From Segetibacter sp. (GTDB lineage: Bacteria > Bacteroidota > Bacteroidia > Chitinophagales > Chitinophagaceae): a stretch of 58,182 bases of DNA. Where the stretch lies: the NCBI GenBank assembly GCA_021154405.1, contig JAJKIP010000129.1, positions 1-58,182 on the forward strand, given 5' to 3'. Under the pieces are notes generated by a model that saw only the letters and a program-made list of their open reading frames with translations, had not been told where the DNA came from and ran no database searches. Made by a program: the position numbers and the translations under genes. Shown here one piece after another: positions 1-58,182 of the stretch (within the stretch, counting starts at the first letter, position 1; every line of letters begins with the position of its first letter).

Positions 1-8
1 ATTTCCGA

Positions 9-51
9 CAAAAAAAGAACCCACCATTCCGATCACTGGCGGAACGATGGG
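9..51 (-). terminator. Rho-independent terminator of the PepSY-like gene
   Basis: Read on the minus strand, a 12-bp stem (arms at 40-51 and 20-31, two G-U pairs) encloses an 8-nt loop at 32-39. A T-rich run follows, seen as A-rich 9-18 on the plus strand. It lies just downstream of the stop codon of the leftmost gene and fits an intrinsic terminator for it. Confidence 0.7.
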
Positions 52-73
52 TATATTTGACCTTCACATGAGA

Positions 74-535
74 CTACTTAACGGGAGACTTCTTGAATTT
101 TTCTACAATGGTCATTCCACCTTCACGGTCCATCTGCACAGTATACCAGTTCTTTTCATCTTCCAGCTTGATATTGTACTCTGTTATGCTTAAGTTTTCG
201 TCATTGGTTGTCATTTCAATAACACCATAGATCTTCTTATCAGGGTAGTACTGTTTGATCTTGAATTGGATGGGGTAAGGAAGATTAGTTTCATTGTAGG
301 AGCGGGTAAGATTTTGCAGCTGGTTATTCCTTTTATAAACTGCCCTGGTTCGCACTCCATTCTCTTTGAAGCTAACGATATTTGTTTCCTTTGATTCAAA
401 CCAGTTCACTTCTTCCGCGTTGGGAAAACTCGTTTTGAAAGTCTGCAATAATTTTTCGTCAATAGCTTTTTGTGTGAAGGCGAAAGATACCATTCCTAAC
501 ATCAGGGAACTGAATATCATAAAAAACTTTTTCAT
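74..535 (-). CDS. Secreted PepSY-like domain protein
   Basis: A small exported protein of about 153 residues. I start it at the ATG at 535, because the following residues (MKKFFMIFSSLMLGMVSFAF) form a signal peptide; an upstream in-frame ATG at 637 would add 34 residues with no exported character. The mature part resembles the beta-lactamase-inhibitor-like/PepSY-like proteins common in Chitinophagaceae: a helix with FPNAEEVNW, alternating strands, and a second helix followed by strands ending near EGGMTIVEKF. No catalytic residues are recognisable and the function is unknown. It is convergent with nothing and has its own terminator downstream. Three copies of CCGGACTA/TAGTCCGG lie upstream, matching motifs in front of the neighbouring MocR gene, so it may belong to that regulon. 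Confidence 0.65.
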   Translation of the reverse strand: MKKFFMIFSSLMLGMVSFAFTQKAIDEKLLQTFKTSFPNAEEVNWFESKETNIVSFKENGVRTRAVYKRNNQLQNLTRSYNETNLPYPIQFKIKQYYPDKKIYGVIEMTTNDENLSITEYNIKLEDEKNWYTVQMDREGGMTIVEKFKKSPVK

Positions 536-585
536 GGTTATACTTTTTGATTTGGAATTGATTACTCCGTAAAGGTAATGACCAT

Positions 586-673
586 CCGGACTATTAGGGA
601 AGCCGGTTTCTATATTAGGAGTAGTCCGGTTTCCCAATGGTGGGTACCGGTTTTTAAAAGGAAAGTAGTCCGG
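586..673 (-). promoter_or_regulatory. Candidate MocR operator cluster upstream of the PepSY-like gene
   Basis: The 8-mer CCGGACTA or its complement occurs three times: 586-593 as CCGGACTA on plus, and 622-629 and 666-673 as TAGTCCGG on plus. The spacing between the last two starts is 44 bp. The sites sit 50-140 bp upstream of the start at 535, where a promoter is expected. The core GGACTA recurs in the MocR/MFS intergenic region, including a perfect inverted repeat. Operator function is inferred. Confidence 0.45.
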
Positions 674-696
674 TATGAGATTATTGGAGAAACCCT

Positions 697-2166
697 TTAT
701 TTTTTGTAAATCGTCTTTGCCATCATATCAACTGCATTGGCAGCTTCTTTTTCATTCATCCAGGCAAAGCCCATACGTGTGGAATTTAAAGGAACAGAAT
801 TGTTATGAATCAACCCAGGAGAAAGGATCAGGTTCTCCGCCTTTAGTTTTTCAGCAAGTGGAGGAAGGGGAACGGACTTATCAAATTTTGCCCAGATGGC
901 CAATCCGCCATCTGGAATTTTAAAGTCAATTACATCAGAAAGTTTTTGTTTCAGGAGACCGCATAAGGCATCGCGTCTGTGATGGTAGGTATGCAGGGCC
1001 TTCTTCATGTGACGATTGATACTTCCATCCTGGAACATTTCTGCGAGCGCCAGTTCCATAATAGGATCACCCTGCGTATCCATTAACTGACGAATCCGGC
1101 ATAATTCAAGTATCAGATTTTGTGGGGCAATTATATATCCCGTGCGGATGAAGGGTGCAAGCGTTTTACTTAAAGTCCCTATATAAATGACCATTCCTCT
1201 TGTATCAGCACTTACCAAAGGTAGAATGGGACTGCTTTGATAATGAAAGTCATAATCGTAATCATCCTCGATAATGATAAAGCCATATTTTTCAGCCAAT
1301 GAAAGCAGCCTGATCCTTCTGGCAGCAGTCAATGTTACAGTGGTGGGATAATGATGGTGAGGTGTTACATAGAGTGCCTTTATAGTCTTTCGTTTGCAGA
1401 TCTTCTCCAATGCATCCACATCAATGCCCTGATCATCTACTTTTATGCGGACCAGGCTGGTCCCCGCATTCAGAAAAACATGATCAGCATAGTAATAATT
1501 TGGATCACCCACTGCTACATTGTCACCTTTGGAGAGAAGTATTTTAGATAACAGATATAATGCGAGCTGGCTGCCACGGGTGATCATAACATTATCTTCA
1601 GTGGTCTGTAGCCCGCGGCTTGTATTTAAATAGGATGATAATACCTGCCTGAATTTTTGTACACCGGCCATTTCCACATAAGACATGAACCTTGCACTGC
1701 TATTTCTGTTCAATACACTCTTATAGGCTCTACCCAATTCTTCAGTGGGAATTAATCTTACATCAGGACCATCATGAAAACCATTGATATGCCTGAATGT
1801 AAATACAGGACTTCTGAGCTTATCATTTACTTTCACATGATACCCCGTCTGTTTAGGAAAGGAATTTTGTTTTTCCTGTTTTCCTGGCAGGCGCTGGGGT
1901 ATGATCTCCGGTAGCTCCTTACTGGTAAAGGTTCCCTGCGATGGGCGCATCTCAATCCATCCCTGTGCATCCAGCTCTTCATAAGCCCGCACAACCGTTT
2001 TGCGATGAACTGATAGTATTTCAGACATCTGGCGTGTACCAGGCAACTTAATGCCTGGGCCGATCCTGCCTCTTTTCATTTCCCGCATTACAGCATTTGC
2101 AATCTGCAGGTAGATAGGAGTGGATACATCAGTTTGCCAGGTTATGATTGTCTTCCATGGAAGCAT
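697..2166 (-). CDS. MocR-family transcriptional regulator (GntR HTH + aminotransferase-like domain)
   Basis: A 489-residue PLP-binding transcription factor of the MocR/PdxR type. Residues about 15-80 form the GntR winged helix (PIYLQIANAVMREM, LPGTRQMSEILSVHRKTVVR). Residues about 120-489 form a fold-type I aminotransferase domain with the PLP-lysine motif GTLSKTLAPFIRTGY and the upstream IIEDDYDYDF segment. Length is typical of the family. Such regulators use PLP, often with an amine or amino-acid ligand, to control a neighbouring transporter or enzyme gene. It is divergent from the MFS gene, with 240 bp between them that contain a perfect inverted GGACTA repeat, so autoregulation and control of the transporter are likely. 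No PLP-biosynthesis genes are adjacent, so a PdxR role is not supported; the ligand is unknown. Confidence 0.88.
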   Translation of the reverse strand: MLPWKTIITWQTDVSTPIYLQIANAVMREMKRGRIGPGIKLPGTRQMSEILSVHRKTVVRAYEELDAQGWIEMRPSQGTFTSKELPEIIPQRLPGKQEKQNSFPKQTGYHVKVNDKLRSPVFTFRHINGFHDGPDVRLIPTEELGRAYKSVLNRNSSARFMSYVEMAGVQKFRQVLSSYLNTSRGLQTTEDNVMITRGSQLALYLLSKILLSKGDNVAVGDPNYYYADHVFLNAGTSLVRIKVDDQGIDVDALEKICKRKTIKALYVTPHHHYPTTVTLTAARRIRLLSLAEKYGFIIIEDDYDYDFHYQSSPILPLVSADTRGMVIYIGTLSKTLAPFIRTGYIIAPQNLILELCRIRQLMDTQGDPIMELALAEMFQDGSINRHMKKALHTYHHRRDALCGLLKQKLSDVIDFKIPDGGLAIWAKFDKSVPLPPLAEKLKAENLILSPGLIHNNSVPLNSTRMGFAWMNEKEAANAVDMMAKTIYKK

Positions 2167-2169
2167 AGC

Positions 2170-2312
2170 GGACTACCGATTAGGTTTTTTTGGAGGACTA
2201 AGATAGTCCAAAATGGCAAACGGTCCCAACAGTGCTATTGGGATTTGAAGGACTAATGGCTGTTAGCAACGCAGGTATTTTAATGTCTGAACATTTTTAA
2301 TGATATTCATTA
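2170..2312. promoter_or_regulatory. Divergent MocR/MFS control region with GGACTA operators
   Basis: Within the 240-bp divergent region, GGACTA occurs at 2170-2175, 2195-2200 and 2250-2255, and its complement TAGTCC at 2204-2209. The middle pair forms a perfect inverted repeat, GGACTA-AGA-TAGTCC. Further short perfect inverted repeats are TCCCAA/TTGGGA (2224-2229/2238-2243), AATGT/ACATT (2282-2286/2291-2295) and TAATGA/TCATTA (2298-2303/2307-2312). The first GGACTA lies only 4 bp upstream of the MocR start codon, which suggests autorepression. Binding is inferred, not shown. Confidence 0.5.
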
Positions 2313-2406
2313 GTAAGTTTTTTTATCCTGGTGGCCTCTTAACTTTTCAATTAAGGGATTATTAATCGCCCAGACCTGTTAACTTTCCTAAATTGCGGCA
2401 ATACAT

Positions 2407-3657
2407 ATGAAAAAAATAATTGCTCCCTCGCGGTGGTATCGTCTCATACCGATTGCTTTTATAACTTACAGTCTTGCTTACCTGGACAGGGCCAATTTTG
2501 GATTTGGAACGGCAGGTGGAATGGCAAAGGACCTTCAGATTGATGGCAGTACTTCCGCAATTCTTGCAGCTCTGTTTTTCCTGGGGTATTTCTTTTTTCA
2601 AATTCCGGGTGCCCAATATGCTGCCAATCGCAGTGCAAAGAAACTGATCTTCTGGTCGCTCATCCTTTGGGGCGCCTGTGCAGTAGCAACGGGTTTACTG
2701 CATAATGTTGCCGGTTTGATGGTTGTACGTTTTATGCTGGGTGTTGTGGAAAGTGCCGTAATGCCGGCCATGCTAATATTGCTCAGCAGGTGGTTTACCA
2801 AATCCGAGCGTTCAAGAGCCAATACATTCCTGATATTAGGAAATCCAGCTACCATTTTGTGGATGTCGATTCTCTCAGGTTACCTAATTAAATCGGTAGG
2901 ATGGAGATGGATGTTTATCTGGGAAGGATTGCCGGCGATCATCTGGGCTTTCTTCTGGTGGAAAGTGGTGGATGATAAGCCTCAAACAGCTAATTGGCTT
3001 ACAGATGAAGAGAAAAAAGACCTGGATGCCGAACTGAAAGCGGAACAGACAGGAATAAAACCTGTAAAGAATTACTGGGCCGCCTTTAAGACCAGGGTAG
3101 TTATTTTATTATGCTTTCAATATTTTTTATGGAGCATTGGTGTGTATGGGTTCGTCATGTGGTTGCCTACCATATTAAAAGCTGCCCCTGGCATAGGTAT
3201 CGTGGAAACAGGGTGGCTTGCTGCAGTTCCGTATCTATTTGCAATAGCAGGTATGTTCACCGCTTCGTATTTTTCTGATAAAACACTGAAGCGAAAAGAA
3301 TTTATCTGGCCATTCCTGCTCGTGGGTGCAATTGCCTTTTATGCATCTTTTCTGCTAGGCGTTCAGCATTTCTGGATTTCATTTGCCTTATTAGTAATAG
3401 CCGGGGCCGCAATGTATACACCTTATGGTCCTTTCTTTGCCATCATTCCTGAAAGGCTTCCTTCCAATGTAACAGCAGGGGCCATTGCACTGATCAACAG
3501 CATGGGTGCCCTGGGATCCTTCGCCGGAACCTATGTAGTAGGGTACCTGAATGATCGCACTGGTAATTTTGGAGCTTCCTATATATTTATGGCAGGCTCG
3601 CTTTTTCTTTCGGCGATCATCACTTACCTGGCACTGAAGGATAAGCAGAAACTCTAA
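2407..3657 (+). CDS. MFS transporter, anion:cation symporter (ACS)-like
   Basis: A 416-residue inner-membrane permease with about 12 hydrophobic segments in two six-helix halves and a charged central loop (about 197-220, LTDEEKKDLDAELKAEQ). The N-terminal signature SLAYLDRANFGFG and the segment FMLGVVESAVMPAMLILLSRWF resemble the ACS family, whose members import organic or sugar acids such as galactonate, glucarate, tartrate or 4-hydroxyphenylacetate by proton symport. The substrate cannot be read from the sequence. It is divergent from the MocR regulator and probably controlled by it. No catabolic enzyme for an organic acid is adjacent, so the physiological link is open; transport of uronate-type products from the nearby polysaccharide locus is only speculation. 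Confidence 0.82.
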   Translation: MKKIIAPSRWYRLIPIAFITYSLAYLDRANFGFGTAGGMAKDLQIDGSTSAILAALFFLGYFFFQIPGAQYAANRSAKKLIFWSLILWGACAVATGLLHNVAGLMVVRFMLGVVESAVMPAMLILLSRWFTKSERSRANTFLILGNPATILWMSILSGYLIKSVGWRWMFIWEGLPAIIWAFFWWKVVDDKPQTANWLTDEEKKDLDAELKAEQTGIKPVKNYWAAFKTRVVILLCFQYFLWSIGVYGFVMWLPTILKAAPGIGIVETGWLAAVPYLFAIAGMFTASYFSDKTLKRKEFIWPFLLVGAIAFYASFLLGVQHFWISFALLVIAGAAMYTPYGPFFAIIPERLPSNVTAGAIALINSMGALGSFAGTYVVGYLNDRTGNFGASYIFMAGSLFLSAIITYLALKDKQKL

Positions 3658-3900
3658 GAACTATCCTAAATAGTAGTGTTCTTTTATGTAGGTAGAACAC
3701 AACAAACAATATTCTTTGTCGATTATTTCAGGTTGCCATTATTCTGGCATAAGTTTGCTCATCAGCGAAAGGTGCGGCGCATTTCAGCGTCAAAGATTCA
3801 GCAGTTAGAAGACGGAACAAGAAAGAATATTATTGATTGCCTGCCAGCTTAAAGTAACCCTCCAAATACCTGGCAAAAGCATCAGATAATATTTACCATC
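3658..3900. other. Intergenic region without a supported gene
   Basis: The 243 bp between the MFS and HAD genes hold no convincing hairpin terminator or promoter. One open frame from a GTG at 3676 to a stop at 3852 encodes 58 residues, including RRISASKIQQLEDGTRKNI. It has no recognisable family and may be a decayed remnant or chance. Confidence 0.4.
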
Positions 3901-4563
3901 ATGATACTTCACTCCAAGGCTTTTATTTTCGACCTGAATGGTACCATGATAGATGATATGGGCTATCATATCCAGGCCTGGCATCAAATCCTCAATTATT
4001 TCGGAGCTAATCTTTCTTATGAAGAAGTGAAGGAACAGTGCTATGGCAAGAATGATGAATTACTTGAACGCATTTTCCCGGGTAAATTCTCATCGAAAGA
4101 AATGGTAAGCATCAGTATTGAAAAAGAACGCCGGTATCAGGCAGAGTATAGACCTCGTATGAAATTGATTAGCGGCCTTGCCCGTCTTTTGGAAGATACC
4201 CACTCCAATAATATTAAAATGGCCATTGGATCAGCAGCCATTCGGTTCAATATTGATTTTGTGCTGGATGGATTGAATATCCGCAATTATTTCAGCTCCA
4301 TTGTAAGCGCAGATGACGTAACCAAAAGCAAGCCCAATCCCGAAACTTATCTGAAGTGTGCAGATGAACTACAGGTGCTCCCCAAAGATTGTATTGTATT
4401 TGAGGATTCACCCAAAGGTGTAGAGGCAGCCGCCAATGCAAACATGAAGGCCGTTGTCATAACCACTATGAGTAAGCAAAAGGAATTCCGTCAGTATGAT
4501 AATATTCTCACCTTCATCAATAATTACAATAAGCTGGGAATAGAAAGTCGTATCTATTTATAG
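3901..4563 (+). CDS. HAD-superfamily hydrolase, beta-phosphoglucomutase-like
   Basis: A 220-residue cytosolic protein with the HAD subfamily I layout: motif [11 protein letters not shown] near the N terminus, a helical cap (about 20-85), motif II IGSAA near residue 115, a motif III lysine in [10 protein letters not shown], and motif [14 protein letters not shown]. This resembles beta-phosphoglucomutase/sugar-phosphatase members. The second aspartate of motif I (normally DxD, the general acid/base) is asparagine here, which may change or weaken phosphoryl transfer. The gene is convergent with araA and the two overlap by 10 bp at their 3' ends. Its position beside araBDA hints at sugar-phosphate housekeeping, but the substrate is unknown. 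Confidence 0.78.
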
Positions 4564-6050
4564 CTGGCCTCATTCCACCTTAACTCATTGCGCAATTGAG
4601 GTATTGTAGTTCCATTACCTATCAATACAAATTCAATTCCGGCCATATCAGCGAAGTCCTGTAGATGTTCTGATGTGAGATTTTGGCTATAACAGGTATG
4701 ATGTGCGCCACCCGAGTAGATCCAGCCGGCACAACCTGTTTGCATATCCGGAAGTGGTTTCCATAATACCCTAGCCACTGGAAGTTTAGGAAGATCATTT
4801 TTTGGTTTCACTGCCTTTACTTCATTTACCAATAAACGGAAACGGTTGCCCATGTCAATAATCGATGCATTCAATGCATTGCCACCATCAACATTAAATA
4901 CCAGTCTAACAGGATCTGCTTTCCCACCGATCCCTAATGGATGAATCTCACAGGAAGGTTTTGCATTGGCAATGCTTGGACATATCTCCAGCATATGAGA
5001 ACCCAATACCAGCATATCCTTAGGATCAAAATGGTAAGTATAATCTTCCATAAAGGAATTACCACCGGGTAATCCGTTTGCCATAACTTTCATTGCACGT
5101 ACAAGCGCTGCCGTTTTCCAGTCGCCTTCAGCTCCAAATCCGTATCCATCCGCCATTAAACGTTGAGAAGGAATTCCGGGTAATTGCAAAAGACCATGCA
5201 GATCTTCAAATGTATCAGTATAGCCTTTATAATTACCGGCCTTTAAAAATTTACGAATGCCCAATTCAATTTTTGCTGCATCGCGGAGCGACTGGTGCTT
5301 TGCACCACCTGGTTTGAGAGCAGCAACTACTTTATATTCTTTTAAATAAGTTTCAACCAGTCCATCGATCTCTCTTTCTTTAACAGCATTTACCACTGCT
5401 ACCACATCGCCCAATCCATGAGTATTTACAGAAAAACCAAATTTCAATTCAGCTTCCACCTTATCACCTTCTGTTACTGCAACCTGCCGCATATTATCTC
5501 CAAAGCGAACGAATTTTGCACCCTGCCAGTCATTCCATCCTGCAGCAGCGCGGCACCAGGTATTAATTCTTTCCCGTACATTCTTATCTTCCCAATGACC
5601 AACTACTACTTTACGGTTAATCCGCATACGGGTCATGATAAAACCAATTTCCCTATCGCCGTGAGCTGACTGATTCAGGTTCATGAAATCCATATCAATT
5701 TCCTTCCACGGAATATCACGATTGAATTGGGTATGCAAATGGAGTATTGGCTTTTGAAGAATATTCAGTCCGCGTATCCACATTTTGGCAGGAGAGAAAG
5801 TATGCATCCAGGCAATGATCCCAATACAATTTGTTTTTGCATTGGCTTCCTGGCAGATGCCATGTATTTCTTCAGGTGTTTTAACAGTGGGTTTGAAAAC
5901 AATCTTAACTGGTATCTGTGGTGAAGCATCCAGCGCTCTGGCAATCGTTTGGGAATGGACAGCAACCTGTTTCAATGTTTCTTCGCCGTATAAATGCTGG
6001 CTTCCGGTTACAAACCAGACCTCGAATGTCTTCAGATTAGGCAGACTCAT
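4554..6050 (-). CDS. araA: L-arabinose isomerase
   Basis: A 498-residue cytosolic enzyme that converts L-arabinose to L-ribulose, the first step of the phosphorylative arabinose pathway. It matches AraA along its whole length: the N-terminal [17 protein letters not shown], the region [18 protein letters not shown], the segment [15 protein letters not shown], and the C-terminal [16 protein letters not shown] with histidines expected for metal binding. Length is that of the family. It is the last gene of araB-araD-araA on the minus strand, 77 bp after araD, so it is probably cotranscribed and controlled by the upstream Nudix-type AraR. Its 3' end overlaps the convergent HAD gene by 10 bp, leaving no room for a separate terminator. 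Confidence 0.97.
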
Positions 6051-6127
6051 GTTGGAAAATTTGGGTGTTGGTATTTTGTATTATTAGTATAATCAGTTGT
6101 GTTCGGATAAACGCATAAGAGTAATCA

Positions 6128-6829
6128 TCAGGCCTGGCCATAGTAGCTGTCTGGTCCATGCTTTCTTTCAAAATGTTTTTTGATGAGAGCATCTTTTAGC
6201 CGTGGGGCATTGGGATTTATCTGTTCTGTAAGGAAAGCCATCCTGGCAATCTCTTCCAGCACACCTGCATTATATACAGCCTTATGGCTTGTTTTTCCCC
6301 AGGTAAAAGGTGCGTGGTTGCCAACAAGGATCATTTCAGTTTCTTCGTATGATAATTTTTTATCCTTGAAATAATTGATGATCTGGAATCCGGTTTCATA
6401 TTCATAATTACCCTTGATCATTTCATCACTCATGGGTGGAGCACAGGGAATATCCACTGTGGTATGATCTGCATGGGTAGTTCCAAAAACTGGGATGGCA
6501 CGTTGGGCCTGTGCCCAGGCCGTTGCATAGGTTGAATGGGTATGAACAACGCTGAAGATAGACGGCCAGTGTTTATATAATACAGCATGAGTAAGCGTAT
6601 CGGAAGAAGGACGCAATTTTCCTTTTACCGTTTTACCTTCAAAGTCAACGATCACCATTTTGGCAGGTGACAATTTTTCGTAGGGAACTCCACTTGGCTT
6701 AATGGCAAATACACCTGCTTTGCGGTCTGCTACGCTAACATTTCCAAATGTGAAAACGACCAGGTTGAGTTCGGTCAATTGCATATTTGCCTCATAGGCT
6801 TCTTCCTGGATATCAAGATGCTTGCTCAT
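6128..6829 (-). CDS. araD: L-ribulose-5-phosphate 4-epimerase
   Basis: A 233-residue class II aldolase-fold enzyme that converts L-ribulose 5-phosphate to D-xylulose 5-phosphate, feeding the pentose phosphate pathway. The zinc-binding histidines are visible in VVHTHSTYATAWAQ and in a later VGNHAPFTWG. The phosphate-binding segments GNVSVADR and KPSGVPYE, and the motif PSSDTLTHAVLYKHWP, are typical of AraD. Length is standard. The start codon overlaps the 3' end of araB by 17 bp, which suggests translational coupling within the araBDA operon. Confidence 0.96.
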   Translation of the reverse strand: MSKHLDIQEEAYEANMQLTELNLVVFTFGNVSVADRKAGVFAIKPSGVPYEKLSPAKMVIVDFEGKTVKGKLRPSSDTLTHAVLYKHWPSIFSVVHTHSTYATAWAQAQRAIPVFGTTHADHTTVDIPCAPPMSDEMIKGNYEYETGFQIINYFKDKKLSYEETEMILVGNHAPFTWGKTSHKAVYNAGVLEEIARMAFLTEQINPNAPRLKDALIKKHFERKHGPDSYYGQA

Positions 6830-8504
6830 TCAATAATATTGATTCTTCTTTTTCGGTTTGGAATTCCAGGTATTGACCTGTGCGTTTGTAATGTTCAAAT
6901 CGTTTATTGTAAATAACCGCTTTCTGTTTGTCAGGGAAATATTCAAGATCAAATCCCTGTCCCATTGATTGCATGGCTTCTTCAACAGTAGGATATAAAC
7001 CAGCTGCAGTTGCTGCAAACATGGCTGCTCCAGCTGCACAGGTTTGTTCTGACCGATGAATACGAATGGGCATATTCATTACATCCGCCATCATTTGCAT
7101 AATGAAGGGTGATTTTCTTGCCACACCGCCTAACCCGATCAATCCTTTTACGGGAACTCCTTCATCTATGAATCGTTCAACTATTGCTCTCGCTCCAAAA
7201 CAGGTTGATTCCACAATGGCTCGGAATAATAGGGGGGCATCTGTTGCAAGGTCCAGCCCAATAAGTGATCCTTTTAATAATTGATTGGCATCAGGAGTAC
7301 GGCGACCATTGAACCAGTCAATGGCCATTTCATCCTGCTCATCTACTTCCAGTTTCTCTGCCTGGCGGGTGAGTTCGGAGATGATCTTATCAATACTTTC
7401 TTCTATTATTTTTTTATCTGTGCCTGTCGGCAATACATATTTTAAAGGCCAGGCCAGTATATTCCTAAACCACGCATAGGCATCTCCAAACGCTGATTGA
7501 CCTGCTTCCAATCCCATCATTCCGGGGATAATGGATCCGGGTACCTGTCCGCAAATTCCCTTTACCAGTTTTCCTTTGATTTCAACAGTGGGGGCTACCA
7601 GCATATCACAGGTAGAGGTGCCCATTACCTTACTGAGATGATAGGGATCAATTTGCCCGCCAACAGCACCCATATGTGCGTCAAAAGCTCCAACGCCAAC
7701 AATGACATCGGTAGAAAGGTCAAGTTTTTGTGCCCATTCACTGCTCAGATTGCCAGCTGATTTATCTGAAGTATAAGTTTGTTCAAAAAGACGGGAAGTA
7801 ATTCCTTTCAGCAATGGATCCAGTGAGGAGAAGAAATTTTCCGGAGGTAATCCGCCGAATTCTTCAGCCCACAATGCTTTGTGCCCGGCTGCGCATCTAC
7901 TTCTTTTCATGGCAGAAGCCTGCTTTCCTCCAGTGAGGAGGAAAGGGATCCAGTCGCAATGTTCAACCCAGGAATAGAGCGCTTTCCTCACAGAAGTATC
8001 AACTCTCAGTACATGGAGCAGCTTGGCCCAGAACCATTCTGAAGAATATATGCCTCCCACAAACTGGAGGTAATTGGTTTCAAATTTCTGTGCATGATCA
8101 TTGATCTCCGCCGCTTCCTTAACACCAGTATGATCTTTCCATAGAACAAACATGGCATTTGGATTTTCTTCAAAACCTTTCACCATGGCGAGTGGAGTTC
8201 CGGATTCATCCACGGCTACGGGAGTTGATCCAGTGGTGTCTATCGCAATAGCTTTTACGTTGGCAGCCACAGTACTCCCAGCTTTGGAAAGACAATCCTT
8301 TATGGTGCTTTCCAGTCCCTCTACATAATCCAATGGATGTTGCCTGAACTGGTTTTTGGAGGCATTGCAATATAAACCGTTTTTCCAACGGGGGTAATAG
8401 AAAACGGAAGCAGCAATTTCTTTACCATTGGATGCATCAACAATGATGGAACGCACTGAATCTGTTCCGTAATCCACACCAATCACATAGGAGTTCTTTG
8501 CCAT
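6813..8504 (-). CDS. araB: Ribulokinase
   Basis: A 563-residue FGGY-family kinase that phosphorylates L-ribulose with ATP. The N-terminal nucleotide-binding lobe begins GVDYGTDSVRSIIVDA, the catalytic-base region reads GVGAFDAHMGAVGG, and the C-terminal ATPase lobe contains GLIGLGGVARKSPF. Length and motifs match bacterial AraB rather than xylulokinase. It is the first gene of araBDA; the 137 bp upstream hold inverted repeats and a 9-bp motif shared with the region in front of the AraR gene. No arabinose importer is encoded beside it. Confidence 0.96.
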   Translation of the reverse strand: MAKNSYVIGVDYGTDSVRSIIVDASNGKEIAASVFYYPRWKNGLYCNASKNQFRQHPLDYVEGLESTIKDCLSKAGSTVAANVKAIAIDTTGSTPVAVDESGTPLAMVKGFEENPNAMFVLWKDHTGVKEAAEINDHAQKFETNYLQFVGGIYSSEWFWAKLLHVLRVDTSVRKALYSWVEHCDWIPFLLTGGKQASAMKRSRCAAGHKALWAEEFGGLPPENFFSSLDPLLKGITSRLFEQTYTSDKSAGNLSSEWAQKLDLSTDVIVGVGAFDAHMGAVGGQIDPYHLSKVMGTSTCDMLVAPTVEIKGKLVKGICGQVPGSIIPGMMGLEAGQSAFGDAYAWFRNILAWPLKYVLPTGTDKKIIEESIDKIISELTRQAEKLEVDEQDEMAIDWFNGRRTPDANQLLKGSLIGLDLATDAPLLFRAIVESTCFGARAIVERFIDEGVPVKGLIGLGGVARKSPFIMQMMADVMNMPIRIHRSEQTCAAGAAMFAATAAGLYPTVEEAMQSMGQGFDLEYFPDKQKAVIYNKRFEHYKRTGQYLEFQTEKEESILLNEQAS

Positions 8505-8527
8505 GACAAGCTAAGCTGTTAAAATTT

Positions 8528-8600
8528 AGTGTCAAAGTAACACTTAAAATGTGAACTGTAAAATTTTAATATGAAATGTAAAACAACGGCCAGTTTACAT
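8528..8600 (-). promoter_or_regulatory. Candidate AraR operator and promoter of araBDA
   Basis: Upstream of araB there are three symmetrical elements: AGTGT/ACACT at 8528-8532/8540-8544, the 10-bp palindrome TAAAATTTTA at 8559-8568, and ATGTAAA/TTTACAT at 8576-8582/8594-8600. The 9-mer TAAGTGTTA (minus strand, 8538-8546) recurs upstream of araR at 9382-9390. The minus-strand octamer TTACTTTG (8533-8540) is close to the Bacteroidota -7 consensus TAnnTTTG and lies inside the first repeat, so a bound regulator could block it. Inferred only. Confidence 0.5.
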
Positions 8601-8641
8601 AGCCGTGGTCAACATTTTATATATGGTAAAACCAGCGGGTT

Positions 8642-9346
8642 TTATTTCAGGTTACCAGGGTTGGGAATGAAATTCAAAAATGAGTTGAGCGCCGCATTAT
8701 ACTTTCTCTTGTCCAGCTTATAGTAAAAAGCGCCTTTCTTGGACCTTGCTTTTTCTTTCTCCTTCTGCTTGACCAGCAGGTTGGTGGAGATCAGCTTGCG
8801 GCTGAAATTTCTTTTATCCAGTTCGATATTATATACACCCTCGTAAAGGCTGTGGAGCTGTGGAATAGTGAATTTGTCAGGAAGCAATTCAAACAGAATA
8901 GGGTGGAAGGCGGCTTTATATTTTAGTTTTTCTCTTGCCATTTCCACCATGAGGCCATGGTCAAATACAAGTTTGGGGATCTTGTTAAGGGAAAACCATT
9001 CAGCATGATAATCATCACTCAGCTGTTTCTCATAAAGATGAATATCTATCAGAGTAAAATAAGCGACGGAAATGGTACGTTCTGCAGGGTCCCTGTCTGG
9101 GTTACCAAAAGCATATAATTGTTCAAGATAAACGCCATCAAGACCTGTAAGCTGTTTCAGGATTCGGGAGGCTGCTTCTTCAAAACTTTCTTCCGGTTGC
9201 ACAAATCCACCCATTAAGCTCCAGCTTCCTTTTTGGGGTTCAAATCCTCTTTGAATCAATAAGATCTTGATATCCTCTCCATCAAATCCGAATATGATGC
9301 AATCCACGGCAGCGAGTACCCGTGTTTGTTTGGAATAATGTCTCAT
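8642..9346 (-). CDS. araR: Nudix-type transcriptional regulator of arabinose utilisation (AraR-like)
   Basis: A 234-residue protein with an N-terminal Nudix fold (about 1-145) and a C-terminal winged-helix DNA-binding region (about 150-234, FTIPQLHSLYEGVYNIELDK, rich in basic residues). The Nudix box is degenerate: the glycine, first glutamate and arginine remain (GFVQPEE...SR), but the catalytic RE and EE glutamates are replaced by RI and KQ. Loss of hydrolase activity is expected. The characterised Nudix-type AraR of Bacteroides thetaiotaomicron binds L-arabinose and represses arabinose genes, and this gene has the same position, immediately upstream of araBDA. The ligand is therefore probably L-arabinose. 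Related Nudix-type regulators (NrtR) sense ADP-ribose, but the context argues against that here. Confidence 0.85.
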   Translation of the reverse strand: MRHYSKQTRVLAAVDCIIFGFDGEDIKILLIQRGFEPQKGSWSLMGGFVQPEESFEEAASRILKQLTGLDGVYLEQLYAFGNPDRDPAERTISVAYFTLIDIHLYEKQLSDDYHAEWFSLNKIPKLVFDHGLMVEMAREKLKYKAAFHPILFELLPDKFTIPQLHSLYEGVYNIELDKRNFSRKLISTNLLVKQKEKEKARSKKGAFYYKLDKRKYNAALNSFLNFIPNPGNLK

Positions 9347-9365
9347 ACAACAGGCAGCGTTTAAG

Positions 9366-9390
9366 TTTACTATTGTAAATATAAGTGTTA
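9366..9390 (-). promoter_or_regulatory. Candidate AraR autoregulatory site
   Basis: Just upstream of the araR start (9346) lies the inverted repeat TTTAC-TATT-GTAAA (9366-9379), followed by TAAGTGTTA (9382-9390), the 9-mer also present upstream of araB. TTTAC/GTAAA arms also form part of the distal araB repeat. The shared elements suggest one regulator acting at both places. Confidence 0.4.
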
Positions 9391-9427
9391 ACGTCTTAAT
9401 TTTTCCAATTCATCAGCCTGTGTGTAT

Positions 9428-9486
9428 TGGGAAATATGCGAAGTCTCGCCATCTCGATGGCTCTCGGGACCACCTGGCTATTTCCC
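9428..9486. repeat. Long inverted repeat at the 3' end of the response-regulator gene
   Basis: GGGAAATA at 9428-9435 pairs with TATTTCCC at 9479-9486, overlapping the response-regulator stop codon. A smaller hairpin, GCCATC/GATGGC, lies between them. No T-run follows on the minus strand, so a simple intrinsic terminator is doubtful; an RNA structure between this gene and araR is possible. Confidence 0.4.
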
Positions 9487-10251
9487 TTTTTCATGATCCT
9501 TTTTACTCAGATAATCCGAGGGGGTCATACCAAACTGTTTCAGGAAATTCCTTCCAAAATTGGTTTGGGAGGCATAACCCACCATATTGGCGACCTCATA
9601 TATTTTATAGTTCCCTTCCACCAGTAATTCTGCCGCTTTTTTAAGTCGGGTAATATTGATTATTTCATTGGGCGAAAGATCAGACAGGGATTTTATTTTG
9701 CGATAGAGCGTGGGCTTGCTCATATTCATGAAGCGGGCAAGTTTCTCCACGTCCAGTTCTGTATCCCCTAGATTTTTTAAAATCGTTTCGTTTATTTTTT
9801 CCAGGAATAATTCATCTGCCCTGGAATAAGCCATGCTTTTTATGTGTACCAAGGGCGAACTGGCGAAATATTCCTTGATCTTATTCCTGTTTGTGAGGAG
9901 GTTTGCAATCTGCACCTGGAGGTATTCCGGAGAAAATGGTTTTTCTATATAAGCGTCTGCGCCAAGCTCCAGGCCTTCGATCTTTGACTGTAGTGTATTC
10001 CTGGCTGTTAGAAGAATAACGGGGATATGACTGAATTCAAAATTGCTCTTGATAAGGCCGCAGAGTTCAAAACCGTCAATAATCGGCATCATAACATCAG
10101 AGATCACAAGGTGAACGGCATTTTCCTTCAATAGGTCAAGGGCCTGTTGTCCATCCACAGCTTTGAGAATGGTATATTTCTCATTTAATTCATGCTCGAG
10201 AAATTCCAGGATCTCTTCGTTATCGTCTACTAATAATAATAGCGGATTCAT
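9478..10251 (-). CDS. Response regulator with AraC-type DNA-binding domain
   Basis: A 257-residue regulator with a receiver domain (1-120) and an AraC/XylS helix-turn-helix domain (about 150-250). The receiver has the acidic pocket D9-D10, the phosphoacceptor D52 in LVISDVMMP and the conserved K104 in YIEKPFSP. The C-terminal domain contains the two AraC helices (VEKLARFMNMSKPTLYRKI and VANMVGYASQTNFGRNFLK). These two modules normally form the C-terminal end of hybrid two-component systems in Bacteroidota. Here they are a separate gene starting 9 bp after the histidine kinase, so the pair looks like a split hybrid system. It probably activates the divergent SusC/SusD operon on sensing arabinan-derived oligosaccharides. 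Confidence 0.92.
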   Translation of the reverse strand: MNPLLLLVDDNEEILEFLEHELNEKYTILKAVDGQQALDLLKENAVHLVISDVMMPIIDGFELCGLIKSNFEFSHIPVILLTARNTLQSKIEGLELGADAYIEKPFSPEYLQVQIANLLTNRNKIKEYFASSPLVHIKSMAYSRADELFLEKINETILKNLGDTELDVEKLARFMNMSKPTLYRKIKSLSDLSPNEIINITRLKKAAELLVEGNYKIYEVANMVGYASQTNFGRNFLKQFGMTPSDYLSKKDHEKGK

Positions 10252-10260
10252 CAGTTATGA

Positions 10261-13200
10261 TTAATTTCCTTCCAGTACCACGGGGAAGGTTAGGGAAAAC
10301 ACGTTCATATTATTTGCTGTCTCTTCCAGCACCAGCTTCCCGTTCTGCAATTCCGTCAATGAGCGGGAGAGGGCCAGTCCTATTCCAGTACCTTTTTGTT
10401 TTTCGGTAGCCTTTAATCGAAAGAAGGGTTCAAATATCTTTTCTTTCATGTCTGGCGGTATAATATAACCGTCATTTTTTATTTGCAACGTAAAAAAGGT
10501 GTCAGATTGATTTACCGGCAAAAACACTACTTCTACTTTCTTTTCCGCATATTTTACTGCATTGCTGAAAAGATTAGTCAGTATTTTGTTGAATGCCTCG
10601 ATATCTATGTTGGCGCAAATTTGGTCTGTTACCGGTGCCATGGTAAGGCTGATATCCTTCTGTTCCGCCAGTGGTTTAAAGCTGAGGAACACCTCTTCTG
10701 TCAATTCAGTGATATTCGTTTTGACGAAATTCAGGCTAAAACCTTTTATTTCTGTTTGCCGAAAGTCGAGCAATTGATTGGTCAATGCAATAAGCCTGCT
10801 CGTATTTTTCTCCATGATCCGGAGGCTCTCATTGATGCCTGGACTGTCACCGGCTTTCTTTATGATCTTTTCCAGCGGCGCCTTGATAAGTGTCAGTGGT
10901 GTTTTGATCTCGTGTGCCACATTGGTAAAGAATTGCATTTTGGCTTCATACAACTCTTTTTCCTTTGCAGTTTCCAGTTGCTCAATCTTCCTCTTATTTT
11001 TTTCACGGGTGCGGATATGATAGTTACGGACCAGTAGAAATATGATGATCAGAGCTACTGCTATATAGGATAACCAGGCCAGGTTACTGCCCCACCAGGG
11101 CGGTAGTATTTCAATATGGAGAATGGATTCAGGCCCCTGCCAGTTTCCATTGGCGGAAGCGGCTTTTACCTTGAATGTATAGGATCCTGCCTTTAGCTCT
11201 GTGAAATAAACCTTACGGTTGGTTTTTAAATAGGTCCAGTCCTTGTCCAGGCCGTCCATCAGGTAAGCATATTCAGACATTTCAGGGGCTGTATAGGTCA
11301 GGGAAGCAAAGTCAATGCTGAAGGTGGACTGGTTATGGGTAAGACTGATCCTGTCAGTATAGGTAATTGATTTTGTTATGGGAGAGCCATTCCTGTTAAT
11401 GAGAAGGTCTTTGTTATTGACCTGGAATCCTGTAATGTAAACTACAGGTGTGAAATTAGAGGGTACCAATTGAGCCGGATTAAAACTGACCATTCCTTTA
11501 ACACTTCCAAAATACATTTTACCTGTTGAATCTTTAAAGGCAGAACTGAAATTGAATTGGTCATTCAGCAACCCGTTTGCCTTGGTATATACAACTGATT
11601 TTTCCGTTTTTGGGTTGAAGGCAACCAGTCCTCCTGAAGTGCTGATCCAGATCTGTTTATTATTATCCTCCAGCAGGCTTAATATAAAATTGGTGGGTAA
11701 TCCTGTTTGAGTACCATATCGGGTAAAGCTGCTATCCTTCTTATTAAGTCTGCATAAACCTCCTTCAGTAGCAAACCAGAGATTTTTATCACTATCCTGG
11801 AATAAACTATTTACCCGTTCACTCGCCAGGGAATTCTTTGTGTGAGCATTATACCGGAAATTGCCAGACTGTTTTGTGTTTGGATTGTAATAATAGACAC
11901 CATTTCCATAAGTCCCTGCCCAGATGGTTCCGTTCTCATCCTGCAAAATGGAAGAATACCAGATGAAAATGGGCAGGCCCTCAACAGGAATAAAATTGTC
12001 TTTTGATCTGTTATAACGATAAGCTCCGATAGTGGTACCAATGATTATTTCCCCGGAAGGTGATTTATAAATGCAATAGATAAAATTGCTGCGCAGGGAA
12101 TTGGGACCGGTGTTCTTTGAATAATGCCTGATAACCTTGCTGGTTCGTATGTCCATTACATCCAGCCCATGTTCGAAAGTACCTATCCATAATTCATTTC
12201 CGACTGGCAAAATACCATGGATATTGGAGTAGGAAATTCCGTCCCTGTTGCCTGTTGGCAGATAGCTAATGAATTTACCAGAAGCATCCAGCTTATTGAG
12301 CCCTGCATCTTCTGTACCGATCCAAAGATTGCCATATTGGTCCTGGTGAATTTCACGTACTACATTTCCGCTAAGTGAATTCCTGTTCTTATCAGGAAAA
12401 TAACGGGTAAACGTTAGCGGATGGTTGGGATAATAGCTAACTCCGCCAAAATAAGTGCCAGCCCAGATACCTCCTTCCCTGTCCTTGCAAAAAGTATATA
12501 CCGCATTATCAGATATGGAATAGGGATTATTATATTCCTTTCTCAGATTAGTATATTCACCTGTAGCCAGATTGTAAATAAATATTCCGGATTCAGTAGC
12601 GATCCAAAGTTCCGAAGGACCAGTTTGAACAAAATTGCGGGCAAAGATCTCGGTCCTGTCAGTATTGTAAGTAAGAATATCCTTATAGTCAAGTGTCTTA
12701 CTGTCAAATAGCTTCACTCCCTGGTTGGATGTGCCCACAACTATTCTACCTTCTGAAATACTATAAAGTTTTTCAATCCAGTTGGAAACAGGTTTTGGTG
12801 AACGTGCAAACAGATTAAAGCTATTGAAGGATTCTGTTGCGGGGTCATATTTCTTCAACAATCCGCCAGAGGTAGACACCCAGACAGATCCATCGGGCAA
12901 CGTACAAAGGGAGGTAGCTTCAAAATACTGCTTGATCGGAAAATGCCGAAAGGATTTTGATTTGATATTATACCTGAACAAATTAAAATTTGTAATAAAC
13001 CACAGATTGTCGTTTGCATCCATTTTAATATCCATCACCTGTGCGGTGATGGCAGCAGGAAGTAAACTAAAGCTTTCCAGGGTGGCATCATACCGGTAAA
13101 GTCCCTGCTCTGTTCCTACCCAAAGAATATCATAGGGATCGAGATACAGTGTATGAATGAAATTGCTACCAATGCTACTGGTATCATCCGGATCGTTTCG

Positions 13201-13404
13201 GAATATTTTGAAGGTAACACCGTCAAAGCGGTCAAGGCCATCCTTTGTACCAAACCACAGGAATCCTTTCTTATCCTGCACACAGGAGATCACTGCATTA
13301 TTTGACAATCCATTCTCCACCTGATAGTGGCGGAAATAATAGGATTGACAATGGACCCCCGAAAGGAAAACCAGTGAAATGGCAAGGAAGACTATGTATT
13401 TCAA
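10261..13404 (-). CDS. Periplasmic two-component-propeller sensor histidine kinase (split HTCS)
   Basis: A 1047-residue inner-membrane sensor. After a signal peptide (1-20) come many two-component-propeller repeats (about 25-680, for example GNLWIGTEDAGLNKL and DKNLWFATEGGL), a Y_Y_Y domain (about 700-760, YLMDGLDKDWTYL), one membrane helix (about 770-790), a HisKA domain with phosphoacceptor H831 in TNVAHEIKTPLTLI, and a HATPase domain (N948 in NLFSNAVKYAE, then GTGIGLALSRSL). The architecture equals that of hybrid two-component sensors for polysaccharide loci, but the protein stops after the ATPase domain; receiver and AraC domains are in the next gene. It is divergent from SusC, 367 bp away. 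An arabino-oligosaccharide ligand is inferred from context. Confidence 0.93.
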   Translation of the reverse strand: MKYIVFLAISLVFLSGVHCQSYYFRHYQVENGLSNNAVISCVQDKKGFLWFGTKDGLDRFDGVTFKIFRNDPDDTSSIGSNFIHTLYLDPYDILWVGTEQGLYRYDATLESFSLLPAAITAQVMDIKMDANDNLWFITNFNLFRYNIKSKSFRHFPIKQYFEATSLCTLPDGSVWVSTSGGLLKKYDPATESFNSFNLFARSPKPVSNWIEKLYSISEGRIVVGTSNQGVKLFDSKTLDYKDILTYNTDRTEIFARNFVQTGPSELWIATESGIFIYNLATGEYTNLRKEYNNPYSISDNAVYTFCKDREGGIWAGTYFGGVSYYPNHPLTFTRYFPDKNRNSLSGNVVREIHQDQYGNLWIGTEDAGLNKLDASGKFISYLPTGNRDGISYSNIHGILPVGNELWIGTFEHGLDVMDIRTSKVIRHYSKNTGPNSLRSNFIYCIYKSPSGEIIIGTTIGAYRYNRSKDNFIPVEGLPIFIWYSSILQDENGTIWAGTYGNGVYYYNPNTKQSGNFRYNAHTKNSLASERVNSLFQDSDKNLWFATEGGLCRLNKKDSSFTRYGTQTGLPTNFILSLLEDNNKQIWISTSGGLVAFNPKTEKSVVYTKANGLLNDQFNFSSAFKDSTGKMYFGSVKGMVSFNPAQLVPSNFTPVVYITGFQVNNKDLLINRNGSPITKSITYTDRISLTHNQSTFSIDFASLTYTAPEMSEYAYLMDGLDKDWTYLKTNRKVYFTELKAGSYTFKVKAASANGNWQGPESILHIEILPPWWGSNLAWLSYIAVALIIIFLLVRNYHIRTREKNKRKIEQLETAKEKELYEAKMQFFTNVAHEIKTPLTLIKAPLEKIIKKAGDSPGINESLRIMEKNTSRLIALTNQLLDFRQTEIKGFSLNFVKTNITELTEEVFLSFKPLAEQKDISLTMAPVTDQICANIDIEAFNKILTNLFSNAVKYAEKKVEVVFLPVNQSDTFFTLQIKNDGYIIPPDMKEKIFEPFFRLKATEKQKGTGIGLALSRSLTELQNGKLVLEETANNMNVFSLTFPVVLEGN

Positions 13405-13771
13405 TGAAAAGGGAATTAAGTTATAAATATAGAGAAATAGCCTCTTTCTCTGCCATGATACAAATCAGCGAAACATTGATACGATTTGGACATAAGAGTA
13501 AAAATAATTTTCTCAATTTCATTCAGGAATAACGAACTGATTGCTAATACTTCAACAATGAGTATGACTTGCCTCTGTCTTCCTCTTCTTTATCGCTCAA
13601 TTCCCAGGTCTCAACTGAATCAATCCAGAAATTTTATTCACTGTACCAATCACTATCGCAGCCATCTGCCCGTTAATTTTTTTTTGGACCAGCAATATAA
13701 ATGTACGAATGACAATTATAGCTTACCAACCTTTCAATCAATAAATCTTTTCTAAAAACAAATACTGCTGT
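13405..13771. promoter_or_regulatory. Divergent control region between sensor kinase and SusC
   Basis: These 367 bp contain no supported gene and should carry the promoters of the regulator operon (minus) and the SusC operon (plus). I see a T-run followed by TTTG at 13683-13686 and TACGAATG at 13704-13711, 17 bp apart, a poor match to Bacteroidota -33/-7 elements. A binding site for the AraC-type response regulator is expected here, but no clear direct repeat stands out. Confidence 0.35.
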
Positions 13772-16700
13772 ATGAGAAACAAAACAAATCGAGTGTTGCG
13801 GAAAAAAATTCTGCTAATGCTTCTCTTGTCCGGCTTTGTGTCCATCGCTATGGCACAGACACTGGTCAGGGGTATCATTACCAATAAAGATGGGAAGCCA
13901 TTACCTGGCGTAACGGTGACCATTAAAGGAAGTACTGCCGCCACCACTACTGGTGATGATGGCCGATTCACTATTACTGCCTCTCCAAAAGATGTGCTGG
14001 TATTTACTTCCGCCAGCTTTAATAGTGGAGAAGTTAAGGTTGGGAACTCTACGAATATTTCCTTCACGTTAAATGAAAAAATCAATGTGCTGGATGATGT
14101 GGTGGTAGTGGGTTATGGTACCCAGCGGAGGGGAGATCTTACCGGATCAATTGTTGGAGTAAATATCAACGAAACAAAAAAATATTCCACCTCCGATATT
14201 ACACAGTTACTGCAAGGCCGTGTAGCAGGTGTGGCTATCAACAGCGATGGCCAACCTGGTGCAGCACCGGTAGTAAGGATCAGGGGATTTAGCACACTTG
14301 GTTCACCGCAGCCTTTCTATGTGGTGGATGGGGTACCTGTAGGAAATTCTATTCGCGACTTCAGCCCAAATGATATAGAATCCATGCAGGTACTGAAAGA
14401 TGCAGCGGCAGCTGCTATCTATGGTGCGGAAGCTGCCAACGGCGTGGTCATCATCACTACCAGGCAGGGAAAGAAGAATACACAAATGAGAGTGGACTAC
14501 AACGGCTATTATGGATGGGATAAGGTTTGGCAACATACGGATGTTACCGACAGGGCTCAATACCAGATGCTGATCAATGAATCCCGCGTAAATGGTGGCC
14601 AGCCACTTTTTCCTGCTAATGATCCTGCGAATGCAGGTTATATTAACAACATCAATACTGACTGGCAGAAAGAAGGGCTCAAAACGGGAACAAGACAAAA
14701 CCATAATGTAAGCCTGTCCGGCGGCGGACAGAGTAGCACGTATAATATCTCCCTGGATTATTTCGATAATGCGGGCACTTATGTAGGAAACGGCCCCAGT
14801 TATAACCGATATACTGCAAGGGTGAACACCTCAGCTGAGAAAGGAATATTGAAAGTAGGTGAGTCAATGTCCTATACCCACTCTCACGAAAATTCGCTCA
14901 CATTCCGTGATGATATCTTATTGGGTGGAATTCCTCCTTTGATCAATACACTCGTGAGGGCCATTCCTACCATGAAAGTTTATGATCCAGCTAATGAAGG
15001 CGGATTCGGCGGTTCCAATTCGGAATTTCACGGAGAAAACTCATTAAATGGAATTGGAGTAAACTCGATGTTCCGAAACTATGTGGATGTAGACAGAATA
15101 TTCTCTAATATTTATGGGGAGCTTCAGTTATTAAAGAAAGGCGGTAATAATTTAAAATATAAGGCCAGTGTCAGTTATGATCGTACGGTAACAAGGGATT
15201 ATTCATGGGTGCCCACTTTCTTCATGGGAAAATTCTTCAGCAACACAATTGCCCGCCTGAATGATAATTCAAGAAATTTCTCTAATGCTGCTATTGAGAA
15301 TACATTTACTTACGAAAGGAATTTTGGAAAGCATTCACTTACAGCATTGGCAGGGCATTCTTACCGGAATAATAAGGCCGTTTTCCGGGAAAGCAGCGCA
15401 CAGGGATTTACACGGCCGTATTATCCAGTTATCAGTAACGGCACCAGCAGTGCCGCAAAAGGGACCGAGTTTGTCAATAACATCACTTCTTTATTTGGAC
15501 GTGTTAATTATAGCTATGACGACAGATATCTGGTTGCTGCCTCCATACGCAGGGATGGTTCTTCCCGGTTTTCTCCGAGCAATAAATACGGAAACTTCCC
15601 GGCAGCATCAGTGGGCTGGAAAGTAAACAATGAGAAATTCTGGAATGTTCCCGCCACAATAATTTCCTCTCTTAAAGTGAGGGCAAGCTATGGGAAGCTG
15701 GGTAACCAGAATATCGGAGATTATGGTTACCAGGCCATCATCAATTCGGGGGTTGTATATACATTCGACGGCACCAGGATCACCGGCGGCTTGCAAACCA
15801 GCGTTGTATCTGAAACATTGAAATGGGAAGAAAAAGCAACCACCAATGTTGGTTTTGATGCCATACTTCTGAATAATCACCTTGATTTCTCTGCAGAATA
15901 TTATAATGCAAAAAGCTCTGATGTATTGGTGAATGTTCCCATCCCCGCATCAGTTGGTTCCAATAACCTGGCGCCTGTTGTTAATGCGGCAACTTTCACC
16001 AATAAAGGAATAGAGATCGCACTTACCTATCACAAGAACAAGGGTGACTTTACTTTCGATGCTGGGGCCAATTTGTCTACCGTTAAGAACGAAGTGTTGA
16101 GCCTGGGTCTCAATAATACGGAACCTCTTGCAGGCGCTGGTGCCAGAACAAAAATCGGACAATCAATAGGTGAGCATTATGGATTTGTTTACGAAGGTAT
16201 TTACCAGTCCCAGGCAGAGATAGCTGCTCACGCAGTTCACACCTTTGCTCCCAATCTTAAACCCGGTGATGTAAAATATAAAGACATAAGTGGACCGCAG
16301 GGTAAACCTGATGGATTTGTAGATGAAACTTATGACCGGGTTTACCTGGGAAGTGGTATTCCCAAATACAATTATGGATTTAATTTCAGTGCAGCCTATA
16401 AACAATTTGATTTTACACTATTTGCTTCGGGCAGCGCCAAATTTCTCATCAATAGCCGGTTTTACAGAGACCTGATGCATTCAGGAGGTGCCTCCAACTA
16501 TAGTACTGATATGCTTGATCGTTGGACTCCGGACAATACAAATACGGATATTCCTCGTTTGAATTCTGCGGATGTAAACAATTTCCGTGACTCAGACAGG
16601 CCAGGCTGGTTGCAGGATGGCAGTTATTTGCGCATTAACACGATTTCTTTTGGTTATGTACTGCGAAACAACCTGATAAAAGGATTGACCAGGGCAAGAT

Positions 16701-16849
16701 TTTATGCTACCGTTCAGAACCTATACTCATTCCAGGGGTATAAGGGGTATAATCCAGATTTCACAGCCGGCGTGTTGAATCCGGGATTTGATTTTGGCTC
16801 TTATCCTAAACCAAGAACATTCCTGTTGGGAGCCCAATTATCATTTTAA
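13772..16849 (+). CDS. SusC/RagA-family TonB-dependent outer-membrane transporter
   Basis: A 1025-residue outer-membrane importer of glycans. A signal peptide (1-29, ending SIAMAQ) is followed by a carboxypeptidase-regulatory-like domain (about 31-108, GKPLPGVTVTIKGSTAATTT), the SusC motif around DVVVVGYGTQRR, the plug domain (about 117-230, LLQGRVAGVAI, VRIRGFSTL, PFYVVDGVPVG) and a 22-strand barrel ending in an aromatic-rich strand with terminal F. Length is normal for the family. It is followed 25 bp later by SusD, with which it should form the pedal-bin import complex. Neighbouring arabinanase and arabinofuranosidases point to arabino-oligosaccharides as substrate. Confidence 0.96.
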   Translation: MRNKTNRVLRKKILLMLLLSGFVSIAMAQTLVRGIITNKDGKPLPGVTVTIKGSTAATTTGDDGRFTITASPKDVLVFTSASFNSGEVKVGNSTNISFTLNEKINVLDDVVVVGYGTQRRGDLTGSIVGVNINETKKYSTSDITQLLQGRVAGVAINSDGQPGAAPVVRIRGFSTLGSPQPFYVVDGVPVGNSIRDFSPNDIESMQVLKDAAAAAIYGAEAANGVVIITTRQGKKNTQMRVDYNGYYGWDKVWQHTDVTDRAQYQMLINESRVNGGQPLFPANDPANAGYINNINTDWQKEGLKTGTRQNHNVSLSGGGQSSTYNISLDYFDNAGTYVGNGPSYNRYTARVNTSAEKGILKVGESMSYTHSHENSLTFRDDILLGGIPPLINTLVRAIPTMKVYDPANEGGFGGSNSEFHGENSLNGIGVNSMFRNYVDVDRIFSNIYGELQLLKKGGNNLKYKASVSYDRTVTRDYSWVPTFFMGKFFSNTIARLNDNSRNFSNAAIENTFTYERNFGKHSLTALAGHSYRNNKAVFRESSAQGFTRPYYPVISNGTSSAAKGTEFVNNITSLFGRVNYSYDDRYLVAASIRRDGSSRFSPSNKYGNFPAASVGWKVNNEKFWNVPATIISSLKVRASYGKLGNQNIGDYGYQAIINSGVVYTFDGTRITGGLQTSVVSETLKWEEKATTNVGFDAILLNNHLDFSAEYYNAKSSDVLVNVPIPASVGSNNLAPVVNAATFTNKGIEIALTYHKNKGDFTFDAGANLSTVKNEVLSLGLNNTEPLAGAGARTKIGQSIGEHYGFVYEGIYQSQAEIAAHAVHTFAPNLKPGDVKYKDISGPQGKPDGFVDETYDRVYLGSGIPKYNYGFNFSAAYKQFDFTLFASGSAKFLINSRFYRDLMHSGGASNYSTDMLDRWTPDNTNTDIPRLNSADVNNFRDSDRPGWLQDGSYLRINTISFGYVLRNNLIKGLTRARFYATVQNLYSFQGYKGYNPDFTAGVLNPGFDFGSYPKPRTFLLGAQLSF

Positions 16850-16874
16850 TTGCTAAATGAAAATAATTACAGAT

Positions 16875-18425
16875 ATGAAAAAATTACTTAACCTTCTTCT
16901 GCTGTTGGTGGTATTATTTGGTTGCGATAAGAAACTTGACCAGGTAAACCCCAACGCGTTGACAACTGCAGGCTACTGGAAAACGAAAGACCAGGCCTTT
17001 GCCGGGGCAACAGCTATCTATAATGCCCTGATCCTTGATGGGACTTACATGAGATCTTTTCCCGGACTTACTGATAGTCGCGGTGATGATTTTACCGGTG
17101 ACAGTCCCTGGCTGGATCTTGAATTAACAGGAAAATTCATTATTCCGGCTACCTCTGATCCTGTATTCTGGATATGGAGAGATTTTTATCTGGTGATCAA
17201 CCGGGCTAATCAGGTATTAGCCAACGTCAGCAAGTACGAAGCTGGGATCCTGACCGCCGATGAAAAGAATCGCATATTAGGACAGGCCTATTTCCTTCGT
17301 GGATTGGCTTACTGGAACCTTGCCACTACTTTTAAAGCAGTTCCAGTTATCACTGAACCGCCAGTTGATCAGAGTGATTATTATGCTCCTACTGCTACAG
17401 AAGACGTATTGTGGAATCAGATATATGCTGACTTAACCCAGGCGGAATCCATGCTACCCATCAGTTATGCCTCTGTAACAGGTCCTGATGCAGGTCAAAA
17501 AGGCAGAGCTACAAAAGGAGCTGCTGCTGGCCTTTTGGGGAAAGCCTATCTCTATAGAAAAGATTATGCGAAGGCAGGAACACAATTTGAAAAATTCTTT
17601 ACCGGTGGACCTCTTGCAGGTGTTTATTCCCTGATGCCAAACTACCGCGATAATTTCAAAGATGTTGGCGAGAACAATGCTGAATCACTTTTTGAAGTTC
17701 AGTTTACAGAAGGTTCAGGTACTGATTTTAACTGGACTGGTGAACCAAGCACTTCCTGGAAACAGGTAACAGCCATTTCTGTAACGTATGGGATGGAAGG
17801 AAAGGGGTTTTCCGACTATTTGCCAACAAGCTGGATCTACACCGAGTTCAAGCAGGAGAAAACAACAGGCGGAAAAAGTGATCCGCGTCTTTTGGCCACT
17901 ATAGCCTCCTACGAACCTGCTGATAATTCCATCCTGGCATATGGGGCTGCATGGGCCAACCCTCAAAATAAGATCTATCCCAGAAAATATACCAATGATG
18001 GGTTGGGCAGGGCATTTGAAACGCCTGAATCAGGTATCAACTACCGCGTTCTCCGTTATGCAGATATTCTTTTGATGTATGCCGAAGTGCTGAATGAAAC
18101 CAATCGTACTGCACAGGCTTATTCCTATATACAGCAGGTAAGAACAAGAGCTCAGTTGCCTGATTTGGCCACTACCAAACCTGGTATGACACAGGCAAAG
18201 ATGCGTGACCAGCTTGCACATGAAAGAGCGCTTGAGTTTTCAATTGAAGGTCAGCGTATCAATGACCTGATCCGCTGGGGCTGGTTTAACGATCCAGCCA
18301 AACTGGCTTTATTGAAAACCCATGACACGGATTTTAATAATTATGTAGCAGGTAACGAATATTTACCCATACCGCTCCGTGAACTGGATGTAAATAAGAA
18401 TCTGATGCCGAACTCAGCCAATTAA
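16875..18425 (+). CDS. SusD/RagB-family surface glycan-binding lipoprotein
   Basis: An outer-membrane lipoprotein of about 516 residues that forms the lid of the SusC transporter. I prefer the ATG at 16875, which gives MKKLLNLLLLLVVLFGC, a compact lipoprotein signal with the lipid-accepting cysteine; an in-frame ATG at 16857 would add six residues. SusD hallmarks include ILGQAYFLRGLAYWNLAT near the N terminus, RATKGAAAGLLGKAYLYRKD in the TPR region, and LRYADILLMYAEVLNETN plus ERALEFSIEGQRINDLIRWG near the C terminus. A strong hairpin follows the stop codon. No SusE/SusF-like surface protein follows; the next genes are hydrolases. Confidence 0.95.
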   Translation: MKKLLNLLLLLVVLFGCDKKLDQVNPNALTTAGYWKTKDQAFAGATAIYNALILDGTYMRSFPGLTDSRGDDFTGDSPWLDLELTGKFIIPATSDPVFWIWRDFYLVINRANQVLANVSKYEAGILTADEKNRILGQAYFLRGLAYWNLATTFKAVPVITEPPVDQSDYYAPTATEDVLWNQIYADLTQAESMLPISYASVTGPDAGQKGRATKGAAAGLLGKAYLYRKDYAKAGTQFEKFFTGGPLAGVYSLMPNYRDNFKDVGENNAESLFEVQFTEGSGTDFNWTGEPSTSWKQVTAISVTYGMEGKGFSDYLPTSWIYTEFKQEKTTGGKSDPRLLATIASYEPADNSILAYGAAWANPQNKIYPRKYTNDGLGRAFETPESGINYRVLRYADILLMYAEVLNETNRTAQAYSYIQQVRTRAQLPDLATTKPGMTQAKMRDQLAHERALEFSIEGQRINDLIRWGWFNDPAKLALLKTHDTDFNNYVAGNEYLPIPLRELDVNKNLMPNSAN

Positions 18426-18440
18426 TATCCAATAATGAAG

Positions 18441-18480
18441 GATTCCTGTTCATTCCGTTTGCACTGAACAGGAATCTTTT
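18441..18480 (+). terminator. Hairpin terminator between SusD and the GH51 gene
   Basis: A perfect 12-bp stem (GATTCCTGTTCA at 18441-18452, TGAACAGGAATC at 18465-18476) with a 12-nt loop is followed by TTTT. It lies 15 bp after the SusD stop and may separate, or attenuate between, SusC/SusD and the downstream enzymes. The remaining 250 bp up to the GH51 start have no gene. Confidence 0.7.
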
Positions 18481-18730
18481 CCATATCGGGGACCTGACTT
18501 ATTGTTATAATGGCCTGAAGTAAACATAATGCGTTTATTGGGACTTGTAATTTTTCTCCTTCTTCAGGATTGATGGGGTATCGAGGGATTGTTAATAAGA
18601 TAACCCCGATCAATTACAAGGGGGTTAAAAAAGACCGCTAATTTGATGACTGAAAAGAGTCAAAACATGCTAAAAAAAAGGATTAATGAAATAAATATTA
18701 ATGAATAGTTTTAGGAAAATAAATAAGTGT

Positions 18731-20281
18731 ATGAAATACAAATATTTCCTTAGTGGATTATTCATTTTCCTGTTCAGTGGTTTATCTGGCTTCTCGCAGT
18801 CCAAAGTGACCTTGCATGCAGATGAAGGCAAGACTACCATAAATAAGAATATCTATGGTCATTTTGCAGAACACCTGGGGCATTGCATTTATGATGGCTT
18901 TTATGTGGGGGAGAATAGCACCATACCTAATAGTAATGGGGTCAGGACGGATATAATTGAGGCACTTAAAAAACTAAAGGTGGCCAATCTGCGGTGGCCA
19001 GGAGGATGCTTTGCAGATACTTATCAATGGAAGGATGGGATAGGACCCAAGAATAAGAGACCAAGCATGATCAACCGCTGGTGGGGTGGCGTAACAGAAG
19101 ATAATAGTTTCGGTACCCATGATTTCCTGGATATGTGTGAGAAGATTGGCGCACAACCTTACCTGGCAGCTAACGTAGGAAGTGGAACCGTGCAGAACCT
19201 GATTGATTGGGTTCAATATGTTAACTACCCAAGTCAGAGCAGTCCCATGTCAAAACTCCGTACCGCAAACGGAAGAGAGAAACCCTGGAATGTCAGGATT
19301 TGGGGGGTAGGAAATGAAGCCTGGGGTTGTGGTGGAAATATGAAGCCGGAATATTACGCCAATATTTATAAGCAGTACGCCACTTTTATGACAGACTGGA
19401 ACAATAAGGATAGCATGTGGCGTGTGGCATCCGGAGCCAATAGTTCTGACTATAACTGGACGGAAGTTTTGATGCGTGATATCCCTTTGAATATGCTGGA
19501 AGGGGTAGCCCTCCACCATTATTCAGTAACAGACTGGAATGCAAAAGGCCCAAGCATTGATTTTGATGAAAACCAGTACTTCAATACGCTAAGTGTTGCA
19601 CTCAAAATGGAAGAATTGGTGACCCGCCATTCTACCATTATGGACAAATATGACCCAAATAAGAAAGTAGCGCTAGTAGTAGATGAATGGGGTGGATGGT
19701 ATAATGTTGAAGCCGGTACCAATCCCGGATTCCTGTATCAGCAAAACACCATGAGGGACGCAATGATCGCAGGTGTAACCCTTAATATTTTTAATAATCA
19801 TTGTGAACGGGTAAGGATGGCTAACCTGGCCCAAACGGTAAATGTATTACAGGCTGTTATATTGACTGACAAAGAGAAAATGATCCTGACGCCCACGTAT
19901 CATGTAATGGAAATGTACAATGTGCACCAGGATGCAACCATGCTTCCTGTAGCCGTAAAATCATCTGATTATGTTATGGGTAATCGCAAATTACCAGCAG
20001 TGTCTGCTTCTGCATCCAGGGATAAACAGGGATTGACCCATATTTCCCTTGTCAATATCGATGCGTCAAAAACACAGACAATAGAAATTGATTTGCAAGG
20101 TGCCAGTTATAATGGCGCTATAACAGGCCGGATATTAACCTCCGCCAAAATGCAAGACCATAATACATTCGAAAAGCCCGAGACAATTAAACCGGCAGTT
20201 TTCAAAAATTTTAAGAAAACCAGCAACCTGCTAAGTGTAACACTGCCGCCTTTTTCTGTTGTGGTGCTTGAAATGAAATAA
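18731..20281 (+). CDS. GH51 alpha-L-arabinofuranosidase
   Basis: A secreted exo-enzyme of about 516 residues that removes alpha-L-arabinofuranosyl groups. I use the ATG at 18731 since MKYKYFLSGLFIFLFSGLSG is a signal peptide; the ATG at 18701 adds ten polar residues. The GH51 catalytic acid/base is the glutamate in WGVGNEAWG (residue 206 counted from the upstream ATG) and the nucleophile is the glutamate in LVVDEWGGWYN (329). RWPGGCFADTYQW is also family-specific. It ends with the usual beta-sandwich domain. It is followed 25 bp later by the GH43 arabinanase. Differences from the second GH51 protein suggest different linkage or chain-length preference. Confidence 0.94.
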   Translation: MKYKYFLSGLFIFLFSGLSGFSQSKVTLHADEGKTTINKNIYGHFAEHLGHCIYDGFYVGENSTIPNSNGVRTDIIEALKKLKVANLRWPGGCFADTYQWKDGIGPKNKRPSMINRWWGGVTEDNSFGTHDFLDMCEKIGAQPYLAANVGSGTVQNLIDWVQYVNYPSQSSPMSKLRTANGREKPWNVRIWGVGNEAWGCGGNMKPEYYANIYKQYATFMTDWNNKDSMWRVASGANSSDYNWTEVLMRDIPLNMLEGVALHHYSVTDWNAKGPSIDFDENQYFNTLSVALKMEELVTRHSTIMDKYDPNKKVALVVDEWGGWYNVEAGTNPGFLYQQNTMRDAMIAGVTLNIFNNHCERVRMANLAQTVNVLQAVILTDKEKMILTPTYHVMEMYNVHQDATMLPVAVKSSDYVMGNRKLPAVSASASRDKQGLTHISLVNIDASKTQTIEIDLQGASYNGAITGRILTSAKMQDHNTFEKPETIKPAVFKNFKKTSNLLSVTLPPFSVVVLEMK

Positions 20282-20306
20282 ATGTGATGTTTAAACGGCA
20301 TACCAT

Positions 20307-21794
20307 ATGAACCGAATCAGTGAAAGTTTGCTTGTTGTGGTAATGATAACCGGAATTTTTTTTTCAGGTTGTAAGAAGAATCCTGATTCGGCGGACCCAG
20401 ACCCGGGCACTAATCCGGGGACAGGTGGAGGTACAGCAAAATTTGATATCAACTCTATTAATGACACCTATGCATCCCTGGCGCCTCCTGCCAACTATCA
20501 GCAGTGGGGTCCTTATAATGTGCATGACCCTTCCATAATCAAAAGCGGAGAATGGTTCTATTCATTCAGTACCGATGTAGCTTACGGAAATACGGTGAGA
20601 GCCGGATTGCAGATCCGAAAATCCAAAGACCTGGTAGAATGGTTTTTTGTAGGATGGGTCTTTGACAATTTACCTCAACAGGGCGCTCAATTCATTAGTT
20701 CCAATGGTGGCACACCTTTTCAATCATTATGGGCACCCTATATAATGAAAGCAGGCACAGAGTTCAGATTATATTATTCACTTTCTTCAGCTGTTCCCCG
20801 GTTGAGTGTGATTGGACTGGCTACCTCAGCTAATCCGGAAGGTCCGTGGACTGAGAAGGGAATTGTGGTAACATCACGCAACGATGCCTCTACTCAAACC
20901 AATGCTATTGATCCAACGGTGGTAGTAACACCCGGCGGTGATCACTGGTTGTATTATGGTTCAGCCTGGGATGGCATTTATGTGCTCAGGCTGAATCCAG
21001 CTACGGGACTTGCATTGTCTGGAGGAGATAAAGGAACAAGAATTGCCCAGCGCGGATTTACAGGTACCAGTATCAATGGAAATATTGAAGGAGCGGAGAT
21101 CATCTATAACCAGGCGCTCAACAAATACTATTTGTTCATTGCCTATGACTGGCTGGAAACAAAATATAATGTGCGTGTAGGGCGCAGTGATAATCCACAA
21201 GGTCCCTTCCAGGATTTTAATGGCAACAATATTAATATGGCACAGGATCATGGTCCCATGATCCTGGCACCATATAAATTCACTGGGCACGGTGGATGGC
21301 AGGGAGTAGCCCACTGTTCCGTATTCCAGGACAATGGCCGTTATTATATGGCACACCAGGGCAGGCCCGGCGTCGATAAATTTTACATGGATATGCATGT
21401 GCGGAAAATATTCTGGACGAATGATGGCTGGCCCGTCGTATCGCCGGAAAGATATGCCTGGGAAAAAGATTCGCTCATATCACAGAATGATATTGCAGGA
21501 GATTGGGAACAGATCATCCTTGGTTATAATGTGGTTCCTGGTTATGCCAATGAGCAGACCTCTCCGGATTTCCAGAACTCCGTTCCACTTACCATTAATG
21601 CCAATGGAAATATAAATGGAAGTGCTGCCAATAGCTGGACCTATGCCGCTCCATGGCTTACATTAAACTGGTCAAACGGGTTTACTGATAAAGTATATGT
21701 TCAGCTGGGAAGGGACTGGGAAAATAAAAAGACAACCATAATATTTTCCGGATTGAACAATCAGGGTACAGCCATCTGGGGAAAAAAGAAATAA
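20307..21794 (+). CDS. GH43 endo-alpha-1,5-L-arabinanase, lipoprotein
   Basis: A 495-residue surface or periplasmic enzyme that cuts the alpha-1,5-linked arabinan backbone. A lipoprotein signal ends at C22 (GIFFSGCKKN), followed by a Gly/Pro/Asp-rich linker (28-44). The five-bladed GH43 propeller (about 65-385) has the catalytic base D74 in VHDPSII, the modulator D202 in NAIDPTVV and the proposed acid E261 in NIEGAEIIY. The last about 95 residues (GDWEQIIL to the end) match the C-terminal beta-barrel of extracellular arabinanases. The alternative, a GH43 arabinofuranosidase or xylosidase, is less likely given this C-terminal domain. Confidence 0.92.
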   Translation: MNRISESLLVVVMITGIFFSGCKKNPDSADPDPGTNPGTGGGTAKFDINSINDTYASLAPPANYQQWGPYNVHDPSIIKSGEWFYSFSTDVAYGNTVRAGLQIRKSKDLVEWFFVGWVFDNLPQQGAQFISSNGGTPFQSLWAPYIMKAGTEFRLYYSLSSAVPRLSVIGLATSANPEGPWTEKGIVVTSRNDASTQTNAIDPTVVVTPGGDHWLYYGSAWDGIYVLRLNPATGLALSGGDKGTRIAQRGFTGTSINGNIEGAEIIYNQALNKYYLFIAYDWLETKYNVRVGRSDNPQGPFQDFNGNNINMAQDHGPMILAPYKFTGHGGWQGVAHCSVFQDNGRYYMAHQGRPGVDKFYMDMHVRKIFWTNDGWPVVSPERYAWEKDSLISQNDIAGDWEQIILGYNVVPGYANEQTSPDFQNSVPLTINANGNINGSAANSWTYAAPWLTLNWSNGFTDKVYVQLGRDWENKKTTIIFSGLNNQGTAIWGKKK

Positions 21795-21876
21795 TGCAAC
21801 AACCAAACCATACCAAGTGATACACAAGACCGTCGGTTTCAAACAAATTACAGTCAAAAAGAATGCAGTGAAAAAC

Positions 21877-23862
21877 ATGAAATATTATTCTGTACTCCTG
21901 TTTTTTTGCCTGCTGCTTATTCAATCGGGGATAAAAGCACAGGAGAATCAAAAATTAATAGTGAAGGCTAATCAGGTGAAAGGTGCTGTTCAATCCACCA
22001 TGTGGGGTGTGTTCTTTGAAGATATTAACCTGGGTGCTGATGGGGGCATTTATGCGGAGCTGATCAAGAATCGCTCGTTTGAATTTTTTCGTCCAATGAT
22101 GGGATGGAGAGTTTTGGGCAAGCCCGCTACTGAAGGAGATTTCCTGGTAATTAACCGCAAGGAAACCAATTCAGGTAACCCGCGGTTTCTGCGTGTTACG
22201 CTTCGTAATAATGAAAAAGGATCAGTTGGGCTGAATAATGAAGGATTCAGAAGCATGGGGATTAAAAAAGATCTTCGATATGATTTCTCGGTCATGTATC
22301 GTCACCAGGGAAGTCCGGTCAAATTGCACCTGGAATTGATTAATGGCAAAAATGAAATTATCGGAAGCAATATAGTAACGCTACCTGCAACCAATGGTGA
22401 GGAATGGAAAACACAGGCTTCGGGTTTTACTGCTACTGCTACTGAACCCAAAGCCAGTTTTAATATCTGGATGGAAGGTGACGGCATTCTTGATATGGAC
22501 ATGATCTCGCTTTTTCCTACAGATACGTGGAAGAATCGTCCGGGTGGAATGCGGGCCGATATGATCCAGTTACTGGCTGATATGAAACCCGGCTTCATTC
22601 GTTTTCCTGGTGGTTGTATTGTTGAAGGATTCGATCTTTCACAACGTTATCAATGGAAAAAAACAATTGGTCCGGTGGATGAGCGGCCACTTATCATCAA
22701 TCGCTGGAATTTTGAATTTGCACACCGGCCCACTCCGGATTATTTTCAGACATTCGGGTTGGGTTTTTTTGAATATTTCCAACTGGCAGAAGATATTGGT
22801 GCTGAACCTTTGCCTATACTGAATGCAGGCATGGCCTGTCAGTTCAATTCTGCAGAGGTAGTTCCATTGGAGCAGATCGGACCCTATGTACAGGATGCAT
22901 TGGATCTCATCGAATTTGCAAATGGTGATGTGTCAACCACCTGGGGAAAGAAGAGAGCTGAAATGGGACACCCTGCGCCCTTTAATCTTAAAATGATGGG
23001 TGTTGGGAATGAGAACTGGGGCCCTCAATACATTGAAAGACTTAAAATATTTACGCAGGCTATTAAGGCAAAATACCCTGGCTTCAGGATTGTGAACAGC
23101 TCAGGTACCGATCCTTCCGGTGACCGGTACGATTATTTGAACAAAGAGTTGCGTGATATGAATGCGGATATCATTGATGAACATTATTATCGCAGGCCGG
23201 AATGGTTCCTGCAGAATGCCAATCGCTATGATTCATTTCCTCGCAACGCATCCAAAATATTTGGCGGTGAATATGCAGCCCAAAGTGATAAGACAGTCAG
23301 TGTAAATAATAAGAACAACTGGCAAACCGCAATTGCAGAAGCAGCCTTTATGACAGGTCTGGAACGAAATGCGGATGTAGTGGTTATGGCCAGCTATGCA
23401 CCACTTTTTGCCCATGTTGACGGTTGGCAGTGGACTCCCGATTTAATTTGGGTAGATAACCTGAATGCCTATGGCACGCCCAATTATTATGTACAGAAAT
23501 TATTTTCGCTTAATAAGGGTACAGATATCGTTCCCATTCTTGCAGATGGGAAATCCCTGGCAGGAGCAGACAGTCTCTATGCCTCTGCAGTATTGGATAA
23601 AAAAACAAATGAAGTAGTGATCAAACTGGTGAACGTGTCGGTCAAATCAATGACCAGGGAGATCAATATAGAGGGAGTAAAGAAACTGGATACAAAAGCG
23701 AGCCTGACTGTGTTGCATAGCGATGATATAAATGAGGTGAATTCTATTGAAGCACCAAAAGCGGTAAGTCCTGCTGACCAGTCGATCCCACTGAAAGGGA
23801 AAAAGATCAATGTGTCCCTGGAACCATATTCCTTCACTGTGATAAGAGTAAGGGCACTATAA
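21877..23862 (+). CDS. GH51 alpha-L-arabinofuranosidase with N-terminal CBM-like domain
   Basis: A secreted 661-residue arabinofuranosidase. I start at the ATG at 21877, giving MKYYSVLLFFCLLLIQSGIK as signal; an in-frame ATG at 21817 adds 20 polar residues. A beta-sandwich resembling a carbohydrate-binding module (about 75-215) precedes the (beta/alpha)8 catalytic domain, with FIRFPGGCIVEGFDL, the acid/base glutamate in MGVGNENWG (399 in the longer numbering) and the nucleophile in FGGEYAA (485). A C-terminal beta-sandwich completes it. This is the larger GH51 type, distinct from the GH51 two genes upstream. A 174-bp gap with a promoter candidate follows. Confidence 0.93.
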   Translation: MKYYSVLLFFCLLLIQSGIKAQENQKLIVKANQVKGAVQSTMWGVFFEDINLGADGGIYAELIKNRSFEFFRPMMGWRVLGKPATEGDFLVINRKETNSGNPRFLRVTLRNNEKGSVGLNNEGFRSMGIKKDLRYDFSVMYRHQGSPVKLHLELINGKNEIIGSNIVTLPATNGEEWKTQASGFTATATEPKASFNIWMEGDGILDMDMISLFPTDTWKNRPGGMRADMIQLLADMKPGFIRFPGGCIVEGFDLSQRYQWKKTIGPVDERPLIINRWNFEFAHRPTPDYFQTFGLGFFEYFQLAEDIGAEPLPILNAGMACQFNSAEVVPLEQIGPYVQDALDLIEFANGDVSTTWGKKRAEMGHPAPFNLKMMGVGNENWGPQYIERLKIFTQAIKAKYPGFRIVNSSGTDPSGDRYDYLNKELRDMNADIIDEHYYRRPEWFLQNANRYDSFPRNASKIFGGEYAAQSDKTVSVNNKNNWQTAIAEAAFMTGLERNADVVVMASYAPLFAHVDGWQWTPDLIWVDNLNAYGTPNYYVQKLFSLNKGTDIVPILADGKSLAGADSLYASAVLDKKTNEVVIKLVNVSVKSMTREINIEGVKKLDTKASLTVLHSDDINEVNSIEAPKAVSPADQSIPLKGKKINVSLEPYSFTVIRVRAL

Positions 23863-23980
23863 GGTAATTATTTACAGGGATGTCTTTTAGAGCCACAGGA
23901 AATAGGGAACACCAGGATATCTTTGTGTCCTCTGGTCCCATTAGAGTTTCCATGCAGATTATCTACATTGAAATGTTCTT

Positions 23981-24011
23981 TTGACATTTATTAAAATAAT
24001 TCCCTAATTTG
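23981..24011 (+). promoter_or_regulatory. Candidate Bacteroidota promoter upstream of the mutarotase gene
   Basis: TTG at 23981-23983 (within TTTTG) and TAATTTG at 24005-24011 are 21 bp apart, near the -33 (TTTG) and -7 (TAnnTTTG) elements of Bacteroidota sigma factors. The start codon follows 25 bp later. Confidence 0.35.
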
Positions 24012-24036
24012 GATTTTTATAACTTTTTGCTTTTAT

Positions 24037-25197
24037 ATGAAAAAACTACTATTCTTCTCAGGCCTGGCTGTAATTATTCTTGTAGCCTGCAACAATGGTT
24101 CTGATACTTCATCAACGGAAACAACAAATAATAAAATGGATTCAACCGCACCCACAAGGAGCGCAGGCTTTCATCAAACTTTGAATGGAAAGGATGTTAG
24201 CCTCTATGTTTTAAAGAATAAAAAGAATGCAACGGCTGAATTGACCAATTATGGAGCCCGCCTCGTTAGCCTTATGGTACCAGACAAAAATGGCAAAATG
24301 GTGGATGTAATACTGGGGCACGATAGCCTCAGCGGGTATGCGAAGCCCGGCGAATCATTTTTCGGCACCACCATCGGTCGCTATGGTAATCGTATTGCCA
24401 AAGCAAAATTCAAATTGGACGGCAAGGAATACAAGCTGGATGCCAACAATGGTCCCAATTCTTTACATGGTGGCCGTGGAGGGTTCAATACCAAGGTATG
24501 GGATGTGGTATCACAGGATCCCCAGTCAATTACCTTTAGCTATGTTTCCAAAGATGGTGAAGAAGGATATCCTGGTAACCTGACCAGCAAAGTAAAATTC
24601 ACGCTTACTGATGAAAATGCTATCCAGATCGATTATGAAGCAACAACAGATGCCAACACTGTCGTTAACCTTACCAATCATTCCTATTTCAATCTAAATG
24701 GCGCTGGCAGCGGTACTATCAACAATCATGAGGTAATGATCAATGCGGATAATTTTTCTCCTGTAGACGCAACCCTGATCCCTACTAAAATGAAAGAGAA
24801 GGTAGACGGAACTCCTTTTGATTTCCGCAAGCCTACCACAATAGCAGCAAGGGTAGATGATACTTCCAATGTTCAGATCAGGTACGGTAAGGGATATGAC
24901 CATAATTTCGTGCTCAATGGATGGGATGGAAAGGTCAATAAAGTGGCCACAGTAAAAGGTGATCAGTCTGGAATTACCATGGAAGTATGGACAGATCAGC
25001 CCGGTCTGCAATTCTATGGCGGTAATTTTCTCACTGGAAGCGAAATAGGAAAGGGTGGAAAAGTTTATGGGCACCGTACTGGATTCTGCATGGAAGCCCA
25101 GCATTTCCCTGATTCCCCCAATCAACCTTCCTTCCCCACTACAGAATTAAAACCTGGAGAAACCTATAAGCAAACAACGATTTACAAGTTTATGTAA
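24037..25197 (+). CDS. galM: Aldose 1-epimerase (mutarotase), lipoprotein
   Basis: A 386-residue GalM-type enzyme interconverting alpha and beta anomers of free sugars. A lipoprotein signal ends at the cysteine of ILVACNNG, followed by a Ser/Thr-rich linker, so it acts in the periplasm or outer membrane rather than the cytosol. Family motifs are FFGTTIGRYGNRIAKAKF, NSLHGG, the catalytic histidine in VNLTNHSYFNLNG and the catalytic glutamate in CMEAQHFPDSPNQPSFP. In this locus it would equilibrate arabinose released by the GH51 enzymes before uptake. Two inverted repeats follow the stop codon. Confidence 0.94.
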   Translation: MKKLLFFSGLAVIILVACNNGSDTSSTETTNNKMDSTAPTRSAGFHQTLNGKDVSLYVLKNKKNATAELTNYGARLVSLMVPDKNGKMVDVILGHDSLSGYAKPGESFFGTTIGRYGNRIAKAKFKLDGKEYKLDANNGPNSLHGGRGGFNTKVWDVVSQDPQSITFSYVSKDGEEGYPGNLTSKVKFTLTDENAIQIDYEATTDANTVVNLTNHSYFNLNGAGSGTINNHEVMINADNFSPVDATLIPTKMKEKVDGTPFDFRKPTTIAARVDDTSNVQIRYGKGYDHNFVLNGWDGKVNKVATVKGDQSGITMEVWTDQPGLQFYGGNFLTGSEIGKGGKVYGHRTGFCMEAQHFPDSPNQPSFPTTELKPGETYKQTTIYKFM

Positions 25198-25219
25198 ATT
25201 GGTAAAGTATTAAGAGGTA

Positions 25220-25276
25220 AAAAGTCAAAAGTTAAAAATGATGCCGATCAGGTATACATTTTAATTTTTGACTTTT
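25220..25276. terminator. AT-rich inverted repeat after galM
   Basis: AAAAGTCAAAA plus GTTAAAAATG (25220-25240) pairs with the near-complement at 25257-25276, about 18 of 20 positions, across a 16-nt loop. The right arm ends in TTTT. It is a likely terminator for the mutarotase gene. Confidence 0.5.
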
Positions 25277-25331
25277 GCTTTATGCAGAACAGCCTGGTAC
25301 GAATGATGGATATTAATTACATTTGAAAATA

Positions 25332-25363
25332 GAAAAGTGAGAATCCTGAGGTTCTCACTTTTC
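25332..25363. terminator. Perfect hairpin before the BNR_4 gene
   Basis: A 12-bp perfect stem (GAAAAGTGAGAA at 25332-25343, TTCTCACTTTTC at 25352-25363) with an 8-nt loop ends only 28 bp before the likely start codon at 25392. As A and T runs flank it on both sides it could terminate in either direction, or act as a leader structure of the next gene. Confidence 0.55.
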
Positions 25364-25391
25364 ATTTACACCAATGTATTGCCTGATAGCT

Positions 25392-26711
25392 ATGAACCGA
25401 TTACTACATTTAAGTCTTATACTTCTTTTATTTCCGGTTATTCTTCCCGCCCAAAAAAAGAAAGAAACGATCAGGATTGTAAATGTTGATTCCGGGTGGG
25501 CCAATAATTCAATCAATACCGTTGTATTTCGCAAGAATTCAATTGTGAGTTTTAAGGATACCCAGTTTATAGCATTCTATGATAGCAAAAGTTATGTAGT
25601 GTTAGGAAAAAGAAAAATTGGGAGCACTCACTGGCAACTGAAGCATACCTCTTTCAAAGGGAATACCAGCGATGCCCATAATTGTATTGGTATAATGACA
25701 GATGGGACAGGGTATCTTCATCTGGCATGGGATCATCATAATAATCCACTACGCTATGCCCAAAGCATTGCTCCGCGATCTTTGGAAATGACTGATAAAA
25801 TGGCAATGATCGGGAATGCAGAGCAGAGAGTCACCTATCCTGAATTTCATCGCCTCCCCAATGGTAATTTGATCTTCTTTTACCGCGATGGAGAGTCAGG
25901 ACAGGGGAACCTGGTCGTCAACCATTATGATATCCGAACCAGGAAATGGACGCGCCTTCAAAGCAACCTGATTGATGGCCAGGGCCAGCGAAATGCTTAC
26001 TGGCAGGCGTTTGTAGACAAAAAGGGTATTATACATATTTCATGGGTATGGCGGGAAAGTCCAGATGTTGCGAGTAACCATGATATGGCTTATGCAAGAT
26101 CTTCGGACGAAGGGAAGACATGGACAAAATCTACCGGAGAAAAATATGTGCTGCCAATTAATGCAGCCACAGCGGAGTACGCCTGTAAGATCCCTGAGAA
26201 AAGCGAATTGATCAACCAGACTTCCATGTTTGCCGATGCGGATGGTCGCCCATATATAGCCAGTTACTGGCGTGATGCTGGTGATTCAATTCCACAATAT
26301 CATTTAATATTTAAGAAAGGAAATGAATGGCAAATCCAAAATCTGGGCTTTCGCAAGACAGCATTTTCTTTAAGCGGAGCAGGTACCAAACGAATTCCCA
26401 TTTCAAGACCGCAGATCATTGCCTGGTCAGAAGGGAACAGACTGAATGCTGCCATAATATTTCGGGATGAAGAGCGAGGGAATAAAGTGTCTGCTGCTTT
26501 ATGCAGAGATCTTGGGCATGCTGGTTCTAAATGGCAGATCAGGGACCTTTCTGCCATTTCGGTTGGTTCCTGGGAACCCAGCTATGACACAGAACTCTGG
26601 AAAGAAAAGAGAATACTCAATTTATTTCTTCAGAGAACTGAACAGGTAGATGGGGAAGGAAGCGCCAATATTCCGCCTCAGATAGTAAAGGTCCTTGAAT
26701 GGAGTTTTTGA
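25392..26711 (+). CDS. Secreted BNR_4-family beta-propeller protein, candidate polysaccharide lyase
   Basis: A secreted protein of about 439 residues. I choose the ATG at 25392 (MNRLLHLSLILLLFPVILPA is a signal peptide); the ATG at 25374 adds six residues. The mature protein shows repeated propeller-blade motifs: TDGTGYLHLAWDHHNNPLRY, KGIIHISWVWRESPD, DADGRPYIASYWRD. It matches the BNR_4 type of repeat protein. That fold includes ulvan lyases (PL24/PL25) and L-rhamnose-alpha-1,4-D-glucuronate lyases. The following genes encode a GH88 unsaturated glucuronyl hydrolase and a GH154-like protein, so a lyase generating unsaturated glucuronate is a reasonable hypothesis. The histidine-rich WDHH segment may be part of the active site. 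Function is unproven. Confidence 0.75.
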   Translation: MNRLLHLSLILLLFPVILPAQKKKETIRIVNVDSGWANNSINTVVFRKNSIVSFKDTQFIAFYDSKSYVVLGKRKIGSTHWQLKHTSFKGNTSDAHNCIGIMTDGTGYLHLAWDHHNNPLRYAQSIAPRSLEMTDKMAMIGNAEQRVTYPEFHRLPNGNLIFFYRDGESGQGNLVVNHYDIRTRKWTRLQSNLIDGQGQRNAYWQAFVDKKGIIHISWVWRESPDVASNHDMAYARSSDEGKTWTKSTGEKYVLPINAATAEYACKIPEKSELINQTSMFADADGRPYIASYWRDAGDSIPQYHLIFKKGNEWQIQNLGFRKTAFSLSGAGTKRIPISRPQIIAWSEGNRLNAAIIFRDEERGNKVSAALCRDLGHAGSKWQIRDLSAISVGSWEPSYDTELWKEKRILNLFLQRTEQVDGEGSANIPPQIVKVLEWSF

Positions 26712-26786
26712 CGTATAAACAATTTGCCATTACCCGCAGGTAATTTATCTTCAGGCAAATAATCAATACAGGTTTTAATCGATTGT

Positions 26787-27992
26787 ATGATGAAGACATG
26801 CTGGTATATATTGTTTAGCCTGATAGTTATCGGGTTGTCATGCCATTCACCCAATAAATTAAGCAATTCCCCAAAGTCAGGGCTGGTCAAAACATTTGAT
26901 CAGAATTTTGCTGATGCTGCAGCGCAGTATAAGGTTTTGGGAAAGAATCTTCCTGCAGACAAATTCCCAAGAACTTTTTATCCAGCTACTGGCAAATATG
27001 AATTCAGCAATTCCGCCTGGTGGTGCAGTGGTTTTTATCCCGGTACATTATTATACCTGTATGAAGAAACGAAAGATCAGTCTTTATTAACGGAAGCTGA
27101 AAGAATATTGAAAGTGCTGGAAAAGGAAAAGAACAATACATCCACGCATGACCTGGGATTTATGATGTTCTGCAGCTTCGGAAATGCTAACCGCATTGCG
27201 CCCAAACCTGAGTATAAAGATATATTGCTGACCAGTGCCCGTTCACTTATCACCCGTTTCAATCCTAAAGTCGGCTGCATAAAATCCTGGGATGGTAAGC
27301 CTGGAGAATTTCTAGTTATTATCGATAATATGATGAACCTGGAATTATTATTCTGGGCTACCCGCGTCAGTGGCGATTCAACTTTTTATAAAGTTGCAGT
27401 TACCCATGCGGAAACAACCATGAAGAATCATTTCCGTCCTGATTACAGCTCCTATCATGTTATCAATTATAATTCTGAAACAGGGGCCATTCAGCAAAAG
27501 CGAACAGCGCAGGGTGCAGCTGATGAATCTGCTTGGGCCAGGGGCCAGGCATGGGGATTATATGGCTTTACTGTTATGTACCGGGAAACAAAGGATCCCA
27601 AATACCTGGATCAGGCAAAACATATTGCTGAATTTTTATTAAATCACCCCAATTTACCAGCGGATAAAATTCCTTACTGGGATTTCAATGCGCCAGGTAT
27701 ACCAAATGCATTGCGTGATGCCTCTGCAGGATCCATTATGGCGGCAGCCTTAATTGAGCTGGCTGATTATGTGGATGCCAATAGCAGCGCGAAATATCTT
27801 AAGACTGCGGAAACACAATTGCAAACACTTTCCAATTCAACCTATAAAGCAGCTCCAGGGACTAATGGAGGTTTTATTCTGCAGCATGGGGTTGGACATC
27901 TGCCTGGGAAATCAGAAGTAGACGTGCCCCTGACTTATGGTGATTATTATTTTATCGAGGCTATGATCCGGTATAAGAACCGCAAGAGGTAA
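26787..27992 (+). CDS. GH88 unsaturated glucuronyl hydrolase
   Basis: A 401-residue (alpha/alpha)6-barrel enzyme that hydrolyses the unsaturated glucuronyl unit left by a polysaccharide lyase. A lipoprotein-like signal ends at C19 (IVIGLSCHS). The two catalytic aspartates of the family are visible as D122 in THDLGFMMF and D180 in VIIDNMMNLEL; the segment DESAWARGQAWGLYGF is the family hallmark. Length is normal. It follows the BNR_4 gene by 75 bp and precedes the GH154-like gene by 16 bp, suggesting one uronate-processing transcript. GH105 is the nearest alternative, but the HDxGF and IDNMMN motifs favour GH88. Confidence 0.92.
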   Translation: MMKTCWYILFSLIVIGLSCHSPNKLSNSPKSGLVKTFDQNFADAAAQYKVLGKNLPADKFPRTFYPATGKYEFSNSAWWCSGFYPGTLLYLYEETKDQSLLTEAERILKVLEKEKNNTSTHDLGFMMFCSFGNANRIAPKPEYKDILLTSARSLITRFNPKVGCIKSWDGKPGEFLVIIDNMMNLELLFWATRVSGDSTFYKVAVTHAETTMKNHFRPDYSSYHVINYNSETGAIQQKRTAQGAADESAWARGQAWGLYGFTVMYRETKDPKYLDQAKHIAEFLLNHPNLPADKIPYWDFNAPGIPNALRDASAGSIMAAALIELADYVDANSSAKYLKTAETQLQTLSNSTYKAAPGTNGGFILQHGVGHLPGKSEVDVPLTYGDYYFIEAMIRYKNRKR

Positions 27993-28008
27993 TCTGTGAA
28001 AAATCAGT

Positions 28009-29214
28009 ATGAAAAAACTTTTCTTTCTCCTGATAATTGGAGCTATTCAATTAAGGTCCTCCGCTCAGGATCGTGAGCTCTGGATAAGCTATATGGATAA
28101 GATCGCGAGACCGGTGCTTTCCAATTTGGCAGAAGACAGGCTAAAAGAAAAAATGCCGGTTGAATTATCGAAACGAATCGATAATGCAAATAACCGAAGA
28201 CCAGTAGCTTACCTGGAAGCTTTTGGAAGAACCCTTTGTGGAATTGCACCCTGGCTGAATACCGAAGGTGGATCAAAAAAAGAAATTGATCTGCGTAACC
28301 AATATCGTCAATGGTCATTAAAAGCTATAACCAATGCCGTTAACCCTGGTGCCAAAGATTTTTTACAATGGAAAGGCGGTCAACCTTTGGTGGATGCCTC
28401 TTTCGTAGCTTATGGATTGATAAGATGCCCGTGGCTATGGGAACACCTGGATTCAACGGTAAAGAAACAGGTTGTTACTGCATTACAAACCACCCGTTCA
28501 ACACTGCCTGGCTATAATAACTGGATATTATTCTCGGGAATTATTGAAGCTTTTTTTTGTAAATACGGATATGAGTATGATATCCTTCGCATCGAATATT
28601 CAATTCGTGAATTTGCCAATCACTGGTATGTAGGGGACGGAATGTTTTCTGATGGAATGAATTTTCATTTTGATTACTACAATAGCATCGTTATCCATCC
28701 TCATTTAGCTGCTATATTAGATATCCTCAAAACAAAATCCCGGTCGTGGGACTGGTTTGTTCCCCGGCTGGATACAATTAATAAACGCTACGCAGAGATC
28801 CAGGAACGATTGATAAATTCAGATGGCAGCTACCCGGCAACAGGAAGATCAATCTGTTATAGAGCAGGTGTTTTTCATCATCTTTCTGATATCGCGTTAA
28901 GAAAGAAACTGCCTAATTCACTGCACCCGGCCCAGGTAAGAAGTGCATTGACGGCGGTGCTAAAAAAGACATTAGAGTCATCTTCTACTTTTAATAGAGA
29001 AGGCTGGCTGAATATAGGGCTCTATGGCAATCAGCCAGACCTGGCCGATGTCTATATTACTACAGGCAGCCTGTATATCTGCATGGATGCTTTTGTAGCG
29101 CTGGGATTAGCTCCTACAGATGAATTTTGGACAGCTCCTCCGGAACCCTGGACCTCCCTGAAAATATGGAAAGGGGAAGATGCACACCTGGATCATGCCC
29201 TGGATTTGAAATAA
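28009..29214 (+). CDS. DUF2264 / GH154-family protein
   Basis: A 401-residue secreted protein (signal peptide MKKLFFLLIIGAIQLRSSA). It matches DUF2264 proteins through RRPVAYLEAFGRTLCGIAPWL near the N terminus, the central YNNWILFSGIIEAFFCKYG, and GDGMFSDGMNFHFDYYNS, all consistent with an (alpha/alpha) toroid. Some members of this family are classified as GH154 and act as beta-glucuronidases in arabinogalactan breakdown. The acidic residues in GDGMFSDG are candidates for catalysis. It lies 16 bp after GH88 and ends the cassette. Specificity here is inferred from context only. Confidence 0.82.
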   Translation: MKKLFFLLIIGAIQLRSSAQDRELWISYMDKIARPVLSNLAEDRLKEKMPVELSKRIDNANNRRPVAYLEAFGRTLCGIAPWLNTEGGSKKEIDLRNQYRQWSLKAITNAVNPGAKDFLQWKGGQPLVDASFVAYGLIRCPWLWEHLDSTVKKQVVTALQTTRSTLPGYNNWILFSGIIEAFFCKYGYEYDILRIEYSIREFANHWYVGDGMFSDGMNFHFDYYNSIVIHPHLAAILDILKTKSRSWDWFVPRLDTINKRYAEIQERLINSDGSYPATGRSICYRAGVFHHLSDIALRKKLPNSLHPAQVRSALTAVLKKTLESSSTFNREGWLNIGLYGNQPDLADVYITTGSLYICMDAFVALGLAPTDEFWTAPPEPWTSLKIWKGEDAHLDHALDLK

Positions 29215-29424
29215 TTTATCAGCCATTGATTCTTTACCTGTTAGTTGCAGTTTCCAAACTTTAGCTGGCTAACAACTTATAAGCATTTATGGGGAATTAT
29301 ATACCCATGCAGGTTTTAATAATATGGCTTACAGTAAAATAAATATCAGCATTTTAAACTAAGGGATAACGATGGCAAGGGATTTGAAAATCATAGTTGC
29401 CCGGATATCTTGACGGGAACCACA

Positions 29425-30258
29425 ATGTACAGAAATACCATTTTATTATTAGCTCTGGCTGGGGTTGCCCTTTTAACAGGTTGCGGCAAACGAGGAGAGA
29501 AATACATAAGTCCGGCAGGTTATAATTTTCTGGTTTCTCATCAATACAAGCTTCCCCTTGAGCTGGATGAGATTTCAGGTGTGGCATTTTATGCAAAAGA
29601 TTCTTCCATTTTCGCTATTAATGATGAGAAAGGATGGCTTTATAAAATAAAACCGGGGAACCAGCTGGATATTCGCAGGTGGAAATTTTCTTCCGGTGCT
29701 GATTTTGAAGATCTGGTCCTGTTCGATAGCAGCTTTTACGTTTTACAAAGCAATGGAAATATTATAAAGATTTCCGTTCAGGATAGTGGAAATCTTGTAA
29801 CTCATGAGTATCCGTTTACATTTGGAAGAGAGAACGAATTTGAGATACTATATTATGATGATTCCCTCAAAAAAATGGTACTGATCTGCAAGGATTGTGA
29901 ATCAGATAAGAAGAAATCCCTTACTACCTTCACCTTTAATCCACATAACGGAACTTTCTCCGATTCTTCATTTACGATTGATGTGAAGCAGATAGCGTCA
30001 GCCATAAATGAGGAAAAACTGAAATTCAAGCCTTCTGCAGCAGCCATTAACCCAAAAGACGGACTTTTGTATATTATTTCATCGGTTAATAAATTGCTGG
30101 TAGTTGCGGACAGAAAGGGCGGCGTGAAAAAGGTGTATCCAATTGATCCTGGCTTATTTAAGCAACCTGAAGGCATCAGTTTCACCCCATCTGGTACCAT
30201 AATCATTTCAAATGAAGCGGCAGGGGTAGGTGTAGCGAATATCTTAATCTTCAAATAG
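29425..30258 (+). CDS. SdiA-regulated-like beta-propeller lipoprotein
   Basis: A lipoprotein of about 277 residues. The likely start is the ATG at 29425 (MYRNTILLLALAGVALLTGC gives the lipobox cysteine); an ATG at 29410 adds five residues. The mature part has propeller strands typical of the SdiA-regulated domain: LELDEISGVAFYAKDSSIF, FAINDEKGWLYKI, DFEDLVLFDSSFYVLQSNG and, at the end, QPEGISFTPSGTIIISNEA. Members are secreted beta-propellers of uncertain function, related to esterase-like phytase-type propellers. It is followed 12 bp later by the metallophosphoesterase-barrel gene, so it is probably the first gene of that operon; the 210 bp upstream contain only a weak hairpin at 29240-29273. 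Confidence 0.75.
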   Translation: MYRNTILLLALAGVALLTGCGKRGEKYISPAGYNFLVSHQYKLPLELDEISGVAFYAKDSSIFAINDEKGWLYKIKPGNQLDIRRWKFSSGADFEDLVLFDSSFYVLQSNGNIIKISVQDSGNLVTHEYPFTFGRENEFEILYYDDSLKKMVLICKDCESDKKKSLTTFTFNPHNGTFSDSSFTIDVKQIASAINEEKLKFKPSAAAINPKDGLLYIISSVNKLLVVADRKGGVKKVYPIDPGLFKQPEGISFTPSGTIIISNEAAGVGVANILIFK

Positions 30259-30270
30259 TAAAATCTGATC

Positions 30271-33200
30271 ATGAAAGTCCTGGTATTGATTGGCTGGCTG
30301 GTTTTGTCGTCCGAAATTTTATTAGCACAGGATTCTGTAAAAACAAAAATTATTCTTGTAGGAGATGCCGGATCACTGATAAATGGCAAGGCCATGGTGC
30401 TTGACGCTATCAAAGCCAATGTAAAGATGAACGAGAAAACTGTGGTGGTTTACCTCGGTGACAATCTTTATGATACGGGACTTCCCGATGAAACCTATAA
30501 CAGTTATACAGATTTAAAAGCGGCCCTTGATTCCCAGATAAATTTAATAAAAGACGCAAAGGTCCGTGGATACATGATCCCGGGCAATCATGACTGGGCG
30601 AATGGACGTGCATATGGATATCAAAATATCCTTCGTGAACAAAGCTATGTTGACCTGAATGGGGATGGGAAGATCCAGTTCTTTCCCAAGGGCGGATGCC
30701 CTGGCCCTGTGGCAATTGATATCAGCGATGATGTGGTACTGGTGATGATGGACAGCCAGTGGTGGATACAGGCAACTGACAAGCCCGGAATTGAGTCAGA
30801 TTGCGAATTCAAAACTGCTGATGAGGTGATCAGCGAGCTGGAAGATATTCTAAACAAGAACTTCAACAAGCTGGTTATACTTGCAACTCATCATCCTTTC
30901 AAAAGTAATGGTCCGCATGGCGGCTATTTTACGATTAAACAGCATGTTTTTCCTTTTACAGACAGTCGCGAAAATCTTTTCATTCCCTTACCTGTTCTCG
31001 GCTCAATTTATCCCATTGCCCGAAGCGTATTTGGTACGCCCCAGGATTTAAAACATCCTTTCTATACTAATATGACTAACCGCATTATGGCAGCGGTACG
31101 GACTCATCCTCATGTGATCCTGGTGGCAGGGCATGAACATGCACTACAGTTGCTGAATGACTCCAGTTATAATTTCGTGATCAGTGGTTCCGGCTCAAAA
31201 ACCACCCGGGTGTCTCCAGGCCGGAAAGCAAAGTTTGTAGCAAGAGCCAATGGATTTGCCACCCTTGATATCCTTAAAAACAAGACTGTGAGAGTGGATT
31301 ACTTCACATTAGATAAGAACAAACCGGACTCACTAAAACATGCCTATTCCGAAAACATACTTGATTACAGTAAGTTGCCACCCATACCTGAAGACACAAC
31401 CAGGAAGGTAGAATATGTTTATAGAGATTTTGTGGTAGCATCAGCAGGCAAGCATTATACAAAAACTACAAGCATTCAAAGGTTATTTAGTGGTGATAAT
31501 TATCGCAAGGAATGGGGAACTCCCGTGAGATTAAGAGTATTTAATATTAACAGGGAAAAGGGTGGTTTTACAATTGAAGGGGTAGGAGGAGGAAAGCAAA
31601 CCAAATCCTTAAAGCTGAAAGATAAACAGGGCCGTGAATGGTCACTCCGTACAATAGATAAAGATCCGGAAAAAGCAATACCCGAAAACTTCAGGGAAAG
31701 TTTTGCATCCAATATTATACAGGACCTGATTTCGGCTTCACATCCTTATGCTCCATTGGCATTACCTGTATTGGCTGATACAACAGGTGTGCTAATGTCT
31801 CCTTCAGAATTCTTTTTAGTTCCTGATGATCCTTCGCTGGGTTATTACCGTCCCCTGTTTGCCAACCAGGTTTGCATGCTGGAAAGAAAAGATCCTGAGG
31901 GTACGGAAGATACCAAGAGCAGTTATTCCATGTTCAATAAAATGAGAGAGGATAATGATCATACGGTTGACCAGCAGGCTGCCCTGCGTGCACGTTTGCT
32001 GGATATGCTGATTGCAGACTGGGACAGGCATCTTGATCAGTGGAGATGGTCTACCCGCGATACCGGCCAGGGTAAATTGTATACTCCCATTCCACGTGAC
32101 CGGGATCAGGCATTTTTCTATTCAGATGGATTAATTATGCGGTACGTAGCGCGCCGCCGGATGCCCTTTCTTAAAGGTTTGCGTTATAATATTCCAAAGG
32201 TTAACCAGCTTAATAAAGTGGCCAAGGACTTTGACAGATTGTTCCTGAACAGCCTGGATGAAAACGCCTGGAGGGATATCTCCAAAAAATTCGCTTCCCA
32301 GTTAACGAACGATAAGATCAATCAGGCAATGCACATGTTGCCTCCTGAAATATATGCAATAAATGGAAAAACGATTACTGACAAGCTGATCAGCCGACGG
32401 AATATTATTTCGCAGAGAGCGTTACAATACTATCACTTCCTTTCAAAAGAAGTAGCAGTGCTTGGTAGCAATGAAAATGAGAACTTCCATTTTACCGGTC
32501 AAAATGATTCCCTGAAACTTACGGTATATTCCTATCGAAAACATGCGGACAGCAATTTTGTGATGTATCAGCGGGTTTTTGATCCAAGGGTCACGCGAGA
32601 AATAAGATTATACGGCTTTAACGGAAATGACAAGTTTACTGTAGATAGCGGTTTGCATACCTCAATTCTGATAAGAATGATCGGTGGGCGCGGAAATGAT
32701 TCTTTCTATGTGAACAGCCCGGTGCGATCTGTGGTCTATGATATTTCAACGGAAAATAATTACCTGTCAGCCTCCAGTCGTACCAAAAAGATTTTTGAAA
32801 ACAACCCGAATATCAACGATTTCAATATCACCTGGTATAATTATCCTGTTAAAAGGTTCCCCCGTTTTTATGCAGGTATCAATGGTGACGATGGATTTAT
32901 GCTGGGTACCGGGTTTACCTTTATTAATTATGGCTTCCGGAAAGTTCCCTATGCCAATAGCCATGTAGGGCTTGCACTCTTTGCGCTTAACCGCAAAGCA
33001 TACCAGTTCAAATATAATGGAGAGCTGATTCATGCATTTGGAAGAACAGACCTGTTAATCAATGCCCGCGTCATTAATCCGGTACTAAATAACTTCTTTG
33101 GATTTGGTAACAGGACCAGAGTGGATCCTTCAAAGCCTATTTCTTTTTACAGAGTGCGTTACCGGGAAGCAGCCGCAGACCTATTGTTCCGGAGAAAACC

Positions 33201-33912
33201 CACACCCATTCTAAGTATAATATTCGGTCCTACTCTTTATCAATACTGGAACAGCTACAACAGCAATTCCCAATATATACTTGGTAAACCAGGGGCTTTC
33301 GGCCTGGATTCTGCTGAAGTATATAATGTAAAAACATATGTAGGAGGCAAAGTGGGCGTAGAATTAGATAATTTGAATAATCCTATATTCCCCACACGCG
33401 GTATCCGGTGGACTAATACTTTCAGCATGACCCAACCCCTCAACCATAACAGTCAGGCAATCAGCAAGCTTGAATCTGATATGGTGGTTTATGCCAGCCT
33501 GAAAATTCCGGCAAGAATTGTGGGTGTAATAAAGTTAGGAGGCGGCCATATTTTCAATGATAGCATCGAATACTTCCAGGCCCTTTCCCTTGGACAAAAT
33601 AATGTGTTGAGAGGTTTTAGGAAAAACCGGTTTTCGGGGCATTCTGTAGCATATGGAAGTCTGGAATTGCGGATAAAAGTGCTGGAAGGTAAATCCTATG
33701 TATTACCCGGGCAGGTAGGAGTCATTGCATTCAATGATATTGGTCGGGTTTGGTATAGAGGAGAGCAAAGCCGGAAATGGCATAATGTGATTGGCGGAGG
33801 GCTTTACTACAATCCATTTAACCTGGTAATTGTATCCGCCACTATCGGAGTATCGCCGGAAGAAACGGTATTCAATTTTTCAATCGGTACAAAATTTAAT
33901 CTAACATTTTAA
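30271..33912 (+). CDS. Metallophosphoesterase fused to a kinase-like segment and an Omp85/D15-like outer-membrane barrel
   Basis: A 1213-residue envelope protein. After a signal peptide (1-20) comes a calcineurin-like phosphoesterase (about 25-345): VGDAG, LGDNLYDTG, PGNHDWANG, ATHHPF and VAGHEHA supply the metal ligands. Residues about 395-640 form a second domain shared with the protein at 38372-40936: a glycine-rich GVGGGKQTKSLKLKD, then DMLIADWDRHLDQWRW (D583, D585, H587) and PIPRDRDQAFF (D610, D612). This spacing resembles the catalytic and metal-binding motifs of CotH/Fam20-type secreted kinases. The remainder is beta-strand rich and ends with LGQNNVLRGFRKNRFSG and a C-terminal F, as in BamA/TamA-like barrels. 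It starts 12 bp after the lipoprotein gene and ends 5 bp before the HD-PycTM gene. The kinase assignment is my inference. Confidence 0.8.
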   Translation: MKVLVLIGWLVLSSEILLAQDSVKTKIILVGDAGSLINGKAMVLDAIKANVKMNEKTVVVYLGDNLYDTGLPDETYNSYTDLKAALDSQINLIKDAKVRGYMIPGNHDWANGRAYGYQNILREQSYVDLNGDGKIQFFPKGGCPGPVAIDISDDVVLVMMDSQWWIQATDKPGIESDCEFKTADEVISELEDILNKNFNKLVILATHHPFKSNGPHGGYFTIKQHVFPFTDSRENLFIPLPVLGSIYPIARSVFGTPQDLKHPFYTNMTNRIMAAVRTHPHVILVAGHEHALQLLNDSSYNFVISGSGSKTTRVSPGRKAKFVARANGFATLDILKNKTVRVDYFTLDKNKPDSLKHAYSENILDYSKLPPIPEDTTRKVEYVYRDFVVASAGKHYTKTTSIQRLFSGDNYRKEWGTPVRLRVFNINREKGGFTIEGVGGGKQTKSLKLKDKQGREWSLRTIDKDPEKAIPENFRESFASNIIQDLISASHPYAPLALPVLADTTGVLMSPSEFFLVPDDPSLGYYRPLFANQVCMLERKDPEGTEDTKSSYSMFNKMREDNDHTVDQQAALRARLLDMLIADWDRHLDQWRWSTRDTGQGKLYTPIPRDRDQAFFYSDGLIMRYVARRRMPFLKGLRYNIPKVNQLNKVAKDFDRLFLNSLDENAWRDISKKFASQLTNDKINQAMHMLPPEIYAINGKTITDKLISRRNIISQRALQYYHFLSKEVAVLGSNENENFHFTGQNDSLKLTVYSYRKHADSNFVMYQRVFDPRVTREIRLYGFNGNDKFTVDSGLHTSILIRMIGGRGNDSFYVNSPVRSVVYDISTENNYLSASSRTKKIFENNPNINDFNITWYNYPVKRFPRFYAGINGDDGFMLGTGFTFINYGFRKVPYANSHVGLALFALNRKAYQFKYNGELIHAFGRTDLLINARVINPVLNNFFGFGNRTRVDPSKPISFYRVRYREAAADLLFRRKPTPILSIIFGPTLYQYWNSYNSNSQYILGKPGAFGLDSAEVYNVKTYVGGKVGVELDNLNNPIFPTRGIRWTNTFSMTQPLNHNSQAISKLESDMVVYASLKIPARIVGVIKLGGGHIFNDSIEYFQALSLGQNNVLRGFRKNRFSGHSVAYGSLELRIKVLEGKSYVLPGQVGVIAFNDIGRVWYRGEQSRKWHNVIGGGLYYNPFNLVIVSATIGVSPEETVFNFSIGTKFNLTF

Positions 33913-33917
33913 TAAAT

Positions 33918-35180
33918 ATGAAAGCCGTGCAAGTGGATATATTAAAACAGTGCGAGGATTATGTTAGTTCGTTGTATGAATCTGACCATAATCATAACCT
34001 GGTCTATCATAGCATTGATCACACTCGCAAGGTTGTAGACCATGTGAACGAGATCGCTTCCCATTATGAACTGGAGGAAAAAGATATCATAGTTCTCAAT
34101 CTGGCAGCGTGGTTTCATGACACCGGTCATTTATATGAGGACCCTATTGATCATGAAAAGAAAAGCGTTAAACTGATGCGTGACTGGATTGAGACGAAGG
34201 ATATTTATGCTGCGCTGGCGGATGAGATCGAAAGAACTATCATGGCCACCCGTATCGACAGTGAGCCTTCCAATTTGCGGGAGCAGATCATCAAGGATGC
34301 CGATACCTATCATTTCGGCACCAAAGATTTCAAAGTTTTTGACAAATTGATGAAGAAGGAGATGAAGCTGAGAAACCTGGACACCATCTTGATGGATTGG
34401 GAAAAGAATACGCTGGCTCTCCTGGCGCATCATCAGTATTATACTGACTATTGCAAAAATTTACTGGAAGAAAGAAAAAGAAAGAATATGGCTAAGATAA
34501 AAAAGCGTATCAACGAGATATATGCATCCAATAGTAGCGAGACGCTGATACCTGAAACCAAAAAGTCAAATGAGGATGGAAAGGACATGAATAAACCAAG
34601 TGGTTTTATCACCAAGGGTATTCAGACCATGTTGCGCCTTACTTCTGAGAACCATATGCGTCTTAGTGATATGGCAGATAACAAGGCTAATATCCTGATC
34701 AGTGTAAATGCCATAATCATATCAGTGATACTATCCGTTTTGATCAGAAAGATCGAAGTGGACAGGCACCTGACAATTCCAACCATGATCTTCCTTGCCA
34801 GTTCACTCACTACTATTGTGCTGGCCATACTTTCCACGCGGCCAAAGATCACCACTGGTAATTTTACCCGGGACCAGGTGCTGAACCGTCAAACCAACCT
34901 GTTGTTCTTTGGAAATTTTCATAAGGTGAAGCTGGAAGAGTACAAGTGGGGGATGAGCACCATGATGCGTGACCCGAATTATCTCTATGGTTCTGTAGTT
35001 GATGATATTTATTACCTTGGGCAGGTACTGGGAAGAAAATATCGCCTTGTGCGTATCGCCTATAATGTATTCATGATCGGCATTATTACTTCCGCTATCG
35101 CATTTATTATCGCCATAATGGTCAATGATGCAACCGCACAGGGACCGAAGGTCATAGAAGGAACGGGATCCCCGTTTTAA
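33918..35180 (+). CDS. HD phosphohydrolase fused to a Pycsar-effector (PycTM/DUF5706) membrane domain
   Basis: A 420-residue protein with two modules. Residues about 10-190 are an HD domain with ligands H35 (YHSIDH), H67-D68 (WFHDTG) and D127 (IIKDADTYHF), expected to bind two metals and hydrolyse a phosphoester or nucleotide. A charged linker (190-230) leads to a membrane module (240-405) with the PycTM signature LSDMADNKANILISVNAIII, helices at about 258-277, 286-305 and 383-402, and the conserved DDIYYLGQVLGRKYRLVRIA. In Pycsar antiphage systems PycTM effectors bind cCMP or cUMP and damage the inner membrane. Here a class III cyclase is encoded two genes downstream, with polyphosphate kinase between them. 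It could be a defence effector or a housekeeping sensor; the sequence does not decide. Confidence 0.88.
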   Translation: MKAVQVDILKQCEDYVSSLYESDHNHNLVYHSIDHTRKVVDHVNEIASHYELEEKDIIVLNLAAWFHDTGHLYEDPIDHEKKSVKLMRDWIETKDIYAALADEIERTIMATRIDSEPSNLREQIIKDADTYHFGTKDFKVFDKLMKKEMKLRNLDTILMDWEKNTLALLAHHQYYTDYCKNLLEERKRKNMAKIKKRINEIYASNSSETLIPETKKSNEDGKDMNKPSGFITKGIQTMLRLTSENHMRLSDMADNKANILISVNAIIISVILSVLIRKIEVDRHLTIPTMIFLASSLTTIVLAILSTRPKITTGNFTRDQVLNRQTNLLFFGNFHKVKLEEYKWGMSTMMRDPNYLYGSVVDDIYYLGQVLGRKYRLVRIAYNVFMIGIITSAIAFIIAIMVNDATAQGPKVIEGTGSPF

Positions 35181-35188
35181 TAAAAGAT

Positions 35189-37252
35189 ATGTACCACAAC
35201 AGGGATATAAGCTGGCTTGGATTTAATTATCGCGTATTACAGGAAGCAGCAGATAAAACTGTGCCTTTGATGGAACGGATCAAGTTTGTTTCAATCTTCT
35301 CATCCAATATGGATGAGTTTTTTCGTGTTCGTTATCCCATAATACTGCTATATTCTCAACTAAAAAACAAAACATTAAACAAGATAATTCCTCCGCCAGA
35401 TAAAGACCTTGCTGAAAGAGTTCAGCAAATGGTTCCCGGACAATTTGCTGAGTTTGGAAGCATACTGAATAAGGACCTGATTCCCGGTTTATCAAAGGAA
35501 GGCATTGAATTATATTATAATAAACCGATCCCACCTGATTTGTCTGGCCAGATCAGGGAAATCTTCTTTTCGCGCATACTCGCCTTTATGCAGCCCGTTT
35601 TTATCCGTGAATCCTTAAAAGAAGATCTCTTCCTTGAAAGCAACAAGTTATACCTGCTGGTTCTCCTGAAAAAACCGGGCGAGGAATTATTACAACATGC
35701 AATAGTCAATATTCCCGCTGATAAGCTACCCCGCTTCTATACCCTGGAATCAGATGATGATAAACGTCATATTGTTTTCATCGATGATATCATCCGTGAT
35801 AATCTGCCCTGTATCTTCATCGGTTTCAAGGTACATTCCAGCTATAGTTTCAAACTTACCCGTAATGCAGAACTCTATCTGGATGAAGAAAATTATAAAA
35901 AGGATATTTTAAAGGAGCTGGAAAAGAAGCTGGAAAAAAGAGATGAGGGTGCACCTACCCGGTTCCTGTTTGAAGAAGGCATGCCCACCAGTGTGCAGAA
36001 ATTCCTGGCATCCTCCCTTGGGCTAAAATATGAACAGCTTTATGCTGGTGGCCGTTACCATAACCTTAGTGATCTGGCCAAACTTCCTGTTAAGGATAAG
36101 CATCTTGTTTACCCGGAATTAAAACAATTACGATCTGTACAACTGGATGATTGTGGTGATATTTTCCGCCGCATCGAGAAAAATGATGTGCTGTTACATT
36201 TTCCTTATCATAGCTATAGTCCCGTGCTTACCTTGTTTAACCAGGCAGCCATTGACCCGGATGTGAAACTGATTTATGTAACGCTTTACCGCATTGCAGC
36301 TGATTCTCATATCGCCAATGCCCTGATAAGCGCGGCCAAGAATAAAAAGGAAGTAGTGGTATTCGTAGAATTGAAGGCGCGTTTTGATGAAGCCAATAAT
36401 ATACGGTGGTCAAAAGAAATGGAAAAGGCAGGAGTAAAGATCATTTACAGCATTCCGCGGATTAAGGTTCATTCCAAGATTGCCCTGATCCAAAAACAAA
36501 CCCCGGAAGGTACTGTAAAGTCTTACGCATACATCGGCACTGGTAACTTCAATGAAACTACTGCCCGCTTTTATACAGATCATGCATTATTTACTACTGA
36601 TTCTTCCATTAACAGGGATCTTCAGAGACTATTCAAATTCCTGCGGACCCGTTCCAGGCCTGTGAAAAAAGCAGCCCGTGAATTTGAGTCTATCCTGGTC
36701 TCCCAATATAATATGACGGATATATTTGAACAGGAGATCAATGCTCAGATCAAACGGAAGAAAAAAAACCTGTCAGCCTGCATACGAATCAAACTCAATA
36801 ACCTGGAAGATACGGGGATGATTGACCTTTTATACAAAGCTGCAAAGGCCGGCGTTCAGATAAAATTGGTAGTGAGAGGCATCTGTGCGCTGAATACACA
36901 GGAAAAAGGATTAAAAGGGAACATTGAAGTGAAAAGAATTGTGGACAGGTTTTTGGAACATAGCCGGATATTCATTTTTGGCGAAGAGGGCAAGACCAAA
37001 ATTTATATGGGATCTTCAGACTGGATGACCCGCAATCTTTTTCATCGAATTGAGGTATGTGTGCCTGTTAAACAACAGAACCTCGCCCGGGAGCTGGAAG
37101 ATTATTTTACTATCCAATGGAACGACCATATTAAAGCTTCGTCTGTGGAAATGGAAAATTCCTCTTACATACAGGATAATGATGGAATAAAAGCTGAGGG
37201 AAAACGAGGTTCGCAGGAGGAGATATACAATTATCTAAAAACCCGTCAATGA
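35189..37252 (+). CDS. ppk1: Polyphosphate kinase 1
   Basis: A 687-residue enzyme that reversibly polymerises the gamma-phosphate of ATP into polyphosphate. The full PPK1 layout is present: N-terminal domain (RDISWLGFNYRVLQEA, SSNMDEFFRVRY), head domain, and two phospholipase-D-like C-terminal domains. The autophosphorylated histidine is H428 in RIKVHSKIALI, and the second essential histidine is H591 in FLEHSRIFIFG. YIGTGNFNETTARFYTDHALFT is also diagnostic. It starts 8 bp after the HD-PycTM gene and overlaps the cyclase gene by 4 bp, so all three are probably translated from one mRNA. No exopolyphosphatase (Ppx) gene is adjacent. Confidence 0.96.
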   Translation: MYHNRDISWLGFNYRVLQEAADKTVPLMERIKFVSIFSSNMDEFFRVRYPIILLYSQLKNKTLNKIIPPPDKDLAERVQQMVPGQFAEFGSILNKDLIPGLSKEGIELYYNKPIPPDLSGQIREIFFSRILAFMQPVFIRESLKEDLFLESNKLYLLVLLKKPGEELLQHAIVNIPADKLPRFYTLESDDDKRHIVFIDDIIRDNLPCIFIGFKVHSSYSFKLTRNAELYLDEENYKKDILKELEKKLEKRDEGAPTRFLFEEGMPTSVQKFLASSLGLKYEQLYAGGRYHNLSDLAKLPVKDKHLVYPELKQLRSVQLDDCGDIFRRIEKNDVLLHFPYHSYSPVLTLFNQAAIDPDVKLIYVTLYRIAADSHIANALISAAKNKKEVVVFVELKARFDEANNIRWSKEMEKAGVKIIYSIPRIKVHSKIALIQKQTPEGTVKSYAYIGTGNFNETTARFYTDHALFTTDSSINRDLQRLFKFLRTRSRPVKKAAREFESILVSQYNMTDIFEQEINAQIKRKKKNLSACIRIKLNNLEDTGMIDLLYKAAKAGVQIKLVVRGICALNTQEKGLKGNIEVKRIVDRFLEHSRIFIFGEEGKTKIYMGSSDWMTRNLFHRIEVCVPVKQQNLARELEDYFTIQWNDHIKASSVEMENSSYIQDNDGIKAEGKRGSQEEIYNYLKTRQ

Positions 37253-38346
37253 AACGCCTTTTCAAGGCAATAAAGAATCTTCCATTTATTGCCTTATACC
37301 GGCTTCAATGGATCGCCATCATTTCGCTGGTATGGACGGCGTTTGAACTGCTGCTTTATTATCGGGCCTTTTATTCTGAACTGCGCTTTGACTACCCTTA
37401 TAAAGAGAATTTTTTTTCAGCGTATATGTTAAGGGCGGCCATTTTCCTTAGCCTTAGCGCTATCATGGCCTACCTGATACTTGTAGAGTGGATGGTGCGT
37501 TTCAGGAATATTTCACTGTTGGCAGGATGGGTCATAAAGACTGTAATACTTCTGGCTATCGCCGGTCTTGGAACAACACTTGTTTTCATTGCTCATTTCA
37601 TGGGTATTAAAGACCAGAGTTTCGCTTCCACTCTTAACGAATTGAATTATTATTTCTTTCATACCGGTTACTTTGTAGACAGCCTGTTCTCCTGGATAGT
37701 GATCATCCTGGTCACTGAGGTGCTGATTGAGGTGGACCAGAAGTATTCACCCGGTGTATTCTGGCAAACTGTTACAGGCAAATACCTCAAGCCAAGTACA
37801 GAAACAAGAATTATCATGTTTCTTGATCTCAAGGATTCAACCCCAATTGCCGAAACCTTAGGGCATGAACGCTATTTTTCTTTCATCAAGGACTTTATCT
37901 ATTATGTTTCTTCTGCAGTACTTGATAATGGCGGTTATATTCACCAGTATGTGGGTGATGAGATTGTAGTAACCTGGCCACTCCGGCGATCTAATTTTCA
38001 AAAATCATTAAATACCGTTATCCAGGCGCGGCGAACCCTCCAACATACTTCCGATTATTTCCGTCGCAAGTATGATATTGTACCTGAATTCAAAGTTGGC
38101 ATGCATCTAGGAGAGGTTACTATTGGTGAAATTGGTGTGATGAAAAAGGATATTGCCATCAGTGGGGAAGCCATGAATATAGCTGCACGAATACGTACTG
38201 CGTGTGGCGAACTTAACCAGAAGTTTATTGTTTCCCAGGAGTACTTTGACAGCAATGTGCTGAAATCGTGGCAGTGCGAGAATTTAGGCGAGATAACCCT
38301 GAAAGGAGTAGAGAAACCAGTTCAGTTGTACGCGCTTAAAATCTAA
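37249..38346 (+). CDS. Membrane-anchored class III nucleotide cyclase
   Basis: A 365-residue protein with four predicted membrane helices (about 19-40, 61-82, 94-116, 144-162) and a C-terminal class III cyclase domain (about 183-365). The metal-binding aspartates are D193 (IIMFLDLKDST) and D237 (QYVGDEIVV). The transition-state pair N310 and R314 is present in EAMNIAARI, so catalysis is plausible. The usual adenine-selecting lysine is Q233 and the second base-contacting position is A303, so ATP specificity cannot be assumed; a pyrimidine or other nucleotide is possible. The start codon overlaps the end of ppk1 (ATGA). Together with the HD-PycTM protein it suggests a cyclic-nucleotide signal made at the inner membrane. 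Confidence 0.9.
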   Translation: MKRLFKAIKNLPFIALYRLQWIAIISLVWTAFELLLYYRAFYSELRFDYPYKENFFSAYMLRAAIFLSLSAIMAYLILVEWMVRFRNISLLAGWVIKTVILLAIAGLGTTLVFIAHFMGIKDQSFASTLNELNYYFFHTGYFVDSLFSWIVIILVTEVLIEVDQKYSPGVFWQTVTGKYLKPSTETRIIMFLDLKDSTPIAETLGHERYFSFIKDFIYYVSSAVLDNGGYIHQYVGDEIVVTWPLRRSNFQKSLNTVIQARRTLQHTSDYFRRKYDIVPEFKVGMHLGEVTIGEIGVMKKDIAISGEAMNIAARIRTACGELNQKFIVSQEYFDSNVLKSWQCENLGEITLKGVEKPVQLYALKI

Positions 38347-38371
38347 GTACATAAATTTATAATCAGAATTA

Positions 38372-40936
38372 ATGAAACTTGTGTTCAAATATTGTGTAAG
38401 TATTCTTTTGCTTCTGTATGCCAGAACTGCAATTTCGCAGACCACTGTGGTTACTGGTGCGCCTGCTGTAAAAGGAACTACAGTTGTAATTGCAGGAAAA
38501 GAATACGCAAAGAGCGGGTACCATAATTTTTTCTGGGGTGACCATTATCGGAAAGAATGGAATACACCAGTACGGGTCAAAAATTTTTACCTGGATACAG
38601 CAAAAGGGGGATTAATAGCATCTGAAACTGGAGGCGGTCGAGAAACCAGGAGCCTTCGCGTAAAAGATAAGGAAGGAAAGGAGTATGTATTGCGCAGCGT
38701 TCACAAGCGAGTTGGACAGGATCTTCCAGATGAGGCGCGCGGTACCTTCATCAGTCGCATCGCACGAGACCAGGGTTCTGTTGACCATCCTTTTGCTGCC
38801 ATTGTCATTCCTCCACTGGCTGAAGCCGCAGGAATATATCATACAATTCCCGTCATTGTGTTTGTGCCAGAACAGGCTGGTCTGGGCAGCTTTAATAAAG
38901 AATATGGTAATCAGCTATATCTTTTTGAAGAACGGCCGGATGAAAACCAGGAAGGTTCAGCTCATTTTGGAAATTCAGTCAACCTTATCGGAAGTGATAA
39001 ACTCTTTGAACATATTTGGGAAGACAACGATAATCATGTAGATGAAAAAACTTTTGTTCGTGCCAGGCTTTTTGATATGGTGATAGGTGACTGGGGTCGT
39101 CACCCCGGGAACTGGCGCTGGGCGAAATTTGATGTGGGCAAGAGTAATATTTATCGCCCTGTTCCCCGGGACAGAGACCATGCTTTTACGAAGATCGATG
39201 GATTGTATCCTTCAGTGGCTGGATGGGTATATAAACCATTTCAGGGATTTGATAGAACAATTAAAGATGTACCGGGATGGAATAAGCATGGCAGGCCGCT
39301 TGACCGACTTTTTCTTACTGATCTGACTAAGGAAGTATGGATTGAACAGGCAAAACAGATTCAGCAGGCACTCACTGATACATTAATTAGTTCCAGTGTT
39401 CGCCTCATGCCCCCTGAGTTATTTGTTATTTCGGGCAACAGCATCATTGAACGAATAAAATCCAGGCGTGACCATTTACAGGAGTATGCTGCTGCATATT
39501 ATAAATATCTCTCTCAGCGTGCGGACCTGCCCGGAACTCATGACAGAGAACTGTTTACCATAGATCGCATAAACCAAAAAGAAACAAAGATTGAAGCCTT
39601 TAAGATCACAAAAGAGGGAGAAATAAAAAAAGAGCCATTTTATTCCCGTATGTATAACAGCAGGGAAACGCGGGAGGTAAGGATCTACTCCCTGGAAAGC
39701 AATGACAAGGTAATAGTGAGGGGAACCAACAGTCGCAACCCGATTAAAATACGAGTGATTGACCCCGATGCAACTGATTCTGTTTTGTTTGAAGGAGATC
39801 ATCTGCAGAATGAAGTTGAAATTTATCGCGGTAATAGATATGAATATGATACAGCTCACCAGAAAAAATTCAATTTTTCGATCCGTCCTTTTATTTCTTC
39901 ATCCCGTTATCAGGTATTTGATCGGAATCCCTTAAAGAGTTTTCCCCGTACAGGACTTAAAGTGATTGCTACGCTCACCTATATTCCAAAACCTTGGGAG
40001 AAGGTGGAGTATGAAACTTCTCACCACCTTTGTTTTAACTATGGCATACTCCGTAATGCGTTCAATTTTGGATATATCGGAAGATGGGGAAGGCTTTTTG
40101 GCAAATGGGATTTTGTGATAAAGGCCAGAATGGATGCACCAGCTGTTGAAAATTTCTTCGGTACTGGTAATGAAAGCAAATTAATCAACAAGACCACTAA
40201 TTATTACCGTACGCAAAGTGAGCGTCAATATGTTGGAATTGGAATTGAAAGGGATATTGAGAAAGTGCATCATTTTGAATTCTCTTTGATTGCGCAATCA
40301 ATTAAAATAAATAACACCGGAGATCATTATATTACCGCTGTTCAAACCCTGGTAGATCCTTCTGTTTTTGATAGAAAGTTTTTTGCCGGGGTAGAAGCTG
40401 GGTACTCTTACCTGAACGTGGATAACCAGGTATTTCCATTTAAGGGTGTGGGAGTAAGCCTGGGTGCAGGCTATATTCGCAATATTGATGATAACAAATC
40501 TTTTGTCAAAGGCCTGCTGAGTACAACAGCGTTTCTTCCCTTAAGCAGGCAGTTCAGCCTTGCAATAAGGGCGGGTGGCGGAGCACTAAGTGGTACTGCG
40601 GATTATTATAATCTGAATTCTATTGGTGGAGGTGGTAGTGGAGAAATGCGAGGATATGACAGGGAACGATTCTACGGAAAACAGTCTTTTTACCTGAATA
40701 ATGATCTGCGCTGGGTATTCAACACTAAAAACTATTTGTACAATGGTAAAGCAGGTCTTCTTGTCTTTTATGATATGGGACGGGTCTGGATGCCGGGTGA
40801 GGTTTCCAATTCATTACATGGCAGTTATGGATTCGGAGCCATCTTCATCCCCTATAATCGTTTCTCCCTTACTGCTACTTACGGAATCTCTTCAGAAGCA
40901 ACTCACATAAACTTTAAAACGGGCTTCTTCTTCTAA
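38372..40936 (+). CDS. Outer-membrane protein with kinase-like segment and C-terminal barrel
   Basis: An 854-residue exported protein (signal peptide 1-22). Residues about 45-300 parallel residues 395-640 of the phosphoesterase protein at 30271-33912: HYRKEWNTPVRVKNF, the glycine-rich TGGGRETRSLRVKDKEG, DMVIGDWGRHPGNWRWA (D240, H244) and PVPRDRDHAFT (D267, D269). The residue equivalent to D585 is glycine here (G242). No phosphoesterase domain is present. The C-terminal half is strand-rich, with GSGEMRGYDRERFYGKQSFY like the conserved D15/BamA region, and ends GFFF. It lies 25 bp after the cyclase gene and is closed by a strong terminator, so it is the last gene of the operon. The enzymatic role is unproven. 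Confidence 0.78.
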   Translation: MKLVFKYCVSILLLLYARTAISQTTVVTGAPAVKGTTVVIAGKEYAKSGYHNFFWGDHYRKEWNTPVRVKNFYLDTAKGGLIASETGGGRETRSLRVKDKEGKEYVLRSVHKRVGQDLPDEARGTFISRIARDQGSVDHPFAAIVIPPLAEAAGIYHTIPVIVFVPEQAGLGSFNKEYGNQLYLFEERPDENQEGSAHFGNSVNLIGSDKLFEHIWEDNDNHVDEKTFVRARLFDMVIGDWGRHPGNWRWAKFDVGKSNIYRPVPRDRDHAFTKIDGLYPSVAGWVYKPFQGFDRTIKDVPGWNKHGRPLDRLFLTDLTKEVWIEQAKQIQQALTDTLISSSVRLMPPELFVISGNSIIERIKSRRDHLQEYAAAYYKYLSQRADLPGTHDRELFTIDRINQKETKIEAFKITKEGEIKKEPFYSRMYNSRETREVRIYSLESNDKVIVRGTNSRNPIKIRVIDPDATDSVLFEGDHLQNEVEIYRGNRYEYDTAHQKKFNFSIRPFISSSRYQVFDRNPLKSFPRTGLKVIATLTYIPKPWEKVEYETSHHLCFNYGILRNAFNFGYIGRWGRLFGKWDFVIKARMDAPAVENFFGTGNESKLINKTTNYYRTQSERQYVGIGIERDIEKVHHFEFSLIAQSIKINNTGDHYITAVQTLVDPSVFDRKFFAGVEAGYSYLNVDNQVFPFKGVGVSLGAGYIRNIDDNKSFVKGLLSTTAFLPLSRQFSLAIRAGGGALSGTADYYNLNSIGGGGSGEMRGYDRERFYGKQSFYLNNDLRWVFNTKNYLYNGKAGLLVFYDMGRVWMPGEVSNSLHGSYGFGAIFIPYNRFSLTATYGISSEATHINFKTGFFF

Positions 40937-40962
40937 CATTTTATAGAAAGACTTCAAATATA

Positions 40963-41012
40963 GAAGAGCCGGCTCGTTACTCAACGAGCCGGCTCTTCTT
41001 CCTTTATTTTTT
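40963..41012 (+). terminator. Strong rho-independent terminator
   Basis: A perfect 16-bp stem (GAAGAGCCGGCTCGTT at 40963-40978 and its complement at 40983-40998) with a 4-nt loop is followed by a T-rich run (40999-41012). It lies between convergent genes and terminates the polyphosphate/cyclase operon. It may also serve the minus-strand lipoprotein gene, though the A-run on the left is weak. Confidence 0.9.
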
Positions 41013-41017
41013 GAATC

Positions 41018-41437
41018 TCAATCCTTAACTTTTACTTCACCTGTTTTTCCGTCAACCTTGGTTTTAACATCCCCATTCTTGATCTTCAGAACACCGTCCT
41101 TATCCATTTTCTCTTTATAATCATTGCCTTTGATCTTATATTCTCCGTCTTCCACTTTTACATTCATATCGGCATATCTGTATTTACCTTCATCCATTAC
41201 CACATGTCCATTGATCACTTTACCAGTCTCACCATAGACGGTATCTTTCTTTTCGGTATCTACATATATATAAACCGGCTTCTTGGTTTCAGCATCCACC
41301 ATCAAACCGGTGCTTGCATCTTTCACCAGTGTTAGCTCTTTACCGGTATTTGGATCGATATACCTGGCACCGTTATCCTTACAGCTAAAAATTGCTAAAG
41401 CTATGGTGCCCAGCAGGGCAATAAAACCGTATCTCAT
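41018..41437 (-). CDS. Small lipoprotein of unknown function
   Basis: A 139-residue protein with a lipoprotein signal ending at the cysteine of AIFSCKDNG. The mature part is highly charged, lysine- and aspartate-rich, with short repeating strands such as YIDPNTGKELTLVKD, GKVINGHVVMDEGKYRY and GVLKIKNGDVKTKVDG. I do not recognise a family. It lies 128 bp downstream of the WecA-like gene on the same strand and converges with the outer-membrane protein gene. Confidence 0.75.
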   Translation of the reverse strand: MRYGFIALLGTIALAIFSCKDNGARYIDPNTGKELTLVKDASTGLMVDAETKKPVYIYVDTEKKDTVYGETGKVINGHVVMDEGKYRYADMNVKVEDGEYKIKGNDYKEKMDKDGVLKIKNGDVKTKVDGKTGEVKVKD

Positions 41438-41565
41438 ATAAATTATTATTTATAAGAATAGGTAATAAAATCACGCCAGAAAATGGCAGGGAGAAGTAAG
41501 GCTCAGCGCAGAGATTATGGGTAAAAAATGGGACGCTTTGGGTACCCCCAGAATGACCAGGGCGT

Positions 41566-42690
41566 TTATTGATTTCCTTCACTAAAAGTCTTCTGTCCCC
41601 ATCTCGCCCAGCGGGTAAATAAAACATTGCTTCTTTTAAAGACATTGCATACCAGTATCATGAATAGCGCCAGGAAAAGAAGGATGTATTCCTGACGAAA
41701 ACCACGAAGAAAGCGCACTTCAAGTAAAATTATAGCATGTACAAAGCAGATAGCTCTAACGGCAAATACATGGCTGAATCCTGCATTGGTAAGCAGGTGA
41801 TGTATATGAGTACGATCCGCTTCGAAAGGACTTTTTCCTTTCCATATCCTTATTGCAAAAACACGTAGCGTATCGAACACGGGAATCAAAACAATACCTA
41901 ACACAAATACTGGTGCATTCTGTAAAACAGGAGCAGTATTGGATACATTAACCTGCATCAGTCGTATACATAACACCGCTATTACAAAGCCAAGCACCAG
42001 TGAACCTGTATCGCCCATGAAGATGCGTGCTGGATTGAAATTGAAATAAAGAAAAGCAAGTAGCCCGCCCGCCAGTGCAAAAGCAATAAGGGCAGTATTG
42101 ATATCACCACTGATGATAAGGAACATGCCCACGGTAACCAGGCTCATAAATCCTAATCCGCCAGCAAGGCCATCAATTCCATCAACCAGGTTAAATGCAT
42201 TGGTGATACCAACTATCGCAAGAATGGTAAAAGTATATTGTGAAGCAAGAGGCAATTCATATATTCCAAAGAGGCCATCAAAGGTTTGCACCCGTATACC
42301 AGATAGAGCAATCAATATTGCCAGTGCAATCTGAACGATGAATTTGTATTTGGCAGAGAGATCTCTCAGGTCATCCATAATTCCCAAACCAAAAAGTATG
42401 GCAATGGAAAAGAAGAAACTGATCTGGCCGGCTTCGCTGGAAAAAGGAAACCATAACAGTAGTGCCAGCATCATTCCACCTACAATAGCTACACCGCCCA
42501 TGGTGGGAACAGGATTGCTGTGCACCTTACGGGCATTAGGCATATCATACAAGCCATATTTACGGATCAAACCAATAATTGGGGGAATGGCAACCAGGGT
42601 AGCAGCAAATGCCGTTACAAAACAAAGAAGCGCAAACTTATAGTCGTGGAAATACAGGTGTATTTGAAGCAGTTCGATGTGGTTTTTCAT
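41566..42690 (-). CDS. WecA/TagO-like polyprenyl-phosphate N-acetylhexosaminyl-1-phosphate transferase
   Basis: A 374-residue integral membrane enzyme with about 11 helices. It transfers an N-acetylhexosamine 1-phosphate from UDP-sugar to undecaprenyl phosphate, starting O-antigen, capsule or similar glycans. Family motifs are YDMPNARKVHSNPVPTMGG, NLVDGIDGLAGGLG (catalytic aspartates) and RIFMGDTGSLVLGF, plus the histidine motif RTHIHHLL. MraY is excluded by the HIHH motif and the overall pattern. It is divergent from a GT2 glycosyltransferase, so both may contribute to one envelope glycan. The precise sugar is unknown. Confidence 0.9.
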   Translation of the reverse strand: MKNHIELLQIHLYFHDYKFALLCFVTAFAATLVAIPPIIGLIRKYGLYDMPNARKVHSNPVPTMGGVAIVGGMMLALLLWFPFSSEAGQISFFFSIAILFGLGIMDDLRDLSAKYKFIVQIALAILIALSGIRVQTFDGLFGIYELPLASQYTFTILAIVGITNAFNLVDGIDGLAGGLGFMSLVTVGMFLIISGDINTALIAFALAGGLLAFLYFNFNPARIFMGDTGSLVLGFVIAVLCIRLMQVNVSNTAPVLQNAPVFVLGIVLIPVFDTLRVFAIRIWKGKSPFEADRTHIHHLLTNAGFSHVFAVRAICFVHAIILLEVRFLRGFRQEYILLFLALFMILVCNVFKRSNVLFTRWARWGQKTFSEGNQ

Positions 42691-43028
42691 AACGGATTTC
42701 CCGCTTTCTTAGGTGATTGGATAACTTGTGAAGCACAAAATAGTACGGAATTAAACAAAATGCAAGAGGAAATTTATTGTGTGAGGGACAGAGGATTAGA
42801 GCAGAATTTGAGATAGCCCAGGCTAACAGCTGTATTTGTAATATAAGTCACCGAATTCATATGAGAGAAATAAGTCATCCAAAATATTTTCCCTGGCGCT
42901 GAATTTCTTTACCAGGGATTTCCGGCAGGCCTGGAATTCTATCCTGAAAATAAGGGTAAATGGCTGGCGGACTGTGGCCAGTGGCCATACAATTCTGGGT
43001 AATTCGCCGTATTTTTAGAACGTAGGGT
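42691..43028. other. Divergent intergenic region, WecA-like / GT2
   Basis: These 338 bp hold no supported gene. A promoter candidate for the WecA-like gene is listed separately. Near the GT2 side, TGGCCA occurs twice in tandem (42975-42980 and 42982-42987). Nothing else clear is seen. Confidence 0.4.
42736..42765 (-). promoter_or_regulatory. Candidate Bacteroidota promoter of the WecA-like gene
   Basis: On the minus strand, TTG (plus 42763-42765) is followed 20 bp later by TATTTTG (plus 42736-42742), close to the -33/-7 consensus. A transcript would start about 40 nt before the ATG at 42690. Confidence 0.35.
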
Positions 43029-44222
43029 ATGATAATTATTGCTATTGCATTTTGGGTCTGCTTGTCCGTGATGTTCTTCTGCTATATTGGTTATGGCCTG
43101 TTTCTGCTTATTTGGAATTTGGTCAAAAAAACATTGCGTCGCCGACCTGAGCCTTTACAGATGGAAGAGGCAGAATGGCCCCGGGTGACGATGATCATTG
43201 CAGCCTACAATGAAGCTTCTATTCTAAATCAGAAACTGGAAAATACCCTGTCGCTGGACTATCCTTCCGAAAAGCTGCAAATCATTTTTGTTACAGATGG
43301 TTCCACAGATGGATCTGAACACATATTAGCCAATGCCCAGGGTATTGAAGTATCACATGAAGGAAAAAGAGAAGGAAAACTGGCCGCCATCAATCGAATC
43401 ATGCGCAATGTGCAAACACCGTATGTGGTATTTAGTGATGCCAATTCGTTTTTGAACAAAGAATCCATTAAAAGGATCATACTTCGTTACCAGGATCCAA
43501 CGGTGGGTGGAGTTGCAGGAGAAAAAAAGATCGCACGTAGTTTACATCGGTCTACAATCGGAGAAGCAGAAGGATTATACTGGCAATATGAATCCTTTAT
43601 GAAAAAGCAGGATGCTGATTTCAATACGGTGGTGGGTGCAGCTGGTGAATTGTTTTCTATCAGAACAGATCTGTTTGAACCGCCAGATCAGTCTTTCATC
43701 CTGGATGATTTTATTATTTCCATGCAAACCTGTTTAAAGGGATATCGCATCGATTATGAGCCAGGGGCTTTTGCCACCGAATTTCCATCTGCTTCACTGC
43801 AGGAAGAAGCAAAAAGAAAGATACGTATTGCGGCAGGCGCTTATCAGACTATCGCTTACCTGAAAGACTGTCTCAATCCGCTTAAATTCCCTATACTTTC
43901 TTTTCAATACTTTTCGAGACGTTTATTGAGATGGGTATTTTGTCCACTGTTATTGATAGCAGTACTCATCCTTAATATCGTTCTATCCATTAATGAACCG
44001 GCACATGGATTTTATACAGGGTTCCTGGCCTTCCAGCTCTTTTTCTATGGAATGGCTTTATTGGGATGGATACAGGCTAATTCAGGTCGTTCTATGGGAA
44101 TCCTCGGAGTACCTTTCTATTTTCTGTTCATGAATATTTGCCTCGTTCGCGGTTTTATCCGTTACATCAAAAAGGATCAAAATGTACTCTGGGAAAAATC
44201 ATTGAGAGAAGTAACGAGATAA
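43029..44222 (+). CDS. GT2 family glycosyltransferase, membrane-bound
   Basis: A 397-residue inner-membrane glycosyltransferase. One N-terminal helix (about 4-28) precedes the GT-A catalytic domain (about 50-265) with VTMIIAAYNEASIL, the UDP-binding FVTDGSTDGS, the DxD-like VVFSDANSFL and the acceptor motif FILDDFIISM. Three C-terminal helices (about 303-325, 333-352, 357-376) anchor it. The layout resembles processive or single-transfer enzymes for exopolysaccharides (IcaA/BcsA-like), though the QxxRW signature is not clear. It faces a WecA-like gene, fitting an envelope glycan pathway; donor and acceptor are unknown. Confidence 0.88.
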   Translation: MIIIAIAFWVCLSVMFFCYIGYGLFLLIWNLVKKTLRRRPEPLQMEEAEWPRVTMIIAAYNEASILNQKLENTLSLDYPSEKLQIIFVTDGSTDGSEHILANAQGIEVSHEGKREGKLAAINRIMRNVQTPYVVFSDANSFLNKESIKRIILRYQDPTVGGVAGEKKIARSLHRSTIGEAEGLYWQYESFMKKQDADFNTVVGAAGELFSIRTDLFEPPDQSFILDDFIISMQTCLKGYRIDYEPGAFATEFPSASLQEEAKRKIRIAAGAYQTIAYLKDCLNPLKFPILSFQYFSRRLLRWVFCPLLLIAVLILNIVLSINEPAHGFYTGFLAFQLFFYGMALLGWIQANSGRSMGILGVPFYFLFMNICLVRGFIRYIKKDQNVLWEKSLREVTR

Positions 44223-44290
44223 ATCGAAGCCTCAACCGATTACAGGCATCTGCCTTCCCTGCTTTCATTTAATTTTGCGCAAAACATTTT

Positions 44291-46402
44291 CTGGCTTCCA
44301 CTTCCACAATATTAGATAGCCCCGTTGAATACCTGAAAGGAGTTGGACCCCAGCGTGCCGATTCATTGAAAAAGGAATTATCCATTTTCAGTTTCCGTGA
44401 CTTGCTGGAGCTTTTTCCCTATCGCCATGTGGACCGTACAAAGGTCAATTCAATTAGGGAGATCAATAACCAGACGGAATATATACAGGTAGCAGGCAAA
44501 CTGCTGAATGTTGAAATAGCCGGTGACCGCAGGGCAAGAAGATTGGTGGCTCAGCTAAAAGATAATACTGGTGAATTAGAACTGATCTGGTTCCAGGGAA
44601 TTAACTGGATACAGAAATCATTGCAACCCGGGCAATCATACCTGGTGTATGGTAAAGTGAGTTTTTTTCAGAATACCGTGCAGATCGTACATCCGGAAAT
44701 TGAAGCCTGGACTCCCGCAAACCAAACAGGAAAGGAATTCCTGGAGCCTGTTTATCCAACCACTGAGAAGCTGAAAGTAAAAGGATTGGGAGGAAGGCAG
44801 ATTGGAAAACTCACTAAAGTGCTGGTCAACCAATTAAGAGAACAAGACCTGCCGGAGAATTTACCTGCGGCAATCATCAGCCAGCTAAATCTGATGAGCC
44901 GTTACCAGGCTTTCTGTCAAATCCATTTTCCATCCTCCAATATTCAGTACACTGAAGCGGTAAAACGATTGAAATTTGAAGAATTGTTCCTGGCTCAGTT
45001 ACGGATGAGCCTGTTGCGTTCAAAACGACACCGGTTTTCAAAAGGAGTGGTATTTGATAAAGTAGGCGAACTCTTTAATACTTTTTATAAGGATCACCTG
45101 CCATTTGAACTGACCGGCGCACAAAAAAGAGTGATCCGCGAAATAAGAAATGATACAGGAAGCGGCAGGCAGATGAATCGTCTCCTGCAGGGTGATGTAG
45201 GTAGTGGGAAAACCATCGTAGCCCTGCTTATTATGCTTCTCGCAATTGATAATGGCTACCAGGCCTGCCTGATGGCGCCAACCGAGATACTCGCCAAACA
45301 ACACTATACAACCATCAGCAGTTTATTGCAGGATATGGCGGTACAAGTGGAATTGCTGACCGGTTCCACCCGGTCAGCCGGTAGAAAAAAGACACTCGCG
45401 GCATTGGCAGATGGCAGCCTTCAAATCCTGATTGGTACCCATGCCGTAATTGAAGATGTGGTGCAGTTTGACCGGCTGGGCCTTGTGATCATTGATGAAC
45501 AGCACCGGTTTGGTGTGGCCCAGCGGGCTAAACTTTGGGAAAAAGCAGAAGTCTCCCCTCATATACTTGTAATGACTGCTACGCCGATACCCCGTACACT
45601 GGCCATGACTGCTTATGGAGACCTGGATTATAGTGTTATAGATGAATTACCACCTGGCAGGCAACCGGTCACCACAGTTCATCGCTTTGAGGGTCAGCGA
45701 AGCATGGTCATGAATTTCCTGAGGGCAGAGATTGATAAAGGGCGACAGGCCTACATAATATTTCCCCTGATTGAAGAAAGTGACAAGCTTGATTATGAGA
45801 ACCTCATGAAGGGGTATGAGGTAGTTAAAGGATATTTTCCAGAGCCAAAATACTGGATCAGTATGGTGCATGGCCGGCAGCCGGTTGTGCAAAAAGAGGA
45901 GAATATGAATCGTTTTGTGAGCGGAGATACCCAGATCATGGTTTCAACCACAGTAATTGAGGTGGGAGTGAATGTTCCAAATGCCACACTTATGGTGATT
46001 GAAAACTCTGAAAAATTCGGGCTCTCCCAGCTTCACCAGTTGAGAGGAAGAGTGGGCAGGGGGGCCGAAAAAAGCTATTGTATATTATTGACCGGCTCCA
46101 AATTAGGTAATGATGCGCGGGAGCGCATCAGGATCCTGACGGTCACTGGCAATGGTTTTGAAATTGCGGAGAAAGACCTGGAATTGCGAGGGCCTGGGGA
46201 TATAGAAGGAACAAGACAGAGTGGGGTATTAAATTTCAAGCTGGCAAATATTATTGAAGACAGACCGTTATTGGAGATAGGAAAATCACTAGTAGGAAAT
46301 TTACTTGAAGCTGATCCGGACCTTGTTTCGGCAGACAATTTGCCGTTAAAAAATTTCCTGCTACTCCAAAAAGGAAAGATGAGCTGGAGTAAGATTTCAT
46401 AG
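44291..46402 (+). CDS. recG: ATP-dependent DNA helicase RecG
   Basis: A superfamily 2 helicase that rewinds and regresses stalled replication forks and branch-migrates Holliday junctions. It has the N-terminal wedge/OB domain (about 60-160), Walker A GDVGSGKTIVALL, the DEQH box IIDEQHRFGVAQ, the TATPIPRTLAMT motif and the C-terminal LHQLRGRVGRG. The conserved N-terminal segment ILDSPVEYLKGVGPQRADSL is encoded upstream of the first ordinary start (TTG at 44366), in a frame open back to a stop near 44272, with no ATG, GTG or TTG. I therefore extend to CTG at 44291 as a working start, giving about 703 residues. A start at 44366 would truncate conserved residues. Confidence 0.9.
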   Translation: MASTSTILDSPVEYLKGVGPQRADSLKKELSIFSFRDLLELFPYRHVDRTKVNSIREINNQTEYIQVAGKLLNVEIAGDRRARRLVAQLKDNTGELELIWFQGINWIQKSLQPGQSYLVYGKVSFFQNTVQIVHPEIEAWTPANQTGKEFLEPVYPTTEKLKVKGLGGRQIGKLTKVLVNQLREQDLPENLPAAIISQLNLMSRYQAFCQIHFPSSNIQYTEAVKRLKFEELFLAQLRMSLLRSKRHRFSKGVVFDKVGELFNTFYKDHLPFELTGAQKRVIREIRNDTGSGRQMNRLLQGDVGSGKTIVALLIMLLAIDNGYQACLMAPTEILAKQHYTTISSLLQDMAVQVELLTGSTRSAGRKKTLAALADGSLQILIGTHAVIEDVVQFDRLGLVIIDEQHRFGVAQRAKLWEKAEVSPHILVMTATPIPRTLAMTAYGDLDYSVIDELPPGRQPVTTVHRFEGQRSMVMNFLRAEIDKGRQAYIIFPLIEESDKLDYENLMKGYEVVKGYFPEPKYWISMVHGRQPVVQKEENMNRFVSGDTQIMVSTTVIEVGVNVPNATLMVIENSEKFGLSQLHQLRGRVGRGAEKSYCILLTGSKLGNDARERIRILTVTGNGFEIAEKDLELRGPGDIEGTRQSGVLNFKLANIIEDRPLLEIGKSLVGNLLEADPDLVSADNLPLKNFLLLQKGKMSWSKIS

Positions 46403-46480
46403 AAGAAACCAATCGCCTTCGCTCAAGCTTCGGCGATCCAAGCCATTACCTGCTGCGCGTCACGACTTAGTAAATATCAA

Positions 46481-46509
46481 TTGATAAAGAGTTTCTTAAC
46501 ATAAGTTTT
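46481..46509 (+). promoter_or_regulatory. Candidate Bacteroidota promoter of the T9SS cargo gene
   Basis: TTG at 46481-46483 and TAAGTTTT at 46502-46509 are 18 bp apart, one mismatch from TAnnTTTG. The start codon follows at 46550. Confidence 0.35.
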
Positions 46510-46549
46510 CAATCCTTTTACGGGATATTTTAGTTAATTTAATAGACGA

Positions 46550-49500
46550 ATGAATACCCTGAGACGCCTGATATCCTCGATAGCCCTCGTAGCCACAACC
46601 CTTGCCACATCTGCACAGGATTATAGTAATATTGAATTTGTTGAGAATAAAGGACAGTGGGATCCCCGCGTGAAGTATAAAGGTGATGTAAATGCCGGGT
46701 CTGTTTTCATTACAGATAAAGGGTTCACCATCGTACAGCACAATGCTGATGATTACGGCGCATTGCAGAGCGCTCTTCATGAGTTCAATAGCAAAGCCAC
46801 TGAATCACTTCGTAAGGAATATGGAAAGACAACCATCCGTTCTCATGCAGTGGAAGTTGAATTTATTGGGGCTTCTCCCAATATGCAGGTGGTGGCTGAT
46901 AAGCCGGTAGATTCCTATAATAACTATTTTACAGGTGATGATCCTTCCAAATGGGCATCCAATTGCCGCATTTACCAGGCGGTTACATTAAAAGACGTTT
47001 ATCCAAATGTTGATGTTCGTTACTATACAAATAATGGTACGCTCAAATATGATATTATCGCAAAGCCTGGTGCAGATGTTAAAAAGATAGCCCTGAGATA
47101 TAAGGGTGCTGATAAAATGGCTGTGAAGAATAAGGAATTGATTGTAGGTACTTCAATCGGGGATCTTGCAGAATCCTATCCCTATTCTTACCAGGGTTCC
47201 AAGAATGGCCGTCTGGCAGTTAAAACAAAATACCTGGTAAAAGATGATGTTGTACGATTTGATGTAGAGAATTATGATAAGAATTCCACTTTGGTGATCG
47301 ACCCTGTTTTTCGCTGGTGTTCACTTTCTGGAAGTGGCGTCAATCAATGGGGGTTTACTGCTACTTATGGACCTGATGGAAGCTTTTATGGCGGTGGTAT
47401 TCTGTTTGAGGGAACTGGTTATCCGGTCAGCCCAGGTGCTTTCCAAACCCAATTCGCGGGTGGGTCTTCACCTGTTCCGGTTGATATCGGCATTATTAAA
47501 TTAACTGCGGATGGGGCACGCCGCTCTTATGCAACTTATATCGGTGGTTCTGGTTCTGAACAGCCTCATAGTCTTATTGTTGATCAAAATGGGAACCTGT
47601 TCATTGCCGGCAGAACTAATAGTCCATTAACAGGTAATGGCGCCTATCCTCTGAAGGGTACCAATACCATCATTGGCAAAGGAGGCGGTTATGATATCAT
47701 TGTTACTGAATTAAATCCCGGGGGGACAGGTCTGATCAATTCAAAACGTATTGGGGGTATAGGTGATGATGGTGTAAATATCAAGGAAGGACGTAGTGGA
47801 ACCAGTTCACTTGAGCAGAATTATGGTGATGATGGAAGAAGTGAGATCATTCTTGATAATGGAGGAAATATTTATGTTGCTTCGTGTACTCAATCCGGGT
47901 CCAGTACTGCAGGCGATGCTTTCCCTGCGAGTGCAGGTGCTTATAAAAAGACCTTCGGTGGCGGGTTGCAGGATGCAGTGGTAATAAAGTTCAGTCCCAA
48001 CGTAGGAAATTTATTGTTTGCAACCTTTCTGGGAGGCTCGGGTAATGATGCAGCCTATGTATTATCACTTGGTCCCAATGGTGATATATATGTAGGTGGT
48101 GGTACCGAAAGCAACAATTTTGTTGATCCATCTGCAACTGCCGGAACAATCAGTTCAACATTCAAGGGAGGCATTGATGGTTTCGTTGCCAGATTAAGTA
48201 ATGATGGGTCTACGCTAATCAAAGCGACTTATTTAGGAACTGACCAGATAGATCAGGTCTATGGTCTCAAATTCGATAATAAAGGATTTCCGTATGTAAC
48301 CGGACAAACAAGAGGTGTGTGGCCAGTGCAACCTGCTGGTATATATAGCTCAGGTGGAAAGCAATTTATTGCCAAGCTTCAGCCTGATCTTTCCGCGTAT
48401 GTTTATTCAACTGTATTTGGAAATGGTTCCACTATTCCTAATATATCGATCACTGCGTTCCTTGTAGATCGGTGCGAAAATGTATATGTGTCTGGCTGGG
48501 GCGGTGCCATCAATAATACTAACCCGACAGAATATGCCAGTGGAGGAACTTTGGGCTTGCCGTTAACTCCGGATGCATTGCCTTATCCTCCAGGTGGTCC
48601 AGATGGCCAGGACTTTTATTTCTTTGTATTAAAGAAAGATGCCGTTTCTCAATTATTCGGAAGTTATTTTGGGCAGAATGGTGGATTCACGGACCACGTC
48701 GATGGTGGTACCAGTCGCTTTGATGCAAATGGTGTTATCTACCAGGCCATGTGTGCCAATTGCGGAGGCATAGGAACTTTCCCTGCTTCCCCCGGCGCGT
48801 ATTCAAGAACAAAACCTGCCAGTGCCTATTGTAATCTCGGCATGGTGAAAATTGCGTTTAACCTGGCAGGTGTAGGAGTAGATGTTGAATCAGCTATTAA
48901 CGGAGTGCCAAGGGATACTGCAGGTTGTGTACCCCTCGATGTAACGTTTACTGATCAGGTACGCAATGCCAAAGAATATATCTGGAATTTTGGAGATGGT
49001 ACTGGTGATTTCGGCCCCATGAAATCCGATACCGGTTATACCCGCACACACACCTTTACTGCTGTTGGTGTTTACCGCGTAAGACTGATTGCCATTGATC
49101 CGGCCAGTTGTAATGGACGGGATACTTCTTACGTCAATATCAAGGTTGGAGATCTGAAAGCAGCTTTGGCAGCTTCTTACCAAAAAACAGGTGCATGCAC
49201 AGCACTTGATTACCAGTTTAACAATCTTACTCCCCAGGTTACGGCGAGACCTTTTACAGATTCTTCATTTGCCTGGGATTTTGGTGATGGCAGTCCTTTG
49301 GTGGTGGCAGGTCTTAATCCGGTTACACATACTTATCCTGCAAAGGGCACTTATAACGCCATGCTGATTTTGAGGGATACAGCCTATTGTAATTATCCTG
49401 ATACTTTCCCATTGAAGGTTAGTGTGGTAGATAACGTGAAGGCAAGGATAGAAACACCACCATTAGGTTGTGCTCCGTACACTGTTCAATTTGGTAACAC

Positions 49501-50218
49501 TTCAGACGGCAATGGTACCTGGGAATGGGATTTCGGTGATCCTGCATCAGGCGGCAATAATACTTCTACAGCCTTTGAACCTGTTCATACGTATGATGTC
49601 CCTGGCAACTACACAATCCGATTAATAGCCCGTGACCCCAACACGTGTAATAAGGTTGATACAGGATATATAACAATCACGGTTTATGACAAGCCAATAT
49701 CTCATTATAGCTATTCTCCGGTAACACCGGTGGTCAATACACCAGATATCTTTAACAATGAGTCTTCAGATAATGCTGTAAGATTTAAGTGGGTTTGGGG
49801 TGATGGAGATTCATTATTGACCACATCAAGAGCACCGGTAACCTATCAATACAATGCAACAGGTACCTGGAACGCCTGCCTGATAGCCTTTAATACGGCA
49901 GGATGTTCGGACACTTTCTGCCTGCCAGTGCAGACCATTATTGATCCGCTGATAGATGTACCCAATGCGTTCACACCCAATACAGGAGATCTCAATAGTG
50001 TGATCAGGGTACGTGGCTTTGGTATTGCAAAAATGAGATGGACCATCTGGAACCGGTGGGGAAAGAAAGTATTTGAGACAGCCAACCGGAATGAGGGTTG
50101 GAACGGCAGGTTTAATGGAACAGTTCAACCCATGGACGTATATATGTATACCCTTGACGTGGAATTTTTCGATGGAAAGAAGGCAACTAAAAAAGGTGAC
50201 ATAACTTTAATAAGATAA
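46550..50218 (+). CDS. T9SS type B sorting-domain surface protein with SBBP and PKD repeats
   Basis: A 1222-residue secreted protein. After a signal peptide (1-22, ending SAQ) comes a DUF7948-like domain (about 25-250, IEFVENKGQWDPRVKYKGDV, ending VIDPVF). Then come SBBP-type beta-propeller repeats (about 255-750, for example ATYIGGSGSEQPHSLIVDQN and ATFLGGSGNDAAY) and four PKD-like domains (WNFGDGTG, WDFGDGSP, WDFGDPAS, WVWGDGDS). The last about 85 residues are the gliding-motility CHU_C domain (VPNAFTPNTGD, WNRWGKKVFET, NGRFNGTVQPMDVYMYTL), which directs export by the type IX secretion system. A PorP/SprF-family gene follows immediately. It is probably an adhesin or structural surface protein. 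Confidence 0.92.
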   Translation: MNTLRRLISSIALVATTLATSAQDYSNIEFVENKGQWDPRVKYKGDVNAGSVFITDKGFTIVQHNADDYGALQSALHEFNSKATESLRKEYGKTTIRSHAVEVEFIGASPNMQVVADKPVDSYNNYFTGDDPSKWASNCRIYQAVTLKDVYPNVDVRYYTNNGTLKYDIIAKPGADVKKIALRYKGADKMAVKNKELIVGTSIGDLAESYPYSYQGSKNGRLAVKTKYLVKDDVVRFDVENYDKNSTLVIDPVFRWCSLSGSGVNQWGFTATYGPDGSFYGGGILFEGTGYPVSPGAFQTQFAGGSSPVPVDIGIIKLTADGARRSYATYIGGSGSEQPHSLIVDQNGNLFIAGRTNSPLTGNGAYPLKGTNTIIGKGGGYDIIVTELNPGGTGLINSKRIGGIGDDGVNIKEGRSGTSSLEQNYGDDGRSEIILDNGGNIYVASCTQSGSSTAGDAFPASAGAYKKTFGGGLQDAVVIKFSPNVGNLLFATFLGGSGNDAAYVLSLGPNGDIYVGGGTESNNFVDPSATAGTISSTFKGGIDGFVARLSNDGSTLIKATYLGTDQIDQVYGLKFDNKGFPYVTGQTRGVWPVQPAGIYSSGGKQFIAKLQPDLSAYVYSTVFGNGSTIPNISITAFLVDRCENVYVSGWGGAINNTNPTEYASGGTLGLPLTPDALPYPPGGPDGQDFYFFVLKKDAVSQLFGSYFGQNGGFTDHVDGGTSRFDANGVIYQAMCANCGGIGTFPASPGAYSRTKPASAYCNLGMVKIAFNLAGVGVDVESAINGVPRDTAGCVPLDVTFTDQVRNAKEYIWNFGDGTGDFGPMKSDTGYTRTHTFTAVGVYRVRLIAIDPASCNGRDTSYVNIKVGDLKAALAASYQKTGACTALDYQFNNLTPQVTARPFTDSSFAWDFGDGSPLVVAGLNPVTHTYPAKGTYNAMLILRDTAYCNYPDTFPLKVSVVDNVKARIETPPLGCAPYTVQFGNTSDGNGTWEWDFGDPASGGNNTSTAFEPVHTYDVPGNYTIRLIARDPNTCNKVDTGYITITVYDKPISHYSYSPVTPVVNTPDIFNNESSDNAVRFKWVWGDGDSLLTTSRAPVTYQYNATGTWNACLIAFNTAGCSDTFCLPVQTIIDPLIDVPNAFTPNTGDLNSVIRVRGFGIAKMRWTIWNRWGKKVFETANRNEGWNGRFNGTVQPMDVYMYTLDVEFFDGKKATKKGDITLIR

Positions 50219-50222
50219 TGTG

Positions 50223-51266
50223 ATGATGAGAAGCGGTTATAAAATAGTAATTGGATTATGGGGCCTGCTATTTGGCATAGCAGCACAGGCACAGGACCTT
50301 CATTTTTCCCAATTCATGAATTCACCCCTGCTTACTAATCCTGCCAATACGGGATTTATTCCGGATGGTGATTACCGACTTGGTGTAAACTTCCGCAATC
50401 AATGGGCATCTCTTACGCCCTATCCTTACAAAACAATGAGTGCTTTTGGTGATGCACAGATATTGCAGAACCAGAATAATGATGGCTGGGTGGGTATAGG
50501 AGGCATGATATTAAGAGATGTTGCCGGTAGCGGCGCGCTCACTTCCACCAGGATGTATGGTTCCATAGCCTATCACCAGATGCTGAACCTGGGTAGTTTG
50601 CTTAGTGCGGGTTTCAATGTTGGCTGGGCCAATAAGCGCATCAACACTTCCAATCTTACATTCCCCGGTCAGTGGAACGGTAAATTCTTTGATGTTCACC
50701 AGACTGGTCAGGCTCCGGCGCTTGCTTCCAATAATATCAGTTACCTGGATCTCCAGGCAGGATTGAACTATGCCTATTTTCCGAATGAGAATATGTACCT
50801 GAATATCGGGTTCTCCTCTCATCATATCAATCGTCCAAAGGAATCATTTTTTGATGATCAGACTGGAGTGGATAATAGAATTGCTGTAAGACATACTGCT
50901 TTTGTGAATGGAAGCTTCAAACTGAATGATCAGTGGATCATCAATCCGAATGCATATTATTCCCTGCAGGCTAAAACATATGAATATGTACTAGGTATGA
51001 ATGCGCATTACAATCTTTCTGGTGATGGAGAGAAAGTACTGATTGGCGGATTGTATTATCGCAGCGGAGATGCGGTGATTCCTATGATCGGGTTGGGATT
51101 CAAGGATTATACATTCACCTTCACGTATGATGCAACCATTTCTACGCTGAAGAATTACAATAATACCAGGGGTGCTCTGGAATTCTCCCTTGTTAAGCAG
51201 GGGGTATTTGACAAATACAATGGTAATCGAAGGGAAAGTATGTGTCCTTCCTTCAAAGCCTACTAA
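50223..51266 (+). CDS. PorP/SprF-family type IX secretion system membrane protein
   Basis: An outer-membrane barrel protein of about 347 residues. Signal peptide 1-23 ends AQAQ, followed by the family signature DLHFSQFMNSPLLTNPANTGF. LGVNFRNQWASL and the strand-rich remainder (YLDLQAGLNYAYF, PMIGLGFKDYTFTFTYD) are typical. Such proteins are encoded next to large type B cargo and are thought to hold them at the cell surface. Start options are GTG 50220, ATG 50223 and ATG 50226; the gene begins within a few bases of the cargo stop, so translation is coupled. A terminator follows. Confidence 0.93.
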   Translation: MMRSGYKIVIGLWGLLFGIAAQAQDLHFSQFMNSPLLTNPANTGFIPDGDYRLGVNFRNQWASLTPYPYKTMSAFGDAQILQNQNNDGWVGIGGMILRDVAGSGALTSTRMYGSIAYHQMLNLGSLLSAGFNVGWANKRINTSNLTFPGQWNGKFFDVHQTGQAPALASNNISYLDLQAGLNYAYFPNENMYLNIGFSSHHINRPKESFFDDQTGVDNRIAVRHTAFVNGSFKLNDQWIINPNAYYSLQAKTYEYVLGMNAHYNLSGDGEKVLIGGLYYRSGDAVIPMIGLGFKDYTFTFTYDATISTLKNYNNTRGALEFSLVKQGVFDKYNGNRRESMCPSFKAY

Positions 51267-51286
51267 AACAATCATCTGAACATATT

Positions 51287-51316
51287 AAAGACCCCGCCCT
51301 TCGGCCGGGGTCTTTT
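51287..51316 (+). terminator. Rho-independent terminator after the PorP/SprF gene
   Basis: AAAGACCCCG (51287-51296) pairs with CGGGGTCTTT (51306-51315) around a 9-nt loop, followed by a short T-run. It lies 20 bp after the stop codon. Confidence 0.85.
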
Positions 51317-51383
51317 CATACTATCCGGCCTGTTCTGACAGGATTTGGTTGTAAAAGCTGAATTTTTCCCGATTTTTACACCC

Positions 51384-52802
51384 ATGAATGATATGTTGAC
51401 CGCTCCTTCACTTACTGCAGAGCATATTTCATCATTCCGGAAGATTGTAGGTGAAGAGTATGTATTCATCGATGGGGAGGCCCTCCGCCATTATTCCCAT
51501 GATGAAACAGAGAACCTGAGCTATTTGCCCGAAGTAGTCCTGAAGCCACGTACGGCCAAAGAGATCAGTGCCATCCTTGCCATTTGCAATCAGCATCGTA
51601 TTCCTGTTACCCCCCGTGGAGCGGGCACCGGGCTGAGCGGTGGGGCGTTACCCCATAAGGGAGGAGTGCTGATATCCACAGAAAGAATGAACTCCATACT
51701 GGAAATTGATGAGCGCAACCTTCAGGTGACTACTGAGCCAGGTGTGATCACCGAAGTATTGCAGAATGCAGTAAAAGAAAAAGGGTTGTTCTATCCGCCA
51801 GACCCGAGCAGCAGGGGCTCCTGTTTTATCGGTGGAAATATTTCAGCCAATAGTGGCGGGCCCAAGGCTGTAAAATATGGTGTGGTTAAAGACTATGTAT
51901 TGAACCTGGAACTGGTGTTGCCGAATGGTGAGATCATCATGACCGGTGCCAATGTGTTGAAGAATTCAACCGGATATAATCTTACCCAGTTGATAGTAGG
52001 TAGTGAAGGAACCCTGGGGTTTGTTACCAGAATCGTATTGAAGCTAATTCCGCTTCCCAAATATGATCTGCTGATGCTGGTTCCCTTTGCTTCCCTGGAG
52101 AAAGCCAGTGAAACCGTTAGCGCCATATTCCGTGCCGGATTTACTCCAAGCGCAGTAGAACTTGTTGAGATTGATGCGTTGAAGATTGTGAGTGCGATGG
52201 TAGATAGTTATGCCGTTCCGGTAAATGATGATATCGCTGCCCATCTCATTATTGAAGTAGATGGCAATAACCTGGATGTGCTGATGAGTGAAATGGAACA
52301 GATAGCCGAGCTGACGTCCCAATATGGAGGCGGAGAAGTTTTCTTTGCCGATGATGCACAACAAAAGGCTGAATTATGGAAACTCCGTAGACGAACAGCG
52401 GAAGCCATCAAGCTGGCGGGTTATACCATAGAAGAAGATACAGTGGTACCGCGCGCAAATCTTCCTGCACTCGTTAAGGGTGTAAAGGAATTGGGAAAGA
52501 AGCATGGATTTCATGCAGTATGTTACGGTCACGCCGGTGATGGCAACCTGCATATCAGGATAAAAAAAGAAGGCACAGTAAACAGTTTTGGTGACCCGGA
52601 AATGACAAAAAGCCTGCGTGCATTATTTGAACTCGTGAAGGCCCTTGGAGGTACTATCAGTGGAGAACATGGAGTAGGACTGGTACAGAAACCTTATATG
52701 GATGTGGTATTTAATCCCGTTCAGCTGGAACTGATGAGAGGAATAAAAAAAGTATTTGATCCGAATAACATTTTAAACGCAGGAAAAATTTTCGATCTAT
52801 GA
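51384..52802 (+). CDS. FAD-linked oxidase, GlcD/D-lactate dehydrogenase-like
   Basis: A flavoenzyme of about 472 residues. I start at ATG 51384; an upstream TTG at 51345 gives a poorly conserved extension. The FAD_binding_4 domain (VPRTAKEI-type region, with PVTPRGAGTGLSGGALPHKGG and PPDPSSRGSCFIGGNISANSGG) binds FAD. The C-terminal FAD-oxidase domain contains CYGHAGDGNLHIRI and GGTISGEHGVGLVQKPY. This pattern fits glycolate oxidase subunit GlcD or D-2-hydroxyacid dehydrogenases that oxidise D-lactate or glycolate. No GlcE/GlcF partner is adjacent, favouring a single-subunit dehydrogenase. It overlaps the next gene by 4 bp. Confidence 0.92.
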   Translation: MNDMLTAPSLTAEHISSFRKIVGEEYVFIDGEALRHYSHDETENLSYLPEVVLKPRTAKEISAILAICNQHRIPVTPRGAGTGLSGGALPHKGGVLISTERMNSILEIDERNLQVTTEPGVITEVLQNAVKEKGLFYPPDPSSRGSCFIGGNISANSGGPKAVKYGVVKDYVLNLELVLPNGEIIMTGANVLKNSTGYNLTQLIVGSEGTLGFVTRIVLKLIPLPKYDLLMLVPFASLEKASETVSAIFRAGFTPSAVELVEIDALKIVSAMVDSYAVPVNDDIAAHLIIEVDGNNLDVLMSEMEQIAELTSQYGGGEVFFADDAQQKAELWKLRRRTAEAIKLAGYTIEEDTVVPRANLPALVKGVKELGKKHGFHAVCYGHAGDGNLHIRIKKEGTVNSFGDPEMTKSLRALFELVKALGGTISGEHGVGLVQKPYMDVVFNPVQLELMRGIKKVFDPNNILNAGKIFDL

Positions 52803-53287
52803 GCAAGCCAGCTATAACTACCACCCCAAAAAAGAACCTGAAGGGCACTTTCATACTTTTTCTTTCCATTGTGATCGGGATCTTCCTGTTCATGCTTGTG
52901 GCAATTATTATCGGGCAGAACAAGGGTCCCCTTATGCCAGCCCTGCAGAAAAATTACCGGTTAATGGTGATCATTACGGCGGCAGTGTCCATAGTTTGCC
53001 TGTACTTTGCCAGATCATTGTTTGCCAAAGACATGGAAGCTGCTAAAAATTCCATAAATCCATTGAATGAGAAACTAAACCAGCACCGGCAATCGTTGAT
53101 CAAATACCTGCTGATCTGTGAAATGCCCGTGATGCTCAGTATTATTTTGTACCTCCTTTGTGCAAATTTTGTTTTCCAGGTATATGCAGGCATCTTTTTG
53201 GGTTTTATGCTGACGATGACACCAACAAAGAAAAAAGTTGCCGAACAGTTAGGCCTCAATGGTATGGAGGTCCAGGAATTGGGATAG
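52799..53287 (+). CDS. Small membrane protein of unknown function
   Basis: A 162-residue inner-membrane protein with four hydrophobic segments (about 18-39, 55-70, 98-118, 121-141) and a basic N terminus (KPAITTTPKKNLKG). Its start overlaps the stop of the oxidase gene (ATGA), so translation is coupled. I do not recognise the family. Confidence 0.8.
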   Translation: MSKPAITTTPKKNLKGTFILFLSIVIGIFLFMLVAIIIGQNKGPLMPALQKNYRLMVIITAAVSIVCLYFARSLFAKDMEAAKNSINPLNEKLNQHRQSLIKYLLICEMPVMLSIILYLLCANFVFQVYAGIFLGFMLTMTPTKKKVAEQLGLNGMEVQELG

Positions 53288-53321
53288 CATCCAAAAGTTC
53301 AAATTATAAAAAACGAGTACC

Positions 53322-53960
53322 ATGAAAAAACTGATCTGTATTTGTTTGGGAATTGCCTTCGGAATTTTGTCTGTTCATGCACAGAAGGATGAAGGAGAGG
53401 ATAATGAAAAAGGATTTAAAAAAGAAAATCTGTTTACAGGTGGAAGCATCACGCTATCTTTTTTTAACGGCCAAACACTTTTAGGAGCCAATCCTGTATT
53501 TGGTTATAAGCTGGCCGATTGGGCTGATGCAGGACTTGCATTCAATTTTATCTATAACGGGGCACGGGATTACCAGGTATTCAATGACAAGATCCGACAG
53601 ACTGTGATTGGCCCCGGAGCATTTGTTCGACTCTATCCTGTAAAGTTTTTATTTGCACAGGCACAGTTTGAACACAATTTCAGTACGCTGAAATATATTC
53701 CACCAGGTGGAAGCCCTACTGAAAAAAATAAGGCTGATGCAAATTCACTACTGGTAGGTGGTGGATTTGCACAGGGAAGAGAGAAAGGTTCCACAACATT
53801 CTATTATATCTCTTTACTATTTGATGTATTGAAAGATGTGAATTCCCCTTACGTAAATGTTACTTACAATCCTGATAATCCCTCGCAGCAGCGTAAAACC
53901 CTGCAGCCGATCATTCGGGCAGGTATAAATGTAGGTTTATTCCAGGGGCGTTACCGGTAA
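53322..53960 (+). CDS. Outer-membrane beta-barrel protein, unknown function
   Basis: A 212-residue exported protein. Signal peptide 1-20 ends VHAQ. The mature part begins with a charged stretch (KDEGEDNEKGFKKEN) followed by alternating amphipathic strands, such as LFTGGSITLSFF, DAGLAFNFIYNG, GAFVRLYPVKFLFAQAQFEH and PIIRAGINVGLF, consistent with an 8- to 10-strand barrel. No specific function is visible. It ends one base before the convergent LOG gene. Confidence 0.75.
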   Translation: MKKLICICLGIAFGILSVHAQKDEGEDNEKGFKKENLFTGGSITLSFFNGQTLLGANPVFGYKLADWADAGLAFNFIYNGARDYQVFNDKIRQTVIGPGAFVRLYPVKFLFAQAQFEHNFSTLKYIPPGGSPTEKNKADANSLLVGGGFAQGREKGSTTFYYISLLFDVLKDVNSPYVNVTYNPDNPSQQRKTLQPIIRAGINVGLFQGRYR

Positions 53961-53961
53961 T

Positions 53962-54504
53962 TTATCTATCCAGATGAGGAATAAGTTCTGACGGTTCATT
54001 AAGGACCGTCAGTCTTTCCCTTGCCGCTTCATAAAGGAATTCTTCCTGTTGCATTTGATTAATATGACCAATCAGATGATTGTAGAATCCGCCTGAATTA
54101 ATAATGTATATCCGTTTATCATGAATGGAAAGCTGGTTCCAGGTTACCATTTCAAAAAATTCATCCAATGTGCCAAAGCCTCCGGCAAGTATAACAGCGG
54201 CGTCACAGAGATCATACATTTTTTTCTTCCTCGTATGCATATTATCCACTACCAGCAGTTCAGATAAGGATTTATGTTCACGCTCCCAATCAACCAGTAC
54301 CTGTGGTATAACACCAATTACTTTTCCGCCATTCAGTAACACTTCATCTGCAATGGTTCCCATGATGCCAACACTTCCACCTCCATAAACAAGTCTGATA
54401 TTATGGGTGGCCATTATTCGTCCGAGTTCTATTGCATGTTGCAGGTAAATTTTATTAACACCATTTTTTGATCCGCAGAAAACAGCAAGTGATTGGAGGG
54501 GCAT
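53962..54504 (-). CDS. LOG-family protein (TIGR00730 type)
   Basis: A 180-residue Rossmann-fold protein related to lysine decarboxylase-like/LOG proteins, which cleave nucleoside 5'-monophosphates such as cytokinin ribotides to base and ribose 5-phosphate. It contains AVFCGSKNG, LVYGGGSVGIMGTIADE and KVIGVIP. The signature PGGxGTxxE appears as AGGFGTLDEFFE, so the proline is alanine while the glycines and catalytic glutamate are kept. Activity is therefore plausible. It is divergent from the sodium symporter gene. Confidence 0.9.
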   Translation of the reverse strand: MPLQSLAVFCGSKNGVNKIYLQHAIELGRIMATHNIRLVYGGGSVGIMGTIADEVLLNGGKVIGVIPQVLVDWEREHKSLSELLVVDNMHTRKKKMYDLCDAAVILAGGFGTLDEFFEMVTWNQLSIHDKRIYIINSGGFYNHLIGHINQMQQEEFLYEAARERLTVLNEPSELIPHLDR

Positions 54505-54579
54505 ACTTTATCTAAATTTTGATGCAAAGACAAGGCAAATTTGTTTACCTTACAAAATTAATCACCCATTAATTTAACC

Positions 54580-56121
54580 ATGTCCGCATCTGTATTATTC
54601 ACCTTCGTTATTGGTTATTTTGTGTTGCTGCTGACTGTTGCCTGGTACACCTCACGCAATTCCAATAATGATTCTTTCTTCATCGGTAACCGCAATAGCA
54701 ACTGGATGCTGGTGGCTTTTGGCATGATCGGCACTTCCCTGTCTGGCGTTACGTTTGTGAGTGTACCGGGAGGAGTGGGAGGTACTGCCTTCTATTATTT
54801 TCAGGTGGTGATAGGATACCTGTTCGGATACCTGGTGATCGCTTTTGTTTTGCTTCCACTGTATTACAGGATGAACCTGACCAGCATTTATACATATCTG
54901 GAAAAACGGTTTGGAATAAGCGCTCATAAGGCCGGTGCATTTTTCTTTATTCTTTCACGAATAGTAGGAGCTACTGCCCGCTTATATCTTGTAATTAATA
55001 TTCTGCAACTTTTCATATTGGATAAGTTGGCTACCCCCATACCATTTGTGTTAACAGCACTTATAATACTGCTGATGATCCTGCTGTATACATTTGAAGG
55101 AGGGGTTAAAACAATTATTTATACGGATACCTTACAGACCACCGGTATGCTGGTAGGGCTGGTGGTGTGCACCATTGTTATCATCAAGGCACTGGGTACT
55201 GATTTTTCTGGTGCATTGTCCATGATGTCTGATAAAGGATATACCCGTCTTTTCAATACGGATGTCAATTCGGGATCCTACTGGCTCAAGCATGTGCTGG
55301 GTGGTATGTTCATTGCCATTGCCATGACGGGACTGGACCAGGAGATGATGCAAAAAAATATCAGCGTGAGAACCCTGAAAGATTCACAAAAGAACATAAT
55401 GACATTTACTGCCGTGCTGATGCTGGTCAATTTTCTATTCCTCTTTCTCGGTGGTATTCTTTATCTCTATGCCAGCACCAAAGGAATTTCTACTGCACCG
55501 GATGATCTTTTCCCAACCATTGCATTGAGTCCTGCATTCAGCGGAACCATCGGGGTTATTTTTGTGATTGCTTTGATCTCTGCTTTATTTCCAAGTGTTG
55601 ATGGGGCCATCACTTCATTGACCTCCTGTTTCTGCATCGATATACTTGGCATAAATAAAAAGGAAATGGATGAAAAGAAGAAGAGGCGTACCCGGCTGAA
55701 AGTGCATTTCACTTTCGCCTTTATCTTTTTTATCATGACGCTGGTGTTTAAAGCTATCAATGATAAGCTGATCATTGGATTCATTCTCAAATTTGCCGGT
55801 GTAACCTATGGGCCTTTGCTGGGTCTGTTTGCATTCGGCATATTGACAAAACGCAAGCTGAATCAAAAGCTGATCTGGACCGTTTGTATAGTGGCGCCAT
55901 TACTTACTTTAGGGATTGATCTTTTAAGCAGTCCGGAAGTGTATGAAAAAATGTGGCATACAACACTTGGGTTGGGGGATATATCCAATTCCCTGTTCCA
56001 TGGCTATAAAATAGGTTTTGAGCTTATCCTGATCAATGGCATACTTACTTTCCTGGGCTTATGGATGATATCCAAAAAAACATCCCTTGAAGTGGCAGGC
56101 TCGCCTGCCTGGCAATCCTAG
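54580..56121 (+). CDS. Sodium:solute symporter (SSS family)
   Basis: A 513-residue inner-membrane transporter with about 13 helices. The SSS core is visible in GNRNSNWMLVAFGMIGTSLSGVTFVSVPG, the segment RIVGATARLYLVINI, TGLDQEMMQKNISVRTLKDS and SALFPSVDGAITSLTS. SSS proteins import sugars, amino acids, nucleosides or organic anions with sodium. The substrate is not decidable; although some arabinose loci encode an SSS importer, this gene is 46 kb from araB and not linked to it. Three bases separate it from the O-methyltransferase gene. Confidence 0.92.
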   Translation: MSASVLFTFVIGYFVLLLTVAWYTSRNSNNDSFFIGNRNSNWMLVAFGMIGTSLSGVTFVSVPGGVGGTAFYYFQVVIGYLFGYLVIAFVLLPLYYRMNLTSIYTYLEKRFGISAHKAGAFFFILSRIVGATARLYLVINILQLFILDKLATPIPFVLTALIILLMILLYTFEGGVKTIIYTDTLQTTGMLVGLVVCTIVIIKALGTDFSGALSMMSDKGYTRLFNTDVNSGSYWLKHVLGGMFIAIAMTGLDQEMMQKNISVRTLKDSQKNIMTFTAVLMLVNFLFLFLGGILYLYASTKGISTAPDDLFPTIALSPAFSGTIGVIFVIALISALFPSVDGAITSLTSCFCIDILGINKKEMDEKKKRRTRLKVHFTFAFIFFIMTLVFKAINDKLIIGFILKFAGVTYGPLLGLFAFGILTKRKLNQKLIWTVCIVAPLLTLGIDLLSSPEVYEKMWHTTLGLGDISNSLFHGYKIGFELILINGILTFLGLWMISKKTSLEVAGSPAWQS

Positions 56122-56124
56122 ATT

Positions 56125-56760
56125 ATGGACATAATAGATCCCGCCATACAGGCCTACGCTGAAAAGTATACCTCTCCGGAAGATGCCTTACTGGCCGAGG
56201 TCTCAGCCTTCACTCATGCGCATCACAAAGAACACCACATGCTGAGTGGTCATCTCCAGGGTAAATTCCTGGAAATGATCAGCTGGATGATCCGGCCACG
56301 CAGGATACTGGAGATAGGGACCTTTACAGGCTACAGTGCCCTTTGCCTGGCCAAAGGGCTGACCCCTGATGGGGAATTGCATACAATTGAGCTCCGGGAG
56401 GCCGATTCAGCCAAAGCCAGGGAATTTTTTAACGCTTCTTTGACAGGGAAGATAATTTCCCACACAGGCAATGCGTTAGAGCTCCTTCCCGTTATGAATG
56501 AGACCTGGGACCTGGTTTTTATCGATGCAGACAAGGTCTCCTATATTGAATATTTTAAGCTTGTTTTACCAAGAGTCCGCCAAAACGGGTTTATCTTAGC
56601 GGACAATGTCTTTTTCCATGGACAGGTGCTGGACGAGCAGACGAATAATAAGAATGCCAGGGCCATGAGGGCCTTTTCGGAATATATCAGCGAGAGACAA
56701 GACATAGATAAAGTGATGATAACCATCCGGGATGGACTTTACCTGATCCGGAAATTATAA
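56125..56760 (+). CDS. SAM-dependent O-methyltransferase (catechol/caffeoyl-CoA type)
   Basis: A 211-residue cytosolic methyltransferase. The SAM-binding motif is RILEIGTFTGYSALCLAKGL, the metal and SAM aspartate motif is DLVFIDADKVSYIEYF, and LADNVFFHGQV supplies further metal ligands. Size and motifs match class I O-methyltransferase family 3. The acceptor is unknown. It starts 3 bp after the symporter, suggesting cotranscription, and precedes the glucosaminidase gene by 34 bp. Confidence 0.92.
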   Translation: MDIIDPAIQAYAEKYTSPEDALLAEVSAFTHAHHKEHHMLSGHLQGKFLEMISWMIRPRRILEIGTFTGYSALCLAKGLTPDGELHTIELREADSAKAREFFNASLTGKIISHTGNALELLPVMNETWDLVFIDADKVSYIEYFKLVLPRVRQNGFILADNVFFHGQVLDEQTNNKNARAMRAFSEYISERQDIDKVMITIRDGLYLIRKL

Positions 56761-56794
56761 TACCTGTTCAGTTTAAATCATTAAGGCTATATCC

Positions 56795-57841
56795 ATGCAA
56801 AACATCCGACACCTGCTCCTTTTTACATTCCTTGTCGCCGCTTTTGCCGGGCGGACCCAGGGGAATGAAACCATCCTGCAATACATCGATAATTATAAGG
56901 CCGTAGCAGTTGCTGAAGAGCAGCGCTCCGGAGTTCCAGCCTCAATTACCCTGGCCCAGGGCATACATGAAACGATGGCCGGGACCAGTGAACTGGTACT
57001 CCAGTCAAATAATCACTTCGGGATTAAATGCAAGGCCGGCTGGACGGGGGAATCCGTCTCACATGATGATGACTTCAAGGGTGAGTGTTTTCGGAAATAT
57101 GATGATCCAAAGGATTCCTATCGCGATCATTCCGATTTCCTGAAAAATGGCCAGCGCTATGCTTCCCTGTTTGAACTGGATCCGCTTGATTATGAAAAAT
57201 GGGCATATGGACTGAAAAAAGCAGGCTATGCCACCAATCCCAAATATCCGCAGATACTCATTAAACTGATAGAAGATTATCACCTGCAGGATTTCACCCT
57301 TATCGCTATGGGTAAAATGGAAGCCGGGCAGGAAATGCTGGCTAAAATCAAAGCTGCAGGTGCAGAGGCCAAACCCTCCTTCGCAAAAACTACAGACGGC
57401 AAGGAAGAAACGGTTGCCGTAGTGGAGGAAATGGAAAAGCCCGATTATCCTTCTGGCGAGTTCCGGATCAATGATACAAGAGTAGTTTTTGTAAAGAAGA
57501 ATACGCCGTTACTTTCAATCGCACAGCAATACCATGTTCCACTGGCAAGGATATTTGAATTCAATGAAATGCCGGAAACAGAAGAATTGCAAAAAGACCA
57601 GCTGGTATACCTGCAACGCAAAAGAAAGACGGGTGCAAATGAATATCATATCGTAAAGACTGGTGAAACCCTGGCTTCTATTGCCAGTGTTGAATGCATA
57701 CGTATGGAAGCGCTGCTGGAATTAAATTATTTAAGTGCGGCGGCCAGGCCGGCTGTGGGCGAGCAGTTGTATCTTCACAAAAAAGCGCCGGCTATGCCAA
57801 AGCTGGATACAAGGATAGCCTTAGGCCGGGGGATTGAATAA
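56795..57841 (+). CDS. GH73 N-acetylglucosaminidase with LysM repeats
   Basis: A 348-residue exported peptidoglycan hydrolase. After a signal peptide (1-20), a glucosaminidase domain (about 25-175) contains the catalytic glutamate E59 in LAQGIHETMAG, then NNHFGIKCKAGW, YRDHSDFLKNGQRY and AYGLKKAGYATNPKYP. Two LysM-type modules follow (about 227-275 and 286-332, for example YHIVKTGETLASIASVECIR), which bind N-acetylglucosamine in the cell wall. It probably cleaves peptidoglycan during growth or division. Confidence 0.92.
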   Translation: MQNIRHLLLFTFLVAAFAGRTQGNETILQYIDNYKAVAVAEEQRSGVPASITLAQGIHETMAGTSELVLQSNNHFGIKCKAGWTGESVSHDDDFKGECFRKYDDPKDSYRDHSDFLKNGQRYASLFELDPLDYEKWAYGLKKAGYATNPKYPQILIKLIEDYHLQDFTLIAMGKMEAGQEMLAKIKAAGAEAKPSFAKTTDGKEETVAVVEEMEKPDYPSGEFRINDTRVVFVKKNTPLLSIAQQYHVPLARIFEFNEMPETEELQKDQLVYLQRKRKTGANEYHIVKTGETLASIASVECIRMEALLELNYLSAAARPAVGEQLYLHKKAPAMPKLDTRIALGRGIE

Positions 57842-57862
57842 CCAATATTATTTTCCATCATT

Positions 57863-58182
57863 ATGGCGGTAATCAGGGTACATGACAAATCATTTGAGAC
57901 CTATTTATCAGAAGAAACCATATCACAAAGAGTAAAATCGATCGGGGAAGCTATCAATGCAGATTATGCTGGAAAGCGTCCTTTTTTTATTGCCATTTTG
58001 AATGGCTCTTTCATGTTTGCTTCCGATCTTTTCAAGCACCTGACCATTGACGCAGAACTTTGTTTCATCAAGCTGGCGTCTTATAAAGGCATGCGCTCAT
58101 CCGGTAAAGTAGTTACCTCCATCGGTCTGGATGATGATATTTTCGGAAAGGATATAGTGATAGTAGAAGACATTGTAGATAC
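57863..58182 (+). CDS. hpt: Hypoxanthine phosphoribosyltransferase, 3' end outside the window
   Basis: The first 106 codons of a purine salvage enzyme, cut by the window edge. The translation begins MAVIRVHDKSFE and includes AILNGSFMFASDL, LCFIKLASYKG and the start of the PRPP-binding motif VIVEDIVDT, typical of type I phosphoribosyltransferases of the Hpt kind. It converts hypoxanthine or guanine with PRPP to IMP or GMP. It starts 21 bp after the glucosaminidase gene. Confidence 0.93.
   Translation, partial: MAVIRVHDKSFETYLSEETISQRVKSIGEAINADYAGKRPFFIAILNGSFMFASDLFKHLTIDAELCFIKLASYKGMRSSGKVVTSIGLDDDIFGKDIVIVEDIVD

Follow-up and report, generated by a model that had tools for sequence, protein, structure and literature searches.

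Gene content of the locus

The window that we analysed is a 58,182-nucleotide stretch of DNA from Segetibacter sp. (contig JAJKIP010000129.1), a genus represented by one genome only. In the open reading frame listing three intact frames on the forward strand span positions 25392-29214, with intergenic gaps of 75 and then 16 bases (Table 1). A preliminary description of this DNA had placed a BNR_4 propeller, a GH88 hydrolase and a DUF2264/GH154 protein side by side here, and the three same-strand frames and their Pfam matches bear this out. With its ATG at 25392 taken as the start, the first gene encodes 439 residues (the frame itself opens mechanically at 25374), and the second and third encode 401 residues each. 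The arabinan locus described as adjoining this cassette is also real, comprising SusC/SusD, two GH51 proteins, a relative of GH43 endo-arabinanases and an aldose epimerase, with araA, an FGGY kinase and a class II aldolase-type epimerase on the opposite strand. Between the arabinan genes and the cassette lies a near-perfect hairpin, flagged by a scan on the minus strand, with a predicted RNA fold of -19.3 kcal/mol (z -5.8) that none of 200 shuffles equalled in stability; it is possibly a terminator splitting the cassette from the arabinan operon. An Rfam search of the window returned no matches, and a consensus-type Bacteroidota promoter pattern had none in the window where 2.8 were expected by chance.

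Table 1. Positions of the cassette genes and associated features in the window
Feature	Coordinates	Strand	Basis
Near-perfect hairpin between the aldose epimerase and PL42 genes	25332..25363		Scan, RNA fold
PL42 (former GH145) seven-bladed propeller, predicted exo Rha-alpha-1,4-GlcA lyase, signal peptide	25392..26711	+	PF15892, NF052497, 5muk and 7esl matches
Phe54 codon, replacing posterior rhamnosidase His48 of BT3686	25551..25553	+	Alignment
GH88 unsaturated glucuronyl hydrolase, predicted lipoprotein (signal by eye)	26787..27992	+	PF07470, 3wiw, Asp122/Asp180
DUF2264/GH154 protein, predicted beta-glucuronate dehydratase, signal peptide (by eye)	28009..29214	+	PF10022, 9o4u

The propeller is a predicted PL42 lyase

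The propeller matched Pfam family BNR_4 (PF15892) with an E-value of 6.2e-91 and aligned over its whole length with BT3686 of Bacteroides thetaiotaomicron (5muk; 55% identity over 404 columns), whose current CAZy family is PL42, formerly GH145. The lyase triad of BT3686, H90/Y143/R333, is preserved in the alignment as H96/Y149/R339, as are D88, H110 and R159 (Asp94, His116 and Arg165), so that every lyase-site residue tested was retained (Asp94, His96, His116, Tyr149, Arg165 and Arg339). BT3686 mutants at H90, Y143 or R333 reportedly had no activity on wine arabinogalactan protein (AGP; PMC8406133). Across 36 homologs D88, H90, H110, Y143 and R159 (BT3686 numbering) were invariant, and R333 was retained in all 35 rows reaching that position. 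Lectins and sialidase-like proteins also occur among BNR-type propellers, and on that ground the protein might bind its ligand without catalysis or be a relic; no result of ours favoured this, and we find it barely credible given that the lyase residues are invariant when only 84 of the 404 alignment columns (about a fifth) are, and that two species carry an in-frame fusion of a relative with GH105 (see below). Judged by homology, the propeller groups with PL42 and not with non-enzymatic sialidase-like proteins, the outcome that would have spoken against a lyase, and the suggested check of its placement among CAZy polysaccharide lyases led to the same family. We tried and rejected membership of the ulvan lyase families PL24/PL25, to which there was only a short and weak local match (best E-value 9e-6; PL25, 0.34). 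Assignment to the PL42 (former GH145) Rha-alpha-1,4-GlcA lyase family, with that activity predicted, is supported by homology, in keeping with the relationship claimed in the preliminary description.

BT3686 and the window propeller have the anterior lyase residues in common, but the posterior catalytic His48 of BT3686 is replaced in the alignment by Phe54, leaving no rhamnosidase site, and because of this replacement we expect the propeller to be a lyase only. Its best NCBIfam model was NF052497, the BT3686 rhamnosidase equivalog, at 653.4 bits, which is below the curated cut-off of 700 bits. With the catalytic histidine absent and the score under that cut-off, we rejected a reading of the protein as a GH145-type alpha-L-rhamnosidase. 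Among the 36 homologs position 48 is His in six, and ten non-His residue types occur there. The PL42 enzyme FoRham1 of Fusarium oxysporum (7esl; E-value 8e-33) shares with the propeller its reaction type and the His-His-Asp, Arg and Tyr set, although it reached only about 116 bits and acts on gum arabic, unlike, reportedly, the lyase-only bacterial members.

The GH88 and GH154 partners

The second protein matched Glyco_hydro_88 (PF07470) at 37.7 bits, above the cut-off of 26.6 (E-value 1.5e-9). Both catalytic aspartates were present, as had been claimed: Asp122 and Asp180 align with D88 and D149 of the Bacillus unsaturated glucuronyl hydrolase (UGL), which we take to be its catalytic residues. 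The best solved relative was 3wiw (E-value 2.7e-105, 356 bits), presumably a heparin-specific Pedobacter enzyme, although the PL42 partner in the window points to a different substrate. That the protein is most like GAG-type hydrolases (3wiw, 1vd5) and not like the PL42-paired GH105 of Bacteroides plebeius counts against our reading of the cassette. Lyase-only GH145 proteins working with an unsaturated glucuronyl hydrolase, as proposed here, are described for BACPLE_00338 (GH145) and BACPLE_00337 (GH105) of B. plebeius, which have adjacent locus tags, and for BACCELL_00856 (PMC8406133); there the B. plebeius hydrolase is a GH105 in a sulfated wine AGP setting, whereas that of the window is a UGL-type GH88.

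The third protein matched DUF2264 (PF10022; E-value 3.3e-107) and the Bacteroides caccae enzyme BcGDH (9o4u; E-value 1.7e-97, 43% identity), and in the alignment it retains ten of ten BcGDH active-site residues, alanine mutants of which are reported to be inactive (PMC12269599). According to that 2025 study, BcGDH dehydrates GlcA and so primes the action of GH88, dehydratase activity was shown for BcGDH and BT_3677, and GH154, originally described as a glucuronidase, is proposed to be a dehydratase family. BcGDH is described as feeding BcGH88 in B. caccae PUL25 with chondroitin as substrate, with no PL42 partner named (PMC12269599). We conclude that the window protein is most likely a glucuronate dehydratase and a second source of unsaturated glucuronate.

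An older annotation of the same genes would make the propeller a GH145 alpha-L-rhamnosidase and the GH154 protein a beta-glucuronidase, with the GH88 serving something else. The best NCBIfam model and the first description of GH154 (reported in PMC12269599) agree with it, but Phe54 stands at the rhamnosidase histidine, the score falls short of the equivalog cut-off, relatives without the posterior His reportedly showed no rhamnosidase activity on gum arabic, and the activities reported for BcGDH and BT_3677 are those of dehydratases; we hold this annotation to be very unlikely.

Linkage and fusion in relatives

A propeller match at an E-value of 0.001 or better was found in 30 of 298 genomes, of which 16 genomes of the order with strong matches (>570 bits) were used; the 14 left out comprised four at 161-188 bits, two fragments (43 and 96 bits) and eight below 41 bits. 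In these 16, a GH88/GH105 gene lay within 3 kb of PL42 in ten and a GH154 gene within 20 kb in nine, against expectations, computed from copy numbers, of about 0.011 and 0.010 per gene, respectively. Over 36 PL42 loci, which are not independent (four are from Rufibacter and four from Pontibacter), a GH88/GH105 gene was adjacent or fused in 26 and neither in 10, and both GH88/GH105 and GH154 occurred in 15. GH154 was within the fetched flanks of 18 loci and none was shown in the other 18, a count that is favoured because the order-genome stretches were placed to include GH154 matches already known. The 20 named loci, found through similarity to the window protein and with flanks fetched symmetrically (some on short contigs), gave GH154 in 10 and an adjacent GH88/GH105 in 16 when taken alone. 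Locus L074 overlaps L066 and was not treated as a separate locus in residue and neighbour counts, its genes being assigned to L066 in the flank count of GH43_24/GH30_2 given below, and the truncated L027 was excluded from trees. GH154 was near three of six loci with the posterior His48 and 15 of 30 without it (by eye), and so we see no association between the two.

A true PL42-GH105 fusion of about 800 residues was found in two species (G209 and G298; 89% identical), in frame and with the signal peptide of the second domain lost. These natural fusions argue for coupling of the PL42 lyase to an unsaturated glucuronyl hydrolase. No relative came up when viral contigs were scanned for the fusion protein.

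Substrate

The preliminary description had favoured AGP or gum-arabic side chains. Relatives that are lyases only reportedly cleave wine AGP and not gum arabic (PMC8406133), which makes gum arabic the weakest part of this idea; the hairpin separating the cassette from the arabinan genes also weakens the case for it, as does the result that a GH43_24-type exo-beta-1,3-galactanase had no match in the organism's own genome (83% complete; a search run without a positive control). No galactan backbone enzyme (GH43_24, GH30) is found within the cassette or the named arabinan genes, and GH30_2 is present in the genome on another contig. We did not count GH16 neighbours towards an AGP substrate, since the solved proteins most similar to them were mixed.

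The same chemistry might instead serve another glycan, acting where RG-I side chains, microbial or algal exopolysaccharides or ulvan-like glycans end in Rha-GlcA or GlcA. The adjoining arabinan genes, the missing GH43_24 match, a PL8-type lyase and a PL22-type protein in relatives' loci (L028 and L010, respectively), and the finding that only 8 of 36 PL42 loci have GH43_24-like or GH30_2 genes within the flanks fetched are consistent with this, but AGPs or gum arabic are the reported substrates of the characterised PL42/GH145 members, ulvan lyases resemble the propeller only weakly, and fuller AGP-type gene sets adjoin PL42 in several relatives (e.g., L016 and L019). We regard another glycan as unlikely, and guess that in nature the cassette acts on an AGP-type side chain.

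A predicted elimination cassette

We think it probable that the three genes form an elimination cassette with two inlets and one outlet, directed at side chains that end in glucuronate, all three reactions being predicted from characterised relatives. At the first inlet the PL42 propeller would cut off the alpha-L-rhamnose cap through a beta-elimination in the anterior site, where His96 would act as base/acid aided by His116 and Asp94, Arg165 would neutralise the carboxylate, and Tyr149 and Arg339 would complete the site; with the posterior hydrolase site presumably dead (Phe54), this step would leave delta-4,5-unsaturated glucuronate. At the second, the GH154 protein would dehydrate bare beta-GlcA ends to the same unsaturated sugar. 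GH88 would then hydrolyse the product of both inlets off the chain, and the released sugar would enter the KduI route. From signal sequences assigned by eye all three proteins are predicted to be periplasmic, GH88 as a lipoprotein. The presence of KduI and of an L-rhamnose-isomerase relative in the organism's genome speaks for this reading; the result that this genome (83% complete) gave no match to RhaA counts against it. The pathway for rhamnose-capped glucuronate put forward in the preliminary description therefore stands in part: an unsaturated glucuronate product removed by GH88 fits the homologies and fusions, and the role of GH154 is revised to that of a dehydratase.

Since each enzyme type was already known, the cassette is a new example and not a new kind of system. 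The PL42-GH105 fusion would serve as a bifunctional tool for stripping Rha-GlcA caps from AGP samples. The 2025 proposal of GH154 as a dehydratase family makes sense of the whole cassette, and suggests that DUF2264 genes labelled beta-glucuronidase beside GH88/GH105 should be re-read. More broadly, it may be that elimination alone often suffices in Bacteroidota to clear side chains ending in GlcA, a proposition that we see as evenly poised: a lyase for Rha-capped ends and a dehydratase for bare ends would both feed a single GH88/GH105, which in some cases is part of the same polypeptide as the lyase. Within PL42 the lyase site would then be the constant function and the posterior rhamnosidase site a variable one, present in some members and missing from others, among environmental lineages (Pontibacter, for instance) no less than among gut Bacteroides.

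Composition of the cassette and active sites of the propeller

An ORF listing confirmed the three-gene cassette proposed in the preliminary description, with all three genes intact, on the plus strand and at the positions originally assigned to them (table), separated by gaps of 75 bases (BNR_4/GH88) and 16 bases (GH88/DUF2264). Pfam matches of the BNR_4 and DUF2264 proteins were well above chance level. In the Segetibacter genome (4.6 Mb in 383 contigs, 83% complete) we found a single copy each of the PL42-type and DUF2264 genes and eight GH88/GH105 matches.

Cassette genes and neighbouring features in the window
Feature	Position	Strand	Evidence
NUDIX + winged-helix regulator	8642-9346	-	
Split hybrid two-component system	9478-13404	-	
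Hairpin	25332-25363		RNA fold
BNR_4 propeller (PL42-type)	25392-26711	+	ORF + Pfam
GH88	26787-27992	+	ORF + Pfam + phmmer
DUF2264 protein (GH154)	28009-29214	+	ORF + Pfam

The NCBIfam name for the propeller was BT3686 alpha-L-rhamnosidase, after a match (653 bits) that fell below the cut-off of 700. Its closest solved structures were four Bacteroides GH145 entries (E-values of 1.4e-147 or better), followed by three sequences of the Fusarium oxysporum PL42 lyase FoRham1 (about 1e-32) and, with weak E-values, ulvan lyases; FoRham1 and its former-GH145 homologs are described as having been transferred to PL42 by CAZy (PMC10951650). Two active sites have been reported in BT3686 of Bacteroides thetaiotaomicron, a posterior rhamnosidase site (His48) and an anterior lyase site (His90, Tyr143, Arg333) (PMC8406133, PMC8377490). 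In our alignment the window protein had Phe54 at the His48 position and kept His90, His110, Tyr143, Arg159 and Arg333, as well as the Asp of the His-His-Asp triad. Since His48 is replaced while the anterior lyase residues are kept, the sequence predicts a lyase only, with no rhamnosidase. As reported in PMC8406133, GH145 relatives lacking His48 freed rhamnose from wine AGP and did not act on gum arabic, and one of them left an unsaturated product on wine AGP.

We compared PL42 homologs from 36 loci (20 named, 15 from order-level genomes, and the window). D88, H90, H110, Y143 and R159 were identical in all 36, R333 was identical in 35 of 35 (the remaining protein being truncated before it), and 84 of 404 alignment columns were invariant. 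Position 48 was in the 87th percentile for entropy, with His in six homologs, Phe in 15, Tyr in seven and eight other residue types once each. On a tree built after removal of the position-48 column, with BT3686 added and L027 left out (36 rows), the His48 state needed at least five changes; a single clade of His48-bearers was rejected (AU p 1e-33), this group having been chosen by the trait itself. Because the His48-bearers include three Pontibacter loci (L019, L020, L022), the posterior rhamnosidase site is not restricted to gut species, which counts against a purely gut-driven origin.

The GH88 and GH154 proteins

The GH88 protein scored modestly in Pfam (37.7 bits, cut-off 26.6), but a phmmer comparison with solved structures matched it at 356 bits to 3wiw, a structurally solved GH88. 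Both catalytic aspartates were present in the alignment as D122 and D180 of the window protein, and residues H193, Q211 and R221 (numbered as in the Bacillus enzyme) were conserved too. For the steps downstream, the genome had a KduI relative and an L-rhamnose-isomerase relative (490 bits, below the family cut-off), and RhaA was not found in this 83% complete assembly.

The DUF2264 protein had 43% identity to BcGDH of Bacteroides caccae (9o4u), a GH154 beta-glucuronate dehydratase reported to prime GlcA for GH88 (Alvarez et al. 2025, PMC12269599); the same source describes dehydratase activity for BT_3677 and ten inactive alanine mutants of BcGDH. All ten mutation-sensitive residues were kept in the window protein, and nine were invariant among the 20 GH154 proteins of PL42 loci (window included), the variable one being N176 (N in 2 of 20).

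Gene linkage and fusions

In 26 of the 36 loci the PL42 gene either had a GH88 or GH105 gene as its adjacent same-strand neighbor or was joined to one in a fusion. GH154 lay within the fetched flanks of 18, and together with GH88/GH105 in 15; placement of the order-genome flanks was biased toward GH154, which in the named loci alone was present in 10 of 20. In the 16 order genomes where PL42 matched strongly, GH88/105 was ≤3 kb away in 10 and GH154 ≤20 kb away in nine, whereas copy numbers predict about 0.011 and 0.010 per gene, respectively; these loci are, however, related to one another, and the pattern had been seen before the count was made.

The coupling of PL42 with GH88/GH105 is supported most directly by fusions. 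One order-level genome (G209, L066 1663-4068) had BNR_4 and GH88-type domains (PL42 lyase plus GH105-type hydrolase) in a single 801-residue frame. In a congener (G171) the two domains were encoded separately, by genes with about ten bases between them, and the second gene had a lipoprotein-like signal of its own; the G209 fusion has lost this internal signal peptide. A second species (G298, L081) had the same fusion at 89% identity.

Other domain combinations were also seen. In G179 (L072 10701-13061) a divergent BNR_4 domain was fused to a GH88/GH105 domain, adjoining a PL42 gene with His48; G101 (L062 7637-10804) had a 1055-aa GH2-PL42 fusion, with a GH154 gene about 8 bases upstream; and a Dysgonomonadaceae bin had a PL42-GH16 fusion (L024 4031-6175).

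Transcription

The cassette is probably its own transcription unit, apart from the arabinan operon, because the epimerase and PL42 genes are separated by a near-perfect, very stable hairpin (-19.3 kcal/mol). This hairpin may be the terminator of the arabinan operon or a leader element; as it ends only 28 bases before the PL42 start codon, either the promoter would have to be located further upstream than the hairpin, or the hairpin would be part of the leader.

The regulator beside the arabinan locus was a split hybrid two-component system, consisting of a sensor propeller with histidine kinase (1047 aa) and, nine bases apart, a separate response regulator with an AraC-type HTH (257 aa). The NUDIX regulator, with an AraR-type C-terminal match, lay beside arabinose genes.

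Proposed pathway and substrate

Judging from characterized relatives and conserved residues, the three reactions are most likely as follows. The PL42 lyase would open rhamnose-capped GlcA to an unsaturated residue, the GH154 dehydratase would act on bare GlcA to give the same residue, and GH88 would take it off from both routes. That the enzymes are coupled is supported by the gene pairing and fusion.

An AGP-type natural substrate is our guess. In its favor, characterized PL42/GH145 members are reported to be active on AGPs or gum arabic (PMC8377490, PMC8406133), and a GH43_24-like or GH30_2 gene occurred in the fetched flanks of 8 of the 36 loci. Against it, neither gene was found within the window cassette, and other PL42 loci had PL8-type or PL22-type neighbors. 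The genome's own GH30_2 lies away from the cassette, and GH43_24 gave no match in the 83% complete genome in a search run without a positive control. Arabinose-bearing side chains are a plausible target, since 7 of the 36 loci, that of the window among them, contain GH51 arabinofuranosidase genes.

In the literature on GH145, GH154/DUF2264, PL42 and the dehydratase, as covered by titles and displayed abstracts, we found none describing the pairing of lyase and dehydratase, nor a PL42-GH105 fusion. The family combination GH145 plus GH154 is itself not new, as BT_3677 (GH154) and BT3686 (GH145), by the tags given in PMC12269599 and PMC8406133, are nine locus tags apart in B. thetaiotaomicron. 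The Segetibacter cassette thus brings together enzymes of already known kinds, with a proposed mechanism that is clear and testable.

Follow-up and report, generated by a model that had tools for sequence, protein, structure and literature searches.

A kinase-fold domain between a purple-acid-phosphatase-like domain and an Omp85 barrel: a putative kinase/phosphatase pair in the Bacteroidota envelope

Kinases of Gram-negative bacteria are commonly regarded as cytoplasmic, since the periplasm has little ATP. A gene of Segetibacter sp. (contig JAJKIP010000129.1) raises the question whether a kinase and a phosphatase may be joined in one exported chain. An original prediction had placed a segment resembling secreted kinases of the CotH and Fam20 type inside a phosphoesterase-barrel protein. 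Here, we analysed the whole stretch of 58,182 nucleotides that carries the gene, referred to as the window. The protein encoded at 30271-33912 is composed of a signal peptide, a purple-acid-phosphatase-like domain, a kinase-fold domain, a beta linker and an Omp85 barrel, in this order. Conservation counts refer to an alignment of 78 relatives (A1). The features are:

30271-33912, plus strand: whole gene, open reading frame of 1213 amino acids (Pfam; structure models)
30271-30330, plus strand: N-terminal signal peptide MKVLVLIGWLVLSSEILLAQ, residues 1-20 (sequence reading; export signals or anchors in relatives)
30331-31395, plus strand: metallophosphoesterase domain, purple-acid-phosphatase-like (PF00149; motif conservation; PDB relatives)
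31456-32454, plus strand: kinase-fold domain, residues 396-728 (AlphaFold2; fold matches; the shortest relatives hold nothing else)
31579-31608, plus strand: glycine-rich loop GVGGGKQTKS, residues 437-446 (G439 68/78, G440 70/78, Q443 66/78)
31660-31662, plus strand: K464, candidate ATP-binding (VAIK-type) lysine after a predicted N-lobe strand (73/78)
31723-31725, plus strand: D485, probable helix-C partner of K464, in the helix after the K464 strand (AlphaFold2; 73/78)
32011-32043, plus strand: putative catalytic loop IADWDRHLDQW, residues 581-591 (D583 75/78, D585 67/78, Q or N at 590 74/78)
32086-32115, plus strand: putative DFG-type metal motif PIPRDRDQAF, residues 606-615 (D610 70/78, D612 68/78, F615 69/78)
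32473-32796, plus strand: short-strand beta linker from kinase-fold domain to barrel, residues 735-842 (AlphaFold2 secondary structure)
32848-33888, plus strand: 16-strand Omp85 barrel, residues 860-1206 (PF01103; predicted strands; BamA/TamA match)
29410-30258, plus strand: SdiA-regulated-type propeller protein immediately upstream (PF06977, 29.1 bits, cut-off 21; start codon uncertain, TTG as listed)
38372-40936, plus strand: second copy of 854 amino acids with kinase-fold domain and barrel, without phosphatase (35% identity; PF03865, ShlB)

The beta linker holds repeated G-x-G-N-D-x-F turns (GFNGNDKFTV and GGRGNDSFYV). All motifs that had been claimed for 31450-32200 (residues 394-643) lie within that range, namely GVGGGKQTKSLKL at 437-449, IADWDRHLDQW at 581-591 and PIPRDRDQAF at 606-615. 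The segment was thus located correctly, but it had been drawn too short: set at residues 395-640, it reaches to about residue 728 (nucleotide 32454). The two acidic motifs are present as described, at a distance of 25 residues (D585 to D610) instead of about 20. The protein is also of the phosphoesterase-barrel type, with PF00149 and PF01103 matches flanking the kinase-fold domain on either side.

Concerning the N-terminal part, PF00149 matches residues 26-223 with 35.3 bits (cut-off 21.5). The motifs GDAG (31-34), LGDNLY (62-67), GNHDW (105-109), HHP (207-209) and GHEH (287-290) are found, and of 31 full-length members nearly all retain the patterns GDxG, GDNxY, GNHD, HH and GHxH. The best sequence relatives in the PDB are TRAP/purple acid phosphatases (E ~1e-3); structures 1ute and 1war have the same five patterns, whereas the phosphatase described here is part of a fused outer-membrane protein. 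By the PF00149 match and the metal motifs, including GDNxY, the domain is classed as a calcineurin-like phosphoesterase of the purple-acid-phosphatase group.

At the other end, PF01103 matches residues 954-1209 (45.5 bits, cut-off 24). In an AlphaFold2 model of the C-terminal 479 residues, 16 long strands come after a stretch of short ones, and the barrel matches BamA (Z 24.9) and TamA (Z 24.0). LRGF at 1113-1116 occupies the position of the [VL]RG[FY] motif of the lid loop (loop 6). Pfam domain, 16-strand barrel and loop-6 motif together place this part in the Omp85 superfamily; POTRA domains are absent from the Pfam matches of the protein. The text of an Omp85 survey (PMC4104836) makes no mention of a phosphoesterase subfamily.

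What, then, is the middle domain? Pfam, NCBIfam, PHROGs and PADLOC gave nothing usable for it, so that no Pfam or NCBIfam model accounts for the motifs, and a single-sequence search of the PDB with the domain had no match. DUF1598 and other scattered sub-threshold matches were dismissed as chance, as were EF-hand-like profile matches, confined to the C-terminal helices. The AlphaFold2 model of residues 377-790, built on A1, has a pLDDT of 94.6 and a pTM of 0.93, and its fold is the two-lobed one of kinases. With Foldseek against the PDB, CtkA of Helicobacter pylori came first (E 4e-6), followed by type II phosphatidylinositol 4-kinase (PI4KII) alpha (2e-4), a bacterial Ser/Thr kinase, CotH (3.5e-4) and HipT (3.7e-4); further matches were kinase-fold proteins or complexes containing such proteins. 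VIA-align 2 ranked PI4KII highest (Z 15.2, rmsd 4.4, 258 residues aligned), before CotH of Bacillus cereus (5jd9/5jda; Z 13.9, rmsd 4.2, 248 aligned, 14% identity), CtkA (13.5), actin-fragmin kinase and HipA (11.2 each) and the secretory-pathway kinase Fam20 (4kqb; Z 10.7, rmsd 4.9, 236 aligned, 12% identity). PI4KII is a peripheral membrane kinase; at about 10% identity, the likeness in fold does not imply a lipid substrate. A structure comparison with viral models yielded, among other matches, phage proteins with PI3/4-kinase and CotH domains.

A likeness to CotH and Fam20 had been proposed from the motif spacing, and the predicted fold bears it out. Neither of the two outcomes named in advance as contrary to the proposal, a fold unlike that of kinases and a Pfam domain that would account for the motifs, was observed. 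Membership in the CotH or Fam20 family was not found. The CotH model PF08757 has no match in the window protein at E 1 and reaches two of 78 members below cut-off (best E 0.018), and the Fam20C Pfam model has no match in the window protein at E 1. Compared profile to profile with 30 Bacteroidota CotH proteins, the family scored P 0.0047, with both the catalytic loop and DxDxAF in register, while four unrelated neighbour families used as controls gave P 0.13-0.46 and HipA gave 0.13. Since HipA did no better than the controls, and HipA_C (PF07804) is absent at cut-off from the window protein and its relatives, no HipA membership is claimed. A search with the family profile found CtkA as well, with an E of 0.2 that is weak on its own, aligning the catalytic loop DMLIADWDRHLDQWRW with DTLLGNFDRHNGNWGF. 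The window loop IADWDRHLDQW aligns with GNFDRHNGNWGF of CtkA, where D-x-L-x-G-x-x-DRH-x-x-N/Q-W matches residue by residue. Sequence and model together assign the domain to the kinase-like superfamily, as a so far unclassified family whose relatives are CotH, CtkA/HipA and Fam20.

Each of these relatives differs from the window protein in architecture. In CotH, too, the catalytic Asp loop is followed by D-x-D/N-x-x-F, but at the position of the metal-binding Asn the window protein has Gln, and it is fused to phosphatase and Omp85 barrel. True CotH genes occur separately in Bacteroidota; in two genomes, one of about 380-390 amino acids stands head-to-head within about 3 kb of a kinase-Omp85 gene (G019:C15:16534-17403, beside L027, and G070:C10:23802-24674). 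CtkA and HipA/HipT are stand-alone kinases without outer-membrane anchor, unlike the window protein. Fam20 acts outside the cytosol, and relatives of 423-425 amino acids found here are likewise held by an N-terminal membrane helix, but the window protein is bacterial and barrel-fused. By fold and motif order, the domain may work like the exported kinases of the CotH/Fam20 type. Mammalian Fam20C reportedly phosphorylates osteopontin, which TRAP is said to dephosphorylate; in the window protein, relatives of both folds are joined in one chain.

Conservation in A1 bears on catalysis. Besides K464, D485 and D583, E538 (74/78) and D578 (77/78) are kept, and G439/G440/G441, R586 and H587 are conserved as well; many of the top-conserved positions correspond, by alignment, to those that a kinase needs. 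The arrangement D585-x4-Q590 retains the D+5 spacing of HRDxxxxN. D585 would thus be the HRD-type Asp and Q590 would take the position of the metal-binding Asn (Q in 68 and N in six of 78); the roles of D583/D585 and D610/D612 are assigned from alignments. With the glycine loop G439-441, K464, D585, Q590 and D610/D612, the window protein has the catalytic residue set of the kinase superfamily. Averaged over 12 motif positions, conservation in the 78 relatives amounts to 91%, as compared to 46% over all columns. Of 20,000 randomly drawn 12-column sets, none equalled the motifs, nor did any of 20,000 sets limited to D/E/K/G/Q positions. Because this conservation far exceeds both the column average and the random sets, the motifs are not due to chance. 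The missing Pfam kinase match at cut-off could be cited for a coincidental likeness, the domain then being a POTRA-like region or a linker of the usual kind. This is hardly credible in view of the high-confidence model, the fold matches to kinases only and the motif conservation; the model already contradicts it.

The main rival to a kinase/phosphatase pair is a pseudokinase. The domain would then bind or scaffold; it might, for instance, gate the barrel or the phosphatase on sensing a nucleotide or a phosphorylated ligand. Its extracytoplasmic site, with little ATP, and the Gln in place of the usual Asn in 68/78 relatives fit such a role, but Fam20C has Glu at the D+5 position and is active nevertheless. 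In 11 of 78 relatives, Asp is replaced at position 585. One of them is the second copy in the window, whose catalytic loop reads GDWGRHPGNW (Gly for D585) with the equivalents of K464, D610 and D612 retained; Gly is also found at this position in L063 and L064, and a divergent tail of relatives (L045-L048, L054) has lost most motifs. These cases speak for a pseudokinase, and the second copy is possibly a pseudokinase paralogue adjoining an intact gene. For the family at large, however, K464, D585, Q/N590 and D610 or D612 are jointly present in 62/78 relatives, down to about 25% identity, which is unexpected for a pure scaffold. We consider a pseudokinase role rather unlikely, and kinase activity is predicted on the strength of fold and residue conservation.

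The family is widespread. An alignment search found the kinase-fold domain in 115 of 296 Bacteroidota genomes and 63 of 140 genera (111 genomes with a single sequence). The genome of the window has four copies, one of them 4.5 kb downstream within the window. With the full protein as query, one scan of genome contigs gave two near relatives. Four architectures occur: phosphatase, kinase-fold domain and barrel (about 1200-1350 amino acids); kinase-fold domain and barrel (about 850-950); kinase-fold domain with linker, exported or as lipoprotein (about 500-590); and the kinase-fold domain alone behind a single hydrophobic N-terminal membrane anchor (423-425). The phosphatase is missing from the kinase-Omp85 and kinase-only forms, so that the two domains are not obligate partners, a point against a kinase/phosphatase pair. 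In two genomes (loci L103 and L104), each of the three parts of the window protein has a homologous gene of its own, and these genes, for kinase-fold protein, phosphoesterase and Omp85 barrel, are consecutive. Such a split of genes that are fused elsewhere is classical evidence for joint function.

Most family N-termini have a signal peptide, and a number of full-length members have a lipoprotein signal; a crude regular expression, subject to some false positives as well as misses, counted a lipobox-like pattern in 20 of 79. Chains of Omp85 proteins enter the barrel from the periplasm, and for this reason we place the enzyme-like domains on the periplasmic side. They are extracytoplasmic, with the periplasm more likely than the cell exterior. 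The prediction of a phosphatase and a kinase on one protein, facing exterior or periplasm, thus holds for the phosphatase domain, the kinase fold and the extracytoplasmic site. In favour of display at the cell surface, which has been proposed for patatin autotransporters (type Vd), stands the layout of patatin PlpD, where an Omp85 barrel likewise comes after an enzyme domain at the N-terminus. The Omp85 barrel is also common to TamL, a Bacteroidota lipoprotein, as are several members of the present family; PlpD and TamL differ from the window protein in their N-terminal parts, which here are kinase-fold and phosphatase domains. We judge surface display unlikely, as L103 and L104 encode kinase and phosphatase as separate lipoproteins and a barrel with its own signal peptide, and the 423-425 amino acid forms are tethered by an N-terminal membrane helix. 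Moreover, known surface-export signals have an acidic run after the lipobox Cys, but the residues at this site (CATSKPYV, CSSSKLYY, CASHKTQY) contain none.

The neighbouring genes recur as well. Within 5 kb of 35 barrel-type loci, HD-PycTM was found at 23, the SdiA-regulated propeller at 20 and polyphosphate kinase 1 (PPK1) at 13; by our own estimate, based on 1-2 PPK1 copies per 4 Mb, PPK1 would lie within 5 kb of about 1% or fewer of random loci. PPK1 recurs beside the family across the phylum, as does, in several genomes, a SixA-type histidine phosphatase. In the window, 33918-35180 encodes a fusion of an HD domain with the transmembrane domain of Pycsar effectors (PycTM, 122 bits), 35189-37252 encodes PPK1 inside the cluster, and the gene thereafter (37249-38346) encodes a class III cyclase with PADLOC PycC matches (E 1.9e-14). 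HD-PycTM genes next to kinase-Omp85 genes mostly have no cyclase nearby and occur at 23/35 loci; HD-PycTM therefore appears to be a conserved companion of the family, and not just a gene for defence. Further downstream, at 46550-50218, lies the gene of a large secreted protein, in which DUF7948 and PKD repeats occur together with a CHU_C signal for type IX secretion.

PPK1 touches on a further reading, that the domain moves a non-phosphate group (AMPylation, glutamylation) or uses polyphosphate or another nucleotide as donor. The kinase-fold families SelO and SidJ carry out chemistry other than phosphotransfer, and a polyphosphate donor would fit PPK1 at 13/35 loci. PPK1 and its polyphosphate are cytoplasmic, however, the gene neighbourhood does not reveal chemistry, and the motif order is that of phosphotransferases. 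This reading appears very doubtful to us.

Sequences and, for the fold, a confident model show how the protein is built, which residues are conserved, how far the family has spread, its export signals and the fission of the gene; we infer the periplasmic side, catalysis, phosphate donor, substrate and opposed activities. The reading that we favour, at slightly better than even, is an outer-membrane-anchored, periplasm-facing kinase/phosphatase pair by which a phosphate mark would be set and removed in the envelope. The BamA-type 16-strand barrel would anchor the protein in the outer membrane, with both enzyme-like domains on its periplasmic side. Most likely, the kinase domain would phosphorylate a protein, lipid or glycan of the envelope, with K464, D485, D585, Q590 and D610/D612 as putative catalytic residues and Mg or Mn as metal. 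The phosphatase, being part of the same chain, would strip the phosphate again. One protein, or its three-gene version, could thus both write and erase the mark. As ATP is scarce in the periplasm, the phosphate donor is a problem for this model.

A pan-kinome study of Legionella (PMC9758233) describes other novel kinase families, among them Lani_1194, a kinase-methyltransferase fusion of different architecture. The Riemerella protein OMP76, found by keyword match alone, is an unrelated TonB-receptor-like barrel. The literature covered, with subscription papers and preprints mostly outside its scope, describes no kinase- or metallophosphoesterase-Omp85 protein; an earlier description is possible.

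In this study, we describe a regularly exported kinase-fold family with intact catalytic residues. About 40% of the Bacteroidota genomes sampled have it, often as a fusion with a phosphatase and an outer-membrane barrel. For those large outer-membrane proteins in which curated domain libraries leave the middle third blank, it offers a concrete hypothesis. Only tentatively do we extend the kinase/phosphatase pair to a widespread, unrecognised envelope phosphorylation system of the Bacteroidota, in which a BamA-type barrel would hold new extracytoplasmic kinases and a purple acid phosphatase in the outer membrane, with a link to polyphosphate metabolism and a donor that has to reach the periplasm. 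If the kinase prediction is true, phosphorylation would take place in the envelope of a major phylum, raising the question of the phosphate donor; otherwise, this is a striking family of exported pseudokinases. Sequences and models suggest that Bacteroidota may add and remove phosphate in their outer envelope, where kinases are unexpected.
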